Shown one piece after another: positions 1 through 64,000 of a stretch of DNA of 64,000 nucleotides. Below the pieces are notes generated by a model. That model saw only the letters and a program-made list of their open reading frames with translations, did not search any database and had not been told where the DNA came from. The DNA lies in NCBI GenBank assembly GCA_947498595.1, contig CANMKX010000012.1, forward strand, positions 1 to 64,000, read 5' to 3'. A program made the position numbers and the translations under genes. Origin of the DNA: an uncultured Aquimarina sp. (GTDB lineage: Bacteria > Bacteroidota > Bacteroidia > Flavobacteriales > Flavobacteriaceae). How positions within the stretch are numbered: position 1 is the stretch's first letter; every line of letters begins with the position of its first letter.

Positions 1-615
1 GCTGGGACTGCCTCTTCGAAGAAAAGTTAAGAAACGTTTACCAGCCAGAGTAAAAGAACCTTTAGAAGTACCTGTAGTACCAAATCATACTTGGAGTATG
101 GATTTTTTAACTGATGTATTAGAGAATAAAAGACGCTTCAGAGCTTTTGCTATTATGGATGATTTTAATCGAGAAGCTCTTCATATAGAAATTGATTATT
201 CATTCCCTAGTAGTCGTGTTGTTTATGTGTTAAATCATCTTTTAAAACGCAAAGGGAAACCAAAAAAAATACGAATGGATAATGGTCCTGAGTTCATTGC
301 CAATTTAACGGCTACTTGGAGTGAAATGCATGAGATAGACTTTCAGTATATACAACCAGGAAAACCCACGCAGAATGCATTTATTGAACGATTTAATGGT
401 TCATTTAGAAGAGGTGTACTTAATAAATATATTTTTGAAGATATTAACCAAGTTAGAGAACAAACACATATTTGGATGTACGATTACAATCATTTTAGAC
501 CACATGATTCATTAAACGATTTGGCACCAATTCCCTATGCTAAATTAAAATTGGGAAAGAATAACTATATTGAACCTTTAGAAATTTAAGCAGTTCTAAT
601 TTGGGGAAGCCGACA
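1..615 (+). mobile_element. IS3-family insertion sequence, right-hand part
   Basis: Only the right part is in the window; the left end lies before position 1. It carries the 3' part of a DDE transposase. The likely right terminus is at about 611-615: read inward from there on the minus strand it begins TGTCGGCTTCCCC, with the TG start usual for IS3 ends. Just beyond 615 the minus-strand methyltransferase frame resumes, so this is the insertion junction. The target duplication cannot be checked without the left end. Confidence 0.8.
2..589 (+). CDS. IS3-family transposase OrfB (integrase core), 5' end outside window
   Basis: Catalytic transposase subunit of an IS3-type element, which in intact elements is usually made as an OrfAB frameshift fusion. 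The frame is open from nucleotide 2, so the protein continues upstream of the first in-window Met (98). The rve-type core shows the three acidic residues: WSMDFLTD, RMDNGPEF and NAFIERFNGSF. The second Asp and the Glu are separated by 35 residues, the DD35E spacing of this family. The end, HFRPHDSLNDLAP, matches the usual C-terminal HxxRPHxSL motif. The stop lies 26 bases before the inferred IS end, so the C-terminus looks intact. Confidence 0.92.
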   Translation: MGLPLRRKVKKRLPARVKEPLEVPVVPNHTWSMDFLTDVLENKRRFRAFAIMDDFNREALHIEIDYSFPSSRVVYVLNHLLKRKGKPKKIRMDNGPEFIANLTATWSEMHEIDFQYIQPGKPTQNAFIERFNGSFRRGVLNKYIFEDINQVREQTHIWMYDYNHFRPHDSLNDLAPIPYAKLKLGKNNYIEPLEI

Positions 616-1541
616 TAAGTAGATCTTTTTTTAAATAATTGTTCTCCTCCAAAATCTATGATAGAAATATCAAACTTATTGGATGAAAAATAGTTTCTCA
701 CAGACCGTCCATTTAAACTTTTGTAAAAGGTGTTGACTGTTATATACCCTAATATTCCGTTTTCGTTTAAATTTCCCATTCCTATTTCAAAAAATGGAAT
801 ATATAAGTCTGGTTTTCCTGTTTTAGAAACACTCCAATTTACTAATAAAGCTTTTGTTTCTTCATCCATTTTAGAAGAGCTAACATAAGGAGGGTTTCCA
901 ACAATAGCATCAAAGCCATTATTTTCATATATAGTTTCTATCGTTTTCCAATTAAAGCTAAGAGCATTACCGCAGTATAAATTGAATTCATATGCAATCC
1001 TATCTTCATCATTGATAATAGCTAGTAATGAAAGTAATATTTTAGTTCTTAGAATACTATATTCTTGAATATCTAAGCCATAAATATTATCCCTATATAT
1101 TTCATAAAAACTTTTCTCGGTATTATCTCGATAGTATTCCGTTATTGTTTTAAAAAAACCACCACACCCACAAGCAATATCTCCAAATTTCAAATCGGAT
1201 AAAGCTTCTGAATTTTGTTTTTCAATGGTCTTTTCTACAATATGTTTTCTAATATATTCAGGGGTAAAAACTGCTCCGTTTACCTCTTTATCTTGAGGAG
1301 AAATAACAAATTCAAATAGTTCAATTAACTCTTCTATATCAAAAGAATGCTTATCAAACAATTGAATGAATTCTGTTACCTGATTTAATTCTTTTTCTTC
1401 TGATATAATAAAATGATTAATGAATGTATTTTTTACCTTTTTAATTTTATTGACAACCAAAAATGAAGACACCAAAAGACGATTGACATCTTTGGTATCA
1501 TAAGAGTAATTTTTTAAATATTTTAGTATGCTTTGATTCAT
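616..1541 (-). pseudogene. Eco57I-like N6-adenine DNA methyltransferase, truncated by the IS
   Basis: The N-terminal ~308 residues of a class I adenine methyltransferase. Visible are the GAVFTPEYI segment typical of type I/IIG enzymes, a SAM-binding motif I variant (DIACGCGGFF) at about residue 121 and the catalytic NPPY motif near 216. Past position 616 the frame runs antisense into the IS and stops at 540, adding about 24 foreign residues. The target-recognition and C-terminal part is therefore missing, or lies beyond the IS to the left of the window. The start is 1 base after the stop of the upstream gene, so it belongs to the same operon. If intact it would methylate adenine for self-marking or as part of a restriction/defence system; as it stands it is probably inactive. 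Confidence 0.85.
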
Positions 1542-1542
1542 G

Positions 1543-2253
1543 CTAGTTTATATACAATGGAAAAAGTTTATTCATTGTGAAGTCTTGATGTGTATTTATA
1601 GAATCAAAAGCTTTAAAATATGGAGTCCACAATCTTTCCTGAGCTCGTTTTATTATTTGTTGATAATCATAATTTCCTTTTAGTTCATTTACAAAAGAGT
1701 AATCTTTCGAGCTATAAAAATTCGAAATAATAAAATGAAACCCTAAAAATATATCCATTGGTGGATGTGGTAATCTTGGGCTGGAAAAAATTGAAATTTG
1801 ACCTGTATCTAGACCTTCTAAATATTCACCTCCAAAATGAAAATGATATGTTGGGTGGGTGTATTTGGGTTCAGAACTATCTATATGTTTATCTAAATGC
1901 CAACAATTTTTATATGGCTCACCATCTTCATCTTCAGTACTTACATAAGAATCAATATTTAATTCAAATAAATAATTTTCAACAATATCGTTTAATGCAA
2001 CATCTTTTTTATTTAATGATATTGTATTATCCAGTGATATTTTATATTTATTTAAAGTTTCAGGCATTGTACCAGATATTCTTTTATTTAAATTAAAAAC
2101 AATACCTTTAATTTCGTATTCAAATGAATCTAAAGAATCCATTCTACCTATAAAATTATATAATGAGGTAAAATCTCCTATTTGATATGTATTTATCAGT
2201 TCTAAGAATTTACTTAAATCTTGTCTTAAATTTCTTAAACTCCAATTATCCAT
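1543..2253 (-). CDS. Uncharacterised protein of a GHKL/receiver/methylase operon
   Basis: I do not recognise a named family. The protein is about 236 residues, soluble, with no signal peptide or membrane segment. The C-terminal half holds what looks like a conserved core: a His-rich stretch (NCWHLDKHI and YHFHFGGEYLEG), then SPRLPHPPMDIFLGFHF, then NFYSS and AQERLWTPYFKAF. The spacing of His, Asp and aromatic residues suggests an enzyme or metal-binding fold, but this is a guess. ATG 2253 overlaps the stop of the receiver gene (ATGGATAA); an in-frame ATG at 2265 is possible. The next gene starts 1 base after the stop, so translation is probably coupled and the protein probably acts with the receiver and methyltransferase proteins. 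Confidence 0.75.
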   Translation of the reverse strand: MDNWSLRNLRQDLSKFLELINTYQIGDFTSLYNFIGRMDSLDSFEYEIKGIVFNLNKRISGTMPETLNKYKISLDNTISLNKKDVALNDIVENYLFELNIDSYVSTEDEDGEPYKNCWHLDKHIDSSEPKYTHPTYHFHFGGEYLEGLDTGQISIFSSPRLPHPPMDIFLGFHFIISNFYSSKDYSFVNELKGNYDYQQIIKRAQERLWTPYFKAFDSINTHQDFTMNKLFPLYIN

Positions 2254-3319
2254 TCGCTCTTTCATTTTTTACTAGTTCACGAATAGCTTTTTTATCAATA
2301 GCACTTATTTGATTTTTGTATACTTCCATTTGACCAGCTAAGGCGGAATCAATAGAAATATACTCTTTTTCTTGCCAAGGTAAATAATCCTTTAAAAGTT
2401 CAATTCCATCAAATGGGTCTAAAGCTTCCTTTGAAAATTTACAAACTGTCCAAAAGTTAGAGCTTAAAGAATGTTTTGTTTTTATTAATGGGATTAAGTT
2501 TTCTAATCCTAATTTTGAATTTAATAATTCAACTCTTTCTCCTGCGTTTAGTCGTCTTATTGAGGTATCGGAAGATATACTATCGTTCCACCATTTATTA
2601 ACTTTATCCATCCACCAACGTTGTTTTATATCTGAAAAAACACCTGTATACGAAGCTGTTTTTAAGGATTCTAAAACTTGAGGCCAATTATCAGAATCCT
2701 GAGAAATACCTAACCTTGCAGATAGAACATCTATACCTATAGTTAAGCCGATTGAACAAAGTAAGTTATCATAAATTAATGAGCTTATTTTAAAGTGATT
2801 ATTGTTTAATTTTTCATAGTCTGAAATAAATCTGGAATGTAAAATAATTTTACTTTCATCTATACCTAATGACTTAGATAAGTTATTATCTGATTTTATC
2901 TTTTGATAAGCAGAAATAAATGAATTTAATTTTTGACCGAATATCTCTTTATTTGAAACAAAGTCTTGTTTTGTAATTGTAAAGTCAAATAAATCTTGAC
3001 TAGTATAATCATTATTATAGTAATCAGTGAAATTTGTTTGATTTGACATTAAGACTATTGGAATGTTAAAACCATCAACAGAATGCATAGTTCTAACAAA
3101 TTGAGCTATTGTTGGTGCATCAAAACAAGCCTGTTCACCTGTGCCTTCTGTTAGTTTATAATCTAAAATTAAAGCATTAATACCGTCTTTTACTTTTAAT
3201 TCAATTTCTTTAAAATCATTTGTGGGGTCATGGGTTATTACTTCAAATCCTAATTCTTCGAAATCTGCTTTTCTACTAGCAGTATCTTGATCATCTATAT
3301 ATAATATTTTATAAGCCAT
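2246..3319 (-). CDS. Response-regulator receiver domain protein with an unknown C-terminal domain
   Basis: The N-terminal ~120 residues are a REC domain counted from ATG 3319: acidic pair D9/D10 (ILYIDDQD), phospho-acceptor D53 (LILDYKL), S92 (IVLMSNQ) and K117 (TITKQDF). About 235 C-terminal residues match no DNA-binding or enzymatic output domain I know, so it may signal through protein contacts. ATG 3319 is preferred over the upstream ATG 3337 because MAYKILYIDD is a normal REC start. It overlaps the end of the kinase-like gene by 11 bases. The likely phosphodonor is that adjacent GHKL protein, whose gene is broken here. Confidence 0.85.
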   Translation of the reverse strand: MAYKILYIDDQDTASRKADFEELGFEVITHDPTNDFKEIELKVKDGINALILDYKLTEGTGEQACFDAPTIAQFVRTMHSVDGFNIPIVLMSNQTNFTDYYNNDYTSQDLFDFTITKQDFVSNKEIFGQKLNSFISAYQKIKSDNNLSKSLGIDESKIILHSRFISDYEKLNNNHFKISSLIYDNLLCSIGLTIGIDVLSARLGISQDSDNWPQVLESLKTASYTGVFSDIKQRWWMDKVNKWWNDSISSDTSIRRLNAGERVELLNSKLGLENLIPLIKTKHSLSSNFWTVCKFSKEALDPFDGIELLKDYLPWQEKEYISIDSALAGQMEVYKNQISAIDKKAIRELVKNERANG

Positions 3320-3406
3320 TTTCTTCAGAAATTCCATCCCCTGTATCTGAAAACTCTAGAAAAACATATTTATCATTAATTCCACATTCAATCTTTATTT
3401 CTCCAG

Positions 3407-3413
3407 TTTTTTT
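3407..3413 (-). other. Homopolymer frameshift site in the GHKL gene
   Basis: Seven A residues on the minus strand. Adding one restores the frame into a recognisable ATPase G1 box. It could be a real indel or a sequencing error. Confidence 0.7.
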
Positions 3414-5260
3414 GTTCTTTTTATTGCTTTTTTTGCATTGGTATAAAAGTTAAATAAAATAGAAGACCATTCTGAAGGATGCATTGGTCTAGAGTACAAA
3501 TACGAACCATTTCTTATAGGTCGGGCGAATTTAATATTACTTTTTTCAGCATCATTATTCATAGACTCCCAAAAATTCTCAGAAGTATTCTGTACTTCAA
3601 TTGGTTTTAATTCTCTAACTACATTTTGAGAGATTACATTGTCAAAATAAGAGGTGTAACTTTGAAAAGTAGCTACATTTTTTTCCAAAATAATTAACCG
3701 CTCTGTTAGCGCTGTATCTGAACGTAATTTTTCTAAAAGAAATTTTACATCAGATTCCATGTTTATAACATAATCTCGTACTTCATGAATAAACTGACCA
3801 ATAGTAATGCCAACACTACTTAAAACACGTAACATTGATTTCTCTTTTAGCATCTTGTTTGTTTCTTTTTTCTGTTCTTCAGCTAACTTTTCTATATCAT
3901 TTTTTAGTTTTTGTACTTTCTTTCTCCTTTTTCTTTTTACTTGCAGACTACCTTCTCCTTTTTCTAACTCAAGGTCTAAAGCCTCAAGTGTATGTGCTAT
4001 ATCTTTTATTCGAACCTCAATTTTCTCCCAAGTTTTCCCTTCTTTTTTCTGACCAGAAACAATTTTTACATTTCTGACTTCTGCAACTTTTAAAACACCA
4101 GTCATTATTGTTCTATATATAAAATTTTGAAGTTGAACTAAGGCTTCATTTTCCATTAAACCTTCACGACTTGAAGTTTCATTGAATGTTTTTTTATCAT
4201 CTGTAATTTCAACAAACCCAAAAAAGTTTTGATTATTATGAACTGGAAGGATAGATCTTCTTGAAACTGATTCATCTAATTTTAACCAATCATTTCCAGT
4301 TTCACCATAAGGTAATACTCTAAAACCATTTCTATATAATCTAATACCTCCTATAGTTTTTGATAATCTTTTAATACTAGTTTCGTGCATTTTTGGAATA
4401 TGACCTGAATTATAGATATAATAATAAGCCTTAAAACGAACATTTCTTAATTCTGTAAAAGGAGTTGTCATATCATCTGGATCGCTTCCTATTTTTCCTG
4501 TTTCGTTGATGTCTAGACTTTTACTTTCAACAGAATAAATACCTAAGCCTTTATCATCAATCCACCCTTCAATTTCTGCTAATGCATGGTCGTAGATCAT
4601 ACTAGATTCATCTGCAATAATTATTTCAGTTGAATCTTCAATTTTCTTAAAAGTAGTTTTAAATCCTGGATCTATTATTTCTTTAACTTTAATTTCATAT
4701 CCAGTTTCGATATTTTCTTCTTTTAATTTTGAAAGTGGAAATGGTTGAATAATTGCACTTACATATCTATAAATTCTTTTTATAGCAGCCTGTGTCCATT
4801 TATCTCTTAAATTTTCTATTTTTAAAGTAGTTCCTTCTTCTTTTTCTTTTTCTATCGAAACAATTTTATTGGTAATATTTACTAAATCAATGTCTCCTTT
4901 GTACTTATCCCATTCTATTGTTAACTCTAAAGCATTATTACTATCTTTTGTTTGTGTCGTAATAGTCAGTTTTTCACCCAATCTTTGAACTGCAAACCTT
5001 CCAATTCCTTTTTGTCCAGACCTTTTTCGTTTATATTTTAGTGATAAAGGATTATGAAGTTTATCGGTAGAAGAAATACGCATAAAACCATTAATTAACT
5101 GCTCTCTGGTCATTCCAATTCCATCATCTTCAATTAGTAAAGTTCCTCCAATGAAGTCAGAATCTTTAAATTTTAAGATTACTTCTTTTGCATCAGCATC
5201 ATAAGAGTTTTTAACTAATTCCGAAACTGCGGTTTCTTGTCTAGCTACTAATTCAGTACC

Positions 5261-5263
5261 TTA
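5261..5263 (-). other. In-frame nonsense codon in the GHKL gene
   Basis: On the minus strand the codon after GAC AGA is TAA. The flanking frame continues as a textbook GHKL N-box on one side and an unbroken N-terminus back to the TAATG start on the other. One T-to-A change from TTA (Leu) explains it. Confidence 0.85.
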
Positions 5264-5415
5264 TCTGTCAATTACACCAGCATCTACACTAAAGCGAATA
5301 TTATCTTTGTCAAAACTTGCTAATTTTGTAGATAATTCTAAAATTTTACTGTAATTACTAGAATCATTGGCTAAGGTTTTTTCTAATTCCTCCCTAATTT
5401 GTTTTTCTTCCATCA

Positions 5416-6408
5416 TTACATTTTTTTAATTCTAGTGTTCAATTCAGTAATTCTTTCTATCAGTTTATCAAAGTTAATTGTAGAACCATAAAACATACTT
5501 TCTTGCATTGTTTTATAGTCCTTTTCCCAATGCCTAATTGTTACTTCTGGTGGAACAATGTTTATTGATTTGGGTATGTGATTTGCATAATCAATTCCTC
5601 TTATGGTGTTAAAGTTTTGTCTGTGCTCAACAATTATATTATATAGAATGGTATCTTTTAAAGCTTCTATTCCATGAAGAGTATCCATTAGTTTTTCTAA
5701 ATCATACAAATGACGACTCATTCTTTCTACACGTATAAATTTGGTTTCTTTTTGAAACTCTTCATGCAATAGAAATATTTTTTCTAAGAATGTACGTTTT
5801 GGAGATACTACAGGAATTGTAATTTCTTTTTCTGCAAATGGGAGTTGGCTAAATTCACTTGAAACTATTGAAATAATTGCTTTTTCATCCATAGGTTCCA
5901 TTAAAGACCTTGCACCAACTTCGATTAAAACTCTAGGCTTTAGATAATCCGATGTTTCTGTTAAAGATTTGTATCGTAATTCAATAATTAATGGGTCAGT
6001 ATCGGTGTTCTTTGTTTCTTGAATAATTAACTCATAGTCTGATACACCTAACTTTATTAGTTCATTATTAATGTCATTATAAAATTCTGTTCCAATAAAA
6101 GAGTAAGAAGCTTTTCGTAGTTTTTTAACTTGTGTCTTGCTCAATTCTCCTTCAAAACCAAGATGTTTTCTATCTATTACTAAATCTATATCTTCAGAAA
6201 AACGTTCAATTAAATCCCAAGCTTTGCTAAGAGAAGTTCCGCCTTTAAAAACTATTTGATTTGCATATGGTAATGAGAAGATAATATTTAAAGATAAAGT
6301 TACCCACCAATCTTTTTCTACAGCAGAAGAAGGTAAACCAGAGCGTTCACTTGTCTGATTAAAGATATTCAGTTTATCTTTTTTGCTAAGTTTTATAAAG
6401 TCCTTCAT
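5416..6408 (-). CDS. abiEii: AbiEii/AbiGii-type nucleotidyltransferase toxin
   Basis: Toxin of a type IV-like AbiE toxin-antitoxin pair. Characterised AbiEii/MenT relatives are nucleotidyltransferases that halt growth, in some cases by modifying tRNA. The N-terminal third has the nucleotidyltransferase signature: FKGGTSLSKAW followed by RFSEDIDLVID, giving the Gly-Gly-Thr-Ser loop and the DxD metal pair. The length (330) is usual for the family. The start ATG overlaps the antitoxin stop by one base (TAATG), and its own stop overlaps the next ATG in the same way, so three genes are translationally linked. It appears intact although downstream operon members are broken. Confidence 0.9.
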   Translation of the reverse strand: MKDFIKLSKKDKLNIFNQTSERSGLPSSAVEKDWWVTLSLNIIFSLPYANQIVFKGGTSLSKAWDLIERFSEDIDLVIDRKHLGFEGELSKTQVKKLRKASYSFIGTEFYNDINNELIKLGVSDYELIIQETKNTDTDPLIIELRYKSLTETSDYLKPRVLIEVGARSLMEPMDEKAIISIVSSEFSQLPFAEKEITIPVVSPKRTFLEKIFLLHEEFQKETKFIRVERMSRHLYDLEKLMDTLHGIEALKDTILYNIIVEHRQNFNTIRGIDYANHIPKSINIVPPEVTIRHWEKDYKTMQESMFYGSTINFDKLIERITELNTRIKKM

Positions 6409-7004
6409 TATTTTATATTCCTTATAATTTTAGATATCCAAGCAGGAGCTAGTTTTGAATCATGTTCTATGATTTCTTCTTTTTCTAATTTAAGATGTTT
6501 TGAAATTATTTCTATTTGTTCTTCAGTTACATTTTCTTTTCCTATCTCTTTTAATGCTTGTATAACTAAACTTGTTATTTTTCCTTTTACAGCTAAGTTT
6601 TTAGGTGTAGTTCTTTTAAATTTAATTGTCCTTTTTCCAACAGCTATACTACGAGCTGCTCCATCAGTAAGAAATACAATGTTCATAGGTATTTGATTAG
6701 ATAAACCAAGTTGATTTAATGCTTTTATTCCTGTTGGAATAATTCGTGCTTTATCTCTATTTGCAATTGCGTTTGCGATTTCTTCTATTGAAGGATATAG
6801 TACGCCTAATAATTTATCCTCTTTGGGGTATAAATATATTCCATGAGCGAGTCTTATAAGAAATTTTTTGTTCTCCAGTCTTAGTAGAGATTTTTTCACA
6901 ACTTCAACATTTCCAATACCATCAAAGTTAGAAGGGAATAGAATACTCCCTCTTTTCATTGATTTTATTTTGTTTTCAATTCTGTTTTGAACTGAGTTAT
7001 TCAT
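6408..7004 (-). CDS. abiEi: AbiEi-like antitoxin (DUF6088 type)
   Basis: Cognate antitoxin and probable autorepressor of the AbiEii toxin. The N-terminal ~75 residues resemble the winged-helix module of this family (LENKKFLIRLAHGIYLYP). The middle part, ARIIPTGIKALNQLGLSNQ then VFLTDGAARSI, is characteristic of DUF6088/AbiEi proteins. It is the first gene of the operon. A perfect 10-bp inverted repeat lies 14-43 bases upstream of its start codon, fitting negative autoregulation as shown for streptococcal AbiEi. The family assignment is by recognised motifs, not by a search. Confidence 0.88.
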   Translation of the reverse strand: MNNSVQNRIENKIKSMKRGSILFPSNFDGIGNVEVVKKSLLRLENKKFLIRLAHGIYLYPKEDKLLGVLYPSIEEIANAIANRDKARIIPTGIKALNQLGLSNQIPMNIVFLTDGAARSIAVGKRTIKFKRTTPKNLAVKGKITSLVIQALKEIGKENVTEEQIEIISKHLKLEKEEIIEHDSKLAPAWISKIIRNIK

Positions 7005-7018
7005 GACAATGTTGTTTA

Positions 7019-7047
7019 TGTCCCAAATTTAGTAAATATTTGGGACA
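7019..7047 (-). promoter_or_regulatory. Candidate AbiEi operator: perfect 10-bp inverted repeat
   Basis: Arms TGTCCCAAAT (7019-7028) and ATTTGGGACA (7038-7047) with a 9-base spacer, just upstream of abiEi. The minus-strand sequence 7031-7024, TAAATTTG, matches the Bacteroidota -7 element TAnnTTTG and sits inside the repeat, so a bound dimer would block the promoter. No well-spaced TTG is seen, so the promoter itself is tentative. Confidence 0.65.
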
Positions 7048-7208
7048 ATAATTTCATATCATATCTTTTGTAAAAAAAGACAATAGTATTTTTTAAATTT
7101 CGAGTTCTTTTGACCTAGAGATGTTTCATTAAAAAATAATACACTACGCAAAAACACTGCGCAACATGCTTTCATTTTTGTACTGTTGTTTAATTAAAAA
7201 CATAGTAT

Positions 7209-7625
7209 ATGTCGCTAAAATCAGTAAGCAATCTTTATATCGAAAAACGAACAACTATTATCAATAATAAAAATCATTTTAAAATTGTCAATTATTTTGA
7301 ATTCATCATTAATGGAGAAAAACCTTATCCTTATGGAGATATTGTTGATATTACAAATTTTAAAGCTTCATTAATTAGCAATGGAATCTATTATATTTTC
7401 AATTGTTCATGTGGAATTCCTGAATGTGCTGGTAGAACAAAAGGTATAAAAGTTACCCATATTAATGATTCTTTAATCTGGGAGGATCTTGATTACAACA
7501 AGAAATGGCTTTTTAATATTCATCAAATTAAAACCTCTTTAGATAATATTAAAAAAGAAGAATTAAAATCTAAAAATTATTTTAATAAAAAAGGAGTTGA
7601 TTTCATTCCTGTACTAATTCCTTAA
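7209..7625 (+). CDS. Small Cys-containing protein of unknown function
   Basis: 138 residues, no signal peptide. A central FNCSCGIPECAGRTKGI motif places three Cys in CxC-x5-C spacing with little else conserved-looking apart from ITHINDSLIWEDL downstream, which could be a small zinc or structural knuckle. Its stop is 3 bases before the start of the first RlaP-type gene, so it is probably the first gene of that operon and made with it. It diverges from abiEi across a 204-base spacer. I cannot assign a function. Confidence 0.7.
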   Translation: MSLKSVSNLYIEKRTTIINNKNHFKIVNYFEFIINGEKPYPYGDIVDITNFKASLISNGIYYIFNCSCGIPECAGRTKGIKVTHINDSLIWEDLDYNKKWLFNIHQIKTSLDNIKKEELKSKNYFNKKGVDFIPVLIP

Positions 7626-7628
7626 ATC

Positions 7629-8366
7629 ATGAAAACAAAACTTAACAACATCGCGATAGCACGCGATATCGATATCCTCTACGCTTGCGAGTCGGGTAGT
7701 AGAGCATGGGGATTTGCTTCTCCTGATAGCGACTACGATGTTCGTTTTGTATATACAAAAGAACTCTCGTGGTATCTCTCAACATCTGAAGGTCGTGACA
7801 CCATCGATTTTATAGATGGTGATTTCGATGCTGTAGGTTGGGAATTACGCAAACAATTACGATTACTAAAAAAATCTAATGTATCCGCTTTAGAACATCT
7901 CTTTTCTCCTATTGTATATCTAGCAGAAAACGAGGTTTTAATCGAAACATTAAAATCTATTGCTTTGGAGTGTTTCTCTCCTATTTCATGTATGTATCAT
8001 TATAACAGTATGAGCAAAAAATATCGCGATAAATTAAATGGCGAGACCATAAAGTTAAAGGATCTTTTTTACGCTTTGCGAACGGCATTAGCAGGAAAAT
8101 GGATTTTAGAATACAAGAGTATGCCTCCTGTTATTTTCAGTAAAATGCTTCCGCTAGTTACTACTAATGAGAACAATGAAATTCTAAATCTTATGGAAAT
8201 AAAAGCAACTCAAAACGAAAATTATAATCATAACAATAATACTATTGTTACTGCATTAGTTTCAAAATTAATTTCTGAAAATGATATCTATGCTAAAACA
8301 CTTCCTAGCGGAAGTGTAGATAATAAACGTATTGATAATTTTTTATATCATACACTTACTTCATAA
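7629..8366 (+). CDS. RlaP-type nucleotidyltransferase (PF10127 family), copy 1
   Basis: DNA polymerase beta-superfamily nucleotidyltransferase of the family named for its association with RNA-repair ligases. The active-site signature is at the N-terminus: G23-S24 in ESGSRAWGF and the metal pair D35/D37 in DSDYDVRF. The C-terminal part is helical, as usual in the family, and 245 residues is a normal length. It is the second gene of a five-gene run. The family is thought to add nucleotides to damaged RNA ends; the substrate here is not known. The start follows the upstream stop by only 3 bases. Confidence 0.85.
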   Translation: MKTKLNNIAIARDIDILYACESGSRAWGFASPDSDYDVRFVYTKELSWYLSTSEGRDTIDFIDGDFDAVGWELRKQLRLLKKSNVSALEHLFSPIVYLAENEVLIETLKSIALECFSPISCMYHYNSMSKKYRDKLNGETIKLKDLFYALRTALAGKWILEYKSMPPVIFSKMLPLVTTNENNEILNLMEIKATQNENYNHNNNTIVTALVSKLISENDIYAKTLPSGSVDNKRIDNFLYHTLTS

Positions 8367-8405
8367 ACTCAAAAAACTACGATATAGCTTTCAAAATAAA
8401 ATATC

Positions 8406-9452
8406 ATGACAATAGCAGAACTTAAATCATCTGGATATATCATATTTGAAGCCATTAGTGGAAGTAGAGCCTATGGTTTAGCTACTGCTGCTTCGGATAC
8501 TGATATACGTGGAGTATTTATATTACCAAAAGAACATTTTTATGGACTTAATTATCTAGGTCAAATAAATAATGAGACCAACGATATTGTTTATTATGAA
8601 CTTCGAAAATTTATGGAGTTACTTCATAAAAACAATCCAAACATTATCGAGTTACTGCACATGCCAGAAGATTGTATTTTGTACAAACATCCACTTTTTG
8701 ATCGCATTAAAATAAGTGATATACTTTCTAAATTATGTAAAAATTCGTTTGCAAATTATGCTTATGCACAAATTAAAAAAGCACGTGGATTGAACAAAAA
8801 AATAGTTAATCCGATGGCTAAAAAACGAAAAACTGTACTTGATTTTTGTATGGTACATTTAGACAAAGAGGTTATTCCTTTTAGTGTTCTTTTAATAAAA
8901 AAAGGGAAACAAGAGGCTTTTGCTATTGCAAAAATAGCACATATGAAAGATTGTTACAACCTGTTTTACAACCCCTTAAATCACGGAGGCATTATAAAAG
9001 AAGGTGCTAACGAACTTCATGTAAGTTCTATCCCTAAAGGAGAAAAACCTATTGGAATTCTCTATTTTAATAAAGATAAATATTCTAATTATTGCAAGCA
9101 ATATAAGGAGTATTGGTCTTGGGTAAAAAACAGAAATGAAGCACGTTATGAAAACAATATTGCACATGGTAAAAATTATGACACCAAAAATATGATGCAT
9201 ACATTTCGATTATTACATATGGCTACAGAAATCGCTAAAGGAGAACTTATTGTAAGACGTCCAAACCGTGATTACTTATTAGCTATTAAACATGGGGAAT
9301 TCGAATATGAAGATCTCCTTCATCAAGCAGATGCCCTAAAAAAAAATCTAGATTCTCTTTTTGAAAAAACATCTTTGCAAGAAACTCCTGATAGTAAAGT
9401 AATCAATCACTTACTTTTTTCTATTAGAAATAATTACTATAATGTATCATGA
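8406..9452 (+). CDS. RlaP-type nucleotidyltransferase (PF10127 family), copy 2
   Basis: A second, clearly divergent member of the same superfamily: G19-S20 in ISGSRAYGL and D31/D33 in SDTDIRGVF, followed by YYELRKFMELL and NPNIIELLHMP, which are typical of the family. It is about 100 residues longer than its neighbour, so the two are not a recent tandem duplication. The stop overlaps the next start (ATGA), indicating coupling. Two non-identical nucleotidyltransferases side by side suggest sequential or substrate-specific steps on RNA ends. That role is inference. Confidence 0.85.
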   Translation: MTIAELKSSGYIIFEAISGSRAYGLATAASDTDIRGVFILPKEHFYGLNYLGQINNETNDIVYYELRKFMELLHKNNPNIIELLHMPEDCILYKHPLFDRIKISDILSKLCKNSFANYAYAQIKKARGLNKKIVNPMAKKRKTVLDFCMVHLDKEVIPFSVLLIKKGKQEAFAIAKIAHMKDCYNLFYNPLNHGGIIKEGANELHVSSIPKGEKPIGILYFNKDKYSNYCKQYKEYWSWVKNRNEARYENNIAHGKNYDTKNMMHTFRLLHMATEIAKGELIVRRPNRDYLLAIKHGEFEYEDLLHQADALKKNLDSLFEKTSLQETPDSKVINHLLFSIRNNYYNVS

Positions 9453-10123
9453 ATTCTTCCTTAATTTTCTCACAATTAACTCAACTTAAAACTTATTTAT
9501 CCAAGGAGTGGTTATTAAAATATCACAACATATTACATGAGGAGCACTTAAATAAATTAGCCATTCAGTTATCTCATTTCAAAATAGAAGGAGCTAAAAA
9601 ATTATTACCTCCACCTAAATTTGATGAAGAAATCACTCCCTCTATCCATGACAGTTTTGTTGTTTTTCAACCTTGGCTAAATGCTATAAATAGCTCAGAA
9701 TCTCTTGATAAATTAGCGTTTTTATTTGAACAAATTCCTTTTTCTAACATTCTTTTAATTTTGGGTCAGCGCTTAACTTCTGCTAGTATTCAAAACGATC
9801 AAGCCATCCCTCCTAGTTATGATATATTATTAAAGAGTTGTATGCAACCATTTAATAATCAAATTAAAGTTGCTACTCGAGCTTGGGAAAAGCATATAGG
9901 TCGTTCAACAGATACTTATTGGGGCAAAATCTATGGAAATTCAAAAGAGAAAGAGAAAATGGTCTTCAATCTTATTACAAAAATGCTTAAAAACTATACT
10001 TGGTGGAATGTCTTTTATCACTATAAACATGAGCTAGTTTTCGAAATTCGAGTAACTAGTGGTCATGGTATTAGGTGGAATCACACTGGCACTATATTTA
10101 TTGGGTTTTTAGAGCCTTTTTAG
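9449..10123 (+). CDS. Uncharacterised protein coupled to the RlaP genes
   Basis: 224 residues, no signal peptide, not recognised. It starts inside the end of the second nucleotidyltransferase gene (ATGA overlap) and ends 21 bases before the likely ATG of the DUF434-type gene, so it belongs to the operon. The C-terminus is distinctive: ELVFEIRVTSGHGIRW followed by GTIFIGFLEPF, a beta-rich run with His and Arg. That pattern could be an active site or an RNA-binding edge, but nothing proves it. It is the best place in this operon to look for a missing repair activity. Confidence 0.75.
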   Translation: MNSSLIFSQLTQLKTYLSKEWLLKYHNILHEEHLNKLAIQLSHFKIEGAKKLLPPPKFDEEITPSIHDSFVVFQPWLNAINSSESLDKLAFLFEQIPFSNILLILGQRLTSASIQNDQAIPPSYDILLKSCMQPFNNQIKVATRAWEKHIGRSTDTYWGKIYGNSKEKEKMVFNLITKMLKNYTWWNVFYHYKHELVFEIRVTSGHGIRWNHTGTIFIGFLEPF

Positions 10124-10144
10124 AATCAATTGAAAAATAATTTT

Positions 10145-10864
10145 ATGTCGTATACAAAACGTAATCGTGGAAAAGAAGCTAGTGATGATCGCTTATTTGG
10201 TACTACTATTATGCATAATAAATTAAAAGAAGCTGCAACAGACATGTGTTACTTACTCACCAAAGGGTATGCTGAAAAATCTGCGGTGCAACTTGTTGGT
10301 CATCGTTATCGATTAAACTCTCGTCAAATAAAAGTTTTACAAGGAATGAGTGCTAGCAAGCAAGCTATCGATATTAGGCAAAAACGTGCTATTTCTCCCA
10401 ACGATTTAAATAATAAAATTGTAATCATAGATGGTTTTAATTTATTAATCATATTAGAAAGTGCATTATCTGGAGCTTATTTATTTAAAGGTTTAGATGG
10501 TTATTATAGAGATATTTCTAGTGTTCATGGTACCTATAAGCGAGTGCAAAAAACAGAAGAAGCTTTAATTTTAATCGGAAAAATCTTGGGTAATTTACAA
10601 ATCAAAAAAGCTCTTTGGTATTTTGATTCGCCTGTTTCTAATAGTGGACGCTTGAAAGCTTTGTTATACGAAATCGCAATTAAATATAATTTTGCTTGGG
10701 ATATCTATTTGGATCATAATCCAGATAAAATTATTGCTACGAGTGAGCATATCGCTATCAGTGCTGATGCTTGGATATTAAATCAAGTAAAACATAATTG
10801 TAACTTAGGTGCATATCTCATTGAAAATTATATAACTGATCCTCTTATTGTATTTTCTTCTTAA
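10145..10864 (+). CDS. DUF434-type protein (COG2454-like) with PIN/NYN-like core
   Basis: About 239 residues from ATG 10145 (a TTG at 10130 is also in frame). The N-terminal helical part (AATDMCYLLTKGYAEKSAVQ and VGHRYRLNSRQIKVLQ) matches DUF434. The C-terminal part (IVIIDGFNLLIILESA, then ALWYFDSPVSNSGRLKA) looks like a nuclease-type Rossmann core of the PIN/NYN kind, with Asp residues in strand-end positions. Proteins of this type occur beside RlaP genes in predicted RNA-repair loci, as I recall from comparative-genomics work. It is the last gene of the operon. Confidence 0.75.
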   Translation: MSYTKRNRGKEASDDRLFGTTIMHNKLKEAATDMCYLLTKGYAEKSAVQLVGHRYRLNSRQIKVLQGMSASKQAIDIRQKRAISPNDLNNKIVIIDGFNLLIILESALSGAYLFKGLDGYYRDISSVHGTYKRVQKTEEALILIGKILGNLQIKKALWYFDSPVSNSGRLKALLYEIAIKYNFAWDIYLDHNPDKIIATSEHIAISADAWILNQVKHNCNLGAYLIENYITDPLIVFSS

Positions 10865-11133
10865 TTTAATCATACAATAGGTCATTTCGCTCATCAACAT
10901 GACCTGTTCCCTCATTTATACTTTCAATACAAGTACTTTCGATATATATTTGAATCAAATCAAAAAACGAGGTTTCTATCTCGGCTGCGTCGAAGCAGCA
11001 ATTACATTTAATTTGTTGGTTATGTTCGAAGAACGGATACGATTTGGGGTAATCGTATCCGATTTTTTTATAATATCCAATGATTCTTTTTCAGTTTTAA
11101 CCCTATATTAGCAGTATTCTTAAATCATTAAAA
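10865..11133. other. Hairpin-rich intergenic region after the RNA-repair-like operon
   Basis: No convincing gene. It holds a 7-bp stem (AGGTCAT 10879-10885 with ATGACCT 10899-10905), a small GCTGC/GCAGC stem (10984-10999) and the strong hairpin at 11034-11061. The short open frame at 10899-11111 runs through these hairpins and is not supported as coding. Confidence 0.5.
11034..11068 (+). terminator. Rho-independent terminator-like hairpin with TGGGGT loop (copy 1)
   Basis: Perfect 11-bp stem CGGATACGATT / AATCGTATCCG (11034-11044 and 11051-11061), loop TGGGGT, then a T run. It follows the DUF434-type gene by about 170 bases. It is related to the hairpin at 12016. Confidence 0.8.
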
Positions 11134-11814
11134 ATGAAAAAAATTTTGATTCCTTTTCTAGCATTAACAATATGTTTTGCTTGTAAAGACGATACTAAAA
11201 AAACAGTTCCTGAGGTTTCTCCAATGGTAAAAAAAAGTAGAGAGCGTACACGTACATCCGATAAAACTCCAACTTCTATTAAAACTGATTCTCCTGAAAT
11301 CAAAAATTCCATTTCAAATACGAACGAGTCTGAATCTTCTTCTCCTTCTTTCAATTTGTCTGCAGCTGTTACAGATTTTATTTCTTGTAAATCAAATGCT
11401 ACCGAACGAACACAATGTAGAAACCAAATAACAAAAGTCATTAGTGAAACATATCATATTTCAGACTTTGAAGATTCAAAATTAGGATATGTACTTTACG
11501 ATAGTATTCGTCCTATAATTGAGCGCTCTAATAAATGGAGAAGATTAGGTAGTGCTTTACAACAAAATAATATCGATAAAGCAATGGATAATACTAATAA
11601 TGGGGGGCTATCTCTTATTATTGATACTTCGCAAGTTTATGGGCATGTTGTAATGGTTGTTCCTGGTAAGGCTACTAAATCATCTTCTTGGAATTTACAA
11701 TTACCAACAGTTTTATCTTTATTAAATTATAAGCCTGAAAAGTCTTTTAATGATAAATCTTTATCTTATGCTTTAAAGAAAAGTAATGATCTACAAGTTT
11801 ATATTAGAAAATAA
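11134..11814 (+). CDS. Putative lipoprotein of unknown function
   Basis: The N-terminus is a lipoprotein signal: basic MKK, hydrophobic stretch and lipobox LTICFAC with Cys at about residue 17. A Ser/Thr-rich, low-complexity linker follows (about residues 20-75), then a folded-looking domain with SCKSNATERTQC (two Cys that could form a disulfide) and ISETYHISDFE. No family recognised. It is probably anchored in the periplasm or on the outer membrane. It stands alone, flanked by the two TGGGGT-loop hairpins, and has its own terminator. Confidence 0.75.
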   Translation: MKKILIPFLALTICFACKDDTKKTVPEVSPMVKKSRERTRTSDKTPTSIKTDSPEIKNSISNTNESESSSPSFNLSAAVTDFISCKSNATERTQCRNQITKVISETYHISDFEDSKLGYVLYDSIRPIIERSNKWRRLGSALQQNNIDKAMDNTNNGGLSLIIDTSQVYGHVVMVVPGKATKSSSWNLQLPTVLSLLNYKPEKSFNDKSLSYALKKSNDLQVYIRK

Positions 11815-11832
11815 ATTTATATCCTAATTGAT

Positions 11833-11869
11833 AAAAAACGACTGAAACGTAATATTTCAGTCGTTTTTT
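11833..11869 (+). terminator. Rho-independent terminator after the lipoprotein gene
   Basis: 15-bp stem made of an A run plus CGACTGAAA (11833-11847) and TTTCAGTCG plus a T run (11855-11869), 7-base loop. It lies 18 bases after the stop codon. Confidence 0.85.
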
Positions 11870-12015
11870 TACCATCTATAATCAATTAATTTTCAGCAAT
11901 TTAAAAAATAAATTATTTTTTATTCTTTTTTATGGGTAATAAATCGAGTTAATAGTGAACCTACTAGTGTTCGTCATCATAAAAACAACACAGAGTTTGT
12001 TTATTAGGTTTAAAA

Positions 12016-12049
12016 CGGGTACAACTTGGGGTAGTTGTATCCGTTTTTT
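12016..12049 (+). terminator. Rho-independent terminator-like hairpin with TGGGGT loop (copy 2)
   Basis: Stem CGGGTACAACT / AGTTGTATCCG (12016-12026, 12033-12043; one G-T wobble), loop TGGGGT, T run after. Nothing on the plus strand needs it, because the upstream lipoprotein gene already has a terminator at 11833. It may end a small RNA. Confidence 0.7.
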
Positions 12050-12711
12050 CATTTTATAAAGCGTTTTATAATTGTTCCGTCTTTTGTAAAAGCTTTAAGT
12101 ATATAGTGTCCTTTATTAAAATTTTCAACATTAATGATATCATTTGTTGTTGTTAGTATTAAATTCAATTTCTGATCATACACTTCATATTTTACAATTT
12201 CTTTAATTGACTTTATTGTTATTTGATCATTGCTTGGGTTTGGATAAATAATTAGTTCTTCTATATCTTTTTCTTCAGCTACTTGTTTTTTTACAGGGCA
12301 ATCTCTTTTTTCTATTCCTGTCCATCTTATTACCCATTGTCTATTCTTTGCTGTGGTTGCTCTTAATGGATTTGCAAATGCTAAACTTCCTATAGTAGGT
12401 TCTTCGGTAGAGTGATCCGTCCACCTTAAATATACTCTAAACCCTGTAGGTGTTGGCTTGTAAATTGCTGGTGCTCCTGATAGCCCCCAATGATATCCTA
12501 ATTCCTCTAATGACTCTATTGTTATCAAATAATGAGGTGTTGTTTTAAATTCACAACCAGATGTATCTACATCAACATAAATACCTAATGATGTATAATC
12601 TTGCCAATCATCTGGACTTGTAACTCCTTGTCCTATATATGCTTCTTGTGCTTGTGTTATTATTGTACATAAAATTGATAAAACAACTAGTGTATTTCTA
12701 AATTTTTTCAT
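12049..12711 (-). CDS. Secreted protein with T9SS type A sorting domain
   Basis: A Sec signal peptide (MKKFRNTLVVLSILCTIITQAQ) leads into a ~120-residue domain of unknown function with several Trp (GYHWGLSG, VYLRWTDHS, RQWVIRWTG). The last ~75 residues are the Por/T9SS C-terminal sorting domain: the start motif IIYPNPSNDQITI, then EVYDQKLNLI and a final GHYILKAFTKDGTIIKRFIK. The protein should cross the outer membrane by type IX secretion and be displayed or released. It has no operon partners. Confidence 0.85.
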   Translation of the reverse strand: MKKFRNTLVVLSILCTIITQAQEAYIGQGVTSPDDWQDYTSLGIYVDVDTSGCEFKTTPHYLITIESLEELGYHWGLSGAPAIYKPTPTGFRVYLRWTDHSTEEPTIGSLAFANPLRATTAKNRQWVIRWTGIEKRDCPVKKQVAEEKDIEELIIYPNPSNDQITIKSIKEIVKYEVYDQKLNLILTTTNDIINVENFNKGHYILKAFTKDGTIIKRFIK

Positions 12712-12930
12712 GATGTTTAATTTTAAAATAATTATTGTCTTTTAAGTTTTTTGTGCCTTATCAATTTAGATATTTATAGGTTTTATCTTCTAAGGGAATT
12801 CCATATTCTTTTTAATGTTTAAATATGTTTTATAAAAAATAGCGTATCAATGGGCATATATCTAAAATCAAATACTTTATTGATTTTAAGTATTTTAATA
12901 AACTAATTCATTTATTATTCTAATATAAAA
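12712..12930. other. Intergenic region
   Basis: A promoter-side spacer upstream of the T9SS protein gene. I see no gene or clear structure in it before the lpxH terminator. Confidence 0.5.
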
Positions 12931-12961
12931 AAGCGGAAGGTTTATAATATTCCTTCCGCTT
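12925..12961 (-). terminator. Terminator of the lpxH-like gene
   Basis: Stem AAGCGGAAGG (12931-12940) with CCTTCCGCTT (12952-12961). On the minus strand it is followed by a T run. It begins about 20 bases past the lpxH stop. Confidence 0.8.
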
Positions 12962-12982
12962 TTATGCTATTTAAAGTATGTG

Positions 12983-13747
12983 CTATTTCGACTTTTCAAA
13001 TTCTTTTAGGTGCATTTGCTTTCCATCAAATTCGCCATAGGTATAATACCCGATCCAATCTCCTAAATTAATATATTTTGATTTAGGGTTTAATTGAATT
13101 TCCATAGGTAAATGTCTATGTCCAAATACAAAAAAGTCTCGATGTTTCGTTTCTAATTTACGCTTACAGTATTGTACTAACCATTCATTATCTTCTCCTA
13201 AATAGGTCACATCTTCATCCCCAGAAATCAATTTATTTTTCACTGATAAATATTGAGCCAATCGTACTCCAATATCTGGGTGAAGCCACCTAAAGAACCA
13301 TTTTGAGACTGGATTTGTAAACACTTTCTTCATTCGTTTATATCCTTTATCACCAGGTCCTAATCCATCTCCATGTCCTATAAAAAAATGAGTGTCATTA
13401 AAAGTAAACTCTTGTGTTGTATGATAGACAGGAATATTTAGTTCTTCTTCAAAATATCCATCCATCCATAAATCATGATTTCCTACAAAATAATATACTG
13501 GGATTCCAGAATCTGTAATTTCTGCCAACTTCCCTAATGTTCTAGTAAATCCTTTGGGTACAACTGTTTTATATTCAAACCAAAAATCAAACATGTCTCC
13601 CAAAATAAAAATGGCTGCTGCATCTTTTTTTACAAAATCTAACCATCTTACAAACTTCTGTTCTCTTGGAAAACTTTGTTCTGGAGTTGGTGCTCCTAGA
13701 TGGTTATCACTAGCAAAATAAACTTTTTTTCCTTCAGGTATCTTCAC
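12983..13747 (-). CDS. lpxH: UDP-2,3-diacylglucosamine diphosphatase (LpxH-type)
   Basis: Calcineurin-like metallophosphoesterase that removes UMP from UDP-2,3-diacylglucosamine in lipid A synthesis, acting at the inner face of the cytoplasmic membrane. All metal-binding blocks are visible in order: SDNHLG near residue 13, GDMFDFW near 50, GNHDLWMDG near 90, GHGDGLGPGD near 124 and FGHRHLP near 208. The length (254) fits the Bacteroidota LpxH group. A short gap separates it from queD upstream, so the two are probably cotranscribed. Confidence 0.9.
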   Translation of the reverse strand: MKIPEGKKVYFASDNHLGAPTPEQSFPREQKFVRWLDFVKKDAAAIFILGDMFDFWFEYKTVVPKGFTRTLGKLAEITDSGIPVYYFVGNHDLWMDGYFEEELNIPVYHTTQEFTFNDTHFFIGHGDGLGPGDKGYKRMKKVFTNPVSKWFFRWLHPDIGVRLAQYLSVKNKLISGDEDVTYLGEDNEWLVQYCKRKLETKHRDFFVFGHRHLPMEIQLNPKSKYINLGDWIGYYTYGEFDGKQMHLKEFEKSK

Positions 13748-13791
13748 GTGTTTATTTTTTCTTCTGTCTTTTATGTTTTTAAAAAATCACA

Positions 13792-14244
13792 TTATTCATT
13801 ATCAACAGCATACCATTCTGCACATGATGTTTCTGTTTCTTGTAGTCTTAATGAATGTAATTTTATAGCTTTCGGTAAACGTGCTTTAATTTTTGCAGCA
13901 AAATCGATTACCATTTCTTCGCTTGTTGGTTGATATTCTACCAAAATGACATCATGCCCTCTATCTTTTAACTCTTTGGCTAATTCGACATGAGGTGTAT
14001 TTTTATTAAAAACTGTAGCATGATCAAATACGTCTACAATTTCTTCTTTTACTATTTTCTTTAGATCTCCAAAATCTATAACCATTCCATGTTTTACATG
14101 AGACGTATCAGCTATCGGTGTTCCGATTACGGTTACTCCTAGTTTATAACTATGTCCATGTACATTTTTACATTTACCATCATATCCGTATAATGCATGA
14201 CCTGTTTCAAATGTAAATTGCTTTGTTATTCGTATTTTGCTCAT
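13792..14244 (-). CDS. queD: 6-carboxytetrahydropterin synthase (QueD / PTPS family)
   Basis: Makes 6-carboxy-tetrahydropterin from 7,8-dihydroneopterin triphosphate for queuosine synthesis; cytoplasmic zinc enzyme. Zinc ligands H16 (FETGHAL), H29 and H31 (KNVHGHSY) and the catalytic C25 are present. The C-terminal PTSEEMVIDF and Glu-rich LQETETSCAEW are standard substrate-binding segments. 150 residues is slightly longer than typical QueD. It lies directly upstream of the lpxH-like gene. Confidence 0.9.
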   Translation of the reverse strand: MSKIRITKQFTFETGHALYGYDGKCKNVHGHSYKLGVTVIGTPIADTSHVKHGMVIDFGDLKKIVKEEIVDVFDHATVFNKNTPHVELAKELKDRGHDVILVEYQPTSEEMVIDFAAKIKARLPKAIKLHSLRLQETETSCAEWYAVDNE

Positions 14245-14303
14245 TGGTTCTACTACTACCTATCGTTACATTGTTGTTATTAAGTTGCAAAGTTAAGGAA
14301 TCC

Positions 14304-14402
14304 TTATCTTCCTCTTCTACGGTTTACAAAGTAAACTATTACTAAAACGATTCCTAATATTAAGAATAGTCCATTTCCTCCTATAAAACTTAATATTTCC
14401 AT
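14304..14402 (-). CDS. Tiny single-pass membrane protein (32 residues)
   Basis: A short frame between queD and the enoyl-CoA hydratase gene. It starts MEILSFIGGNGLFL, continues as one hydrophobic helix rich in Ile, Leu and Val, and ends YFVNRRRGR. A glycine-containing start, one membrane segment and a basic tail form a coherent small-membrane-protein pattern rather than random translation. Similar micro-ORFs are, as I recall, widespread in flavobacteria. The start lies a few bases after the stop of the enoyl-CoA hydratase-type gene, in the same orientation. Confidence 0.55.
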   Translation of the reverse strand: MEILSFIGGNGLFLILGIVLVIVYFVNRRRGR

Positions 14403-14409
14403 AATTCTC

Positions 14410-15177
14410 TTATTTTTTAAATTTTTCTAATGCTTTTTTTGTAAAATCTGATAGTATTAAATTTCCAGATATTTTTGCTCTTTCAAATAATAAAGTTCCC
14501 CATGCTTCTGTTCCTTGCCAGGTTATTTTTTTTAATTCTTGTAATGCTTCTGGATTGTAACTTGCCAATTTTTCTGCAAATAATAATACTTCTTTATCTA
14601 ATTCTTTTATGGTTTCAAATACTCTTGCGTAAAGTCCATGTTCTTTTCCCCAATATGCATTTTTCCAACTTGTAGGGTCCCAGGATAGCATTTCAAATGC
14701 TGTCTTTCCTACTTTTCTAGAGATTACTGGTTCTATTACAAAAGGGCCTATTCCTATAGATAACTCGCTTAACTTTACTGATGCTGCTTCTGTAGCCAAA
14801 CTATAATCACAAGCTGCAATTAATCCAACACCTCCCCCTACTGCTTCTCCTTGAATTCTACCTATAATTGGTTTTGAACATTCTCTCATAGCATTAATTA
14901 CTTTAGCAAATCCAGAAAAAAATTCTTTTCCTGCTGCTATTGTTTCTATTTCTGCTAATTCTTCAAATGAAGCTCCTGCACAAAAAGTTTGATTCCCTTC
15001 GGATTTTAAAATTATAACTTGTACATTTTCTTGTTCTGATAACTCTTGAAATACCATTGTTAATCGGTCTAACAACTCTAATGGTAAAGAGTTATTTGCT
15101 GGGTGTCCAAACTCAATTATTGCTATATTATCTTCAATTGTTGTATACAAACTTCCATTTGATCGTGTTGTCCCCAT
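14410..15177 (-). CDS. Enoyl-CoA hydratase/isomerase family protein
   Basis: Crotonase-fold enzyme of acyl-CoA metabolism. The oxyanion-hole blocks are visible: TFCAGASFEEL near residue 65 and RIQGEAVGGGVGLIAACD near 107-124. The usual catalytic Glu/Asp positions are not both obvious (LSELSIGIGPFV region), so the reaction cannot be named: hydratase, isomerase or a PaaG-like role are all possible. 255 residues is a normal length. It follows the MATE pump gene with a short gap and may be cotranscribed with it. Confidence 0.85.
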   Translation of the reverse strand: MGTTRSNGSLYTTIEDNIAIIEFGHPANNSLPLELLDRLTMVFQELSEQENVQVIILKSEGNQTFCAGASFEELAEIETIAAGKEFFSGFAKVINAMRECSKPIIGRIQGEAVGGGVGLIAACDYSLATEAASVKLSELSIGIGPFVIEPVISRKVGKTAFEMLSWDPTSWKNAYWGKEHGLYARVFETIKELDKEVLLFAEKLASYNPEALQELKKITWQGTEAWGTLLFERAKISGNLILSDFTKKALEKFKK

Positions 15178-15198
15178 TATAGCTGATTTTATTCAAAT

Positions 15199-16536
15199 TT
15201 ACTGTTTTTGAATAAGGGGGAGAAATGTCTTTCTAAATTTTAATACTAATAATATTCCTCTAAGGAAAATCCATACAACCAAGGCTATCCAAATCCCTAA
15301 CAACTTAAGGTCATAGTATTTAGATATATATATTATAGGTAAAAAACCTGCAAATGTTGAAACCAATAAAACATTTCGCAATTCTTTCATTTTCCCTAAT
15401 CCTTTAAATAACGCATCAAAACTAAAGGCAATAGCATTTAGAGGTTGACATATTAATACCATATAAAATACGGTATAAAATATCGCTAATACTTTAACGT
15501 CTTTATTAAATAACAATCCTATTTGTTTATATAATAAAGCTCCTACAATTATCAATATTAGACTAACTATTAAGTTATATAAGCTTATTTTTTTAGACAG
15601 TTTCCATAGTCCTTTATAATCTTTAATTCCTAATAATTTACCTCCTAACGCATTTCCTGCTGCTCCGTATCCATCTAAGAAAAAGGCAGTAAAAAACCAT
15701 ATATTAATAGCTATAGCATGCGCCGCTATATATTCTTTACCTATTTCTGTTGCTTCTCTTACTGCTATGATTAAGGCAATGTTTAAAGCTAATGTTCTAA
15801 TAAATAGGTTTAGACTCATCATTAGTAATCGATTGATTTCTGGATGAATTTTTCTTTTAAGTTTTAAAGTAATATTTGTTTTCTTTAGTAAAAATAGCAC
15901 TGCTAATAATGCCATTACAATTTGCGAAATCAAACTTGCCCATGCTGCTCCTCGTATATGCATAGGTTCTATTAATCCTTCAATTCCGTATACCAATATA
16001 AAATCTAATCCAATATTTAACATTGCTCCAATTACTGCAACTATCATTGGCCAAAAGGTATTTTGCAATCCTCTAAAGATTCCAAAAATTGCAAATGTGA
16101 ATAACGAAAAAGGAAAACCCCATACTCGTATATTATAATATGTAATACTATATTCTAGAACTTCTCCTGATGCATTAAAAAATTTAAAAATTGCCGATGT
16201 AAAAAAATAGGTTGAAAATAATACAACAAGACTAAAGGCTATATTTAATACTATTGCCTGAGCTGGTAAATCTTTAATTTCTTCTATTTTTCCTGCTCCT
16301 AAATATTGTGCTATTATTGAAGATATTGCACTCCTTGTTTGTCCTAATACCCATATCAACATCGATAAAAACGATCCTACCACTCCCACTGCAGCCAATG
16401 ATGCTGTTCCTTCTCCTGTTATATTACCTACTACTGCCGCATCTGTTGATGATAGAACTGGCTCTGCTATTCCTGCTATTATTGCTGGAATAGCTAGTTT
16501 ATTAATATTCTTAAATGATATAATTGATGTATTCAC
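15199..16536 (-). CDS. MATE family efflux transporter
   Basis: A twelve-helix multidrug and toxin extrusion pump that exports cationic compounds using a Na+ or H+ gradient. Two homologous six-helix halves are visible, beginning with NINKLAIPAIIAGIAEPVLS and, in the second half, LALNIALIIAVREATEIG. About 445 residues. GTG 16536 is chosen as start because it overlaps the stop of the upstream acetyltransferase gene as GTGA; the longer frame would start at a TTG (16554). The GTGA overlap indicates coupled translation with the acetyltransferase. Confidence 0.88.
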   Translation of the reverse strand: MNTSIISFKNINKLAIPAIIAGIAEPVLSSTDAAVVGNITGEGTASLAAVGVVGSFLSMLIWVLGQTRSAISSIIAQYLGAGKIEEIKDLPAQAIVLNIAFSLVVLFSTYFFTSAIFKFFNASGEVLEYSITYYNIRVWGFPFSLFTFAIFGIFRGLQNTFWPMIVAVIGAMLNIGLDFILVYGIEGLIEPMHIRGAAWASLISQIVMALLAVLFLLKKTNITLKLKRKIHPEINRLLMMSLNLFIRTLALNIALIIAVREATEIGKEYIAAHAIAINIWFFTAFFLDGYGAAGNALGGKLLGIKDYKGLWKLSKKISLYNLIVSLILIIVGALLYKQIGLLFNKDVKVLAIFYTVFYMVLICQPLNAIAFSFDALFKGLGKMKELRNVLLVSTFAGFLPIIYISKYYDLKLLGIWIALVVWIFLRGILLVLKFRKTFLPLIQKQ

Positions 16537-17033
16537 AAGATTAATTCGTAACAATAAAATGGATATTCACTTTGTGTTGGAAAATAAACATTTCCTAATT
16601 GCTTGTATCCTCGTTTTCTATATATTTTTTGATTCCGTTCATTTTTACTAAACGTATCTAATCGTATTGATTCGTAATTATTTTTTCTAGCATAATTCTC
16701 TGCAAAATCCATCAACTTTTTTGCAATTCCTTTTCCTTGATGTAATGGATGAACTGCTAATCGATGTATGTATATATTTTTATTTGTATTTGATATCCAA
16801 TTTATGGTTTTATATTCTTCATCCATAAAATCACTTATCACTATTGTTCCTATAATTTCATTTTCTTGCTCAAATACATATAATTCATTTTTAACAATAT
16901 CACTCTCAAAAGCTTCTCGAGATGGATAAGTATCATTCCATTGATATATTCCATTAGCAATCATATACTCAGCGCAAGCCCTTGTTAATTCTAATATTGA
17001 AGAAATTTCTTCACTTTTTGCTATTCGAATCAT
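16533..17033 (-). CDS. GNAT family N-acetyltransferase
   Basis: An acetyl-CoA-dependent N-acetyltransferase of unknown substrate. The GNAT core is clear: IHRLAVHPLHQGKGIAKKLM (motif A pyrophosphate loop, Q/R-x-x-G-x-G/A type) at about 93-112 and NQKIYRKRGYKQLG near the C-terminus. 166 residues. It sits first in a likely two-gene unit with the MATE pump, which raises the possibility of a drug-tolerance function (modify and export), though that is inference. Confidence 0.88.
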   Translation of the reverse strand: MIRIAKSEEISSILELTRACAEYMIANGIYQWNDTYPSREAFESDIVKNELYVFEQENEIIGTIVISDFMDEEYKTINWISNTNKNIYIHRLAVHPLHQGKGIAKKLMDFAENYARKNNYESIRLDTFSKNERNQKIYRKRGYKQLGNVYFPTQSEYPFYCYELIL

Positions 17034-17119
17034 TTAATTATTACATCTTTTTCAAATTAAAGTGTAAATTTAGAGCTTATCTTTATATTTTTTACATCTC
17101 TTTTGTAAGACTTATAATA

Positions 17120-17154
17120 GAATTAACACTTATTAATACCATTTGTGTTAATTC
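17120..17154 (+). promoter_or_regulatory. Perfect 10-bp inverted repeat upstream of the Usp gene
   Basis: GAATTAACAC (17120-17129) and GTGTTAATTC (17145-17154), 15-base spacer, ending 30 bases before the Usp start. The length and symmetry fit a dimer-binding operator for an unknown regulator, probably of the Usp gene and possibly also of the divergent acetyltransferase gene. Confidence 0.6.
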
Positions 17155-17184
17155 AAATACTTGAATTAAAAAATATTATTATAA

Positions 17185-17994
17185 ATGAAAAACATTCTCG
17201 TTCCCTTAGGATCAAGTGATAAAGCCATTAGTACTTCTCAATTACAATATGCCATTGATTTTGCCAAAGAACTAGGCGCTACAATATATGCTGTAAGACT
17301 TTTTAAAGATTTGCCTCGTACCGGTAGTCTCCCTGATGTAAATAAAGTTTTACGTGAAATTTCAATTAATACAATCGAGGAAGAATTTGCCGGTGTTGAT
17401 CGTAAAGGTGTAACGATTATATCTCATCCTCTTGAAGGTGATTTATTAGATGCTATTTCAGAATTTAGTTTGAATATGTCAATAGATCTTATTGTATTAA
17501 GCCCACAATATGCTGATATTAAAGATCCATACTTCTTAGGAGAAATTTCGGGTAGCATTGTTAAAAAAATGAACTTCCCTGTATTAATTATTCCTGATAA
17601 TTATGAGTTTAAGCCTATTAATCGCATTTTAATGGCAGTTAAATCTGGAGTTGTTCGTAAACCTAATGCATTAACTCCTGTAAAGAAATTACTTAAAGCG
17701 TTTAGTGCTGAAATGCGCTTATTACAAGTTAAAACTTCGACTTTTTTGCCTGAAGACACTCAATTTCAGAAAGAACTAGGTGAAATTACTTCTTCATATA
17801 AATCAACAGAAAATGCTACTGTTTTTCAAGGGGTTCTTGAACATTTAAAAGAGAATGACCCTGATATATTATGCGTTTTTAGACGTAAACGTGGTTTTTT
17901 TGCAAAGCTATGGGAAGATAATAAGGTAATGAAAATTGATTTTGAAAGCAGAATTCCTTTGTTAGTTTTAAAAGGTAAGGGTGCTGATGAATAA
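17185..17994 (+). CDS. Universal stress protein, tandem Usp domains
   Basis: Two Usp-type Rossmann-like domains: residues 1-140 start MKNILVPLGSSDKAIS and hold LIVLSPQYAD and the KKMNFPVLIIPD strand; residues 145-269 start RILMAVKSG and end SRIPLLVLKGKG. The ATP-binding G-2x-G-9x-GS signature appears in a loose form (GEISGSIVKK). A cytoplasmic stress or metabolic-state protein, not assignable further. It is a single-gene unit with a candidate operator upstream and a strong shared terminator downstream. Confidence 0.88.
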   Translation: MKNILVPLGSSDKAISTSQLQYAIDFAKELGATIYAVRLFKDLPRTGSLPDVNKVLREISINTIEEEFAGVDRKGVTIISHPLEGDLLDAISEFSLNMSIDLIVLSPQYADIKDPYFLGEISGSIVKKMNFPVLIIPDNYEFKPINRILMAVKSGVVRKPNALTPVKKLLKAFSAEMRLLQVKTSTFLPEDTQFQKELGEITSSYKSTENATVFQGVLEHLKENDPDILCVFRRKRGFFAKLWEDNKVMKIDFESRIPLLVLKGKGADE

Positions 17995-18017
17995 TTTTTA
18001 ATATTTATTCTAATTAT

Positions 18018-18053
18018 AAAAAGTGCAATTAATTTTAGTTAATTGCACTTTTT
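18018..18053. terminator. Bidirectional terminator between the Usp and ThiF-like genes
   Basis: Perfect 15-bp stem (18018-18032 with 18039-18053), core GTGCAATTAA / TTAATTGCAC, with an A run on the left and a T run on the right. It can therefore serve both converging genes. Confidence 0.85.
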
Positions 18054-18054
18054 A

Positions 18055-18840
18055 TTATCGTGTAGATAAGAAATATGGTTCTGGAAACTTTTTTACATCT
18101 CTATTATTAATAAGACTAAAAATTATATTGGTAACCAGTGCTGCTGCTATATTAGAGCCTACGATCAATTGAGGTGGTGTTATAATTTTTGATTTTTTCT
18201 TATATGCTTCATAAAATTCATAAAACCAATCTAAATCTACATCTTTTCTATTTTTCATATATGCTATCATCTTCTGAATTAGTATTAATTCAAATCTCTC
18301 TTCATTTCTAGCTACGTCATAAATTTGTTCACTTTCTGGTGTTACTACATAGGCTGCTCCAGCCCAACCAAAGTTTAATGGATGAATTACAGGAATTTCT
18401 GCTTCTTTACATTTTTCGTCAAACACGAATGGAGTTTCTTTGGTATCGAAATCTATTGCATTAATTGCAATATCTGCTCCTTTGATATATGTTTCTATGG
18501 TAGCTGGTTCTAAAAACAAATGATGATATGCTACTTTTATTTCTGAGTTTATTGCTTTCAACCTACGAGTAATTGACATTACTTTAGACTTTCCTATATC
18601 ATTTTCATTATAATTTTGACGATTTAAATTAGATTTTTCTACATCATCACCATCTATAAATATAAAATTTTCAAACCCTAGTCGTACTAATGATTCTGCA
18701 ATTACACTTCCTAATCCAACACCACCAAATACTATTTTTACATTTTTTATTCGATCTTGCTCTTCTGGTGTTATATACAATACATTCTTATGATATCTTT
18801 CATTAGTATGCATTTCTGGAATACTCTTTTTAATACTCAC
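18055..18840 (-). CDS. ThiF/E1-like adenylyltransferase
   Basis: E1-type fold that activates a C-terminal carboxylate, or a small acid, by adenylation. The ATP loop VFGGVGLGSVIAESLVRLG (about 37-55) and the GDDVEKSNLNRQNY segment (about 64-77) are the standard ThiF/MoeB/UBA signatures, and INAIDFDTKE follows. The paired CxxC zinc motifs of MoeB and ThiF are absent, so it is an atypical group. 261 residues. The gene follows the FeeM-like acyltransferase gene by 11 bases. No ubiquitin-like or ThiS-like partner is visible nearby, so the substrate is unknown. Confidence 0.85.
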   Translation of the reverse strand: MSIKKSIPEMHTNERYHKNVLYITPEEQDRIKNVKIVFGGVGLGSVIAESLVRLGFENFIFIDGDDVEKSNLNRQNYNENDIGKSKVMSITRRLKAINSEIKVAYHHLFLEPATIETYIKGADIAINAIDFDTKETPFVFDEKCKEAEIPVIHPLNFGWAGAAYVVTPESEQIYDVARNEERFELILIQKMIAYMKNRKDVDLDWFYEFYEAYKKKSKIITPPQLIVGSNIAAALVTNIIFSLINNRDVKKFPEPYFLSTR

Positions 18841-18851
18841 TATTTTTCTTT

Positions 18852-19523
18852 TTAATATATTAATTCCATTTGTTTTGCTAGCCAGTTATTAATTTCTATC
18901 CCTGTTAACATTACTGGATATGTAGGACTTCCTAAACATTCTTTTTGGGCTCCAATTATCTTCATTTCTAAGCCTAGTTCTTTAAAGATTTCATGTATTA
19001 AAACATCGGATTCTGCTATCATCAAGCTTTTATCATTTTCTCCGATTACTCTTAAGGAATGGAGCAACAAATTTTTTAATATCTCTCTAGAAGTTAAAGT
19101 AGTATTTTCTTTTTTCAATCTTTCAGAATCTATTGCCAATCGTCCTAAATGCCATACCTCTTCTATCTCTAACTCTTTTTCCTTTATTATTTGTTTTATA
19201 TCTATTCCAAATTCATATTCTATCGGAAATATTATATTCTCTTTTTTTAACGTTGCTTTTATAGTACCTATCAGCAAATTCTCTCTACTTTTATAACCAA
19301 AATACACTGAAGAGTTAAACTGTTCTCTGTCTGATTTTTCCATAGATATCAAATCCTCTTCTCTAGGTATCCATTTGTATTTTTTTTTATAATGATGTGC
19401 ATACATTTTATAAACAAACTGAGAGAATTCTTTTAAGTTTTCACTACCTATTTGATATAGTTGAATTGTATCAATTACAGCTATAAGACTGTCTTTTTCT
19501 TGTAGATTAATTATTCTTTCCAT
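18852..19523 (-). CDS. FeeM-like N-acyl amino acid / autoinducer-type synthase
   Basis: GNAT-fold acyltransferase resembling FeeM (N-acyl-amino acid synthase) and LuxI-type synthases, which move an acyl group from acyl-ACP or acyl-CoA to an amino compound. Evidence: YKMYAHHYKKKYKWIP near the N-terminus (the substrate-side region of FeeM/LuxI), YFGYKSRENLLIGTIKAT, then VWHLGRLAID, which matches the conserved E-x-G-R-x-A/C-V block. 223 residues. First gene of a two-gene unit with the E1-like enzyme. A 17-bp palindrome lies upstream at an activator-like position. The product is not predictable from sequence. Confidence 0.75.
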   Translation of the reverse strand: MERIINLQEKDSLIAVIDTIQLYQIGSENLKEFSQFVYKMYAHHYKKKYKWIPREEDLISMEKSDREQFNSSVYFGYKSRENLLIGTIKATLKKENIIFPIEYEFGIDIKQIIKEKELEIEEVWHLGRLAIDSERLKKENTTLTSREILKNLLLHSLRVIGENDKSLMIAESDVLIHEIFKELGLEMKIIGAQKECLGSPTYPVMLTGIEINNWLAKQMELIY

Positions 19524-19556
19524 TTTTTAATTGATTTCCCTTATAATTAATTCTTA

Positions 19557-19603
19557 CAAAACTACTTTAGGAAAACCGTTGCATATTCACCCATAATGGG
19601 TGA
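19557..19603 (-). promoter_or_regulatory. Promoter of the FeeM-like/ThiF-like unit with a 17-bp palindrome
   Basis: On the minus strand TAGTTTTG (19564-19557) matches TAnnTTTG. Upstream lies TCACCCATAATGGGTGA (19587-19603), 8-bp arms around one base. If transcription starts near 19553, its centre is at about -42, where class II activators bind. The regulator is unknown. Confidence 0.55.
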
Positions 19604-19912
19604 TTTTATTAAAAAATATAATTTAGGTAAAATGTGAATATAGTATTAAAAAGATCGCTTTGTAGGAAAAATACAATCGTAAATAGTCTATAAAAAAACA
19701 ACCCTCAGGGTAACTAATCCTGAGGGTCTGAATTGAAACTTTAATTAATGTTAACACAAACTCAACTTATACATAATTATGAATGTTTCAATTTTATTGT
19801 AATGCTGTCAAATCATCTTTGTAATGGTGAATATACCACTGATTTAACGAACATGAACGTTTCTAATTATCATTTAACAATACTATAATATCATATTAAC
19901 AATCTGATATTC
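19604..19912. other. Intergenic region between the FeeM-like gene and the TonB cluster
   Basis: Apart from the terminator at 19692-19727 I see no gene. Both flanking units are on the minus strand, so this is trailer of the TonB cluster plus upstream region of the acyltransferase gene. Confidence 0.5.
19692..19727 (-). terminator. Terminator of the TonB receptor cluster
   Basis: Stem ACCCTCAGG / CCTGAGGGT (19701-19709, 19719-19727). On the minus strand it is followed by TGTTTTTTT. It lies about 185 bases beyond the last gene of the cluster. Confidence 0.75.
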
Positions 19913-20467
19913 TTATAAAATTGCTATATTAAAATCTACTTCAATATCTGTTTCTCCTCCAAAATCATCTCTCACATTTCCAGTCTTTTGACTTGGTTCA
20001 TGAATTAGATATGCTCTTACAGTTCCACCTGTAGAAGTAGTACTAATTTGCCAATTAGTATCAATATTTATGCCAATATTATTAGTGTCAATAATATCAT
20101 TTGTACTACTACTAATAGTTAATCCATTAACAGTACTATCATAAAAAATATAATGCTCGTCTTTCTCTTCAATTACTTCTTCGGTAATATCCTCTATATC
20201 ACTAGGATTAGATTCATCTAAGAATTGAATTCTAACGTTATATGTTTTATTTTGCTCTAATGTAATAGTAGGTAAATTGTTTGTCCCATTAATTCCCTGT
20301 ATCCAACTTACATTTTGTGTATTAGTCGTTCCATCTTCAATTACTGACAGTTTTACCGTAGTTATTGTCTCTTCCTCATTAATTACTTGTGGTATATCAT
20401 CGTCACTGGAACATGCGGCAAATATAGTAATTACTGTGATTATTAAAAACTTACTGATAGTTTTCAT
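19913..20467 (-). CDS. Lipoprotein encoded beside a TonB receptor
   Basis: Lipoprotein signal with lipobox IFAAC followed by SSDDD. About 165 mature residues, beta-rich and acidic (DITEEVIEEKDEHYIF), ending in a conserved-looking GGETDIEVDFNIAIL strand. I do not recognise a named family, although similar lipoproteins are common next to TonB-dependent receptors in flavobacteria. It starts 4 bases after the receptor stop, so it is cotranscribed. It probably works at the outer membrane or periplasm as a binding partner of the receptor. Confidence 0.75.
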   Translation of the reverse strand: MKTISKFLIITVITIFAACSSDDDIPQVINEEETITTVKLSVIEDGTTNTQNVSWIQGINGTNNLPTITLEQNKTYNVRIQFLDESNPSDIEDITEEVIEEKDEHYIFYDSTVNGLTISSSTNDIIDTNNIGINIDTNWQISTTSTGGTVRAYLIHEPSQKTGNVRDDFGGETDIEVDFNIAIL

Positions 20468-20471
20468 CGTT

Positions 20472-22874
20472 TTAAAATTTAAAATTTATATTAAGTGTTA
20501 TATTTCTCCCTATGTTATCGGCATAAAATCGTTGCCTATTTAAATAGTCTCTGTAAGATGTATCTAATATATTAGTGATACTCATTCCTAATGACAGGTC
20601 CTTTTCATTTAAAATTGACATTTTATATTCTGCATACACATCAAAAACAGTATATGCTGGTGGTGGTGTAGAAATATCTACTACCTCTTCTACTATGACT
20701 CCATCTCTTAAAAACTCCGTGGTAAAATTATTATCTGGATATCTAGTTTGTTTTAAGACTGTTTCATTGGTCAACTTTATATTCCATTTTGGTTTTTCGT
20801 ATGTTATCCCTGATCTAAAATTAGGAGCAGGCATGCTAATTAATGGAGTCTCATTTTTAAGGTCTTCTCCATAAACGTATGAAAATCCTGTTTCAAAGTT
20901 TATTACATCAGTAAACTTTACTTTATAATCTATATCTATTCCATACAATAACGCTCTGGTTTGCTTATACTCCCATACAGGAAAAGCTCCTCTAATTGTT
21001 TGTTCAACTCCTGTAGGCTGTAATAAAATAAAATCATCTATTATACTTACATGCGGCGATGCTATAAAACTACCTTTTGATTTTAAAAAGTTTTCATTGC
21101 TATAGCTCCCTGAAAATTTCAATGCTTTCTCTTGTTCAAATCTTAAGTCTCCTAATTCAATAATAGCAGCGCTATGATGTAATCCGTCACTAAATAATTC
21201 TACTGGATTAGGTGCTCTATTAACAAAGGATGCATTAGTTCTTATTCTTTGCTTTTCTTTAAGTTGGTAATTAATTCCTGCCGATGCCGAAAAACTATGA
21301 TAATCAAATGTTGGTTCTGTAAACCATTGTGTATCAAAATCAGCTACAATTATAGATTCAAAATCCGTATCGTATCCTCTATCTTCCCAAAAACTTTTCA
21401 AATAGAATTTCTTTGCTTCTATTCTAGAATAATCATATCGCCCCCCTATATCTGCTTTTAATTTATCATTAAGTTCAAAATCTGTAATTGCAAATATTCC
21501 AATATTATTTTTATCATAATCAGGTACTAATCTTCGTATCCCTGTTTCTGGATTAGGAGTGTTTTTTTGTGTTAATGCTTGAAATCCTATCGTTTTTTTA
21601 AATGAATTATTAGAATCAAATACAAAAGACCCATCCAATGTATGTGTTTTTAATTCTAGATCTAAACTCGCTTTATTTCTATCATCTCCTCGACGAATAT
21701 CAAATTCTTTTCGATTATTTAATTGAAATGCATATTGTAAATTTAATTTCCCTGTGTTTTTGAATCTTTTATAAAACTTCAGTTTTCCTAAGTGATGATT
21801 TGTTTCTTGTTTTGGCGCATTAATATCATAAGAGAAAGAATCTATTACCAAAGGTTCATCGCTATTGATTCCTCTTACTAAATCTCCTACATTACCTATA
21901 TGAGAAGCTCTTAAAATTCCTTGCTTAGCGTTATAGAAACTATAATATCCTTCAAAACCATATTCAAAAGTTGTATATCCTATTGCTGCTGATAAGCTTT
22001 GTTCTCTAAAACCTGTATTCGTTAAAATATAATCTGGAGCTTCACTATCCCCATAATGTTTTATTGTTCCTTGTATTTTAGTACTCCAATTATTTTTAAA
22101 TCCAATATTAAGTGTAGAGTTTATACTTCCACCTCTTCCATTTGTGCTACCTGTAATTTGAGTTTTTCCGAAAGTTGTATCTCGCAACGTTGTTAACTTG
22201 TTCTTTCCTATTACAACACCTCCAATTGCATTTCCTCCATATTGTAATGCTCCTGCTCCTTTTATTACTTTTAATTCATCAAAAGCATTTATATCTATAT
22301 TTGGGGCATGCTCTTCTCCCCACTCTTGGTCTTCTTGACGAACGCCGTTATTCATTATAATTATTCGACTACTATGTAATCCTTGTATAACAGGTTTAAC
22401 TATAGTGTTTCCTGTAGTTAAGCTATTAACACCTGATAGTTCTTTTAATGCATCTCCTAACGTTAAATTACTATATTTTTCTAATTGCTTTTTCTGTAAT
22501 TGTACTTCTGTTTGGCTATTAGTTTCTCCTTTTTTTGAAACGTCTAAAATATCTACCTCTTCTAAATTTGTATAATGATGTTCCAAATAAAAATCATGTT
22601 GCTTTTTTTCTCCTATATCTATTGTTACAACTTGTGTATTACAATCTGGATGCGTAATTGTGAACGCATAAGCTATAGGACATAATTTTTCGATTAAAAA
22701 TTCGCCTTTAGAGTTCGTGATTACTTTTTGATTATCAACAGTAATCTGAGCTTCTTTTAGGGGTAATCCATCGTGAAAATCAATAACACGACCTCTGAGT
22801 TTATTCTCGCAATCTTGCGAAAATAACTGAGCACTCCCTAAAAGAAACATTAATAAATAAAAATGCTTCTTCAT
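20472..22874 (-). CDS. TonB-dependent outer membrane receptor
   Basis: An 800-residue outer membrane receptor for energised import. Signal peptide ending SAQLFSQ; a carboxypeptidase-regulatory-like domain at about 24-95 (RGRVIDFHDGLPLKEAQITV); a plug at about 115-230 with LGDALKELSGVNSLTTG and GALQYGGNAIGGVV; a 22-strand type barrel ending in the aromatic NITLNINFKF. The plug contains no SusC-specific features, so it is more like a siderophore, metal or vitamin receptor than a glycan receptor. The two flanking small genes, one with a His/Cys cluster, point to a metal; that is inference. Confidence 0.9.
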   Translation of the reverse strand: MKKHFYLLMFLLGSAQLFSQDCENKLRGRVIDFHDGLPLKEAQITVDNQKVITNSKGEFLIEKLCPIAYAFTITHPDCNTQVVTIDIGEKKQHDFYLEHHYTNLEEVDILDVSKKGETNSQTEVQLQKKQLEKYSNLTLGDALKELSGVNSLTTGNTIVKPVIQGLHSSRIIIMNNGVRQEDQEWGEEHAPNIDINAFDELKVIKGAGALQYGGNAIGGVVIGKNKLTTLRDTTFGKTQITGSTNGRGGSINSTLNIGFKNNWSTKIQGTIKHYGDSEAPDYILTNTGFREQSLSAAIGYTTFEYGFEGYYSFYNAKQGILRASHIGNVGDLVRGINSDEPLVIDSFSYDINAPKQETNHHLGKLKFYKRFKNTGKLNLQYAFQLNNRKEFDIRRGDDRNKASLDLELKTHTLDGSFVFDSNNSFKKTIGFQALTQKNTPNPETGIRRLVPDYDKNNIGIFAITDFELNDKLKADIGGRYDYSRIEAKKFYLKSFWEDRGYDTDFESIIVADFDTQWFTEPTFDYHSFSASAGINYQLKEKQRIRTNASFVNRAPNPVELFSDGLHHSAAIIELGDLRFEQEKALKFSGSYSNENFLKSKGSFIASPHVSIIDDFILLQPTGVEQTIRGAFPVWEYKQTRALLYGIDIDYKVKFTDVINFETGFSYVYGEDLKNETPLISMPAPNFRSGITYEKPKWNIKLTNETVLKQTRYPDNNFTTEFLRDGVIVEEVVDISTPPPAYTVFDVYAEYKMSILNEKDLSLGMSITNILDTSYRDYLNRQRFYADNIGRNITLNINFKF

Positions 22875-22964
22875 TTTAAATAAAATTGAGGTAATAGCTA
22901 AACAAAGGGTTTATATCTTAAAAAAAGATATACCTTGTTTAATAAAAAATACGTAAATAAAAAC

Positions 22965-23249
22965 TTAAGCTCTAGGTGGAGCTTTATTATTGTAGTTAAA
23001 TAATGTAGTTGAATATACAAAAGATACTGTATGTTTTAAAACTACAGTATCTATAGGTATTTCAATTGGTGTAGTAATCGAAATAACTTCAGGCGTTAAA
23101 AAACCGTCTGAAGAATTATCTATAGAAAGTTGACATATATGACATTCTATATCATTAGCATCATGACCTACAATATGTAGATCTGCTAATTGAATGATAC
23201 TAAATATCATCAATAGAAAGAATGCTATTATATGTCTTCTATTTTTCAC
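22965..23249 (-). CDS. Small membrane-anchored His/Cys protein upstream of the TonB receptor
   Basis: 94 residues: a hydrophobic N-terminal segment (IIAFFLLMIFSIIQLADLHI), then HIVGHDANDIECHICQLS, which places two His, two Cys and acidic residues within 16 positions. That pattern is common in small proteins encoded before metal-linked TonB receptors and could bind zinc or copper. The C-terminal part is unremarkable and ends APPRA. First gene of the three-gene cluster, 90 bases upstream of the receptor. No family name is certain. Confidence 0.65.
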   Translation of the reverse strand: MKNRRHIIAFFLLMIFSIIQLADLHIVGHDANDIECHICQLSIDNSSDGFLTPEVISITTPIEIPIDTVVLKHTVSFVYSTTLFNYNNKAPPRA

Positions 23250-23305
23250 AGAGACAAATTAACAAAAAAAAATAGATAATCACATCTCTTTCAGGGAATA
23301 GATTG

Positions 23306-24151
23306 TTAATTCTTTGCAAAAGTTATTGATTTCTCTGTAATACACCTTAAATGTTCTGGCAATTTTGTTTCTAACCAAGGATGTTTTGCTCCAAACACAT
23401 GATTTGCACCTTCTAATAAAAACAATTCACTTTCAAGGCTCCAATTATGTAGCAAATTAGCTTCGCTCTTTAATACAGCTTTATCTTCTGTCCCATGAAT
23501 AATTAAATAAGGTTTTTTTTGTGTTTTTACGGCTTTAGAAATTGTTAACCTTTCTTCATTTTTTTTAAAATCTTCGTAGAACTGAATATAATGAGGCATT
23601 TCTTGTAATGTTCTTCCATTCTTTACGTACATTACTTTTTTATCCTTCCACTCCTGTAATGCTTTTTCTACAGGGAACCTTGAACCATAGTCTGATACTC
23701 CTGCCCATGTTATTACTTTTGTTATTCGTTGCTCTTCTGAAGCTTTTAAGTTCACAATTCCTCCTCCTCTAGAATGACCTATCAATATAATTTTATTAAT
23801 ATTAATATCATCTTTGTAAAGATTTTCTCCAATAACCCAATCGATAACGCTTTGTAAATCGTCTAATTCTTTTGAATAATTATTATTACCAAAAGCTTCT
23901 AAATCTGGAAAATCTATTGGAATTTCTTTTGTTCCTCCGTTATGAGAAAAATTAAATTTTATAAAAAAAGTATCATTCAATGCAAATTGTTCTCCTACTA
24001 AATCCCAAGCTCCCCAATCCTTAAATCCTTTATACCCGTGACAAAAAATAACAACAGTTTTTTTAATATCATTTTTTTTATAAAAAACATCAGTTATTAT
24101 TGGCTTTTGATGCACCCCATCTATTGAGATGTTTTTAGTTATTGTTATCAT
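23306..24151 (-). CDS. Alpha/beta hydrolase (dienelactone-hydrolase-like)
   Basis: About 281 residues from ATG 24151, chosen because it begins one base after the addB stop (TAA-T-ATG); a longer frame from 24190 would overlap addB. Hydrolase features: VVIFCHGYKGFKDWGAWD (oxyanion HG), the nucleophile elbow IGHSRGGG with Ser, IHGTEDKAV (Asp), and GANHVFG (His). All three catalytic residues are present and in order. The substrate is unknown. No signal peptide, so cytoplasmic. It probably shares a transcript with addB. Confidence 0.85.
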   Translation of the reverse strand: MITITKNISIDGVHQKPIITDVFYKKNDIKKTVVIFCHGYKGFKDWGAWDLVGEQFALNDTFFIKFNFSHNGGTKEIPIDFPDLEAFGNNNYSKELDDLQSVIDWVIGENLYKDDININKIILIGHSRGGGIVNLKASEEQRITKVITWAGVSDYGSRFPVEKALQEWKDKKVMYVKNGRTLQEMPHYIQFYEDFKKNEERLTISKAVKTQKKPYLIIHGTEDKAVLKSEANLLHNWSLESELFLLEGANHVFGAKHPWLETKLPEHLRCITEKSITFAKN

Positions 24152-24152
24152 A

Positions 24153-26894
24153 TTACACTTCTTTTTCAGTAAATGGAATGTGTTTATCATAGATTTCTAA
24201 AATCAATGCTTTTAACACTCTTAAATATTCTTCTAAAACATCTGTCGTAATACCATTGTCTTTTTTACGAGACATCGGAGAAGGTTTTGTTCCAAATTTT
24301 AAAAATCCTCCCTTTAAGTTTTTAAAAGATATAATTCCTGCATGGGCTGGTGCCTCAAATTCATTTTTACAATATTGCATATACGAATACGCCAAAACTT
24401 GAATTATTTTACTATGCTTATAATCTGTTGTTATTACGTCCCAATCAACAACTTCAACATCTCCTTGGTTTACTTTTCCTGTTTTATAATCAATAATTCT
24501 AAGTTGTCCATCCAACTCATCTATTCTATCAACTTTTCCTTTTATAAAAACAGGAAAATCTAATTCTGGAATTTTAATCTGGGCTTTTAAATCACTTTCT
24601 ATTGCTATAATCTTAAGCTTTGCTCCTTTTAAAATCGTTTTTTCTTCTTGTTTTAAAAAATTATAGATATATCTTTTTGAAACTTCATAAATCAATAAAT
24701 TCTTCCCTTGTCTAATATCTAATGTTGAATACTCTTTCTTAAATTCTTTCTTTACTTCATCATCTATTAACGGAAACATATTTTTTAAAGCCTCACTCGT
24801 TATATATTGATTCAAATATGGTTTGTAAAAATTCTCTAAAACATTATGGATAACTGTACCCATTGTATTCGCTGCTATTGTTTCTTCTACATCTTCACTT
24901 TCTTTTACTCCTAAAGCATATTTATAGTAAAAATCCATAGGATTTCGAATATAACTCGTTATTGCTGATGGTGATAATCCATAGCTCATTAAGTTACGTA
25001 GTTTTAATAAAACTTGTTCGTTTTTCTCTACAGTCATCTGTCTTTTCAATACTTGTGGTACTGGTGTAGAAACAATGAATTTATTTAAGGAGTGATTGGG
25101 TAACTTATCAACATCTAATTGCAATAAAAAACGACTTTTTTCACCTGCACTTACTCCTTCAACCTCTGTATTATACAACAAGTATACATTCTTGGCTCGC
25201 TGCATTAGATGATAAAAATGGTATGTATAGATTGCGTCTTTTTCTTTATATGTAGGTAATTGATATGCTTTTTTTAAATCATATGGTATAAATGAATTTG
25301 CACTTTTTCCTGCTGGTAATACCCCTTCATTTACAGATGTTAATATTACAGTTTCAAAATCTAGACATCTAGATTCTAACATTCCCATTAATTGCAATCC
25401 TTTTAAGGGTTCTCCTTTAAAGTCTAAAGTTTCAGACGTTATTATCTCTTGATACAATCGATATAATGCTGTTAAGGACTCTATATAGTTAAATGTATTA
25501 TTAAGCTCTTCTAATCTATTAAAAACTGTGTGAAACCTATATGTATATTCTAATTCTAAAAGATGTTTTTCTTTATCTAATTTATCTTTTAAATAGTAAA
25601 TAAGCTTGTGTGCATTTTCAATACCATGTCGCGCTGTTTTCCAAGTAGAAAACATTATTGTTAATATCTCTTTTTCTTTCTTCTCTTCTACCAATTCATT
25701 TAAGCGATCAATCGTGATATAAATTAAATTTTCTTGATTAATAACATCTGTTATCTTTCTCGCCACTCCGTCTAATAATCTATATGAAATTTGAGTATTT
25801 AATACTTCTAAGAATGTTTTATAATAAATCCCTTTATCTGAAGGTTGTTTATGGAGCTTAAACAATAATTCAAAAAAAGCTGCCATTGGCACTTCCTTTA
25901 ATGGTAATCCCATCGTAATATTAATTGCTTCTATATTTTCGGGAAAAGAATTTAACATAGGGAGTAATAAAGCTTCATCTGCTAAGACTACTGCTGTATT
26001 TCCTATTTTATTTTCAGGAATCGTTTTTAATATTTCACCGACATATTTTGCTTGACCAATATTTTTAGGAACTCCGATTATGTTTACATTTTTGTTAGAA
26101 GAAAAATTATCTGTTATCCAATCAAATTTATTGTCCTTATAATATTTCCAATTATTCTTATAGCCTCTTAAAAATAAAGAAGCATCATGATTTTTATCTT
26201 GAATAAAATAACGATCTATATCCCAATATATTTCTGCTTTTGATTTTTCTACTAGAACTTGAAAAATTAATTGTTCTGCATTATTTAATGCATTAAATCC
26301 TAAAAAGACATGCTTCTTTTGAGTAGTATCAGCATATTCATGTATTTTATTGGCTGCTTCTCTGTACAATAAGCCTTGATAGCCTGTTTTCTTGGAAAGT
26401 AGTTTTTTTGAAAATTCGGCATAATATATATGTAAATTTTTCCAAAAAGAGATGTAATTTTTAATCATTTCAGTTTTCTCTTTTTGGAGATACCAATGAT
26501 TAATATCTTGTATATCTGCTAAATAATTAAAAAAACTATTATGATCTATACAGTAACGATCTATCTCATTAAAATCATATATTAATGTTTGTGCCCATGC
26601 ACTAAACGTCTCAAAATTTTCTTTTACAGTGTCAACATTTGTTTGTAAATATGTTTCATAAAACTCAAACAGTGTTTCTGTATTATTAATGAGTTGCAAT
26701 TGTGATAATTCAGCTATAAAGTCTTCTATACTTAAAATTATAGGAGCAAATAATGTAGTATTAGAATAAAATTTTGCTATTTCCTTTTTCAGAAATAATC
26801 CAGCACGTTTACTTGGTAAAATAAAAACCAGCTCACTAATCTTTCTATCCTGATTATCAATATATTTTACTATTTCTTCTAGAAAACTTTTCAT
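24153..26894 (-). CDS. addB: AddB-like PD-(D/E)XK nuclease subunit of double-strand-break repair
   Basis: 913 residues. The N-terminus (FILPSKRAGLFLKKEIAKFY) is the degenerate helicase-like start of AddB/RexB proteins. The C-terminal ~250 residues are a RecB-type nuclease: MGTVIHNVLENFYKP, then VDRIDELDGQLRIIDYKTGK (Asp and Lys of the PD-(D/E)XK site) and KIIQVLAYSYMQ. It should pair with the AddA-like helicase encoded at 28630-31782 to process broken DNA ends at Chi-like sites. The two genes are separated by an ompA-like gene with its own promoter and terminator. Confidence 0.88.
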   Translation of the reverse strand: MKSFLEEIVKYIDNQDRKISELVFILPSKRAGLFLKKEIAKFYSNTTLFAPIILSIEDFIAELSQLQLINNTETLFEFYETYLQTNVDTVKENFETFSAWAQTLIYDFNEIDRYCIDHNSFFNYLADIQDINHWYLQKEKTEMIKNYISFWKNLHIYYAEFSKKLLSKKTGYQGLLYREAANKIHEYADTTQKKHVFLGFNALNNAEQLIFQVLVEKSKAEIYWDIDRYFIQDKNHDASLFLRGYKNNWKYYKDNKFDWITDNFSSNKNVNIIGVPKNIGQAKYVGEILKTIPENKIGNTAVVLADEALLLPMLNSFPENIEAINITMGLPLKEVPMAAFFELLFKLHKQPSDKGIYYKTFLEVLNTQISYRLLDGVARKITDVINQENLIYITIDRLNELVEEKKEKEILTIMFSTWKTARHGIENAHKLIYYLKDKLDKEKHLLELEYTYRFHTVFNRLEELNNTFNYIESLTALYRLYQEIITSETLDFKGEPLKGLQLMGMLESRCLDFETVILTSVNEGVLPAGKSANSFIPYDLKKAYQLPTYKEKDAIYTYHFYHLMQRAKNVYLLYNTEVEGVSAGEKSRFLLQLDVDKLPNHSLNKFIVSTPVPQVLKRQMTVEKNEQVLLKLRNLMSYGLSPSAITSYIRNPMDFYYKYALGVKESEDVEETIAANTMGTVIHNVLENFYKPYLNQYITSEALKNMFPLIDDEVKKEFKKEYSTLDIRQGKNLLIYEVSKRYIYNFLKQEEKTILKGAKLKIIAIESDLKAQIKIPELDFPVFIKGKVDRIDELDGQLRIIDYKTGKVNQGDVEVVDWDVITTDYKHSKIIQVLAYSYMQYCKNEFEAPAHAGIISFKNLKGGFLKFGTKPSPMSRKKDNGITTDVLEEYLRVLKALILEIYDKHIPFTEKEV

Positions 26895-26905
26895 TTTCTA
26901 AAAAT

Positions 26906-26937
26906 AAAAAACGCCTCGATTAAAATCGAGGCGTTTC
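26906..26937 (-). terminator. Terminator of the ompA-like gene
   Basis: 12-bp stem AAACGCCTCGAT / ATCGAGGCGTTT (26909-26920, 26925-26936) with a 4-base loop, followed on the minus strand by T-rich sequence. It lies about 27 bases after the ompA stop and ends within 15 bases of the addB start. Confidence 0.85.
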
Positions 26938-26963
26938 CTTATTATTTTATGAAGAAATAATTC

Positions 26964-28349
26964 TTATTTTACTAAGTTAATTTCAACACGTCTGTTTTCT
27001 TTTCTACCAGCTCTTGTTCTGTTTGAAGCGATTGGTCTATCTTCTCCATATCCAACAGCAGTTAATCTAGATTGGTCAATTCCATTTTCAACTAAGAAAC
27101 TCTTAACAGCGTTAGCTCTTGAATCAGATAATCTCTGGTTTAATTTAGCACTACCTGCACTATCAGTATGTCCTTCTACAGTAAACTTAGCAGTTGAGTA
27201 TTCTTTTAATATCTTGATGATATCATTTAATACTTCGTTAGATTGCTTTTTGATAGAAGATTTACCTGAATCAAATAAGATAGTCTTAGCATACTCGTTA
27301 AGAGTGTTTTGAACATCTTCTGTTACTTCAGGACATCCGTTGTTCGCTTGAGTACCAACAACATCTGGACATTTATCATCTTTATCTAATACTCCGTCAC
27401 CATCTTTATCTTGGTAAGGACATCCATTGTTAGCAGCAGGACCTGCTTCTTGTGGACAACCATCTTTAGCATCTGTAATTCCATCAGCATCAGCATCAGG
27501 ACATCCATTTAATGAAGCTAAACCAGCAACAGTAGGACACTCATCTTTAGGATCAGCAATACCATCACCGTCAGTATCAGGGCATCCATTAAATTCTACA
27601 CTTCCAGCTACATCAGGACACTCATCTTTAGCATCAGTAATTCCATCACCATCAGAATCAGGACATCCTTTAAATTCAACTAAACCTGGAATCTCAGGAC
27701 ACTCATCATCTTTATCATATACACCATCACCATCAGTATCTTTCCCACCAAAAGCGAAAGTAACACCTATAGAATGTTGTAAATGAGTTGCTAAATAATC
27801 TTCAAAAGAATGCTTATAAGTAGATTGGAAATTTACAGCTAAATTTTCAGTAGCCCAAAGATTAACTCCTACAGATCCATTTAATGTTCCTGCACCAATA
27901 TCGTCAATCCAAGTATATCCTCCACCTACACCTAAGTAAGGGTCAAACCATTTAGATTTTAATATGTTTTTAAAGCTATAACTAATTCTAGCGTCAGCAC
28001 CAAAATATGTTAAATCGTCTGCAGTTACTTCTGTTCCGTCTTCTAGCTCTCCTAACTTTTCAATTTTGTTAACAGTTCCAGCTACAGTAAGAGTGAAACC
28101 ATCTCCTATATATCTTCCAACAGATAATTTAGATATAGAAGGAAGAATATTCCAGTGATCTGTTACGTTAAAATACTCATCAAAGATTCCTCCTTGATAT
28201 ATTTCATCACCACCAGTAGGGTAAAGATCTACAGCATTAACGCCAATAGATACAGCCCAAGGGTTGTTTTCGTCTTGCGCATTCGCTGTACTAAAACCAA
28301 GCACAAACAGCGAAGCCAATAAAAATCTGCTAAGATGTTTCATATTCAA
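26964..28349 (-). CDS. OmpA family protein with thrombospondin type 3 repeats
   Basis: Abundant-type outer membrane protein: signal peptide ([16 protein letters not shown]), an N-terminal beta-barrel domain of about 180 residues, then about five Asp-rich TSP3 calcium-binding repeats ([15 protein letters not shown] and similar, about 205-335), then an OmpA C-terminal peptidoglycan-binding domain ([31 protein letters not shown]-type helix, [11 protein letters not shown]). It tethers the outer membrane to peptidoglycan. It has a near-consensus promoter and a terminator, so it is transcribed alone. Confidence 0.93.
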
Positions 28350-28378
28350 TAATTTAATTTTTTAAGTGTTAATTAAAG

Positions 28379-28409
28379 CAAATGTAATATGTTAAATTTT
28401 ATTAACAAA
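28379..28409 (-). promoter_or_regulatory. Bacteroidota-type promoter of the ompA-like gene
   Basis: Minus strand: TTTG (28409-28406), 19 bases, TACATTTG (28386-28379). This matches TTTG-N19-TAnnTTTG exactly and lies about 30 bases before the start codon, as expected for a highly expressed gene. Confidence 0.75.
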
Positions 28410-28629
28410 GACAAAACTACTAATTTTTTCTTAATAGACCAGTGTACATCACGCTTTACAGATGTAGTAATAAATGTATTAACATTTAATTCTTCTGTAA
28501 AGCGCAATGCAATGCATATATTAGAAATTATTAAAATAGTTGATGCTTTTAATAATTATGGTGCAATTATAAGATAAAAATACCTTTTTTCTATACCTTT
28601 TTTCTAGTAATTATCAAAAAGACACTTAT

Positions 28630-31600
28630 TTATATGTATTTTATTTTTATATCTTCATTTATATAGATTAAAATTCTTTTCCCCATTTGATATCCTAATT
28701 TTTCCAAAAGTGCTCCATACTCGTATACTTGCTCTTCATGGTAAGAATCATACAATCCCGTTTTATAATCTATTACTGTTGCTATATTGTTTTGATCAAT
28801 CACAACTCTATCTGGTCTATAAATCTTTCCGTTAGATAAAATATCTCTTTCATTTAAAATTTGATTCGTATCTTGATAATATTGATTTAGTTCTTTATTA
28901 TTAATAATATTATATATTTCTTTTGTCAGCTCTTTTTCTTGAGTTTCACTTATAATTCCTTCTTTATGAGCCTTACATAAAACAAAATCAAGTTCTTTTT
29001 CTGTTTTTATTTCTGCTAAAAGATCATGAAGTAATATTCCTTTTTCTACAGCTACTTGTTGTGTTGTATTCCATAATTTCCCCGTATTTGTTATTATATT
29101 AACGTTGTGTTTTTCTTTTGGTGTATTTATAAAACTTTCTAAAGTTAATGTCTCTTTATTTTCAGATTCTATTCTATTTTTATTAATTATTTCTTTATTT
29201 CCAAAAGAATACTCTCGTACATCTTCCTCCCATATTCCTTTGTATTTTAAATAATTAATAAATTTACCTGAAAACTTATTTGTATTACTTTCTCCTTTAG
29301 CATTCAAATCAAGTTTACTTATTATATATAATTGTTCTTCTGCCCTTGTTAATGCAACATATAGAACATTAATAGCATCTAATTCTAATTGTGATTGCCT
29401 TAATTGTACTAGTCTTTCTCCAATTACTCCGTACTCAGCTATAGATTTACTATAATTAATGAATACCTCATCAAAACCTTCATAAACATCTTCTTCAATA
29501 GGGTACCACGTTTTTGGTTCTAATTCTCTATAAATATCAACATTTGCATATGGATATATTACACACGGAAACTCTAATCCTTTCGATTTATGAATCGTCA
29601 TGATTTGAACAGCCTCTTTTCCTTTTGGAGCAACAATACTTAATTTATCTTTTTTACGCTCCCAATAAGTTAGAAATCCTATGATTCCTTCTGCATTTTT
29701 TTGAGTAAAATCATATATCACATCTAAAAAGAATTGAATATAAGCAGACACTTCTTGTGTTAGTTTAAAAGCTCTTATGATATACTCAACACTTTCGTAA
29801 AGAGGTAAAATAAATAATTGATTCAAATCGAATATAATATCCAAACTTTCTAAATATAGTTGAAATTCCTCTACTGTATTTTTTACATTTTTATCTAAAA
29901 AACCCGCTTTATCTTGGATATTATAAGCCCCAATAAGATAGTATAAGATTGTTATTCTCAATAATAAATCATCCGGTTTCAATGATAATTTTAAAATATC
30001 AATAATAAATTGTACTTCTTTCGAATTGTTAATCAATAAGGTTTCTGAAGAAACAATTGCTATTCCATTTTCTGTTAAATAATCAGCTACAGCAATACCT
30101 TCTTTTTGTCTTCTTGTTAGTATACAGATATCACTTAAACTATATTTTTTTTCTTGTAATTCTAATATAATTTCTAATACTCGTTGAGGATACACCTCAT
30201 TTTCTTCAGTAATAGTTTCGGCCTCTATTAGCGAAATATTTACATATCCATTTTCCTTAAAGTTTATCTCTTGACAATTTCCTTCTTTATATATATCTTT
30301 ATGGGTTATATCACTAAAATCTTGTGACAGAAACGTAAAAAAATCGTTATTGAATTTTATAATTTCAGCATTACTTCTATAGTTTCTAGGTAAGTTTATT
30401 ACACTTTTATCCTGCGTTACAAATGGATCTTCATCATTTGATAGAGATATAAATTGTTCTGCTTTACCTCCTCTCCATCTATAAATAGCTTGTTTTGCAT
30501 CTCCTACAATCACCAACTCTCCTCGTTTTCCATCTAACGATTCTGTTCCCATTGCATTGTCTATCAAAGGAATTAAATTCTTCCACTGCAACTCTGATGT
30601 ATCTTGAAATTCATCTATAAAATAATCTTTATATCGTTCTCCTAATCGCTCATAAATAAATGGAGCTGGTTGATCTTTTATTGCATCACTTATAATGGAA
30701 TTAAATTCTGAAATCAAAAGAATATATTTTTCTTTTTTTATGATTTCTAGTTCTTTATTAATTTCGTTTAATACAGATACAGGCGTTAAATTCTTTTTTA
30801 TATTTTTTAGAAAACTAATCTCTATTAATTTTTCTTTTGTTTTTAAAAAAGTATTCTCTATCTGATTTCTTATTCCATCAATACTTTCCTTTTTTCCGTT
30901 TTCAAGTTTAGCATTATAAAAAGGTGTCGTTTCAATATTTTGCTTCCAAGCCGCTGTAAAATCAGTAAGTAACTCTCCTTCGGATAATTTTTTAAAATGT
31001 GTAGGGATTGATCCACGCGTAAAATCCCCTTTTTGAAGTCCATTAGAATCCAAGAGTTCTAAGATTTTCTTTGATTCATCAATTATATATGCAGTAGAAG
31101 TTACCTCAGTTTTTTTAAGTTTTTGCTTTAATTTCTCAAAATCTTGCTTTGTTTTCCCTGATAATTTCTGAATAAAAAATCGTTCATTTTCACTGAGTAA
31201 AAGCTTCGCTGTTTTATTTAACTCTAACGTTATATCCCAACTTTTATCATCATCTAATTTATTAAAAGCAAAATCAATTATAATTTTTGTTAAATCTTTA
31301 TCTATACCTGCTTTATTGATTAGCGAATCCACAGCCTCTTGTAAAAGAGAATCTGTATCCATTTCAATCTCAAAATTCATCGGGATTCCTAAATCATGTG
31401 CAAATGTTCTGATAACCCTATGTGTAAATGTATCAATAGTAACTACATCAAAAGCTGCATAATTATGAAGAATGCTTTTTAATATACTTGTTGCTTTATT
31501 TTTTAATACAATTTCATCTTCTCCCGTTTCTTTTTGTATATCATTAAATATTGCTTGGTATTTTTCAGAAATAACAGGTTCACTTATTCCTTTTAAATTT

Positions 31601-31782
31601 TCTAATATTCTTGACTTCATTTCTCCCACAGCTTTATTTGTAAAAGTTATGGCTAGAATATTTTTATAATTATCCTTATATGTTCCTGTAAAAAGCTTTA
31701 TTAGATACTCTTTAACAAGTGTATAGGTTTTTCCTGCTCCTGCTGCTGCATTATATACTGTAAAGGAATGATTTGTTTTCAA
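28630..31782 (-). CDS. addA: AddA-like UvrD-family helicase/nuclease
   Basis: 1050-residue superfamily 1A helicase-nuclease. Walker A AAAGAGKTYTL near residue 13; helicase motifs ITFTNKAVGEM, IDEFQDTSELQW, IVGDAKQAIYRWRGG, NLPRNYRSNAEI, IMTIHKSKGLEFP and YVALTRAEEQL in order. The C-terminal RecB-type nuclease shows VAVEKGILLHDLL and RPDRVVIDQNNIATVIDYKTG. It unwinds and degrades double-strand break ends with AddB, loading RecA. It is transcribed ahead of the ompA-like gene. Confidence 0.9.
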   Translation of the reverse strand: MKTNHSFTVYNAAAGAGKTYTLVKEYLIKLFTGTYKDNYKNILAITFTNKAVGEMKSRILENLKGISEPVISEKYQAIFNDIQKETGEDEIVLKNKATSILKSILHNYAAFDVVTIDTFTHRVIRTFAHDLGIPMNFEIEMDTDSLLQEAVDSLINKAGIDKDLTKIIIDFAFNKLDDDKSWDITLELNKTAKLLLSENERFFIQKLSGKTKQDFEKLKQKLKKTEVTSTAYIIDESKKILELLDSNGLQKGDFTRGSIPTHFKKLSEGELLTDFTAAWKQNIETTPFYNAKLENGKKESIDGIRNQIENTFLKTKEKLIEISFLKNIKKNLTPVSVLNEINKELEIIKKEKYILLISEFNSIISDAIKDQPAPFIYERLGERYKDYFIDEFQDTSELQWKNLIPLIDNAMGTESLDGKRGELVIVGDAKQAIYRWRGGKAEQFISLSNDEDPFVTQDKSVINLPRNYRSNAEIIKFNNDFFTFLSQDFSDITHKDIYKEGNCQEINFKENGYVNISLIEAETITEENEVYPQRVLEIILELQEKKYSLSDICILTRRQKEGIAVADYLTENGIAIVSSETLLINNSKEVQFIIDILKLSLKPDDLLLRITILYYLIGAYNIQDKAGFLDKNVKNTVEEFQLYLESLDIIFDLNQLFILPLYESVEYIIRAFKLTQEVSAYIQFFLDVIYDFTQKNAEGIIGFLTYWERKKDKLSIVAPKGKEAVQIMTIHKSKGLEFPCVIYPYANVDIYRELEPKTWYPIEEDVYEGFDEVFINYSKSIAEYGVIGERLVQLRQSQLELDAINVLYVALTRAEEQLYIISKLDLNAKGESNTNKFSGKFINYLKYKGIWEEDVREYSFGNKEIINKNRIESENKETLTLESFINTPKEKHNVNIITNTGKLWNTTQQVAVEKGILLHDLLAEIKTEKELDFVLCKAHKEGIISETQEKELTKEIYNIINNKELNQYYQDTNQILNERDILSNGKIYRPDRVVIDQNNIATVIDYKTGLYDSYHEEQVYEYGALLEKLGYQMGKRILIYINEDIKIKYI

Positions 31783-31931
31783 AAATTTATTTTTTACTAA
31801 AGTAACAAAACCTCGTCTTTTTTATAAAATATCTTCCATTGCTTTATACAATCTTCTTCTTTATTCAACTGACATTCTTTGTTTTAATTAATTTATAACA
31901 TATAAAAATTTTAAATCCCCTTAGTTATTCC

Positions 31932-31939
31932 TAAATTTG
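31932..31939 (+). promoter_or_regulatory. Likely -7 promoter element of the superoxide dismutase gene
   Basis: TAAATTTG matches TAnnTTTG, 32 bases before the start codon. I see no well-spaced TTG upstream. Confidence 0.5.
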
Positions 31940-31970
31940 AGGTCATTTTTTATTAACTAAATAGATAATT

Positions 31971-32579
31971 ATGTCATTCGAATTACCTAAACTAAACTAT
32001 GCTTTTGATGCATTAGAACCACATATAGATGCTCGTACAATGGAAATTCATCATGATAAACATCATGCTGGATATACAAGCAAACTAAATGCTGCTATCG
32101 AAGGATCTGATTTAGCTGGGAAAACTATAGAGAATATTCTTACAAACCTAGACATGTCAAATGCTGCAGTTAGAAATAACGGTGGTGGATTTTATAATCA
32201 CTCATTATTTTGGGAAATATTATCTCCAAACGGAGGTGGGAAACCAACAGGAGAACTTGCTAATGCTATAGACACTGCTTTTGGTTCTTTTGATGCTTTT
32301 AAAAATGAGTTTTCTAAAGCTGCTGCAACACAATTTGGATCAGGTTGGGCATGGTTATGTGTAAAAGATGGTGGGGTATTAGAAATTTGCGCTACTCCTA
32401 ATCAAGACAATCCTTTAATGCCAGAAGTTGGTTGTGGAGGAACTCCTATTTTAGGTTTAGATGTATGGGAACATGCGTATTATTTAAACTATCAAAACCG
32501 TCGTCCTGATTACGTTTCTGCATTTTTTAATGTAATCAACTGGGAAGAAGTTTCTACGAGATTTGCTCAAAGCAAATAA
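31971..32579 (+). CDS. sodA: Superoxide dismutase (Fe/Mn family)
   Basis: Converts superoxide to hydrogen peroxide and oxygen in the cytoplasm. 202 residues. The four metal ligands are in standard context: His in [12 protein letters not shown], His in NHSLFWEIL, and Asp plus His in [29 protein letters not shown] and GSGWAWL are typical of the family; whether iron or manganese is used cannot be read from the sequence. Single gene with its own terminator. Confidence 0.95.
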
Positions 32580-32596
32580 TCACTAGATTTAATAGT

Positions 32597-32640
32597 AAAA
32601 AAAGGGGTTATGTATTTGTAAATACGTAACCCCCTTTTTT
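32597..32640 (+). terminator. Terminator of the superoxide dismutase gene
   Basis: Long hairpin centred on 32617 with GGGGTTA (32604-32610) pairing TAACCCC (32627-32633), A run before and T run after. Confidence 0.85.
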
Positions 32641-32678
32641 CAATAAACAATGTAAAAAAAACAGTATTTATTAAAAAT

Positions 32679-32707
32679 AAAAAAAGGTGGAAAATCCACC
32701 CTTTTTT
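32679..32707. terminator. Second hairpin between sod and purF, probably the purF terminator
   Basis: GGTGGA (32686-32691) and TCCACC (32695-32700), 3-base loop, flanked by A run and T run. It is symmetric, so it could act on either strand; purF on the minus strand otherwise lacks one. Confidence 0.65.
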
Positions 32708-32855
32708 GCCCCAAATCTACCATGAACTTAACCTACTTATGCTATGGCAATGCTAATATAATATGATATTTATTACATAAAAAAACTTTTAGACCAAACA
32801 CCTAAATAATTGTTGAAATACACAATTTAACGCTTTTTAACAAAACTTTATTATT

Positions 32856-34754
32856 TTAATAAGCTCTTTCATTTCTACCTTCATAGAAATTAATAAAAGC
32901 TTTATTTACAACTCTATTTCCTCCTGGTGTTGGATAATCTCCTGTAAAATACCAATCCCCTAAATTTTTAGGACAAGCAATATGTAAATTTTCAACTGTT
33001 TGATAAATAATCTTAACTTCAGCTGAAACACTATCATCACTCAATAATTCTGCTATTTTATCACTTATCTCTTGTGGTTCAAAGCCATCATAAATCTCTT
33101 TTACATAATTTACTACTTCATTATCTTTATAAGATTCTTGTGCTTTACATTTATCATAGATTTGTTCTACCAAATCATAATTCCCATTCTCTTTTAATAA
33201 TTCTAATGCTGCTTTAAAAGCGATTAAACCTTCTAATCTAGCCATGTCAATACCATAACAGTCAGGATACCTAATTTGTGGAGCAGATGATACGATTACT
33301 ATTTTTTTAGGAGATAATCTATCTATCATTTTTATGATACTCTTTTTTAGAGTTGTACCTCTTACAATACTATCATCTATTATCACAAGATTATCCTCTG
33401 GCTTAACAACTCCATAAGTTACATCATATACGTGAGCTACTAGATCATCTCTACTACTATCTTCAGTTATAAAAGTTCGCAATTTTGCGTCTTTAATCGC
33501 AATTTTTTCTGTACGTACTTTATACCTTAATATTTGTGCTAATCGTTCGTCTGTTAGACTCTCTCTCTCTTTTAGTATCGTTTCATTTTTTTGTTTATTC
33601 AGCTCGTCTTGAGCAGCTTCAACCATCCCATAAAATGACGTTTCTGCTGTATTAGGAATAAATGAAAAAACGGTATTAATAGTATCGTAATCAATTTCTT
33701 TTAAAACTTGTGGCATTACTAATTTCCCCAAATTTTTTCGCTCTGTATAAATTTCGGCATCACTACCTCTAGAAAAATAAATTCTTTCAAAAGAACATGC
33801 TTTTCTCTCTAAAGGCTCTATTATTTGGTCGATAGAAATTTCCCCATTCTTTTTAATAATAATTGCATTTCCTGGATCTAATTCTGTTACCTTATCAAAT
33901 GGTACATTAAATACTGTTTGTATCACAGGTCGTTCTGATGCAACTACAACCACTTCATCATCTTGATAATAATATGCAGGTCTTATACCAGCTGGATCTC
34001 TTAATACAAATGCATCTCCATGTCCTAGCATTCCTGCCATTGCATATCCACCATCCCAATTCTTAGAAGATTTTCTTAATATTTTTGCAACATTAAGTCT
34101 CTCTACTATTTCTGGTGAAGCGTCAACTTTACTAAATCCTTCTTTTTTTAATTTTTTATATAATTTAGCCACCTCAGAATCTAAGAAATGTCCTATTTTT
34201 TCCATTACAGTAATGGTATCAACATTATCTTTTGGGTGCTGTCCTAACTTTACTAAGTTCGCAAACAATTCATGATTATTGGTCATGTTAAAGTTTCCTG
34301 CAACTATTAAGTTACGATGCATCCAATTATTTTGCCTCAAAAATGGATGTACACTTTCTACTCCATTTTTACCAAAAGTTCCGTAACGTACATGTCCTAA
34401 AAAAACTTCTCCTATATAAGGTATGTTTTCTTTTTGAGCTTGTACATCATGTACATATTCTGGATGTTCAACTAATTTTTTATTAACTCGCTGATTAATT
34501 TTCGCAAAAATATCCTGTATCGGTTGCTGTTCACTTGAGCGCACTCTACTAATATATCGTTGACCTGCTTTCATATCAAGTTTAATACTTGCTAATCCAG
34601 CTCCATCTTGGCCTCGATTATGTTGTTTTTCCATCATGAGGTACATTTTATTTACTCCATAAAATGCACTTCCGTATTTCTCTTTATAATACTCTAATGG
34701 CTTTAAAAGTCTAACTAATGCTATACCACACTCATGTTTTAACGCGTCGCTCAT
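32856..34754 (-). CDS. purF: Amidophosphoribosyltransferase (PurF-type, long form)
   Basis: First committed step of purine synthesis: PRPP plus glutamine to phosphoribosylamine. The N-terminal class II glutaminase has HECGIALV near residue 8 (Cys as nucleophile after processing). The phosphoribosyltransferase half shows NLVIIDDSIVRGTTLKKS, the PRPP loop. At 632 residues it is longer than the ~500-residue E. coli enzyme, with inserts around 90-230 and a C-terminal extension ending PTPGGNRVVNKAFINFYEGR. That long form is, as I recall, normal in flavobacteria, where a second PurF often exists elsewhere. Confidence 0.88.
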   Translation of the reverse strand: MSDALKHECGIALVRLLKPLEYYKEKYGSAFYGVNKMYLMMEKQHNRGQDGAGLASIKLDMKAGQRYISRVRSSEQQPIQDIFAKINQRVNKKLVEHPEYVHDVQAQKENIPYIGEVFLGHVRYGTFGKNGVESVHPFLRQNNWMHRNLIVAGNFNMTNNHELFANLVKLGQHPKDNVDTITVMEKIGHFLDSEVAKLYKKLKKEGFSKVDASPEIVERLNVAKILRKSSKNWDGGYAMAGMLGHGDAFVLRDPAGIRPAYYYQDDEVVVVASERPVIQTVFNVPFDKVTELDPGNAIIIKKNGEISIDQIIEPLERKACSFERIYFSRGSDAEIYTERKNLGKLVMPQVLKEIDYDTINTVFSFIPNTAETSFYGMVEAAQDELNKQKNETILKERESLTDERLAQILRYKVRTEKIAIKDAKLRTFITEDSSRDDLVAHVYDVTYGVVKPEDNLVIIDDSIVRGTTLKKSIIKMIDRLSPKKIVIVSSAPQIRYPDCYGIDMARLEGLIAFKAALELLKENGNYDLVEQIYDKCKAQESYKDNEVVNYVKEIYDGFEPQEISDKIAELLSDDSVSAEVKIIYQTVENLHIACPKNLGDWYFTGDYPTPGGNRVVNKAFINFYEGRNERAY

Positions 34755-34794
34755 TGTAAACTATACTATTGTGTTGTTGTGTTATTAATATAAT

Positions 34795-34826
34795 AAAAAA
34801 TGCCCCGAAAATTCAGGGCATTTTTT
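34795..34826 (-). terminator. Terminator of the PfkB-family kinase gene
   Basis: A-run plus TGCCC (34795-34805) pairs with GGGCA plus T-run (34816-34826). It lies directly after the kinase stop and before the purF start. Confidence 0.85.
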
Positions 34827-34828
34827 GT

Positions 34829-35755
34829 TTATGATAATTCTATTTCAAATTGAGTCAATTCTTTAAATCTCTGAAGTCGATTTCCAATTTCAGTTCTTGA
34901 AAGTTCTTGCATGCGTTCTGTTCCAAATTTCTCAACACAGAATGATGCTAAATTCGATCCTTGTATAATTGCATTTTTCATATTCTCAAATGAGATATCT
35001 TCGCTTTTTGCTATATACCCTGCAAAACCTCCTGCAAAAGTATCTCCTGCTCCAGTTGGATCAAACACTTCTTCTAACGGTAGTGCTGGTGCAAAGAATA
35101 CTTGCCCATTATTAAATAATAAAGCTCCGTGCTCTCCTTTTTTAATCACCACATATTTAGGTCCCATTGCTTCAATAACACGTGCTGCTTTAACTAAAGA
35201 GTATTCTCCACTTAATTGTCGTGCTTCTTCATCATTAATTGTAATAACATCAACTTTAGCTATTACTTTTTTAAGATCATCTAAAGCAATGTCCATCCAG
35301 AAATTCATTGTATCCAAAACAGCTAATTTTGGTTTAGCGTCCATTTGCTCTAAAACACTTAACTGTACTAATGGGTGTAAATTCCCTAACATTACAATTT
35401 CGGCATCTTTATATGCTTCAGGCACTACTGGATTAAAATTCTCTAATACATTTAATTGTGTTTCTAATGTATCTCTTGAATTCATATCATTATGATATCT
35501 ACCACTCCAAAAGAAAGTTTTACCATCAGGTACTATCTCTATAGCAGAAGTATCAATATTATGTTTTTGTAACATCTCTATATATTCTGCAGGAAAATCA
35601 TTTCCTACTACAGAAACTATAGCAGATGGTATATTAAAGTTAGAAGCAGCTAATCCAATATATGTTGCCGCACCACCTAAAATCTTATCAGTTTTCCCAA
35701 AAGGTGTCTCTATAGCATCAAAAGCTACAGTCCCTACAATCAGTAATTTGCTCAT
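34829..35755 (-). CDS. PfkB/ribokinase family sugar or nucleoside kinase
   Basis: ATP-dependent kinase with the PfkB fold. Signature DPTGAGDTFAGGFAGYIA near residue 226 includes the catalytic Asp and anion-hole Gly. The N-terminal LGGAATYIGLAASNF is the first PfkB signature. 308 residues. The substrate is uncertain: related flavobacterial proteins are annotated as sugar kinases or adenosine-kinase-like. Its position next to purF and near purN hints at a nucleoside or ribose, but that is context only. Confidence 0.87.
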   Translation of the reverse strand: MSKLLIVGTVAFDAIETPFGKTDKILGGAATYIGLAASNFNIPSAIVSVVGNDFPAEYIEMLQKHNIDTSAIEIVPDGKTFFWSGRYHNDMNSRDTLETQLNVLENFNPVVPEAYKDAEIVMLGNLHPLVQLSVLEQMDAKPKLAVLDTMNFWMDIALDDLKKVIAKVDVITINDEEARQLSGEYSLVKAARVIEAMGPKYVVIKKGEHGALLFNNGQVFFAPALPLEEVFDPTGAGDTFAGGFAGYIAKSEDISFENMKNAIIQGSNLASFCVEKFGTERMQELSRTEIGNRLQRFKELTQFEIELS

Positions 35756-35836
35756 ATAACAGCGAATAATTTTTTTGCAAATATAAGGGTTACATTTTAT
35801 AGTATTTAAAAACCGTTTCTAAAAAGTATTCTTAAA

Positions 35837-36472
35837 TTATTTTCTTCCAAAATCTGCAGGGATTTCTCCCCAAGCTTTTGTTTCCCATTTAACTATAATA
35901 GTATCGTATTCATTAACTTTTAACCAATGAATTGCTCTATCCACTAGTTCAAACATTTTTTGATTTCTTGATGAACGTACTAGCTTTGTTTTACAAGTTT
36001 TTTGTTTAACCCATCCCATTGCTATCCTAGAATCAGTATATAATAATCTATCGCTTTTTTGTTGTTTTAAATATGCCAATCCATGTACTAAAGCCAAGAA
36101 CTCTCCTATATTATTAGTTCCTTCAGGAAAAGGCCCTTGATGAAACAAGCGTTTTCCTGTTTGAGTATCTACTCCTTGGTATTCCATTTTACCAGGATTT
36201 CCGCTAGATGCTGCATCTACTGCTATTGAATATAAATTAGGCTCGCCTATTATCTCTAATTGTTCTGCTGTTAAAGATGATTTATTTTTACTTACTCCTT
36301 TATATTCTTCATAATCTCCTTTATAAGCTTTTTTAGCCACATCAAAAGAAAGGAATGATTTATACTTTGCACCAGAATATCCATTAATAGCAGCTTTACA
36401 ATCATTCCATGTTAAATAAATCCCTGGTCTATGTCCTTCCCATACTACATAGAATTTTTCTTTTTTAGCCAT
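35837..36472 (-). CDS. rnhA: RNase H with viroplasmin-type N-terminal domain
   Basis: Cleaves RNA in RNA-DNA hybrids. The first ~45 residues are the Cauli_VI/viroplasmin-like hybrid-binding domain (KFYVVWEGHRPGIYLTWNDC, then SGAKYKSFLSFDVAKKAY). The RNase H core starts SIAVDAASSGNPG and contains NNIGEFLALVHGL (Glu) and LLYTDSRIAMGWV (Asp). 211 residues. It is separated from purN by 3 bases, in the same direction, so cotranscribed. Confidence 0.9.
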   Translation of the reverse strand: MAKKEKFYVVWEGHRPGIYLTWNDCKAAINGYSGAKYKSFLSFDVAKKAYKGDYEEYKGVSKNKSSLTAEQLEIIGEPNLYSIAVDAASSGNPGKMEYQGVDTQTGKRLFHQGPFPEGTNNIGEFLALVHGLAYLKQQKSDRLLYTDSRIAMGWVKQKTCKTKLVRSSRNQKMFELVDRAIHWLKVNEYDTIIVKWETKAWGEIPADFGRK

Positions 36473-36475
36473 TTT

Positions 36476-37054
36476 TTAGTCTTCTAATCCCGGGAACAAT
36501 ATTTTTTCTATTGTAATTGGAAAATATTTATATTCTAATTTATGAATATTTTTAGCTAAATCTTCTGCAGTATCATCTATTTCAATTTTTGTTTTTGCTT
36601 GAAAGACAATCGCACCTTTATCATACTCTTCATTTACATAATGTATTGTAATTCCGCTTTCCTGTTCTTTATTTTTAATTACTGCATCATGAACATGGCT
36701 ACCATACATTCCTTTTCCTCCATATTTAGGAAGTAACGATGGATGTATATTTATAACTTTATGAGGAAACTCTTTCAATATTTTTTCTGGAAAAATCCAT
36801 AAAAATCCTGCTAAGACTATAAGGTCAGGATTTGCATCTTTTAATATTCTCAATACTTCATTAGATTCATAAAAAGAGGTTCTATCAAAGTGTAATGATT
36901 TCACTTTTAACTGATGTGCTCTTTTTAACACTTTAGCACGTTGATTATTTGAGAACACATGAGTCACAACAGCGTTCTCTTTTTCATTAAAATGTTTGAT
37001 AATATTTTCGGCATTAGTTCCTGATCCCGAAGCAAAAATGATAATACGCTTCAT
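36476..37054 (-). CDS. purN: Phosphoribosylglycinamide formyltransferase
   Basis: Transfers a formyl group from 10-formyl-THF to GAR in purine synthesis. MKRIIIFASGSGTNAENI at the start is the canonical phosphate-binding opening. NIHPSLLPKYGGKGMYG holds the Asn/His catalytic context, and SGITIHYVNEEYDKGAIVFQ follows. ATG 37054 is used because the family motif begins there; an extension to 37108 adds 18 residues without family similarity. 192 residues. Divergent from acpP. Confidence 0.92.
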   Translation of the reverse strand: MKRIIIFASGSGTNAENIIKHFNEKENAVVTHVFSNNQRAKVLKRAHQLKVKSLHFDRTSFYESNEVLRILKDANPDLIVLAGFLWIFPEKILKEFPHKVINIHPSLLPKYGGKGMYGSHVHDAVIKNKEQESGITIHYVNEEYDKGAIVFQAKTKIEIDDTAEDLAKNIHKLEYKYFPITIEKILFPGLED

Positions 37055-37199
37055 AAATGATAAAGATTTTGTGTTGTTAGTGACGCAAAAAAAAGAATTA
37101 TTCTCCACTTAAATGTAGTAAAAACTAAATACTTGCCTTATTTTTGATAAAATTGAAACACATTTTTAAAGTAAAATGGGGTTTTAAAATAAAGTTTTT

Positions 37200-37207
37200 T
37201 ATTTTTG
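37200..37207 (+). promoter_or_regulatory. Likely -7 element of the acpP promoter
   Basis: TATTTTTG matches TAnnTTTG, about 30 bases before the acpP start. No clear -33 TTG at the usual distance. Confidence 0.5.
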
Positions 37208-37237
37208 CCACTTAATTAAAAATTAAAATTAAACATT

Positions 37238-37471
37238 ATGTCAGACATTGCATCAAGAGTTAAAGCGATAATCGTTGACAAATTAGGAGTAGACGAGAAC
37301 GAGGTTGTAACAGAAGCTAGCTTCACAAACGACCTTGGAGCTGATTCATTAGACACTGTAGAATTAATTATGGAATTCGAGAAGGAATTCGATATTCAGA
37401 TTCCAGATGATCAAGCTGAAAATATTGCTACAGTTGGTCAAGCAATATCATACATTGAAGACGCAAAATAA
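37238..37471 (+). CDS. acpP: Acyl carrier protein
   Basis: Carries acyl intermediates of fatty acid synthesis on a phosphopantetheine arm. The attachment Ser is in [18 protein letters not shown] at about residue 38. 77 residues, acidic, as usual. It starts the acpP-fabF-rnc unit, a conserved bacterial order. Confidence 0.97.
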
Positions 37472-37490
37472 ATAACTTCCACAATAACGT

Positions 37491-38744
37491 ATGGAATTAA
37501 AGCGAGTTGTAGTAACAGGTTTGGGTGCATTGACACCTATTGGTAACAATATCCAAGAATATTGGGACGGATTGGTGAATGGTAAGAGCGGTTGTGCTCC
37601 TATCACTTATTTTAACACCGAAAAGTTCAAAACTAAATTCGCTTGCGAGATCAAAAATTTCACTGTTACCGATTTTATCGATAGAAAAGAAGCTCGCAGG
37701 CTCGACAAATTTGCTCAGTATGCTATCGTAGCATCTGACGAGGCAATCAAAGATTCTGGTATGGATCTCGACAAAGTAGACAAAAGTCGCGTTGGGGTTA
37801 TATGGGGAGCTGGAATAGGAGGTCTTGAGACTTTCCAACAGGAGGTTACTTCTTTCACAAAGGGAGATGGTACACCACGTTTCAATCCATTTTTTATTCC
37901 TAAAATGATTGCAGATATCGCACCTGGACATATTTCTATTCGAAACGGTTTCATGGGGCCGAACTTCACAACAGTATCTGCCTGTGCATCATCTGCTAAT
38001 GCTATGATTGATGCACTTAACTATATCCGATTAGGTCATAGTGATGTTATCGTTACTGGAGGTAGTGAAGCAGCAGTGACTCAAGCGGGTATGGGTGGTT
38101 TTAATGCTATGCATGCTCTTTCGACAAGAAATGATAGCCCTGAAGCAGCTTCAAGACCTTTTGACGCAACCAGAGATGGTTTTGTATTAGGTGAAGGTGC
38201 TGGTGCTCTAATTCTTGAAGAATATGAACATGCAAAAGCTAGAGGAGCTAAAATTTATGCAGAAATCGTAGGCGGTGGTTTATCTGCTGATGCGCATCAC
38301 ATGACTGCACCTCATCCTGAAGGGATAGGAGTAATTGCTGTGATGAATAACTGTTTGAAGAATGCAGGATTACAACCAGAAGATGTAGACGCTATAAATA
38401 CTCACGGTACCTCAACTCCATTAGGAGACGTTGCCGAACTTAAAGCGATCACAAAAGTTTTTGGAAATCATGCTAAAACATTAAATATTAATTCGACAAA
38501 GTCTATGACTGGTCATTTACTAGGTGCTGCTGGTGCAATAGAAGCTATTGCTTCTATATTAGCTATAGAGCACAGTATTGTACCACCAACAATCAACCAT
38601 ACAACGGTTGACGAAAACATAGATCCGTCATTAAATTTAACGTTAAATAATGCTCAAAAACGTGAAATCAAAGTGGCAATGAGTAACACTTTTGGTTTCG
38701 GTGGACATAACGCTTGTGTGTTATTTAAAAAATTAGATGAATAA
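37491..38744 (+). CDS. fabF: 3-oxoacyl-ACP synthase II
   Basis: Elongating condensing enzyme of fatty acid synthesis. The Cys-His-His triad is visible: SACASSANAM (Cys about 164), NTHGTSTPLGD (His about 304) and STKSMTGHLLGAAG (His about 341). 417 residues, standard. It lies 19 bases after acpP and overlaps rnc by 8 bases. Confidence 0.97.
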   Translation: MELKRVVVTGLGALTPIGNNIQEYWDGLVNGKSGCAPITYFNTEKFKTKFACEIKNFTVTDFIDRKEARRLDKFAQYAIVASDEAIKDSGMDLDKVDKSRVGVIWGAGIGGLETFQQEVTSFTKGDGTPRFNPFFIPKMIADIAPGHISIRNGFMGPNFTTVSACASSANAMIDALNYIRLGHSDVIVTGGSEAAVTQAGMGGFNAMHALSTRNDSPEAASRPFDATRDGFVLGEGAGALILEEYEHAKARGAKIYAEIVGGGLSADAHHMTAPHPEGIGVIAVMNNCLKNAGLQPEDVDAINTHGTSTPLGDVAELKAITKVFGNHAKTLNINSTKSMTGHLLGAAGAIEAIASILAIEHSIVPPTINHTTVDENIDPSLNLTLNNAQKREIKVAMSNTFGFGGHNACVLFKKLDE

Positions 38745-39486
38745 GCGTATGAACGTTATTCGTAACATATTAAAATCCCGCTCTGAAAAGAACGGGATTT
38801 TTTTTACTAAAATTCAGAAAATACTCGGTTTTAAACCCAAAAACATCTCTTTTTACGAAAAAGCCTTCACTCATCGATCATTAAACCTTAAAAACAGCAA
38901 AGGTAATGCTGTAAATTATGAGCGTCTTGAGTTTTTAGGTGATGCGATGTTAAGTAGTATTATTGCTGCTCATTTATTTAATGAAGTTCCTGAAGGTAAC
39001 GAAGGATATCTTACTAAAATGAGGTCTAAAGTTGTTAGTAGAAAGCATTTAAATGAATTAGGAAAAGATTTACGTCTTATTGATTTAGTGCGTTCAAATA
39101 TTCCTAAAAGTCAATTTGGTATCAATATTCATGGTAATATCTTTGAAGCTCTTATTGGTGCTATATACTTAGATAGAGGTTTTTCTTATTGCGAAAGATT
39201 TGTAAAAGAAGCGGTTATTGATCCTTATATTGATATAGAAAGTTTGGAAGGACAAGTAATTAGTTACAAAAGCTTACTAATCGAATGGTGTCAAAAAGAA
39301 AAGAAAACATTTAAATACGAAATCTATGAAGATACAGGTAAAGATGAAATGAAACATTTTGCTGTAAAACTTTGGCTTAATGAAAAAGTAATCGCAAAAG
39401 CAAGGGCTACATCAAAGAAAAAAGCAGAAGAAAAGGCTTCTAAACGTGCTTATTTTGCTTTACAATCCCGAATCAACAGAAAATAA
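38737..39486 (+). CDS. rnc: Ribonuclease III
   Basis: Double-stranded RNA endonuclease for rRNA and mRNA processing. The signature YERLEFLGDAMLSS (about 66-79) and second acidic site HGNIFEALIGAIYLDRG (about 128-144) form the catalytic domain. The dsRNA-binding domain is at about 172-246 (ISYKSLLIEWCQK to KKKAEEKASKRAYFAL). The start overlaps the fabF end, so it is translationally coupled. Confidence 0.95.
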   Translation: MNKRMNVIRNILKSRSEKNGIFFTKIQKILGFKPKNISFYEKAFTHRSLNLKNSKGNAVNYERLEFLGDAMLSSIIAAHLFNEVPEGNEGYLTKMRSKVVSRKHLNELGKDLRLIDLVRSNIPKSQFGINIHGNIFEALIGAIYLDRGFSYCERFVKEAVIDPYIDIESLEGQVISYKSLLIEWCQKEKKTFKYEIYEDTGKDEMKHFAVKLWLNEKVIAKARATSKKKAEEKASKRAYFALQSRINRK

Positions 39487-39514
39487 GATAAATATATTTG
39501 TTATATTTATGTAG

Positions 39515-41152
39515 TTGAAAGGGGAAAACTTATATATCAACATCATTTTTCTTTGTATATTAATTCTAGGTGGGGTATTACTCTATTCTGTGGATAGATC
39601 TATATGGCAAGAAGAAATCCAAAAGCGTACTTTACGATTAGAAAATATAAACAAAGAAACTAAAGAGGAACTTGAAGAAGGTCTCTCTAAATTTGCAGCG
39701 CTCGTTTCTGGAATTAAAATTAAAATTGAAACTTCTGATTCTCTACCTACTGCTGAAGCTGCTCAATCTTTTATGATTTCTCAACTCAATAGTATTCATA
39801 ATACAGACTCTTTAGCTGTCTCTTTTATAGATACCAATCATTCATTCAAATATGCTTTTACAAGAAATCATATAGATCCATACCATCTTACTAATACCTC
39901 TGTAATAGATATTCGTCCTAATTATAATATTAAACGAATGGATAGTTTGATGAAGCGTACTGATCTTTTTTCATTATACCCAGTAAATATAGTTGAAGGC
40001 TGGGTAGGTATACCTTTAGATTTTGGCGTCATCAAAAATGAGAAACCTATAGGATATTTTGTTGCTATCACAAATTTTAAAAGTATCATTCAAAAGGTTT
40101 ACAATAGAGATATAAAAAACGAATTTGTTTTTCATTTTAAAACATCCTCAGGAATAGATCTTGATAGAGAATCTGTTTATGATGATACAATTGTTTATAA
40201 CACCAATATAGATCCTGAATATTATAAAAATTTTGAAATTCCTATTGAGGATTTTATTTATTCAAACATACATTTTTATGGCTTGGATCTTATGGTTGGA
40301 ACAGCTTATAAAACTCCTTACAAAAGAAATGTTTATTTAACTGGTTTTTTATTTTCTTGGTATTTTATCTTATTTCTATTTTTTATTTTTTTTCTAAAAC
40401 AGGTTATCCATTACAAAAAGGATAACATAAAAATCACCAAACAAAAACAGGAACTTACAAAATTGATCGCAACCAAAAATCGTTTTTTTTCAATTATAGC
40501 TCATGACCTAAGAAGTCCTCTAATTTCTACAATAAATTTTATGGACATGCTTAGTGAAGAAGAATTCAAAAATAATACTACTCAAGAAATTTTTGAAGCT
40601 TTAAGTACTTCAACCAAAAATACATTATCATTACTTGATAATTTATTAAAATGGTCTCGTGTACAAACAGGAGAAATTAAATTTAAACCTTCTGTAATTA
40701 ACATTCATCAAATAATCAATCAAGAAATTGAAATATTAAGATTACCTATGATTGATAAAAAGATAATACTCAAGCAAATTTTTTGTACACAAAATATGAT
40801 CTATGCTGATAAAGACATGGTTGCTATTATTTTTAGAAATTTATTATCTAATGCTATAAAATTTACTCCTTCAAACTCATCTATTATTGTTAAAACTTAT
40901 GTTAACGATGATAAGATAATTGTTAGTATTAAAGATCAAGGAATCGGAATTCCTTCAGATATACAAAAATCATTATTTGACATTGATAATACGATTACTA
41001 CTTCTGGTACTAATAATGAACAAGGTTCTGGTTTAGGTCTCGTAATTTGTAAAGAATTTATAAAAATGCACAAAGGTCATATTTGGTTACAGAGTCAAAA
41101 AAACAATGGATCTACCTTCTTTTTTTCTATTCCTTTTCAAAATAATAATTAA
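39515..41152 (+). CDS. Membrane sensor histidine kinase (orphan)
   Basis: 545 residues from a TTG start (39515), the only start that precedes the first membrane helix (about 7-27). An extracytoplasmic sensor region of about 245 residues follows, with no family I can name, then a second helix (about 277-302), HisKA with FFSIIAHDLRSPL (phospho-His), and an ATPase domain with NLLSNAIKFTP, IKDQGIGIP and GSGLGLVI. All catalytic boxes are intact. No response regulator gene is adjacent, so its partner is elsewhere. It is 28 bases after rnc and may be read through from that operon. Confidence 0.88.
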   Translation: MKGENLYINIIFLCILILGGVLLYSVDRSIWQEEIQKRTLRLENINKETKEELEEGLSKFAALVSGIKIKIETSDSLPTAEAAQSFMISQLNSIHNTDSLAVSFIDTNHSFKYAFTRNHIDPYHLTNTSVIDIRPNYNIKRMDSLMKRTDLFSLYPVNIVEGWVGIPLDFGVIKNEKPIGYFVAITNFKSIIQKVYNRDIKNEFVFHFKTSSGIDLDRESVYDDTIVYNTNIDPEYYKNFEIPIEDFIYSNIHFYGLDLMVGTAYKTPYKRNVYLTGFLFSWYFILFLFFIFFLKQVIHYKKDNIKITKQKQELTKLIATKNRFFSIIAHDLRSPLISTINFMDMLSEEEFKNNTTQEIFEALSTSTKNTLSLLDNLLKWSRVQTGEIKFKPSVINIHQIINQEIEILRLPMIDKKIILKQIFCTQNMIYADKDMVAIIFRNLLSNAIKFTPSNSSIIVKTYVNDDKIIVSIKDQGIGIPSDIQKSLFDIDNTITTSGTNNEQGSGLGLVICKEFIKMHKGHIWLQSQKNNGSTFFFSIPFQNNN

Positions 41153-41270
41153 TTCTTTACAAAAATATCAACTCAATCGTTTTCGTGTAATATCTTTATA
41201 ATTCGATAAAGTTATACCTAGATTTTATTTGTATATTTCGCATTGTTTTTCAGATAACATTTGTGATCCT

Positions 41271-41765
41271 ATGGCTGCTCAACGCTTAATCTTAGAGATG
41301 GTAGAAGAAGACGATTATCAATTAATCGCCATTCATTGTTCTGTTCCATCATATCGTTTAGCTTTTTTATTAAATCAAAATATTGGATTGCAATTTGCTA
41401 GAAAAGAAAAAGATATTTTTTTTGAGTTCAGTGATATGACTGCTTGTTTTCCTTTTTATCAATACCATGACGAATATCAATACAATTCGTTTAGTTTGAT
41501 TGGTAATAAATACAGAACCAAAGTGGTTCGTAAAGCAAAAAATAGTGAAGGGTTATTTACAACTACTATTGAATCTAGTCATATTACTAAGTATTTGGTT
41601 CCTGAATTAAAAAAAGTGGATTATTTTTTAAAAATAGAAACCGAAACACTCAATTTTCCGTTAAAATCTCTGATTGCTAATATGGTTAATATACCGCAAA
41701 TCATAACTGCATATACAGTAGATTACACACAATTAAAATCGAAGAATAATTTAATATTTGAATAA
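41271..41765 (+). CDS. IPExxxVDY family protein
   Basis: A flavobacteria-typical protein of unknown function named for its C-terminal motif, here IPQIITAYTVDY. ATG 41271 is preferred because MAAQRLILEMVEEDDYQLIAIH matches the usual start of the family; the frame is open back to a TTG at 41229. About 164 residues. Its stop overlaps the pyruvate kinase start (TAATG), a coupling that, as I recall, recurs in relatives and suggests a link to glycolytic regulation, unproven. Confidence 0.85.
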   Translation: MAAQRLILEMVEEDDYQLIAIHCSVPSYRLAFLLNQNIGLQFARKEKDIFFEFSDMTACFPFYQYHDEYQYNSFSLIGNKYRTKVVRKAKNSEGLFTTTIESSHITKYLVPELKKVDYFLKIETETLNFPLKSLIANMVNIPQIITAYTVDYTQLKSKNNLIFE

Positions 41766-43192
41766 TGCCAAAACGTAAAAAAACAAAAATAGTTGCAACC
41801 TTGGGACCGGCAACCAGTTCTAAAGAGGTATTAAAAAATATGTTGCAAGCTGGAGTAAATGTTTTCAGAATAAACTTTTCTCACGCTGATTATGAAGTAG
41901 TAAAAGAACGTGTTAAAATTATACGTGAACTCAATGAAGAATTTGGATATAATGCAGCTATACTTGCCGATTTACAAGGTCCAAAATTACGTGTTGGTGT
42001 TATGGGGGGAGACGTTATAGTAAACCCTGACGATACTATTGATTTTGTTACTGGTACCCCTTTTGAAGGTAACAAAGATCGTGTGTATATGAATTATAGT
42101 AATTTTCCTAAAGATGTAAAAGCAGGTGAACGTATCTTGCTTGATGATGGAAAGTTAATGTTCGAAGTAGTTGCTACTAATAAAAAAGATACTGTTACCA
42201 CTAAAGTAATTCAAGGTGGACCATTACGTTCTAAAAAAGGAGTAAACCTTCCTAATACGAATATATCTTTACCTGCTCTTACAGAAAAAGATGTTAAGGA
42301 TGCTATTTTTGCTTGTGGACTTGGTGTAGATTGGATGGCTTTGTCTTTTGTTAGACATGCACAGGATCTTATGGAGTTACAAGAGTTAATCAAAAAACAT
42401 AGTGAACATAAAATTCCTATCGTAGCCAAAATTGAGAAACCTGAAGGGGTTGAAAATATTGATAAAATTGTAGCATATTGCGATGGTTTAATGGTAGCTC
42501 GTGGAGATTTAGGTGTTGAAATTCCTGCTCAAGAGGTTCCTTTAATTCAGAAACAATTAGTTTTAAAAGCAAAAACAGCAAGAATTCCTGTTATTATTGC
42601 TACGCAAATGATGGAGACTATGATCGATAGTTTAACTCCTACTCGTGCTGAAGTTAATGATGTTGCTAACTCTGTAATGGATGGTGCTGATGCAGTAATG
42701 CTTTCTGGAGAAACTTCTGTAGGTAAATACCCTGTACAAGTGATTGAGACTATGTCAAAAATCATCAACAGTGTAGAGAGTTCTCCTTTGATTCAAGTAC
42801 CGCAAAACCCACCACATATTAGAACAAATAGATTCATTACAAAATCTATTTGTTACCATGCTGCACATATGGCTAATGATATTAATGCAAAGGCTATTTG
42901 TACTTTAACAAATAGTGGATATACTGCATTCCAAATATCTGCATGGAGGCCTGATGCTCATATTTTAGTATTCACAAGTAATAAACGTATTTTATCTCAA
43001 TTAAGTTTATTGTGGGGAGTTAAAGCTTTTTATTATGACAAACATGTAAGTACAGATCAAACTGTTGAAGATGTAAACATCCTTGCTATGGAACGCGGTT
43101 TTGTAGATAAAGGTGATATGTTAATCAACCTTGCTGCGATGCCTATTGCCGAAAAAGGTATGGTTAATACACTTCGTGTTTCTGCTGTATAA
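41765..43192 (+). CDS. pyk: Pyruvate kinase
   Basis: Last ATP-forming step of glycolysis (PEP plus ADP to pyruvate plus ATP). KIVATLGPATSS at the start, RINFSHADYE, the signature IPIVAKIEKPEGVENID (catalytic Lys) near 218-234 and DLGVEIPAQEVPLIQK, ATQMMETMI and DGADAVMLSGETSVGKYP are all present. 475 residues. The C-terminal allosteric domain is complete. Followed by a terminator. Confidence 0.97.
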   Translation: MPKRKKTKIVATLGPATSSKEVLKNMLQAGVNVFRINFSHADYEVVKERVKIIRELNEEFGYNAAILADLQGPKLRVGVMGGDVIVNPDDTIDFVTGTPFEGNKDRVYMNYSNFPKDVKAGERILLDDGKLMFEVVATNKKDTVTTKVIQGGPLRSKKGVNLPNTNISLPALTEKDVKDAIFACGLGVDWMALSFVRHAQDLMELQELIKKHSEHKIPIVAKIEKPEGVENIDKIVAYCDGLMVARGDLGVEIPAQEVPLIQKQLVLKAKTARIPVIIATQMMETMIDSLTPTRAEVNDVANSVMDGADAVMLSGETSVGKYPVQVIETMSKIINSVESSPLIQVPQNPPHIRTNRFITKSICYHAAHMANDINAKAICTLTNSGYTAFQISAWRPDAHILVFTSNKRILSQLSLLWGVKAFYYDKHVSTDQTVEDVNILAMERGFVDKGDMLINLAAMPIAEKGMVNTLRVSAV

Positions 43193-43221
43193 TCAATCTT
43201 ATAAGTGTTAAATTCAATTAA

Positions 43222-43260
43222 GGGTCTTAGACAATGTTATTATTGTCTAGACCCTTTTTT
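43222..43260 (+). terminator. Terminator of the pyruvate kinase gene
   Basis: GGGTCT plus AGACAAT (43222-43235) pairs with ATTGTCT plus AGACCC (43242-43254) with one bulged T, then a T run. Confidence 0.85.
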
Positions 43261-43265
43261 ATTAT

Positions 43266-46109
43266 TTATTTAATTTCTAAGTCAGAACTTGATTTTTCTT
43301 TTCCTTGAGAAAATTCAATATTATATTTCCCCACTGGTAAGTAGTAATTCCCATCTGCTTTCTTTTCTATCTTTTCATCTGGAAATTCTTTTACTATAAC
43401 TTCTTTTTCTTTTGCTGTGAGGGTTAAATCATATTGCCAATAATTAAATCCTTTTATTGCAGCAATCTTTGATGTTTTTATAAGTTTACCTGATTTACTC
43501 AAAACACGAACTGTAACTTTTCCTTTTTGATTGGTATAATATCCAACTGTTATTTCTGGTTGAAATGGTTTTACCCATGTATTCCAAGAAGTTCCCCAAC
43601 GGTTTGACCATCTTACTTTATCTATCGCAAAACTTTGCAATCCTTTTTTTAGGTCTACCATTTGCAAAGGGGCTATATTGGCTTTATAAAGACTCCTTCC
43701 ATGCGTTCCTAATATCAAATCATTCGCTTCTGGTTGTAGTACTAAATCATGGATTGCGACATTAGGTAATCCTTTTTTAAATGGTTCCCAAGTTTCTCCT
43801 AAATCCAAAGACACATATACCCCATTATCTGTACCTATGTATAATATATTAGGATTTTTGGGATCTTCTTTTATCACATTAATTGCTCCTGTAGGAAGTG
43901 TATTTCCTATAGTCTTCCAAGTATTTCCATAATCATTACTCATATATACATATGGTGTAAAATCATCCCATCGATATCCATTAAGTGTAACATATACGCG
44001 TTCTTTTTTATATTGAGATGCTATAACTCTAGAAACCCATAAGTCTTGTGGTAATTTATTAGATATTTTTTTCCAGCTACCTCCGCCATTCTTCGTTATT
44101 TGAACAACACCATCATCACTTCCTGTATATAATAATCCGAATTGCTTAGGTGATTCTGATATTGCTGTTAAAGTTCCATACGCTACATTTCCTTTTTTTC
44201 CTCCATTCGTTAGATCTGGCGAAATAACAACCCAATCTTTACCTTGATTCATTGATCGCATCAATTTATTCCCTCCATAATACAAGATATCTTGATTATG
44301 TGGTGATAATAAAATAGGGGTTTGCCAATTAAATCTATAAGGAGCTTCTCCTAATTCGTGTTGTGGTTGAATATAGGTGCGTTTTCCTGTTTTTCTATCA
44401 ATCCTAAAATAGTTTCCGAATTGAAATCCTGTATAAATAATATTAGCATCACGATTATCTATCTGTATTTGCATTCCGTCTGCTCCTAACAGATTCTCGT
44501 AGGCATATTTCCCTGTGCTTTGCCATCTGGTTGATTCTTTATTTGTATGTGGTCCTACCCAAACTCCGTTATCTTGTAAACCTCCATAAACATTATAAGG
44601 TTTTTCATGATCTATATTTACATAATAAAATTGCCCTACACTTGGTTCGTTTGCTTTTACCCAGTGCGCACCTTTATCGTATGTTATATTAACTCCTCCA
44701 TCATTTCCGTTAATTAGATGTCCAGATTTATTTGGATTCACCCACAATGCTTGATGATCTGCATGTACATTTTCTTTACCTATAGATTCAAATGTTTGCC
44801 CACCATCCTCTGATTTTAAAATAGCTACTCCTAATAAATAAATTGTCTTTGGATTTTTAGTATCTACTCTTATTTCTCCAAAATAATACCCATAGCTAGA
44901 ATACAAATCGTTAATATAATCTTTATGTGTTTTTTTCCATGTTCTCCCTCCATCAATTGTTTTATAGACTTCTGCTCCTATTACTGGCGTATCATGAGTA
45001 ATTGCGTTTGTATTCTCTAAATATTTTACTAAGTCTGATGGTTTAATACTTTCGCTAGCTATTAATTGTTTTACATTTTCTGCTCTATATTTTTCTTGAA
45101 AACCATTTCGCTTCAAATACATATTTAAATCTTTAGCTTCTAATTCTAAAAATTCTTCTTTCGTTATTGTTTTAAATGTATCCTTTGTTAATCCTTCTAT
45201 TTTCTCTTTTTTTTCAGCTTGACGTCGAAATTGATTATCATGTAATATGTAAACTTCATTTTCGTTAACAGCTGCTAAACCTATTCTTCCTACTCCTTTT
45301 CCGATAGGTAATCCACTAGATTTTGTTGAGATTTTATTCCATGTTTTTCCTGCATCTGTACTTTTATAAATTCCTGAACCTTCTCCACTTCCTTCAAAAT
45401 GCCATGCTTTTCTGTCTCGTTGCCAAGATGCTGCATACATTATCTTGTAATTATTAGGTGCGTGTACTAATTCAATTATTCCTGTATCATTATTTATAAA
45501 TAATGTCTTTTCCCATGTCTTTCCTCCGTCTAATGTTTTATAAATTCCTCTTTCAGAATTTGAAGAGTACAAATGCCCTGCAACTCCTATAACAACTTCA
45601 TCTCCATTATCTGGATTGATCAAAATTTGCCCTATATGGTGAGAATCTGGTAATCCAACATGTTTCCATGTTTTACCTTGATCTGTAGATTTTAAAATAC
45701 CAATACCTGCATATGATGATCTAGAAGAATTATTTTCTCCAGTACCAACCCAAATTGTTCTTGTTTTCCAGTCTATAGCTATATCTCCTACATTTTGAGT
45801 TGGTGCATTATCTAATATCGGACTAAAACTAGTTCCGTTATTATTCGTATACCATACTCCCCCTGATGCGTATCCTACATAAAACTCTGTTGGATCATTA
45901 GGGTTTACATCAAGATCAACGACACGTCCGCTCATTACTGTAGGTCCTATATTAGTAAAAGGAACATTTTTTACAACAGAATTATTTGTCAGTATTTCTT
46001 TTTTCTGAATTCCTTCTTGTAATACGGCTGCATTTGTTGCCGGGGTTTGAGCATAAGCATTACATCCTATAGTAATGGATATTGCTAAAGCATACATTTG
46101 ATTTTTCAC
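43266..46109 (-). CDS. Exported BNR/VPS10-like beta-propeller protein
   Basis: 947 residues: signal peptide (ISITIGCNAYAQ), then a long array of Asp-box (BNR) repeats of the form S-x-D-x-G-x-T-W. I count at least nine, for example STDQGKTWKH, TLDGGKTWEK, STDAGKTWNK, TIDGGRTWKK, SNDYGNTWKT and SLDLGETWEP. The layout matches the two-propeller WD40/YVTN/BNR-like family related to sortilin and xyloglucanase folds. The catalytic residues of sialidases are not evident, so a binding or protein-interaction role is as likely as hydrolysis. No T9SS sorting tail. Confidence 0.85.
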   Translation of the reverse strand: MKNQMYALAISITIGCNAYAQTPATNAAVLQEGIQKKEILTNNSVVKNVPFTNIGPTVMSGRVVDLDVNPNDPTEFYVGYASGGVWYTNNNGTSFSPILDNAPTQNVGDIAIDWKTRTIWVGTGENNSSRSSYAGIGILKSTDQGKTWKHVGLPDSHHIGQILINPDNGDEVVIGVAGHLYSSNSERGIYKTLDGGKTWEKTLFINNDTGIIELVHAPNNYKIMYAASWQRDRKAWHFEGSGEGSGIYKSTDAGKTWNKISTKSSGLPIGKGVGRIGLAAVNENEVYILHDNQFRRQAEKKEKIEGLTKDTFKTITKEEFLELEAKDLNMYLKRNGFQEKYRAENVKQLIASESIKPSDLVKYLENTNAITHDTPVIGAEVYKTIDGGRTWKKTHKDYINDLYSSYGYYFGEIRVDTKNPKTIYLLGVAILKSEDGGQTFESIGKENVHADHQALWVNPNKSGHLINGNDGGVNITYDKGAHWVKANEPSVGQFYYVNIDHEKPYNVYGGLQDNGVWVGPHTNKESTRWQSTGKYAYENLLGADGMQIQIDNRDANIIYTGFQFGNYFRIDRKTGKRTYIQPQHELGEAPYRFNWQTPILLSPHNQDILYYGGNKLMRSMNQGKDWVVISPDLTNGGKKGNVAYGTLTAISESPKQFGLLYTGSDDGVVQITKNGGGSWKKISNKLPQDLWVSRVIASQYKKERVYVTLNGYRWDDFTPYVYMSNDYGNTWKTIGNTLPTGAINVIKEDPKNPNILYIGTDNGVYVSLDLGETWEPFKKGLPNVAIHDLVLQPEANDLILGTHGRSLYKANIAPLQMVDLKKGLQSFAIDKVRWSNRWGTSWNTWVKPFQPEITVGYYTNQKGKVTVRVLSKSGKLIKTSKIAAIKGFNYWQYDLTLTAKEKEVIVKEFPDEKIEKKADGNYYLPVGKYNIEFSQGKEKSSSDLEIK

Positions 46110-46325
46110 TGATTTTATTTTTTGGTTATTTTAAGTTTTCTAAATGTATTGAATGCTAATGCTTTCTCAAAAATTTTATTCCAAGTTTAACAGCTTAATT
46201 TACTCTATGTAATTTGCTTTTTTTTATAATGACGAGATAAACAAAATCATTTATATTATATTTTTCTTTTGGCTTATTATCTCAAAAAAACATTTTATTT
46301 TTGAGTTGCATTAAAAAAATTAAAC
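46110..46325. other. Divergent promoter region between the BNR protein and aminopeptidase P genes
   Basis: It contains TTTTG (46267-46271) and TATTTTTG (46296-46303), a plausible plus-strand promoter with a long 24-base spacer. Nothing else stands out. Confidence 0.45.
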
Positions 46326-47618
46326 ATGAAATATCAAGCGATAGATAATACACTCTTTATAAAAAACCGTGCTAAGTTTTCTGCACAAATGAAACCTAAA
46401 AGTATTGCTGTTTTTAATTCCAACGACATTTTTTCTACAGGAGCAGATGGTGCATTACCTTTTCACCAACATAGAGACATTTTTTATTTAAGTGGTGTAG
46501 ATCAAGAAGAAAGTATTTTATTGTTATTTCCAGATGCTATCAATCCTGCACATAAAGAAATAGTTTTTGTTAAGGAGACTAGTCCTCTTATTGCTATTTG
46601 GGAAGGTGCTAAACTAGATAAAGAGCAGGCTACTATTGTGTCTGGTATCAAAACTGTGTATTGGTTATCTGATTTTGATAAAGTTTTCTTTGATCTAATG
46701 ACCGAAGCTGAAACAGTATACTTTAATACTAATGAGCATTACCGCCAATCTGTTGAAATGGAAACTAGAGAGGATCGTTTTATTAAAAAAGTAAAAAATG
46801 ATTTTCCTGCTCATACATGGGCAAAAAGTAATCCAATTTTACAAGAAATAAGAGGAGTTAAAGAATTTATTGAAATAGACTTAATTCAACAAGCATGTAA
46901 TATTACTAATAAAGGGTTTCGTCGAGTTTTAGATTTTGTAAAACCTGGTGTTATGGAATACGAAATTGAAGCAGAATATATTCATGAATTTACTCGTAAT
47001 CGTTCTAAAGGGTTCGCTTATACTCCGATTATAGGATCTGGATATAGTGCTTGTGTTTTACATTATATTGAGAACAATCAAGAATGTAAAGCTGGAGATA
47101 TGTTATTAATGGATGTTGGTGCAGAATACGCTAATTATGCTAGTGATATGACACGTACAATACCAGTTTCTGGACGTTTTACAGATCGTCAAAGAGCAAT
47201 TTACAATGCTGTTAATCGTGTAAAAAATGAAGCTACAAAAATGTTAACTCCAGGAACTTTATGGGGTGAATATCATAAAGAAGTTGGTCATATTATGACT
47301 AATGAGTTACTTGGTTTAGGGTTAATTGATAAAGCTGATGTGCAAAATGAAGATCCTAATTGGCCTGCGTATAAAAAATATTTCATGCATGGTACTTCTC
47401 ATCATATGGGATTAGATGTACACGATTATGGAGCACTTAAAACTCCTATGAAGGCAAATATGGTATTTACTGTTGAACCTGGTATTTATATTCCTGAAGA
47501 AAACATGGGAATTCGTATTGAGGATGATGTTGTTATTCAAGAGCAAGGAGAGCCTATAAACCTTATGCGTGATATTCCTATCGAAGTTGAAGAAATTGAA
47601 GATTTAATGAATTCATAA
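46326..47618 (+). CDS. pepP: Xaa-Pro aminopeptidase (M24B, aminopeptidase P family)
   Basis: Removes N-terminal residues preceding proline. The pita-bread catalytic half has the metal ligands in order: DVGAEYANYASDMTRT (two Asp), HGTSHHMGLDVHD (His), VEPGIYIP (Glu) and GIRIEDDV (Glu). N-terminal AMP_N domain at about 1-150 (LPFHQHRDIFYLSGV). 430 residues, typical. Cytoplasmic, single gene. Confidence 0.93.
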   Translation: MKYQAIDNTLFIKNRAKFSAQMKPKSIAVFNSNDIFSTGADGALPFHQHRDIFYLSGVDQEESILLLFPDAINPAHKEIVFVKETSPLIAIWEGAKLDKEQATIVSGIKTVYWLSDFDKVFFDLMTEAETVYFNTNEHYRQSVEMETREDRFIKKVKNDFPAHTWAKSNPILQEIRGVKEFIEIDLIQQACNITNKGFRRVLDFVKPGVMEYEIEAEYIHEFTRNRSKGFAYTPIIGSGYSACVLHYIENNQECKAGDMLLMDVGAEYANYASDMTRTIPVSGRFTDRQRAIYNAVNRVKNEATKMLTPGTLWGEYHKEVGHIMTNELLGLGLIDKADVQNEDPNWPAYKKYFMHGTSHHMGLDVHDYGALKTPMKANMVFTVEPGIYIPEENMGIRIEDDVVIQEQGEPINLMRDIPIEVEEIEDLMNS

Positions 47619-47634
47619 ATCTTATTGATTATAT

Positions 47635-47664
47635 AAAAGCGAAGGATAAACACTTCGCTTTTAT
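47635..47664 (+). terminator. Terminator of the aminopeptidase P gene
   Basis: AAAAGCGAAG (47635-47644) pairs with CTTCGCTTTT (47653-47662); 8-base loop; T-rich tail. Confidence 0.8.
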
Positions 47665-47693
47665 TTATAATTTACAAAACAATCTACATTTAT

Positions 47694-48194
47694 ATGATAT
47701 CTACACCTCGTCTTACATTATCATTATTAACTCTAGAAGATATTAATGAGGTACTTATTATGTTTAAAGAGCCTAATACATTTAAATATATAAAACATAT
47801 GCTTGATGCTACTCCCGAAGAATGTCTAGCGTTTTTACATAAAAAAATCAGTAATATCAATTCTAAAAAAGGATATTTTTGGACAGCTAGAACTCTTGAC
47901 ACAAAAGAGTTAATTGGTACTTTTAATTTATCACCTATTCCTTCAGATCCTGAAAAACTTCAAATAGGATGGCAAATAAAAACAGTACATCGTGGACAAG
48001 GATATGCTTATGAATGTGCACAAGCGATCATGAAATATGCTATCAACACATTAAAGTTATCGATCGTTTATGGTGTTTACGAAGTCGAGAATATTGCTTC
48101 AGAAAAGTTATTCAATAAACTTAATTTTTCTTTTGTTGAGACTAAAACTCCTCCCAATAATGTTCCTATTAATATCTATAAGTACATCGTCTAA
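47694..48194 (+). CDS. GNAT family acetyltransferase (RimJ/RimL-like)
   Basis: 166 residues of the group that acetylates ribosomal-protein N-termini or small amines. TPRLTLSLLTLEDINEV at the start, then IGWQIKTVHRGQGYAYECAQ (acetyl-CoA loop) and NIASEKLFNKLNFSFVE are standard. Substrate unknown. It converges with brnQ, overlapping by 4 bases at the stops, so the two transcripts collide. Confidence 0.87.
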   Translation: MISTPRLTLSLLTLEDINEVLIMFKEPNTFKYIKHMLDATPEECLAFLHKKISNINSKKGYFWTARTLDTKELIGTFNLSPIPSDPEKLQIGWQIKTVHRGQGYAYECAQAIMKYAINTLKLSIVYGVYEVENIASEKLFNKLNFSFVETKTPPNNVPINIYKYIV

Positions 48195-49474
48195 TTTCTT
48201 TTTAAAAATAACTTCGGTATACTCATTAAAACAAATGTAGTTATCGCTGGTAATAACCACCCTAAACTAACATTTCCTAAAGGGATCATAGTTAATATCT
48301 CATCCATTAATGTAGTTTTTATATGTATCGATTTTAAAAAATCTGGAATACTAAAAAGGATGGTTACAAAAACTACAGTTTTAAAGACTTCTTTAGTTCC
48401 CCATTGTTCTGATAATAAATTCAGTATAATTAAAATAATGGTTATAGGATAAATAAACATTAATGCAGGAATAGCTACAATAATGATATCATGTACATCT
48501 AATTGTCCCATTAACACTCCTAGAATACATGCTACTATAGCTGTTACGATGTAAGCTACTTGAGATTCTTTGCAGATTCCTTTTATAAAATCTGCTGTTC
48601 CTGTTGTAATCCCTACTGCTGTGGTAAAACAGGCTAATCCTACTAAGACACTTAAAAACACATTTCCTATATTCCCTAATGTAGCGATGCTCAACGCTGA
48701 GAGTAAACCTGTACGACTTATTTCGGTCTCAAAAGTACTATTAAATAATGCTCCGTTATAAATCAAACCTGTATATACTATTAGAAGTCCTATACCAGCA
48801 ATTATTCCTGATTTTGCTATCAAAGATTTACTCTCTTCATAAGTATGCTTTCCATTAATACGCAATGATATAACGATCACTCCACCTATTACAACAGCAC
48901 CTATGGCATCAAATGTTTGGTATCCTTCTAGGAGTCCTTTGACTACAGGTATTTTTGTTAATGTAGACGAATTCATTGGAGCATGAGTCGTAAATATTCC
49001 TATCCCGATAATACTCAGGATTACTATAAAAATAATAGGGGTTAAAAATTTTCCTAAATAATTAATTATTTTAGATCGATTGAGAACAAAAAACAAAACC
49101 AATACAAAATAAATACTACTTGTTACTATAGAACTTGTCCCAAAAAAAGGAGCTATAGCCATTTCATGTGTAACAGCTGCCGTTCTTGGCGATGGTAATG
49201 TTATCGATATAGCATACACAATAAAACAATATATAATACTAAAAACAGGAGATACTTTTTTCCCGAAATCAAACATAGTTCCCTGAATACGAGCATGTGC
49301 TAAAATCCCTAATAACGGAAGTATTACGGCAGAGATAGCAAATCCAATAGTCACCCATAACCACATATCTCCTGCTTGTATACCTAAATTTGGTGGTAAA
49401 ATTAGATTCCCTGCACCAAAAAACATAGAAAACAATGCAAAACCAGTAATCAATGACTCTTTTGTAACTTTCAT
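48191..49474 (-). CDS. brnQ: Branched-chain amino acid transport system II carrier protein
   Basis: Na+-coupled importer of Leu, Ile and Val. 427 residues, about 12 membrane helices. The start FALFSMFFGAGNLILPPNLG is the family signature helix, and SITLPSPRTAAVTHEM and GTADFIKGICKE follow in the expected places. Single gene facing the acetyltransferase gene. Confidence 0.92.
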   Translation of the reverse strand: MKVTKESLITGFALFSMFFGAGNLILPPNLGIQAGDMWLWVTIGFAISAVILPLLGILAHARIQGTMFDFGKKVSPVFSIIYCFIVYAISITLPSPRTAAVTHEMAIAPFFGTSSIVTSSIYFVLVLFFVLNRSKIINYLGKFLTPIIFIVILSIIGIGIFTTHAPMNSSTLTKIPVVKGLLEGYQTFDAIGAVVIGGVIVISLRINGKHTYEESKSLIAKSGIIAGIGLLIVYTGLIYNGALFNSTFETEISRTGLLSALSIATLGNIGNVFLSVLVGLACFTTAVGITTGTADFIKGICKESQVAYIVTAIVACILGVLMGQLDVHDIIIVAIPALMFIYPITIILIILNLLSEQWGTKEVFKTVVFVTILFSIPDFLKSIHIKTTLMDEILTMIPLGNVSLGWLLPAITTFVLMSIPKLFLKRN

Positions 49475-49563
49475 AAATATTCTTTTTCTAATTCATAACA
49501 TAGCTTAAATCAAGCCATCAACTTCTCAAATATGCATTTATTTTTCAATCAAAAAAAATAAAC

Positions 49564-49593
49564 TTGTAGCTCTTATTTAAGAATATACCTTTG
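49564..49593 (+). promoter_or_regulatory. Bacteroidota-type promoter upstream of an alpha/beta hydrolase gene
   Basis: TTG (49564-49566), 19 bases, TACCTTTG (49586-49593). This is an exact consensus match. The leader to the start codon at 49688 would be about 88 bases, with no obvious structure seen. Confidence 0.7.
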
Positions 49594-49687
49594 CAGCATC
49601 ATTTTTAATTTCAATATATACCGTAAGAAAGTGTTTTCTTTTTAATAAATACGTTATATAACAATAAGATTTATAGTATACTTTTAA

Positions 49688-50464
49688 ATGACTTTAGAAT
49701 ATAAACAAGGTAACATCAATTACACCTCAACGGGTCAAGGACATCCTTTAGTTTTTTTGCATGGTTTTTTAGAAAACAGTACGATGTGGAATCAATTAAT
49801 TCCTTATTTCTCCAATAATTTTCAATGCATTACTATTGATCTTTTAGGACATGGAAAAACTTCAAATTTAGGATATATCCATACTATGGAGGATATGGCT
49901 ATTGCTGTTCATGCTACCATTAATCATTTACAGATACACAATTGTACATTCATTGGGCATTCTATGGGAGGTTATGTAGGGCTTGCTTTTCTTGATCTAT
50001 TCCCTAATATCGTATCAAGGCTTGCATTGCTAAATTCTACTTCAATGCCAGATAGTAAAGAACGAAAATTGAACAGAGATCGTGCTATTGCTGTGGTTAA
50101 AAAAAACCCAAATGCATATACGAGTATGGCTATTGCTAATCTTTTTGCTCCAGAGAATAGAGATCTTTTTTCTGATGAAATCTTATTCATTAAAGATCAA
50201 GCTGCACAAACATCATTACAAGGGATCATAGCAGCTTTAGAAGGAATGAAGATACGCAAAGATCGTTCTTCTATCTTAAAAACTTTTAATGGTACTAAAT
50301 TAATTATTGCAGGAGAAAAAGACCCTGTACTTTCTTTTGAACAACTTAAAAAAGAAGCCACTTTCACAAACTCTCCTATTCAAGTATTAAATGGAGGCCA
50401 TATGTCATATTTGGAAAACAAAACATCTGTAATAGATCTATTACACTCATTTTTAAACAAATAA
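49688..50464 (+). CDS. Alpha/beta fold hydrolase
   Basis: 258 residues. LVFLHGFLENSTMW (oxyanion HG), the nucleophile elbow IGHSMGGYVGL (Ser about 94), AGEKDPVLSF (Asp) and NGGHMSYLENK (His) give a complete triad. Similar to MenH/BioH-like or general carboxylesterase proteins, substrate unknown. No signal peptide. It is a single gene with a consensus promoter. Confidence 0.87.
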   Translation: MTLEYKQGNINYTSTGQGHPLVFLHGFLENSTMWNQLIPYFSNNFQCITIDLLGHGKTSNLGYIHTMEDMAIAVHATINHLQIHNCTFIGHSMGGYVGLAFLDLFPNIVSRLALLNSTSMPDSKERKLNRDRAIAVVKKNPNAYTSMAIANLFAPENRDLFSDEILFIKDQAAQTSLQGIIAALEGMKIRKDRSSILKTFNGTKLIIAGEKDPVLSFEQLKKEATFTNSPIQVLNGGHMSYLENKTSVIDLLHSFLNK

Positions 50465-50650
50465 GTTCCTAAAATCATAAACACGTAATTTTATCGACAA
50501 GAGGTCTAAAAATTAAGTTAAAAAACTCATTTTGCTGTTATCTAATTGTTAATATTAAGGTAATTCGTATGTTTTTCAGCCATTTACGTGGATTTTACAA
50601 AAAAAATCATTATTATTGTTTTGATAATGAACTTATAACCCCAATTAAGA
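50465..50650. other. Intergenic region
   Basis: No gene or strong hairpin seen. Confidence 0.4.
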
Positions 50651-50923
50651 ATGAAAAAGCATTCCCCCCACTCAACTTTTTCTATGTCTAAAATCTATTG
50701 TTCTGTTTTTGGTCATAATTACAAAATCTCTAAAAGAGTAACACATCACATTAATGAGTATACTTGTTCTCATTGTAAAGAACAAATCACTACAAATAGT
50801 AATGGAAAATTAGAAATACTAACTCCAAAACTTAAAGAAATTAATCAAGCCTTGGAGTTTGTACATGCTAAAAAGCAAGCTAAAAAAAGAAATCAAATTA
50901 CTCAATTTCAATCAGCATCTTAG
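50651..50923 (+). CDS. Small zinc-ribbon-like protein
   Basis: 90 residues (or 79 from ATG 50684). YCSVFGHNYKISK then EYTCSHCKEQIT gives C-x3-GH-x-Y ... C-x2-C, a probable single zinc site. Similar short proteins are common in flavobacteria, with some likeness to phage DUF1660 proteins. The C-terminus is Lys-rich and helical. It faces thiL, with the stops overlapping by 4 bases. Function unknown. Confidence 0.7.
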   Translation: MKKHSPHSTFSMSKIYCSVFGHNYKISKRVTHHINEYTCSHCKEQITTNSNGKLEILTPKLKEINQALEFVHAKKQAKKRNQITQFQSAS

Positions 50924-51972
50924 TTATTTTCTTTTATTGGGTTCCAACCTTGTGCTTGTAGTGCTATTTTTTCGTTTGCTCTAGTTATTAAAGCAGCCCC
51001 TTGTCCCTTATCAGTAATATGACCTATTATTGTTAAATTAGGATTTGCTTTAATTTTTGGATAATCGTCTTGTGGTATTGTGAATAATAATTCATAATCT
51101 TCACCTCCATTTAAAGCAACTGTAGTACTATTTAGATTAAACTCTTCGCAAGTAGCAATCACTGTTGGATCTAATGGGATTTTATTCTCATATAGGTGAG
51201 CTCCTACATTTGATCTGTCACATAGATGCATAATTTCAGAAGATAAACCATCACTAATATCAATCATACTTGTTGGTTTTACATCTAATGCTTTTAGCAA
51301 GCTTGAAATATCTTTACGTGCTTCAGGTTTTAATTGACGTTCTATTAAATAGCTGTATTGCTCTAAATCAGGTTGCGAATTTGGATTAACTTTATAGACT
51401 TCTTTTTCTCTTTCTAGAACTTGAAGTCCTAAATACGCAGCTCCTAAATCTCCTGTGACTACTAATAAATCATTCTCTTTTGCTCCATTACGGTAAACAA
51501 TATCCTCAGCTTTAGCTTGACCTACAGCTGTAATACTAATTAACAATCCTGTTGTAGAAGATGTAGTATCTCCCCCAACTAAATCAACTTTATAAATATC
51601 AGCTGCCGTTTTTATTCCTGCATATAATTCTTCTAAAGCTTCTAACGGAAATCTATTAGATACTGCTATAGAAACTGTTATTTGAGTAGCAGTCGCATTC
51701 ATCGCATATACATCTGATAAATTAACCATTACTGCCTTATATCCTAAATGTTTTAAAGGTACATACGACAAATCAAAATGTACACCTTCTACTAATAAAT
51801 CAGTAGTCAACAAGCATTTATTTTCTTCTAAATCTAATACCGCAGCATCATCTCCAATTGCATATTTTGTACTATTTTGAGTAACATTAAAATGTTTAGT
51901 AAGGTGATCTATTAATCCAAATTCTCCTAAATCAGACAATTGCGTTCTTGATGTGTTTTTATCTTCTAACAT
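50920..51972 (-). CDS. thiL: Thiamine-monophosphate kinase
   Basis: Phosphorylates thiamine monophosphate to the active diphosphate. About 350 residues from ATG 51972; a 10-residue extension to 52002 is not family-like. IGDDAAVLDLEENKCLLTTD (metal and ATP site), VNLSDVYAMNATATQ, VGGDTTSS and SMIDISDGLSSEI (second metal site), then NGGEDYELLFT are the expected ThiL blocks in order. Confidence 0.93.
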   Translation of the reverse strand: MLEDKNTSRTQLSDLGEFGLIDHLTKHFNVTQNSTKYAIGDDAAVLDLEENKCLLTTDLLVEGVHFDLSYVPLKHLGYKAVMVNLSDVYAMNATATQITVSIAVSNRFPLEALEELYAGIKTAADIYKVDLVGGDTTSSTTGLLISITAVGQAKAEDIVYRNGAKENDLLVVTGDLGAAYLGLQVLEREKEVYKVNPNSQPDLEQYSYLIERQLKPEARKDISSLLKALDVKPTSMIDISDGLSSEIMHLCDRSNVGAHLYENKIPLDPTVIATCEEFNLNSTTVALNGGEDYELLFTIPQDDYPKIKANPNLTIIGHITDKGQGAALITRANEKIALQAQGWNPIKENN

Positions 51973-52211
51973 AGATACAAAGGTAAAAATTCTATAAATC
52001 ATACCTATTATCTAATCTACGATTTAAATATACTCTTTTATTATTTTCATAATTTATTATATTGGTAGGGTAAGTGGTACTACTTAACGTTACATTTAAA
52101 GATAATTATTTTAAAAAAATCACTTTTAGTGTTAAAAAAATACAAATATCATAGCTACATTCTTTTAATCATCTCAAAAACAATATTTTTATAAAAAGCG
52201 GTTCTTTTAAC

Positions 52212-53441
52212 ATGAAATTATCATATAGTTCTATCTCGATCTACTTAATATTATGTTTATCAAGTTGTGATAGTGATCATAGTTTGAATAATGATATCGT
52301 TAATATATCACCCACCACAAATGCTCCTTGCGTAAATGGTTTTGCTGGAATATATCCATGTCATAATTTTGATCTAATTTCACATATTTCATTATCTCAA
52401 ATGAATGCTAATATGGCTAGCGATATTTGGGGTTGGACAGATCCTACTACTAATAGCGAATATGCGTTAATAGGTCTTGATAACGGTACTGCTTTTATTG
52501 ATATTTCTAATCCATCATCTCCTGTATATTTAGGCAAATTAAATACTGCTTCTGTAAACAGTCCATTAAGAGATATTAAAGTATATCAAAATCATGCTTT
52601 TATTGTTAGCGAAGCTCCTAATCATGGTATGCAAGTTTTTGATTTAACCAAATTAAGAGATATAATTAATCCTCCTCAATTATTCATTGAAGATGCTCAT
52701 TATAATGGTTTTGGAAATGCTCATAATATTATTATCAATGAAAATTCGGGATACGCATATGCAGTAGGTACCGAAACGTTTCAGGGAGGCCCACATTTTA
52801 TTAACATTCAAAATCCTACAAACCCAATAGCTGCTGGTGGATTTATTTCAAATGGAAATGATCCTTATAGTCATGATGCCCAAATTGTTACTTATAATGG
52901 TCCTGATAGTGATTATACAGGTAGGGAAATTTTAATTGGTAGTAATCAAATTGAGGTGGTTATTGCAGATATTACTGATAAAAGTAACCCTGTAACTATA
53001 TCAACTATTAATTACAGTAACGTAGGATACACACATCAAGGTTGGTTTACCAAAGACATGAAATATTTCTTATTAGGAGATGAATTAGACGAACAAACTA
53101 TCGGTTTCAATACAAGAACAATTATATTTGATTTTCAAGATCTAGATAATCCTGTATTTCATACAAATTATATGGGAGTTACATCTGCTACAGATCATAA
53201 TGGTTATATTGTGGATGATATTTATTATTTAGCAAATTATCGCGCTGGAATTAGAGCTATTGACATCTCTAATATCGAAGATAGTAATTTAATTGAAATA
53301 GGTTATTTTGATACTTTCCCATCTAATAATAATGTTGGTTTTGATGGAGCATGGAGTATATACCCTTATTTTCAAAGTAAAAACATAATAGTCAGTGACA
53401 TTAATAGTGGATTTTTTTTAATTAATAATCCAAGTAATTAA
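52212..53441 (+). CDS. Choice-of-anchor B family protein, lipoprotein form
   Basis: 409 residues with lipobox CLSSC near residue 19, so it is lipid-anchored at the cell envelope. The body is a beta-propeller-like array related to LVIVD repeats: GLDNGTAFIDISNPSSPVYL, HGMQVFDLTKLRD and ATDHNGYIVDDIYYLANYR. This is the anchor-B family, named because members use different attachment signals. It is a close paralogue of the next gene (blocks such as NDYTGREILIGSN-like and HQGWFTKDMKYF are shared), but it lacks the T9SS tail. First gene of a five-gene exported-protein operon. Confidence 0.85.
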   Translation: MKLSYSSISIYLILCLSSCDSDHSLNNDIVNISPTTNAPCVNGFAGIYPCHNFDLISHISLSQMNANMASDIWGWTDPTTNSEYALIGLDNGTAFIDISNPSSPVYLGKLNTASVNSPLRDIKVYQNHAFIVSEAPNHGMQVFDLTKLRDIINPPQLFIEDAHYNGFGNAHNIIINENSGYAYAVGTETFQGGPHFINIQNPTNPIAAGGFISNGNDPYSHDAQIVTYNGPDSDYTGREILIGSNQIEVVIADITDKSNPVTISTINYSNVGYTHQGWFTKDMKYFLLGDELDEQTIGFNTRTIIFDFQDLDNPVFHTNYMGVTSATDHNGYIVDDIYYLANYRAGIRAIDISNIEDSNLIEIGYFDTFPSNNNVGFDGAWSIYPYFQSKNIIVSDINSGFFLINNPSN

Positions 53442-53468
53442 TTCTTAAAATCATAAAAAACTCAACAA

Positions 53469-54911
53469 ATGCTTAAAAAATTACTTTTCTCATTAAGTCT
53501 AATTCCTATCAGTATGTTAGGACAAACCATTTGCGAAAATGGAATGGCTGGTCAATACCCTTGTAATGACTATGATCTCATGTCAGAAATTTCATTAGCA
53601 ACAATGGGAGCTAGTGCTGGTAATGACAGCTGGGGATGGACAGATCCTGATACTAATAAAGAATACGCTTTAATAGGTCTTAATAATGGTACAGCTTTTA
53701 TTGACATTTCTAATCCTACAACACCTATTTATTTAGGAAAATTACCTACAGCAACTGGTAATAGTTCTTGGAGAGATGTTAAAGTATATCAAAATCACGC
53801 TTTTATTGTTAGTGAAGCTTCAAATCACGGAATGCAAGTATTCGATTTAAAACGTTTACGAAACGTAGCCACTCCTCCACAAACTTTTAATGCTGATACG
53901 CATTTTACAGATTTTGGTAGTGCTCATAATATCGTTATTAACGAAGATTCTGGTTATGCATACGCCGTTGGTACTAGTAGAGCTGGAACTTATCAAGGAG
54001 GTCCTGTTTTTATAAATATACAAGATCCTTTAAATCCAGTATCAGAAGGAGGTTTCGCATCAAGTGGTGCTAGACAATATAGTCATGATGCACAAGTAAT
54101 TAATTATAATGGACCTGATAATGATTATACAGGTAGAGAAATTCTTATAGGAAGTAACGAAGTAGAAATTGTTATTGCAGATGTTACTGACAAAGCAAAT
54201 CCTGTTAATATTGCTACTATTAATTATCCTGATGTAGGATATACACATCAAGGTTGGTTTACCGAAGATATGAAATATTTTATTTTAGGTGATGAAACCG
54301 ATGAACAAGGCGTTGGCTTTAATACACGTAGTATTATTTTTGATTTCCAAGATTTAGATAATCCACAAAGACATATGATATATAATGGTCCAACAGCAGC
54401 TATAGATCATAATGGATATGTTCTTGGAGATAAATTTTTTCTAGCAAATTACCGTGCTGGTGTAAGAGTCATTGATATTACAGATATTGAAAATCAAAAC
54501 ATTAGTGAAATTGGTTTCTTTGATACATTCCCTTCTAATGATAATGCTGCTTTTAATGGTGTATGGAATGTTTACCCATATTTTACTAGTGGTAATATAG
54601 TGATTAGTGATATTGAAAAAGGATTTATATTAATACGTCAAAGTAACACATTAGCAGTTAATGATGTTGCTACTCAAAGTAGAAGTTTACAAATGTACCC
54701 TAATCCTGCTACTCATGATGTTACCTTTAAAATAGGAAGTACATCGTCATTAAATACTATCGAATTTTATAATGTATTAGGTAAAAAAGTAAAAGAAATT
54801 TCTTTAAGAACACCTGTACAAGAATTCAACGTATCTACCACTAATTTAACAGCAGGAATCTATATTGTTAAGATAAATAATTCTATTACTAAAAAACTTA
54901 TTGTTAGATAA
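53469..54911 (+). CDS. Choice-of-anchor B family protein with T9SS sorting domain
   Basis: 480 residues. Sec signal peptide (LSLIPISMLGQ), the same propeller-like body as the upstream gene (GLNNGTAFIDISNPTTPIYL, HGMQVFDLKRLRN, HQGWFTEDMKYF), plus ~75 extra C-terminal residues forming a type A sorting domain: LQMYPNPATHDVTFKI to TAGIYIVKINNSITKKL. It should therefore be secreted through the type IX system and attached outside, while its paralogue is a lipoprotein. Confidence 0.88.
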   Translation: MLKKLLFSLSLIPISMLGQTICENGMAGQYPCNDYDLMSEISLATMGASAGNDSWGWTDPDTNKEYALIGLNNGTAFIDISNPTTPIYLGKLPTATGNSSWRDVKVYQNHAFIVSEASNHGMQVFDLKRLRNVATPPQTFNADTHFTDFGSAHNIVINEDSGYAYAVGTSRAGTYQGGPVFINIQDPLNPVSEGGFASSGARQYSHDAQVINYNGPDNDYTGREILIGSNEVEIVIADVTDKANPVNIATINYPDVGYTHQGWFTEDMKYFILGDETDEQGVGFNTRSIIFDFQDLDNPQRHMIYNGPTAAIDHNGYVLGDKFFLANYRAGVRVIDITDIENQNISEIGFFDTFPSNDNAAFNGVWNVYPYFTSGNIVISDIEKGFILIRQSNTLAVNDVATQSRSLQMYPNPATHDVTFKIGSTSSLNTIEFYNVLGKKVKEISLRTPVQEFNVSTTNLTAGIYIVKINNSITKKLIVR

Positions 54912-54916
54912 ACACT

Positions 54917-56287
54917 ATGTTAAAATTCAAAAGCATATCACATTTATATCGAACAGGATTTATAATCCTATCATCACTATGCATTCTTAGTTGTGGAGAA
55001 GATGACGATACTTCTCCTGATCAAAATACTACAGAACCTAGTTTTACAGGTGAAATAGATTGGATCAAAACTTATGGAGGAAGCCGAGAAGATAATGCAT
55101 TATCTGTAATCGAAACTATAGATCGTGGTTATGCAGTTTTAGGTTATACTCAAAGTATTGATGGCGATATCACTGATAAAACAGCTACCGATAGCGATTA
55201 TTGGTTATTAAAATTAGATACTGATGGTGCCATCCAATGGAGTAAAACATATGGAGGAACCAATGATGATCGAGCCGAAAAAATAATACAGACAAATGAT
55301 GGTGGATATGCTATGGTAGGTTACAATCGTAGTAATGATGGAGATGTAAGTAATAATGAAGGTTTACAAGATTATTGGATTGTAAAAACAGATGCGAATG
55401 GAACTATTTCTTGGGAAAAGAGCTTTGGTTTTGCAGGAATTGATCGTGCTTTTTCTATTATACAATCTCAAGATGGTGGTTACTTTATTAGTGGCTTTTT
55501 AGATGTAACTGCTAGTGGTGGTGATGGTAATAGCTTCTCTAAAAACAATAAACATGGTGTTGGTGAATTTTGGGGTATCAAGCTCAATGCAAATGGAGAC
55601 GTAGCATGGAGAAGGTTTTTTGGCGGAACTAATAATGATCGAAGTTATGGAGTTGTTCAAACTCCTGATAATGGATTCATGATGATTGGTTCATCAGAAA
55701 GCAATGATTTTGATATAACTAATAGTAAAGGAAGTTATGATTTCTGGATTGTTAAGATAAATAATCAAGGGACTTTATTATGGGAAAAATCATATGGTGG
55801 ATCCGAAATAGATGTTGCCTATGCAATAACACCCACTGGGGATGGCAAATATGTTTTAGTCGGTGACTCTAGAAGTAATGACGGTGACATATCTTCTGCA
55901 AGTGGAAATGCCGATTTATGGATGATCCAAATAGATGGAAATGGAAATTTATTATGGGAAAAATCTATTGGAGGTACAGCATTTGATACAGGAAGAGGTA
56001 TTTCAAAAATGCAAAATGGCTCTTTTGTCATCACAGGAAATTCTAGAAGTAATGATATTGATCTATCATCCAATAACGGTCAAAGTGATATTTGGAGTTT
56101 AATTGTCGATAATAATGCCGAAGTAACTTGGCAAAAAACACTAGGTGGATCACAATCAGATTTTGGAAATGATTGTTTAGAAACTTTTGATAATAAATTA
56201 ATTATCGTTGGTAATACAGAAAGTAATGATATCGATATATCTCTTAATAAGGGATCTAAAGATGTTATTATAATAAAATATAAATAA
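54917..56287 (+). CDS. Seven-repeat exported lipoprotein
   Basis: 456 residues. A lipobox-like SLCILSC (about residue 26) precedes an acidic linker. Seven repeats of about 55 residues follow, each with a W-x-K-x-x-GG-x-x-x-D block, then DGGYxxxGxSxSNDGD and a DYWIVKxDxNG strand (for example WEKSYGGSEIDVAYAIT). The regular Trp/Gly/Asp pattern predicts a beta-propeller. Common in Bacteroidota envelope proteins, binding partner unknown. It starts 5 bases after the previous stop and is followed by the MbnP gene. Confidence 0.8.
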   Translation: MLKFKSISHLYRTGFIILSSLCILSCGEDDDTSPDQNTTEPSFTGEIDWIKTYGGSREDNALSVIETIDRGYAVLGYTQSIDGDITDKTATDSDYWLLKLDTDGAIQWSKTYGGTNDDRAEKIIQTNDGGYAMVGYNRSNDGDVSNNEGLQDYWIVKTDANGTISWEKSFGFAGIDRAFSIIQSQDGGYFISGFLDVTASGGDGNSFSKNNKHGVGEFWGIKLNANGDVAWRRFFGGTNNDRSYGVVQTPDNGFMMIGSSESNDFDITNSKGSYDFWIVKINNQGTLLWEKSYGGSEIDVAYAITPTGDGKYVLVGDSRSNDGDISSASGNADLWMIQIDGNGNLLWEKSIGGTAFDTGRGISKMQNGSFVITGNSRSNDIDLSSNNGQSDIWSLIVDNNAEVTWQKTLGGSQSDFGNDCLETFDNKLIIVGNTESNDIDISLNKGSKDVIIIKYK

Positions 56288-56315
56288 AAAATTATAAAGT
56301 AAAATTGCGCATTTT

Positions 56316-57062
56316 ATGAAAAAAATAGCTTCACTTCTTTTTCTAGTTATTACTATTATAGCTTGTAAAAATGATGATTCGAATGAATTAGGAAATTTAA
56401 ATATTGATTTTAAAAATACAATTAATACAACTCCTTTAGTTCTAAATACTGAGACATATACTAATAGTAGTAATGAAGATTATACAGTTTCTGAATTAAA
56501 ATATATTATTAGTAATATCTCTTTAATAAAAGCTAATGGAGAAGAGTTTGTTTACCCTGTTGATCAAAGTTATTTTGTTATTAACGAAGGTGTAGTTACG
56601 AGTAAATCAATAAACTTAACTGGAATTAATATTGGTGATTATTCAAAAATAAGATTTGGATTTGGTGTTGATCAATCTAATTATCCACTTAATGGAATGA
56701 CAAACTTTATCCCTACAGCAGAAGAAAATGGAATGTTATGGAGTTGGTCTGCTGGATATAAATTTCTAAAATTTGAAGGTACTTATACTCCACAAGGAGG
56801 AACTCAAGACGACTATATATTACATGTAGGAAGTCATGGTTCAACCCTTGATAATTATAAGGTAATTACATTAGACTTACCATCTGTAATCACTATTAGT
56901 GAAGCTAATGCAGCTACAATTAGTATCAATGCTAATGTTGCTAAAATATTTGATGGCACTAATACACATTCCTTAGCAACAAAAAGTGATATTCAAGTAG
57001 ATCCTGTATATGCACCTATATTAGCTGAAAATGTAAGTACAATTTTTACTATAAATAACTAA
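56316..57062 (+). CDS. mbnP: MbnP family lipoprotein
   Basis: 248 residues, lipobox TIIAC with Cys17. The body matches the MbnP family: VSELKYIISNISLIKANGEE, RFGFGVDQSNYPLNG, and MLWSWSAGYKFLKFEGTY with conserved Trp. In methanotrophs MbnP is a partner of the di-heme enzyme MbnH, which oxidises a Trp of MbnP and thereby affects copper binding. Here the next gene encodes such a di-heme protein, separated by only 10 bases, which supports the pairing. The copper role in flavobacteria is inferred. Confidence 0.85.
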   Translation: MKKIASLLFLVITIIACKNDDSNELGNLNIDFKNTINTTPLVLNTETYTNSSNEDYTVSELKYIISNISLIKANGEEFVYPVDQSYFVINEGVVTSKSINLTGINIGDYSKIRFGFGVDQSNYPLNGMTNFIPTAEENGMLWSWSAGYKFLKFEGTYTPQGGTQDDYILHVGSHGSTLDNYKVITLDLPSVITISEANAATISINANVAKIFDGTNTHSLATKSDIQVDPVYAPILAENVSTIFTINN

Positions 57063-57072
57063 TTTTTTTTCT

Positions 57073-58119
57073 TTGAAATTTATCGCATACATATTTGTCC
57101 TTTTTTTAGGTATTGGTTGTAGCTCTGATAAAGATGCATACGTTCCTATTTCAAAAAACCCTAAATTAGAATTTACAGTTCCGTCCAATTTTCCTGAACC
57201 AAGCTATAATATAGCATTAAATCATCCTACAGAAAAAGGATTCGAATTAGGGAAAAAGCTTTTTTATGATGGCAAATTAGCTTCTGACGGTGTAGTTTCT
57301 TGTGGTTTTTGTCATATTCAAGATTTTGCCTTTACACATCATACTCATATTGTTAGTCATGGTGTTGATGGTGCTTTAGGAACTCGTAATGCACAACCTT
57401 TGCATAATCTTGCATTTCAAAATGAATTTACTTGGGATGGAGCTGCTATGCATTTAGATTTACAACCCATTATCCCTATTACTGCACCTGTTGAAATGAA
57501 TGAAACATTTGCTAGTATTATTGATAAGCTGGGACAAGATGACACATATGTTGCTTTATTTTCTGAAGCCTTCGAAGATCAAAAAATATCCGCAGATAAT
57601 ATACTTAAAGCTTTATCTCAATTCATGATTATGATGATTTCTTCAGATTCTAAATATGATAAAATAGAACGTAATGAAGGAGCTGTTTTTAATGAATCTG
57701 AAGCTAGAGGTTTAACTCTTTTTAATACAAAATGTGCCTCTTGCCATCAAGGCACATTATTTACAGATCAATCATATCACAATAACGGCTTACCAATTGA
57801 CCCAACATATAATGATGTAGGTCGTAAACGTATTACTGGACTTGATACAGATCTTTATAAATTCAAGACTCCTAGTTTGCGAAATATCGAAGTTACCTTT
57901 CCGTATATGCATGATGGTCGCTTAAGAACCTTGCAAGATGTTCTTGATCATTATAGTGATGGTATGGTTAATTCTGAAACATTAGATCCTATCTTTAAAC
58001 AAAATAACATTGTAATAGGAATTCCTATGTCAGCATCAGAAAAAGAAGATATTATCGCTTTTCTTAAAACTTTAACAGACGATAATTTTATCGCAGATGA
58101 ACGTTTTTCTGAATTTTAA
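57073..58119 (+). CDS. mbnH: Di-heme cytochrome c peroxidase / MauG-type (MbnH-like) lipoprotein
   Basis: 348 residues from a TTG start. The lipobox LGIGC at about residue 16 anchors it in the periplasm. Two CxxCH heme motifs: SCGFCH near residue 80 and CASCH near 220. LGTRNAQPLHNLAFQ, GLDTDLYKFKTPSLRN and YMHDGRLRTLQDVLDHY are classic for the CcpA/MauG family. Following MbnP it is best read as MbnH-like, using H2O2 to modify its partner, though a plain peroxidase is possible. Last gene of the operon. Confidence 0.9.
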   Translation: MKFIAYIFVLFLGIGCSSDKDAYVPISKNPKLEFTVPSNFPEPSYNIALNHPTEKGFELGKKLFYDGKLASDGVVSCGFCHIQDFAFTHHTHIVSHGVDGALGTRNAQPLHNLAFQNEFTWDGAAMHLDLQPIIPITAPVEMNETFASIIDKLGQDDTYVALFSEAFEDQKISADNILKALSQFMIMMISSDSKYDKIERNEGAVFNESEARGLTLFNTKCASCHQGTLFTDQSYHNNGLPIDPTYNDVGRKRITGLDTDLYKFKTPSLRNIEVTFPYMHDGRLRTLQDVLDHYSDGMVNSETLDPIFKQNNIVIGIPMSASEKEDIIAFLKTLTDDNFIADERFSEF

Positions 58120-58210
58120 TATTTTTAAACAACTCATATTAAAAGCTGTTTATCATTAAATTCAATCTTACCATAAACTTTTCTTATATCTCCATATATT
58201 AGAATAATGT

Positions 58211-58249
58211 TAGGTTTTGTGCATAAAACCTACTTATGTAGTATATTTG
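58211..58249 (+). promoter_or_regulatory. SUF promoter with an overlapping inverted repeat
   Basis: TATATTTG (58242-58249) is a -7 element, and TTTTG (58215-58219) upstream is 22 bases away. Arms TAGGTTTT (58211-58218) and AAAACCTA (58225-58232) form an 8-bp inverted repeat overlapping the -33 region, a plausible operator for an iron- or Fe-S-sensing regulator. Confidence 0.55.
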
Positions 58250-58284
58250 CGCATAATTTAGAATTAATCTATTAACAATCAAGC

Positions 58285-58614
58285 ATGATAAAGGTTTCTG
58301 ACATAGCAAAAAAGAAAATCATCGAGTTGATGAGTGATGATGGTTTTGACTCTACCATAGACTTTGTAAGGGTTGGTGTTAAAAGTGGTGGATGCTCAGG
58401 CTTATCCTATGATTTAAAATTTGATAAAAATCAAAAAGAAGAAGATAAAGTTTTTGAAGATAATAATGTAAAAATTGTTGTTGACAAAAAAAGCTTCTTT
58501 TATTTAGTTGGGACTACTTTGGAATATTCTGGAGGTCTTAACGGAACAGGTTTTGTATTTAATAACCCCAATGCAAGTAGAACTTGTGGATGTGGTGAAA
58601 GTTTTTCACTATAA
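58285..58614 (+). CDS. sufA: A-type Fe-S carrier (HesB/IscA/SufA family)
   Basis: Small scaffold or carrier that passes Fe-S clusters to apo-proteins. The three cluster-binding Cys are visible: one in SGGCSGLSY and the CGC pair near the end (TCGCGES). 109 residues. First gene of the SUF cluster, 41 bases before sufB. Confidence 0.94.
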   Translation: MIKVSDIAKKKIIELMSDDGFDSTIDFVRVGVKSGGCSGLSYDLKFDKNQKEEDKVFEDNNVKIVVDKKSFFYLVGTTLEYSGGLNGTGFVFNNPNASRTCGCGESFSL

Positions 58615-58655
58615 TTTTTAAATAAATATTCTGGATAATATTCAGAAGAAAGAAG

Positions 58656-60101
58656 ATGGCATATACTGAAGACGATTTAAAAAAAGAATTAGAGACTAAG
58701 GAATACGAATATGGATTTTATACTGATATAGAATCTGAAACATTTCCTGTAGGTTTAAATGAAGATATCGTTCGCGCAATTTCTAAGAAAAAAGAAGAAC
58801 CAGAATGGATGACAGACTGGAGATTAGAAGCTTTTCGCGTTTGGAAAGAAATGGAAGAACCAGAATGGGCTAATGTAACTTATGACAAGCCTGATTTTCA
58901 AAATATATCATACTATTCTGCTCCTAATAAGAAGCCTAAATATAATAGTTTAGATGAAGTTGATCCAGAATTATTGGATACATTCAAAAAGCTTGGTATT
59001 TCATTAGATGAACAAAAGAAATTAGCTGGTGTTGCTGTAGATATTGTAATGGATTCTGTATCTGTAGCTACTACATTTAAAGAAACATTAGCAGAGAAAG
59101 GAATTATATTTTGTTCGATTTCTGAAGCAATACAAGAACATCCAGAATTAGTAAAAAAACATTTAGGAACCATAGTTCCTACTAAAGATAATTTTTATGC
59201 AGCTTTAAACTCTGCTGTATTTAGTGATGGATCTTTTTGCTACATTCCTAAAGGTGTTCGTTGTCCAATGGAACTTTCTACATATTTTAGAATTAATCAA
59301 GCCGGTACAGGGCAATTTGAACGTACCTTAGTTGTAGCTGATGAAGGAAGTTATGTAAGTTATCTTGAAGGATGTACAGCTCCTTCTCGTGATGAAAATC
59401 AACTTCACGCAGCAGTAGTAGAATTAATCGCATTAGAAGATGCTGAAATAAAATACTCTACTGTGCAAAATTGGTATCCAGGAAATTCTGAAGGAAAAGG
59501 TGGTGTATTTAATTTCGTAACTAAACGTGGTTTATGCGAGAAAAATGCTAAAATATCATGGACACAAGTAGAAACAGGATCAGCTGTTACTTGGAAATAT
59601 CCATCTTGCGTTTTAAAGGGAGATAACTCAGTTGGAGAATTTTATTCAATTGCAGTAACTAATAATTACCAGCAAGCTGATACAGGTACAAAAATGATTC
59701 ATTTAGGAAAGAATACAAAAAGTACAATCATTTCTAAAGGAATATCTGCTGGTAGATCGCAAAATAGTTATCGAGGTTTAGTTCAGATCAATAGCAGAGC
59801 TAAAAATGCTCGTAACTTCTCACAATGTGATTCACTTCTAATGGGAGATGAATGTGGTGCTCATACATTCCCATATATAGAAGCAAAAAATAAAACGGCT
59901 CAAATAGAACATGAGGCGACAACTAGTAAAATTGGTGAAGACCAAATTTTTTACTGTAATCAAAGGGGAATTGATACAGAAAAAGCAATTGCATTAATTG
60001 TAAATGGATTTAGTAAAGAAGTTCTTAATAAATTACCAATGGAATTTGCTGTAGAAGCGCAAAAACTTTTGGAAATTTCATTAGAAGGTTCTGTAGGATA
60101 A
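58656..60101 (+). CDS. sufB: Fe-S cluster assembly protein SufB
   Basis: Scaffold of the SufBC2D complex on which [4Fe-4S] clusters are built. 481 residues. Typical blocks [55 protein letters not shown] and [16 protein letters not shown] are present. Confidence 0.97.
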
Positions 60102-60131
60102 ACAACTAAACTAACTCTCAATACAATTTAA

Positions 60132-61019
60132 ATGAAAAAAATAGTAGCATTATCTATTTTAGCAATCAGTGTTATTTCTTGTAAAAAAGAAAACAAAGAA
60201 GCTGAAAAAAAGCAAGATGAAACAACTAATGTTGTTAATGTCATTCAAAAACCTGAAGTACGTTTATATACTTTTGATGGTGGTAACATTCAAGTTAATA
60301 ACCTTAACCTTTTTGCTCAAGGAGATAAATACAAAGGTGATTCGTTAGTTTTAGCGGATGCTTTTTATGTAATAAAACACCCTAAAGGAAATTTATTATG
60401 GGATGCCGGACTACCTGAAAATTTAATTGGACAACCAGCTTATACATCCCCTGATGGTGCTTTTACTGTTACTAGAAAAGATTCTATTGTAAACCAATTA
60501 AAATCAATAGACTTAACTCCTAACGATATCAATTACATCGCTTTTTCTCATATTCATTTTGATCATACAGGATCTGCAGATAAATTTGGAAACGCTACTT
60601 GGTTAGTACAATCCCCAGAATTTGATTTTTACAAAGGAGAGGAGATTAAAAATAATAGTCTTTATGCAACAACTGTATTAGACAAATTATCTGAAATAAA
60701 TAAATTAAATGGAGATCACGATGTATTTGGTGATGGATCTGTTATTATCAAATCAATGCCAGGTCATACACCAGGTCATCAAGTATTATATTTAAATTTA
60801 ACTAATAATGGTCCTATATTGCTTTCAGGAGATTTATATCACTTTAAACAAAATAGAGCTGAAAAAATAGTACCTCAATTCAATTATAATGTTTCTGAAA
60901 CAGACAAAAGTATTAAAGTTTTTGAAGATTTTGCAAAGCAAAACAATGCTAAGGTATACATACAACACGAAGTAAAAGATTTTGCTAAAATGCCTAAGGC
61001 ACCTAAATATATGAACTAA
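60132..61019 (+). CDS. MBL-fold lipoprotein (AiiA-like lactonase family)
   Basis: 295 residues with lipobox SVISC near residue 17. Metallo-beta-lactamase fold: metal site SHIHFDHTGSAD, then SMPGHTPGHQVLYL, LLSGDLYHF and a final HE in YIQHEVKDF. Homologues are N-acyl homoserine lactonase-like, but the acyl-lactone activity is not proven by sequence. Lodged between sufB and sufC on the same strand with 30 bases after sufB, so it is probably cotranscribed with Fe-S assembly genes. Its periplasmic location makes a direct assembly role unlikely. Confidence 0.85.
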   Translation: MKKIVALSILAISVISCKKENKEAEKKQDETTNVVNVIQKPEVRLYTFDGGNIQVNNLNLFAQGDKYKGDSLVLADAFYVIKHPKGNLLWDAGLPENLIGQPAYTSPDGAFTVTRKDSIVNQLKSIDLTPNDINYIAFSHIHFDHTGSADKFGNATWLVQSPEFDFYKGEEIKNNSLYATTVLDKLSEINKLNGDHDVFGDGSVIIKSMPGHTPGHQVLYLNLTNNGPILLSGDLYHFKQNRAEKIVPQFNYNVSETDKSIKVFEDFAKQNNAKVYIQHEVKDFAKMPKAPKYMN

Positions 61020-61020
61020 G

Positions 61021-61452
61021 ATGAAAAAAACACTTTTAATTTTAGCCGTACTTAGCTTAACAGTAATAGCTTGTAATAAAACAGAGAAAACTGAAAAAGT
61101 TACTGAAGAAATTGTAGTAACTCAAAATGATGAGTCTTTAACTTTCAAAGGAGATTTCATTTATACAAATGATGCAGCTGTTCTTAAAGGGAAAGACTTT
61201 ATTTATGGAGTTAAACTTGATGAAAAAGCAAAAGAATTAGCCAGTAAAACTACTCCTTTGCAACGTGAAGAATACGATATGGTTCCTGTTGTTATTAAAG
61301 GAAATTTAAAAGATAATCCTAATGAAGGATGGGAGCAAATCATTGAAATTACTGAGATTGTAAAAGTAAATGTGCCAACATCAGAATTAGTTACTAAAAT
61401 TAAATCTTCTACTACAGAAGGTAAAAATTCAGGAACAAAGCCTACTGAATAA
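61021..61452 (+). CDS. Small lipoprotein of unknown function
   Basis: 143 residues, lipobox VIAC near residue 18. A central FKGDFIYTNDAAVLKGKDFI and GVKLDEKAKELASKT, then GNLKDNPNEGWEQIIEITEI, suggest a beta-barrel-like fold, similar to small NlpE-like or DUF domains. It starts 1 base after the MBL-fold gene, so the two are a pair inserted in the SUF cluster. The C-terminus is charged and low in complexity. Confidence 0.75.
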   Translation: MKKTLLILAVLSLTVIACNKTEKTEKVTEEIVVTQNDESLTFKGDFIYTNDAAVLKGKDFIYGVKLDEKAKELASKTTPLQREEYDMVPVVIKGNLKDNPNEGWEQIIEITEIVKVNVPTSELVTKIKSSTTEGKNSGTKPTE

Positions 61453-61520
61453 AAATTAACAGGCTATTATCAATAAAGAATAATAATCCTATTGTAAAAG
61501 GGATACAACGATAGATTAAA

Positions 61521-62273
61521 ATGTTAGAAATAAAGGATATCCACGCAAGTGTAGAAGGAAAAGAGATTTTAAAAGGTCTTAACCTAAAAGTAAATGCAGG
61601 AGAGGTTCATGCTATTATGGGACCAAATGGTGCTGGAAAAAGTACTTTAGCTAGTGTTATCGCTGGTAAAGAAGATTACGAAGTTACTCAAGGTAATATC
61701 CTATTAGAAGGAGAAGATATTGAAGAACTAGCTATCGAAGAACGTGCTCATAAAGGTATTTTCTTATCATTTCAGTATCCTGTAGAAATTCCTGGAGTTA
61801 GTGTTACTAACTTCATGAAAACTGCTATTAATGAAACACGTAAAGCAAAAGGCTTAGAAGAAATGCCTGCTAAGGATATGCTTAAAATGATTCGTGAAAA
61901 ATCTGAATTATTAGAAATCGATCGTAAATTCTTATCTCGTTCTCTTAATGAAGGATTTTCTGGAGGAGAAAAGAAACGTAATGAGATCTTTCAAATGGCT
62001 ATGCTAGAGCCAAAATTAGCTATTTTGGATGAAACTGATTCTGGATTAGATATAGATGCCTTACGTATTGTTGCTAACGGTGTTAATAAACTAAAAACAA
62101 AAGAGAATGCTGTAATTGTTATTACACATTATCAACGTTTATTAGATTATATTGTTCCTGATTTTGTACACGTATTACACAATGGGAAAATTGTAAAATC
62201 TGGTACAAAAGAATTAGCCTTAGAATTAGAAGAAAAAGGATACGATTGGATTAAAGAAGAAGTAAAAGGATAA
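61521..62273 (+). CDS. sufC: SufC ATPase
   Basis: ABC-type ATPase energising the SufBCD scaffold. Walker A MGPNGAGKSTLASV, signature FSGGEKKRNEIF, Walker B LAILDETDSGLD and the switch His in VITHYQRLL. 250 residues. It follows the lipoprotein pair by 68 bases and sufD starts 2 bases after its stop. Confidence 0.97.
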   Translation: MLEIKDIHASVEGKEILKGLNLKVNAGEVHAIMGPNGAGKSTLASVIAGKEDYEVTQGNILLEGEDIEELAIEERAHKGIFLSFQYPVEIPGVSVTNFMKTAINETRKAKGLEEMPAKDMLKMIREKSELLEIDRKFLSRSLNEGFSGGEKKRNEIFQMAMLEPKLAILDETDSGLDIDALRIVANGVNKLKTKENAVIVITHYQRLLDYIVPDFVHVLHNGKIVKSGTKELALELEEKGYDWIKEEVKG

Positions 62274-62275
62274 AA

Positions 62276-63589
62276 ATGGAATTAAAAGATAAATTAGTAT
62301 CCTCATTTTTAGCTTTTGAAAATACAATCGATGTAGATTCATCTGTACACGATATTCGTAGCGAAGCTATCAAGAGATTTGAAATGCAAGGTTTTCCTTC
62401 AAAAAAGGAAGAAGCATGGAAATACACTTCTTTAAAAAATGTTTTAAAACATGATTATAGCATTTTCCCAAAAGAAGGGAATGCTATAGAATTTAAAGAT
62501 GTAAAGAAGTATTTCATTCACGATATAGATACTTATAAAATTGTATTTATTGATGGTATGTATTCATCTCATTTGTCTGAAACTACTCATGATAAAATAG
62601 ATGTTTGCTTAATGTCTTCCGCTTTAACGAATGATAAATACAAAGCTGTTATTGATAATTACTTCAATAAAGTTGCTAAAGAAGATGGATTAACATCCTT
62701 AAATACTGCTTTTTCAAAAGAAGGTGCATATATCCATATTTCTAAGAATCAATTAGCTGATAAGCCTATACAAATTTTACATTTTTCAACAGGAAGTGAA
62801 GCTGCGCAAATGTTGCAACCTCGTAATCTTATTGTTGTAGATGAAAATTCTCATGTTCAAATTATCGAGCGTCATCAAAGTTTAACTAATAATCCTGTAC
62901 TAACTAACTCTGTTACAGAAATTTTTGCTGATAAAAGAGCTATTGTAGATTATTATAAAATTCAAAATGACAATGAAAATGCTTCATTAATCGATAATAC
63001 TTATATAGAGCAACAAGGACAAAGTATCGTTTCTGTTCATACTTTTGCTTTTGGAGGTAATATCACTAGAAATAATTTAAATTTCTATCAAAAAGGTGAA
63101 GGTATTGATTCTATCCTTAATGGTATTACTATTATTGAAGAGAAGCAACATGTAGATCATTATACATTAGTACATCATACAGAACCTAATTGTGAAAGTC
63201 ATCAAGATTACAAAGGTATTTTTGATGAAAAAGCAACAGGAGTTTTTAATGGTAAAATTATTGTTAATAAAGAAGCTCAGAAAACAAATGCTTTTCAATC
63301 TAATAATAATATCCTTTTAAGCGATAAAGCTACAATAAACTCGAAACCTCAATTAGAAATTTTTGCAGACGATGTTAAATGTTCTCATGGTTGTACTATT
63401 GGGCAATTAGATGATAGTGCATTATTCTATATGCGTGCGAGAGGTATTGGTGAAAAAGAAGCAAAAGCTTTACTAATGTATGCTTTTGCTAATAATGTTT
63501 TAGAAAGCGTTAAAATACCTCAACTCAAATCTAGAATTAATAAACTAATTGCAACAAAACTTAACGTAGATATTGGTTTTGATCTATAA
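62276..63589 (+). CDS. sufD: Fe-S cluster assembly protein SufD
   Basis: Non-catalytic partner of SufB in the SufBC2D complex, thought to help iron acquisition. 437 residues. RFEMQGFPSKKEEAWKYT opens the protein, and VKCSHGCTIGQLDDSALFYM with RARGIGEKEAKALL ends it, as usual. SufS and SufE, normally next, are not in the remaining 400 bases. Confidence 0.96.
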   Translation: MELKDKLVSSFLAFENTIDVDSSVHDIRSEAIKRFEMQGFPSKKEEAWKYTSLKNVLKHDYSIFPKEGNAIEFKDVKKYFIHDIDTYKIVFIDGMYSSHLSETTHDKIDVCLMSSALTNDKYKAVIDNYFNKVAKEDGLTSLNTAFSKEGAYIHISKNQLADKPIQILHFSTGSEAAQMLQPRNLIVVDENSHVQIIERHQSLTNNPVLTNSVTEIFADKRAIVDYYKIQNDNENASLIDNTYIEQQGQSIVSVHTFAFGGNITRNNLNFYQKGEGIDSILNGITIIEEKQHVDHYTLVHHTEPNCESHQDYKGIFDEKATGVFNGKIIVNKEAQKTNAFQSNNNILLSDKATINSKPQLEIFADDVKCSHGCTIGQLDDSALFYMRARGIGEKEAKALLMYAFANNVLESVKIPQLKSRINKLIATKLNVDIGFDL

Positions 63590-63625
63590 ATAACATTAAT
63601 ACATATTTGGTATTATACAAATAAT

Positions 63626-63658
63626 AAGAGGCTATAGTTGTAACTATAGTCTCTTTTT
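63626..63658 (+). terminator. Terminator after sufD
   Basis: AAGAG plus CTATAGTT (63626-63639, one unpaired G) pairs with AACTATAG plus CTCTT (63642-63655, one unpaired T), then T-rich. It ends the SUF transcript before sufS could be reached. Confidence 0.8.
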
Positions 63659-63827
63659 AATTTTATAGAATTCTATTGTTAATTACGTTAACAATTACAC
63701 AAAAAAAAGCATTTTTTTTACAGTTTTACCACAAAAACATATTAATAAGCTGTTAAAATAGTATCACTTTGATAATTACATCATGGTTTTCTCGTTTCTA
63801 TCTTCACACAAACCAAATTTTATAATT

Positions 63828-64000
63828 ATGAAAAAATTAATGCTTAGCGTTGCTACACTAGCAATGATTGTCGCCTCTTGTTCAAAAGACGCAGATATCG
63901 TTGAAGATAACGCAATCACAGAAACTGAAATAACTGAAACTGATAACCAGTCAAAATCTAGACGTTGTTATTCTGCTGAAGTTTATGAAAAACAAATAAG
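63828..64000 (+). CDS. Lipoprotein, 3' end outside window (possible secreted protease N-terminus)
   Basis: 57 residues visible. Lipoprotein signal MKKLMLSVATLAMIVASC (Cys18), acidic Thr-rich linker, then SRRCYSAEVYEKQI. The last motif resembles the start of flavobacterial zinc metalloprotease precursors, but the catalytic part is beyond the window, so this is a weak hint. It begins after the SUF terminator. Confidence 0.6.
   Translation, partial: MKKLMLSVATLAMIVASCSKDADIVEDNAITETEITETDNQSKSRRCYSAEVYEKQI

Follow-up and report, generated by a model that had tools for sequence, protein, structure and literature searches.

What would a kinase-like ATPase and a receiver protein do in an operon that starts with a type IV toxin-antitoxin pair and ends with a DNA methylase? 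The question is raised by one end of the window, the 64,000-nucleotide stretch of an uncultured Aquimarina sp. contig analysed here, which a preliminary description had read as a compact six-gene operon. The six genes are real, but this copy of the operon is dead: the kinase gene carries several lesions and an insertion sequence interrupts the methylase gene, while the AbiE pair, the receiver gene and the gene for a His-rich protein are still open. The features, in order of transcription of the operon, are:

7019..7047, no strand: 29-bp inverted repeat with 10-bp arms and a TAnnTTTG promoter-like box; probable AbiEi operator
6408..7004, minus: AbiEi antitoxin / DUF6088, 198 aa, full length (PF19570, 2.3e-77; PADLOC AbiEi, 7.4e-71; homologues 196-197 aa)
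5416..6408, minus: AbiEii nucleotidyltransferase toxin, 330 aa, full length (PF08843, 5e-35; PADLOC AbiEii, 2.6e-102; GG-x15-DhD by eye)
3309..5416, minus: double-GHKL kinase pseudogene, with a stop at 5263-5261, a frameshift near 3405 and an internal deletion near the C-terminus; the open piece 3395-5113 matches PF13589
2246..3337, minus: receiver (REC) protein with an uncatalogued C-terminal domain of ~210 residues; likely start 3319
1543..2265, minus: His-rich protein in the effector slot; likely start 2253
616..1541, minus: N-terminal half of an Eco57I-type N6-adenine methylase with an NPPY motif (PF07669, 2.3e-30)
1..615, plus: end of an IS3-family element inserted in the methylase gene, with a transposase fragment at 98-589, plus (PF13683; NF033516, 9.6e-37, under that model's cut-off, the match being to a fragment)

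The N-terminal methylase ORF runs on to position 540 within the insertion sequence, whose end at 615 was found again in six other contigs. The other half of the methylase gene lies at G000:C6:66-1049 and is 78% alike to residues 297-625 of the methylase of a related locus, L038.

The four non-AbiE genes were found together well beyond this genome. GHKL kinase, receiver, His-rich protein and N6-adenine methylase are consecutive and on one strand in 23/25 related loci, which span Bacteroidota, gammaproteobacteria and one planctomycete. Rare co-occurrence, which would have counted against the preliminary description, was not what was seen: elsewhere the four form a fixed operon. One plasmid gave a match; none came from 50,697 phage records or from a pattern-based scan of viral contigs. 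The His-rich protein was found in just one of the 296 genomes of a phylum sample, its own.

Intact copies do exist in relatives, among them Lutibacter sp. HS1-25 (L052, with the kinase histidine at residue 542) and an uncultured member of the Flavobacteriaceae (L051). The intact GHKL kinase, about 775 aa long and predicted to be soluble, consists of HATPase_c_3, a dimerisation helix with a histidine, and HATPase_c (architecture seen in L033 and L038), in a single protein whose gene adjoins that for the receiver; it is this arrangement that is broken in the window. In all 24 intact copies scored, a set that left out the window and L057, the dimerisation helix keeps its His-Glu, and both ATP sites keep every scored N, G1 and G2 residue. 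The N-terminus of three intact copies aligned with the model for the restriction enzymes BbrUII/HgiDII (NF050001; 1.6e-24 to 2.7e-21), although at 76-86 bits against a cut-off of 550 and over the N-terminal 171-244 residues only; the C-terminal part aligns instead with histidine kinases. The neighbouring receiver has a REC fold and a conserved phospho-site, which supports the earlier reading of the two as a two-component-like pair. Pfam profiles recognised no DNA-binding output domain in the window receiver or among the best 25 of 40 families for 72 members of its family, and its own genome has no second receiver gene. Recovery of receivers from genome contigs depended on the query: a single protein found 0 loci, an alignment 18.

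The methylase matches PF07669 and retains the catalytic NPPY motif in 25/25 loci. The His-rich protein has no family match in Pfam, NCBIfam or PADLOC-DB 2.0. Its predicted model (pLDDT 90.6) resembles no solved fold, and neither sequence nor fold matched a nuclease; Asp125, His137, His141, Arg164 and His167 are kept in 24/24 loci (L057 dropped). Its His/Pro motifs had suggested DUF2290. That identity found no support, there being no match among 86 members (E up to 1) and none in PADLOC; a genome search with PF10053 was uninformative (0/60 genomes, likewise 0/14 controls). DUF2290 itself occurs in a helicase-DUF2290 anti-phage system, according to two reports (PMC9122126, PMC10952713).

Is this a system with a name? 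The preliminary description could offer none, which holds insofar as neither the receiver nor the His-rich protein matches anything in PADLOC-DB 2.0, but the association of kinase, receiver and restriction-modification genes has been known since 2021. Two-component-like HEF_HK / Response_reg_2 pairs near such genes are described in Bellieny-Rabelo 2021 (PMC8011034), and they share with the present proteins a kinase built of HATPase_c_3, His helix and HATPase_c, a receiver-like neighbour, predicted solubility and a restriction-modification neighbourhood. The operon here is therefore a variant of a described arrangement. It differs in its fixed set of four genes, its His-rich third gene and its AbiE heads, and in having an adenine methylase where C5 methylases are conspicuous in the published neighbourhoods. 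The listed matches of the scanned proteins also lack the defining families PF19191 and PF19192: neither matched the window proteins (E up to 0.1) or those of the intact L033 and L038 (E up to 1), and neither was among the best 25 of 40 families for the 72 receiver members. A PF19192 search gave matches in 2/149 genomes, the operon's own not among them.

Like MORC / paraMORC proteins (Iyer 2008, PMC2292703), the kinase has an N-terminal GHKL ATPase in a neighbourhood of restriction-modification genes, sometimes with HNH nucleases in the MORC case, but here the protein also carries a histidine-kinase module at its C-terminus and is paired with a receiver. In VcSduA, a GHKL-Shedu protein (PMC12137116), a GHKL ATPase is also proposed to control an anti-phage nuclease; that system combines the two in a single protein and has neither kinase nor receiver. 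A literature search covering titles and the beginnings of abstracts, mostly of papers outside subscription, found no account of this operon, and none was noticed in passages of a BREX survey (PMC12839542).

Our reading, which we put at about an even chance, is that intact copies encode a phosphorelay-gated variant of restriction-modification, with an AbiE-controlled promoter where AbiE leads. The methylase would mark host DNA, and the N-terminal ATPase, related to that of the BbrUII/HgiDII enzymes, would sense unmarked foreign DNA; the soluble double-GHKL kinase is predicted to pass phosphate from its invariant histidine to Asp59 of the receiver, which would activate the His-rich partner, probably a nuclease. 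Where an AbiE pair leads, AbiEi would repress the shared promoter, and AbiEii would serve as a backup toxin or stabiliser. A bolder version, held more tentatively, is a restriction system with a histidine-aspartate phosphorelay as its switch: an ATPase of restriction type, fused to the kinase, would read unmarked DNA, the phosphorylated receiver would release a nuclease whose fold is undescribed, and AbiEi at the head would hold all the restriction genes and a backup toxin under a single repressor.

Co-variation bears on which gene the phosphorelay might gate. Across 23 loci (window, L057 and L068 dropped as broken or incomplete; 499 permutations), evolutionary distances for kinase, receiver and His-rich protein correlated with r of 0.69-0.83, and those for the methylase with the other three more weakly, at 0.26-0.55. 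We favour the His-rich protein over the methylase as the putative gated target because of this closer co-variation with kinase and receiver. All methylase correlations nonetheless exceeded permutations (p 0.002-0.014), so the methylase is not independent of the His-rich protein.

The corresponding slot in cousin operons gives a mixed picture. It holds an HNH gene in L039, L048 and L049 (the latter two just under the cut-off) and an MBL-fold gene in L081 and L083; L082 has a metallophosphoesterase ~1 kb behind the receiver. Of the plasmid records examined, 3/5 fit the idea of a nuclease slot. In genomes, the scanned genes after GHKL matched nothing in L042, L044 and L047, and in L040 and L046 just a receiver was found; those in L081, L083 and L084 are receivers as judged by eye only, the E-values from an 11-sequence set carrying little weight. 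The nuclease-slot argument thus holds for some cousins only. Proximity to defence genes, another check proposed earlier, gave a partial answer. Ten flanking proteins were hand-picked from seven loci; defence models recognised six of them, namely two AbiE proteins, one type I methylase, one type IIG enzyme, one SNF2-type helicase and one PDC candidate, and the other four matched nothing. L050 also has a Piwi-domain gene.

The AbiE pair had been counted as part of the operon, and this proved half right. Profile matches, adjacent genes and the nucleotidyltransferase motif (by eye) are all present in the pair at 7004-5416, and AbiE genes lead the operon in 7/25 relatives; the head is optional, however, comes in three unrelated types, and includes one broken toxin, leaving an intact pair in 6/25. 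The six intact cases are separated from the GHKL gene by -4 to 23 bases and read into it. The palindrome, which accompanies the window's AbiE type, spans 43 to 15 bases upstream of the AbiEi start. Across the window, L038, L051 and L052 its spacing is identical and 28/29 of its columns are invariant, against just 7/60 and 4/14 in the flanks. It was found in 4/79 loci and 4/299 genomes, always heading an AbiE pair (backwards control pattern, 1/299; expected count in shuffled window sequence, 0), and it is a probable operator for AbiEi. AbiEi represses its own promoter in the system of Dy 2014 (PMC3985639), which shares both genes; here the transcript would continue into the restriction operon, and the pair in front likely sets operon expression. 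Alternatively, and with somewhat lower probability than the switch above, AbiE could be unconnected in function to the core, a mobile toxin-antitoxin module landing at operon heads by chance: 18/25 relatives have none of the three types, and the same palindrome heads standalone pairs in L089 and L090. Set against this are three unrelated types at the same place, at those narrow gaps, when 80 genomes gave 35 AbiEii matches in all, a background of ~0.4 each.

For the core genes, an abortive effector seems rather improbable: a kinase-receiver-His-rich unit would sense infection and attack some cellular target that is not DNA, and the methylase would be a separate travelling marker. The loose tracking of the methylase would fit, as would the want of a nuclease match for the His-rich protein by sequence or fold. 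There is also a precedent in Detocs (DtcA/DtcB/DtcC), a phosphorelay defence with histidine kinase and receiver proteins in an operon and a nucleosidase as non-DNA effector; it is not known to have a GHKL-restriction ATPase or a methylase, and no nucleosidase was among the Pfam matches of the window proteins or those of intact L033 and L038. The methylase as fourth gene in 23/25 loci and the HNH-like slot genes of three cousins argue against this view.

Slightly less probable still is a conventional type II system, in which the His-rich protein would be a site-specific restriction enzyme and kinase and receiver would merely regulate expression or assembly. Methylase and effector-slot gene do share an operon, PADLOC ranks the methylase first among type II enzymes, and the correlation of the two proteins is above chance. 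Yet the His-rich protein correlates at only r 0.35 with the specificity half (C-terminus) of the methylase; the L053-L054 pair is 51% alike in the former and 82% in the latter, and the two proteins also diverge from each other in L052-L053. Classical restriction enzymes are tied more closely than this to their methylases, and a regulatory role fits less readily with a receiver in which Pfam recognised no DNA-binding output. That a regulatory two-component system tunes an orphan methylase to control genes and takes no part in defence is very improbable: kinase and receiver sites are complete and a lone methylase could be epigenetic, but the distribution is rare and patchy with shuffled modules, the kinase N-terminus resembles restriction enzymes, and nuclease-like genes lie near the same slot in some cousins.

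Direct contact with DNA is what ordinarily gates a restriction system. If the phosphorelay-gated reading is true, phosphorelays can license DNA destruction. Type IV toxin-antitoxin genes, in three types unrelated to one another, have come to lead operons of this one kind. For the kinase-receiver-restriction association of 2021, the operon provides a minimal, testable unit of four genes with a candidate effector.

An operon of six genes on one strand, as proposed in the preliminary description, is indeed present in the window, but its GHKL and methylase genes are broken there:

7004 to 540, minus strand, six-gene operon (from ORFs): AbiEi, AbiEii, double-GHKL kinase, receiver, His-rich protein in the effector slot, N6-adenine methylase

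AbiEi and AbiEii gave strong family matches (Pfam, PADLOC), and the receiver and His-rich protein genes are open and as long as those of relatives. The GHKL gene is split over frames, with a stop at 5263-5261 and a frameshift near 3405, and compared with related loci L051 and L052 (Lutibacter sp. HS1-25) lacks, ahead of the receiver start, the stretch of the second ATPase domain carrying the F and G2 boxes. The methylase ends at an element matching the IS3 family, the end of which, at 615, is seen again in six other contigs; its first half lies at 606-1541 and its second half forms the start of another contig of the same assembly (G000:C6:66-1049). The window copy is thus without an intact kinase or methylase. 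In the numbering of the methylase of related locus L038 the halves span 1-312 and 297-625, and this 16-residue overlap exceeds what simple insertion would give. A search of the assembly for another receiver gene found none. The receiver (2246-3337, minus strand) is 97% identical to a protein named as from Tenacibaculum maritimum, and the nearest relative of the His-rich protein among the matches listed is from Aquimarina muelleri (90%); these differing relatives suggest that single genes have been exchanged inside the operon. Adjoining and divergent from it (7629-10864, plus strand) are genes for two RlaP-type RNA-repair nucleotidyltransferases, a matchless protein and a DUF434/DUF5616 protein, possibly an RNA-repair cluster.

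The open GHKL piece of the window had matches in 33 of the 299 genomes of the family sample, its own included. The 25 relatives compared comprise the six best other genomes by GHKL, a Hymenobacter plasmid from a receiver search and 18 receiver-profile loci, so that counts among them measure the constancy of the remaining genes and not operon frequency. Co-occurrence elsewhere of GHKL, receiver, His-rich protein and methylase, the check put forward in the preliminary description, was found in 23/25, where the four are consecutive in that order on one strand; the exceptions are L057 (methylase on the opposite strand, two ORFs shortened) and L068, which ends shortly past the receiver. Adjacent operon genes overlap or are separated by a few bases; GHKL and receiver overlap by exactly 11 bases in 13 of the 25. 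Hosts include Flavobacterium, Lutibacter, Salegentibacter, Pedobacter, Spirosoma and Hoylesella, and further Pseudoalteromonas, a Pseudomonadales bacterium and a Blastopirellula. The operon is rare: the His-rich protein occurs in one of 296 phylum-sample genomes, namely its own. There were 26 more distant GHKL matches, and in the 11 whose surroundings were fetched (L039-L049) our profiles found neither the receiver nor the His-rich family within five ORFs of GHKL (11/11). At L050 2785-8422, on the Hymenobacter plasmid, the operon has a Piwi-domain protein and a type IIG restriction enzyme-methylase for neighbours; elsewhere a type I methylase (L053, 13932-15821), a PDC-M28B candidate-defence protein (L056, 14353-17235) or a SNF2-type helicase (L062, 14012-16843) lies downstream.

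Intact GHKL proteins have an N-terminal HATPase_c_3 and a C-terminal HATPase_c domain; in 24/24 intact copies there is no variation at the scored positions of either ATP site or at the His-Glu of the linking helix. The N-terminal part matched the BbrUII/HgiDII restriction-enzyme model (1.6e-24 in L052, 2.7e-21 in L036, 1.3e-22 in L064) and a PADLOC type II restriction-enzyme model (about 1e-12); the C-terminal part of the same three copies aligns with histidine kinases. A Pfam search with the window receiver gave no match; its predicted structure is a REC fold, past which lie another 210 residues. Asp16, Asp59, Ser98 and Lys123 are invariant among 72 members; residue 15 is acidic in 26/26 loci, in two of which Thr replaces Ser98. 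The methylase NPPY motif is kept in 25/25. The His-rich protein has Asp125, His137, His141, Arg164 and His167 in 24/24 loci, with the window counted and L057 left out, His123 and Asp171 in 23 and His127 in 16, a pattern suggestive of a metal site. Its structure model is confident, with no good match among solved folds, nor was there a convincing sequence match in Pfam, PADLOC or NCBIfam.

Pairwise distances across 23 loci were correlated at 0.69-0.83 among GHKL, receiver and His-rich protein, and at 0.26-0.55 between the methylase and these three; every correlation lies above the permutations (p 0.002-0.014), which makes the methylase more loosely coupled but not independent. For example, L052 and L053 share 81% (GHKL), 77% (receiver) and 77% (His-rich protein) but 51% in the methylase; L053 and L054 share 89% (GHKL), 83% (receiver) and 82% (methylase) but 51% in the His-rich protein; between the window and L038 the values are 78% for the methylase, 83-84% for AbiE and 28-45% for the middle genes. 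The three core genes therefore behave as a unit in which swaps occur from time to time, and exchange of the methylase is freer. We read the core, from these comparisons, as probably acting jointly, shielded by whatever methylase accompanies it; the looser coupling speaks against a strict one-specificity enzyme-methylase pair.

The His-rich protein is a probable nuclease, mainly because of the genes that occupy its slot in part of the more distant GHKL-kinase operons. An HNH-like gene follows the receiver in L039 (9e-7), HNH-like slot genes in L048 and L049 fall just under the curated cut-off, L081 and L083 (the latter IS-interrupted) have MBL-fold slot genes, and archaeal L082 has a metallophosphoesterase about 1 kb behind the receiver. 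Two further plasmid records hold only hypothetical proteins at this position, and the scanned genes of L042, L044 and L047 were without any match. Methylases of these cousins vary, being of C5 type in L040 and L046. The distant operons L081, L082 and L083 represent a wider modular family.

The AbiE pair, described at first as an operon member, heads the operon in at least seven of the 25 relatives (six intact); seven is a lower bound because the search of all loci covered three AbiE types. Type A precedes GHKL in the window, L038, L051 and L052, type B in L036 and L037, and type C in L055 and, as AbiEi plus a broken AbiEii (remnant at about 6773-7261, immediately before GHKL), in L058. AbiEii proteins of the three types had no mutual phmmer match at 1e-3. 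From a background of 35 AbiEii matches (fragments counted) per 80 genomes and an assumed 3,000 or so genes per genome, fewer than 0.01 directly upstream AbiEii would be expected among 25 loci, an expectation weakened because defence genes cluster, loci of one type share descent and the Pfam model may miss some AbiEii forms. In type A heads, positions -43 to -15 form a 29-bp palindrome that is invariant in 28/29 columns (flanks 7/60 and 4/14) and contains a TAnnTTTG box, a Bacteroidota promoter element. The palindrome occurs in 4/299 genomes (a backwards control pattern in 1/299), heading this operon in two and AbiE pairs in two; core genes are absent from the 16 kb fetched around the latter. 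The putative operator thus travels with AbiE, and in some genomes the core follows. Ahead of type B, L036 carries a different palindrome, an inverted repeat of 42 bp whose arms are 16 bases long (about 14920-14961) and which lies partly within a mechanically called ORF start, and L037 carries a shorter form of it; none was found before type C. AbiEi represses its own promoter in a published AbiE system (PMC3985639), and by analogy AbiEi is predicted to repress the promoter of all six genes here.

The operon had been considered not a nameable system. No description of the four genes or their AbiE head was found in open-licence literature, judged mostly from listings, but a related link was published in 2021: Bellieny-Rabelo et al. 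connect a pair made up of HEF_HK, which is kinase-like, and Response_reg_2, which resembles a receiver, with R-M genes and with paraMORC ATPases (PMC8011034). The kinase-receiver architecture is common to both. What sets the present operon apart from that pair as described there is an adenine methylase as a constant member, a protein of no catalogued family in the effector slot and the AbiE genes at the head, and the HEF_HK and Response_reg_2 profiles are not among the matches listed for its scanned proteins. Other papers place GHKL proteins in R-M systems (Iyer 2008, PMC2292703) and report anti-phage activity for the GHKL-nuclease VcSduA (PMC12137116). Given these precedents, the operon extends a known theme and is not wholly new. 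The preliminary observation is confirmed in part, and its interpretation, a phosphorelay gating methylase or toxin in response to phage or foreign DNA, is supported in part: the genes make up a genuine system, conserved elsewhere, in which intact copies keep their active-site residues and for which gating and a role in defence are predicted.
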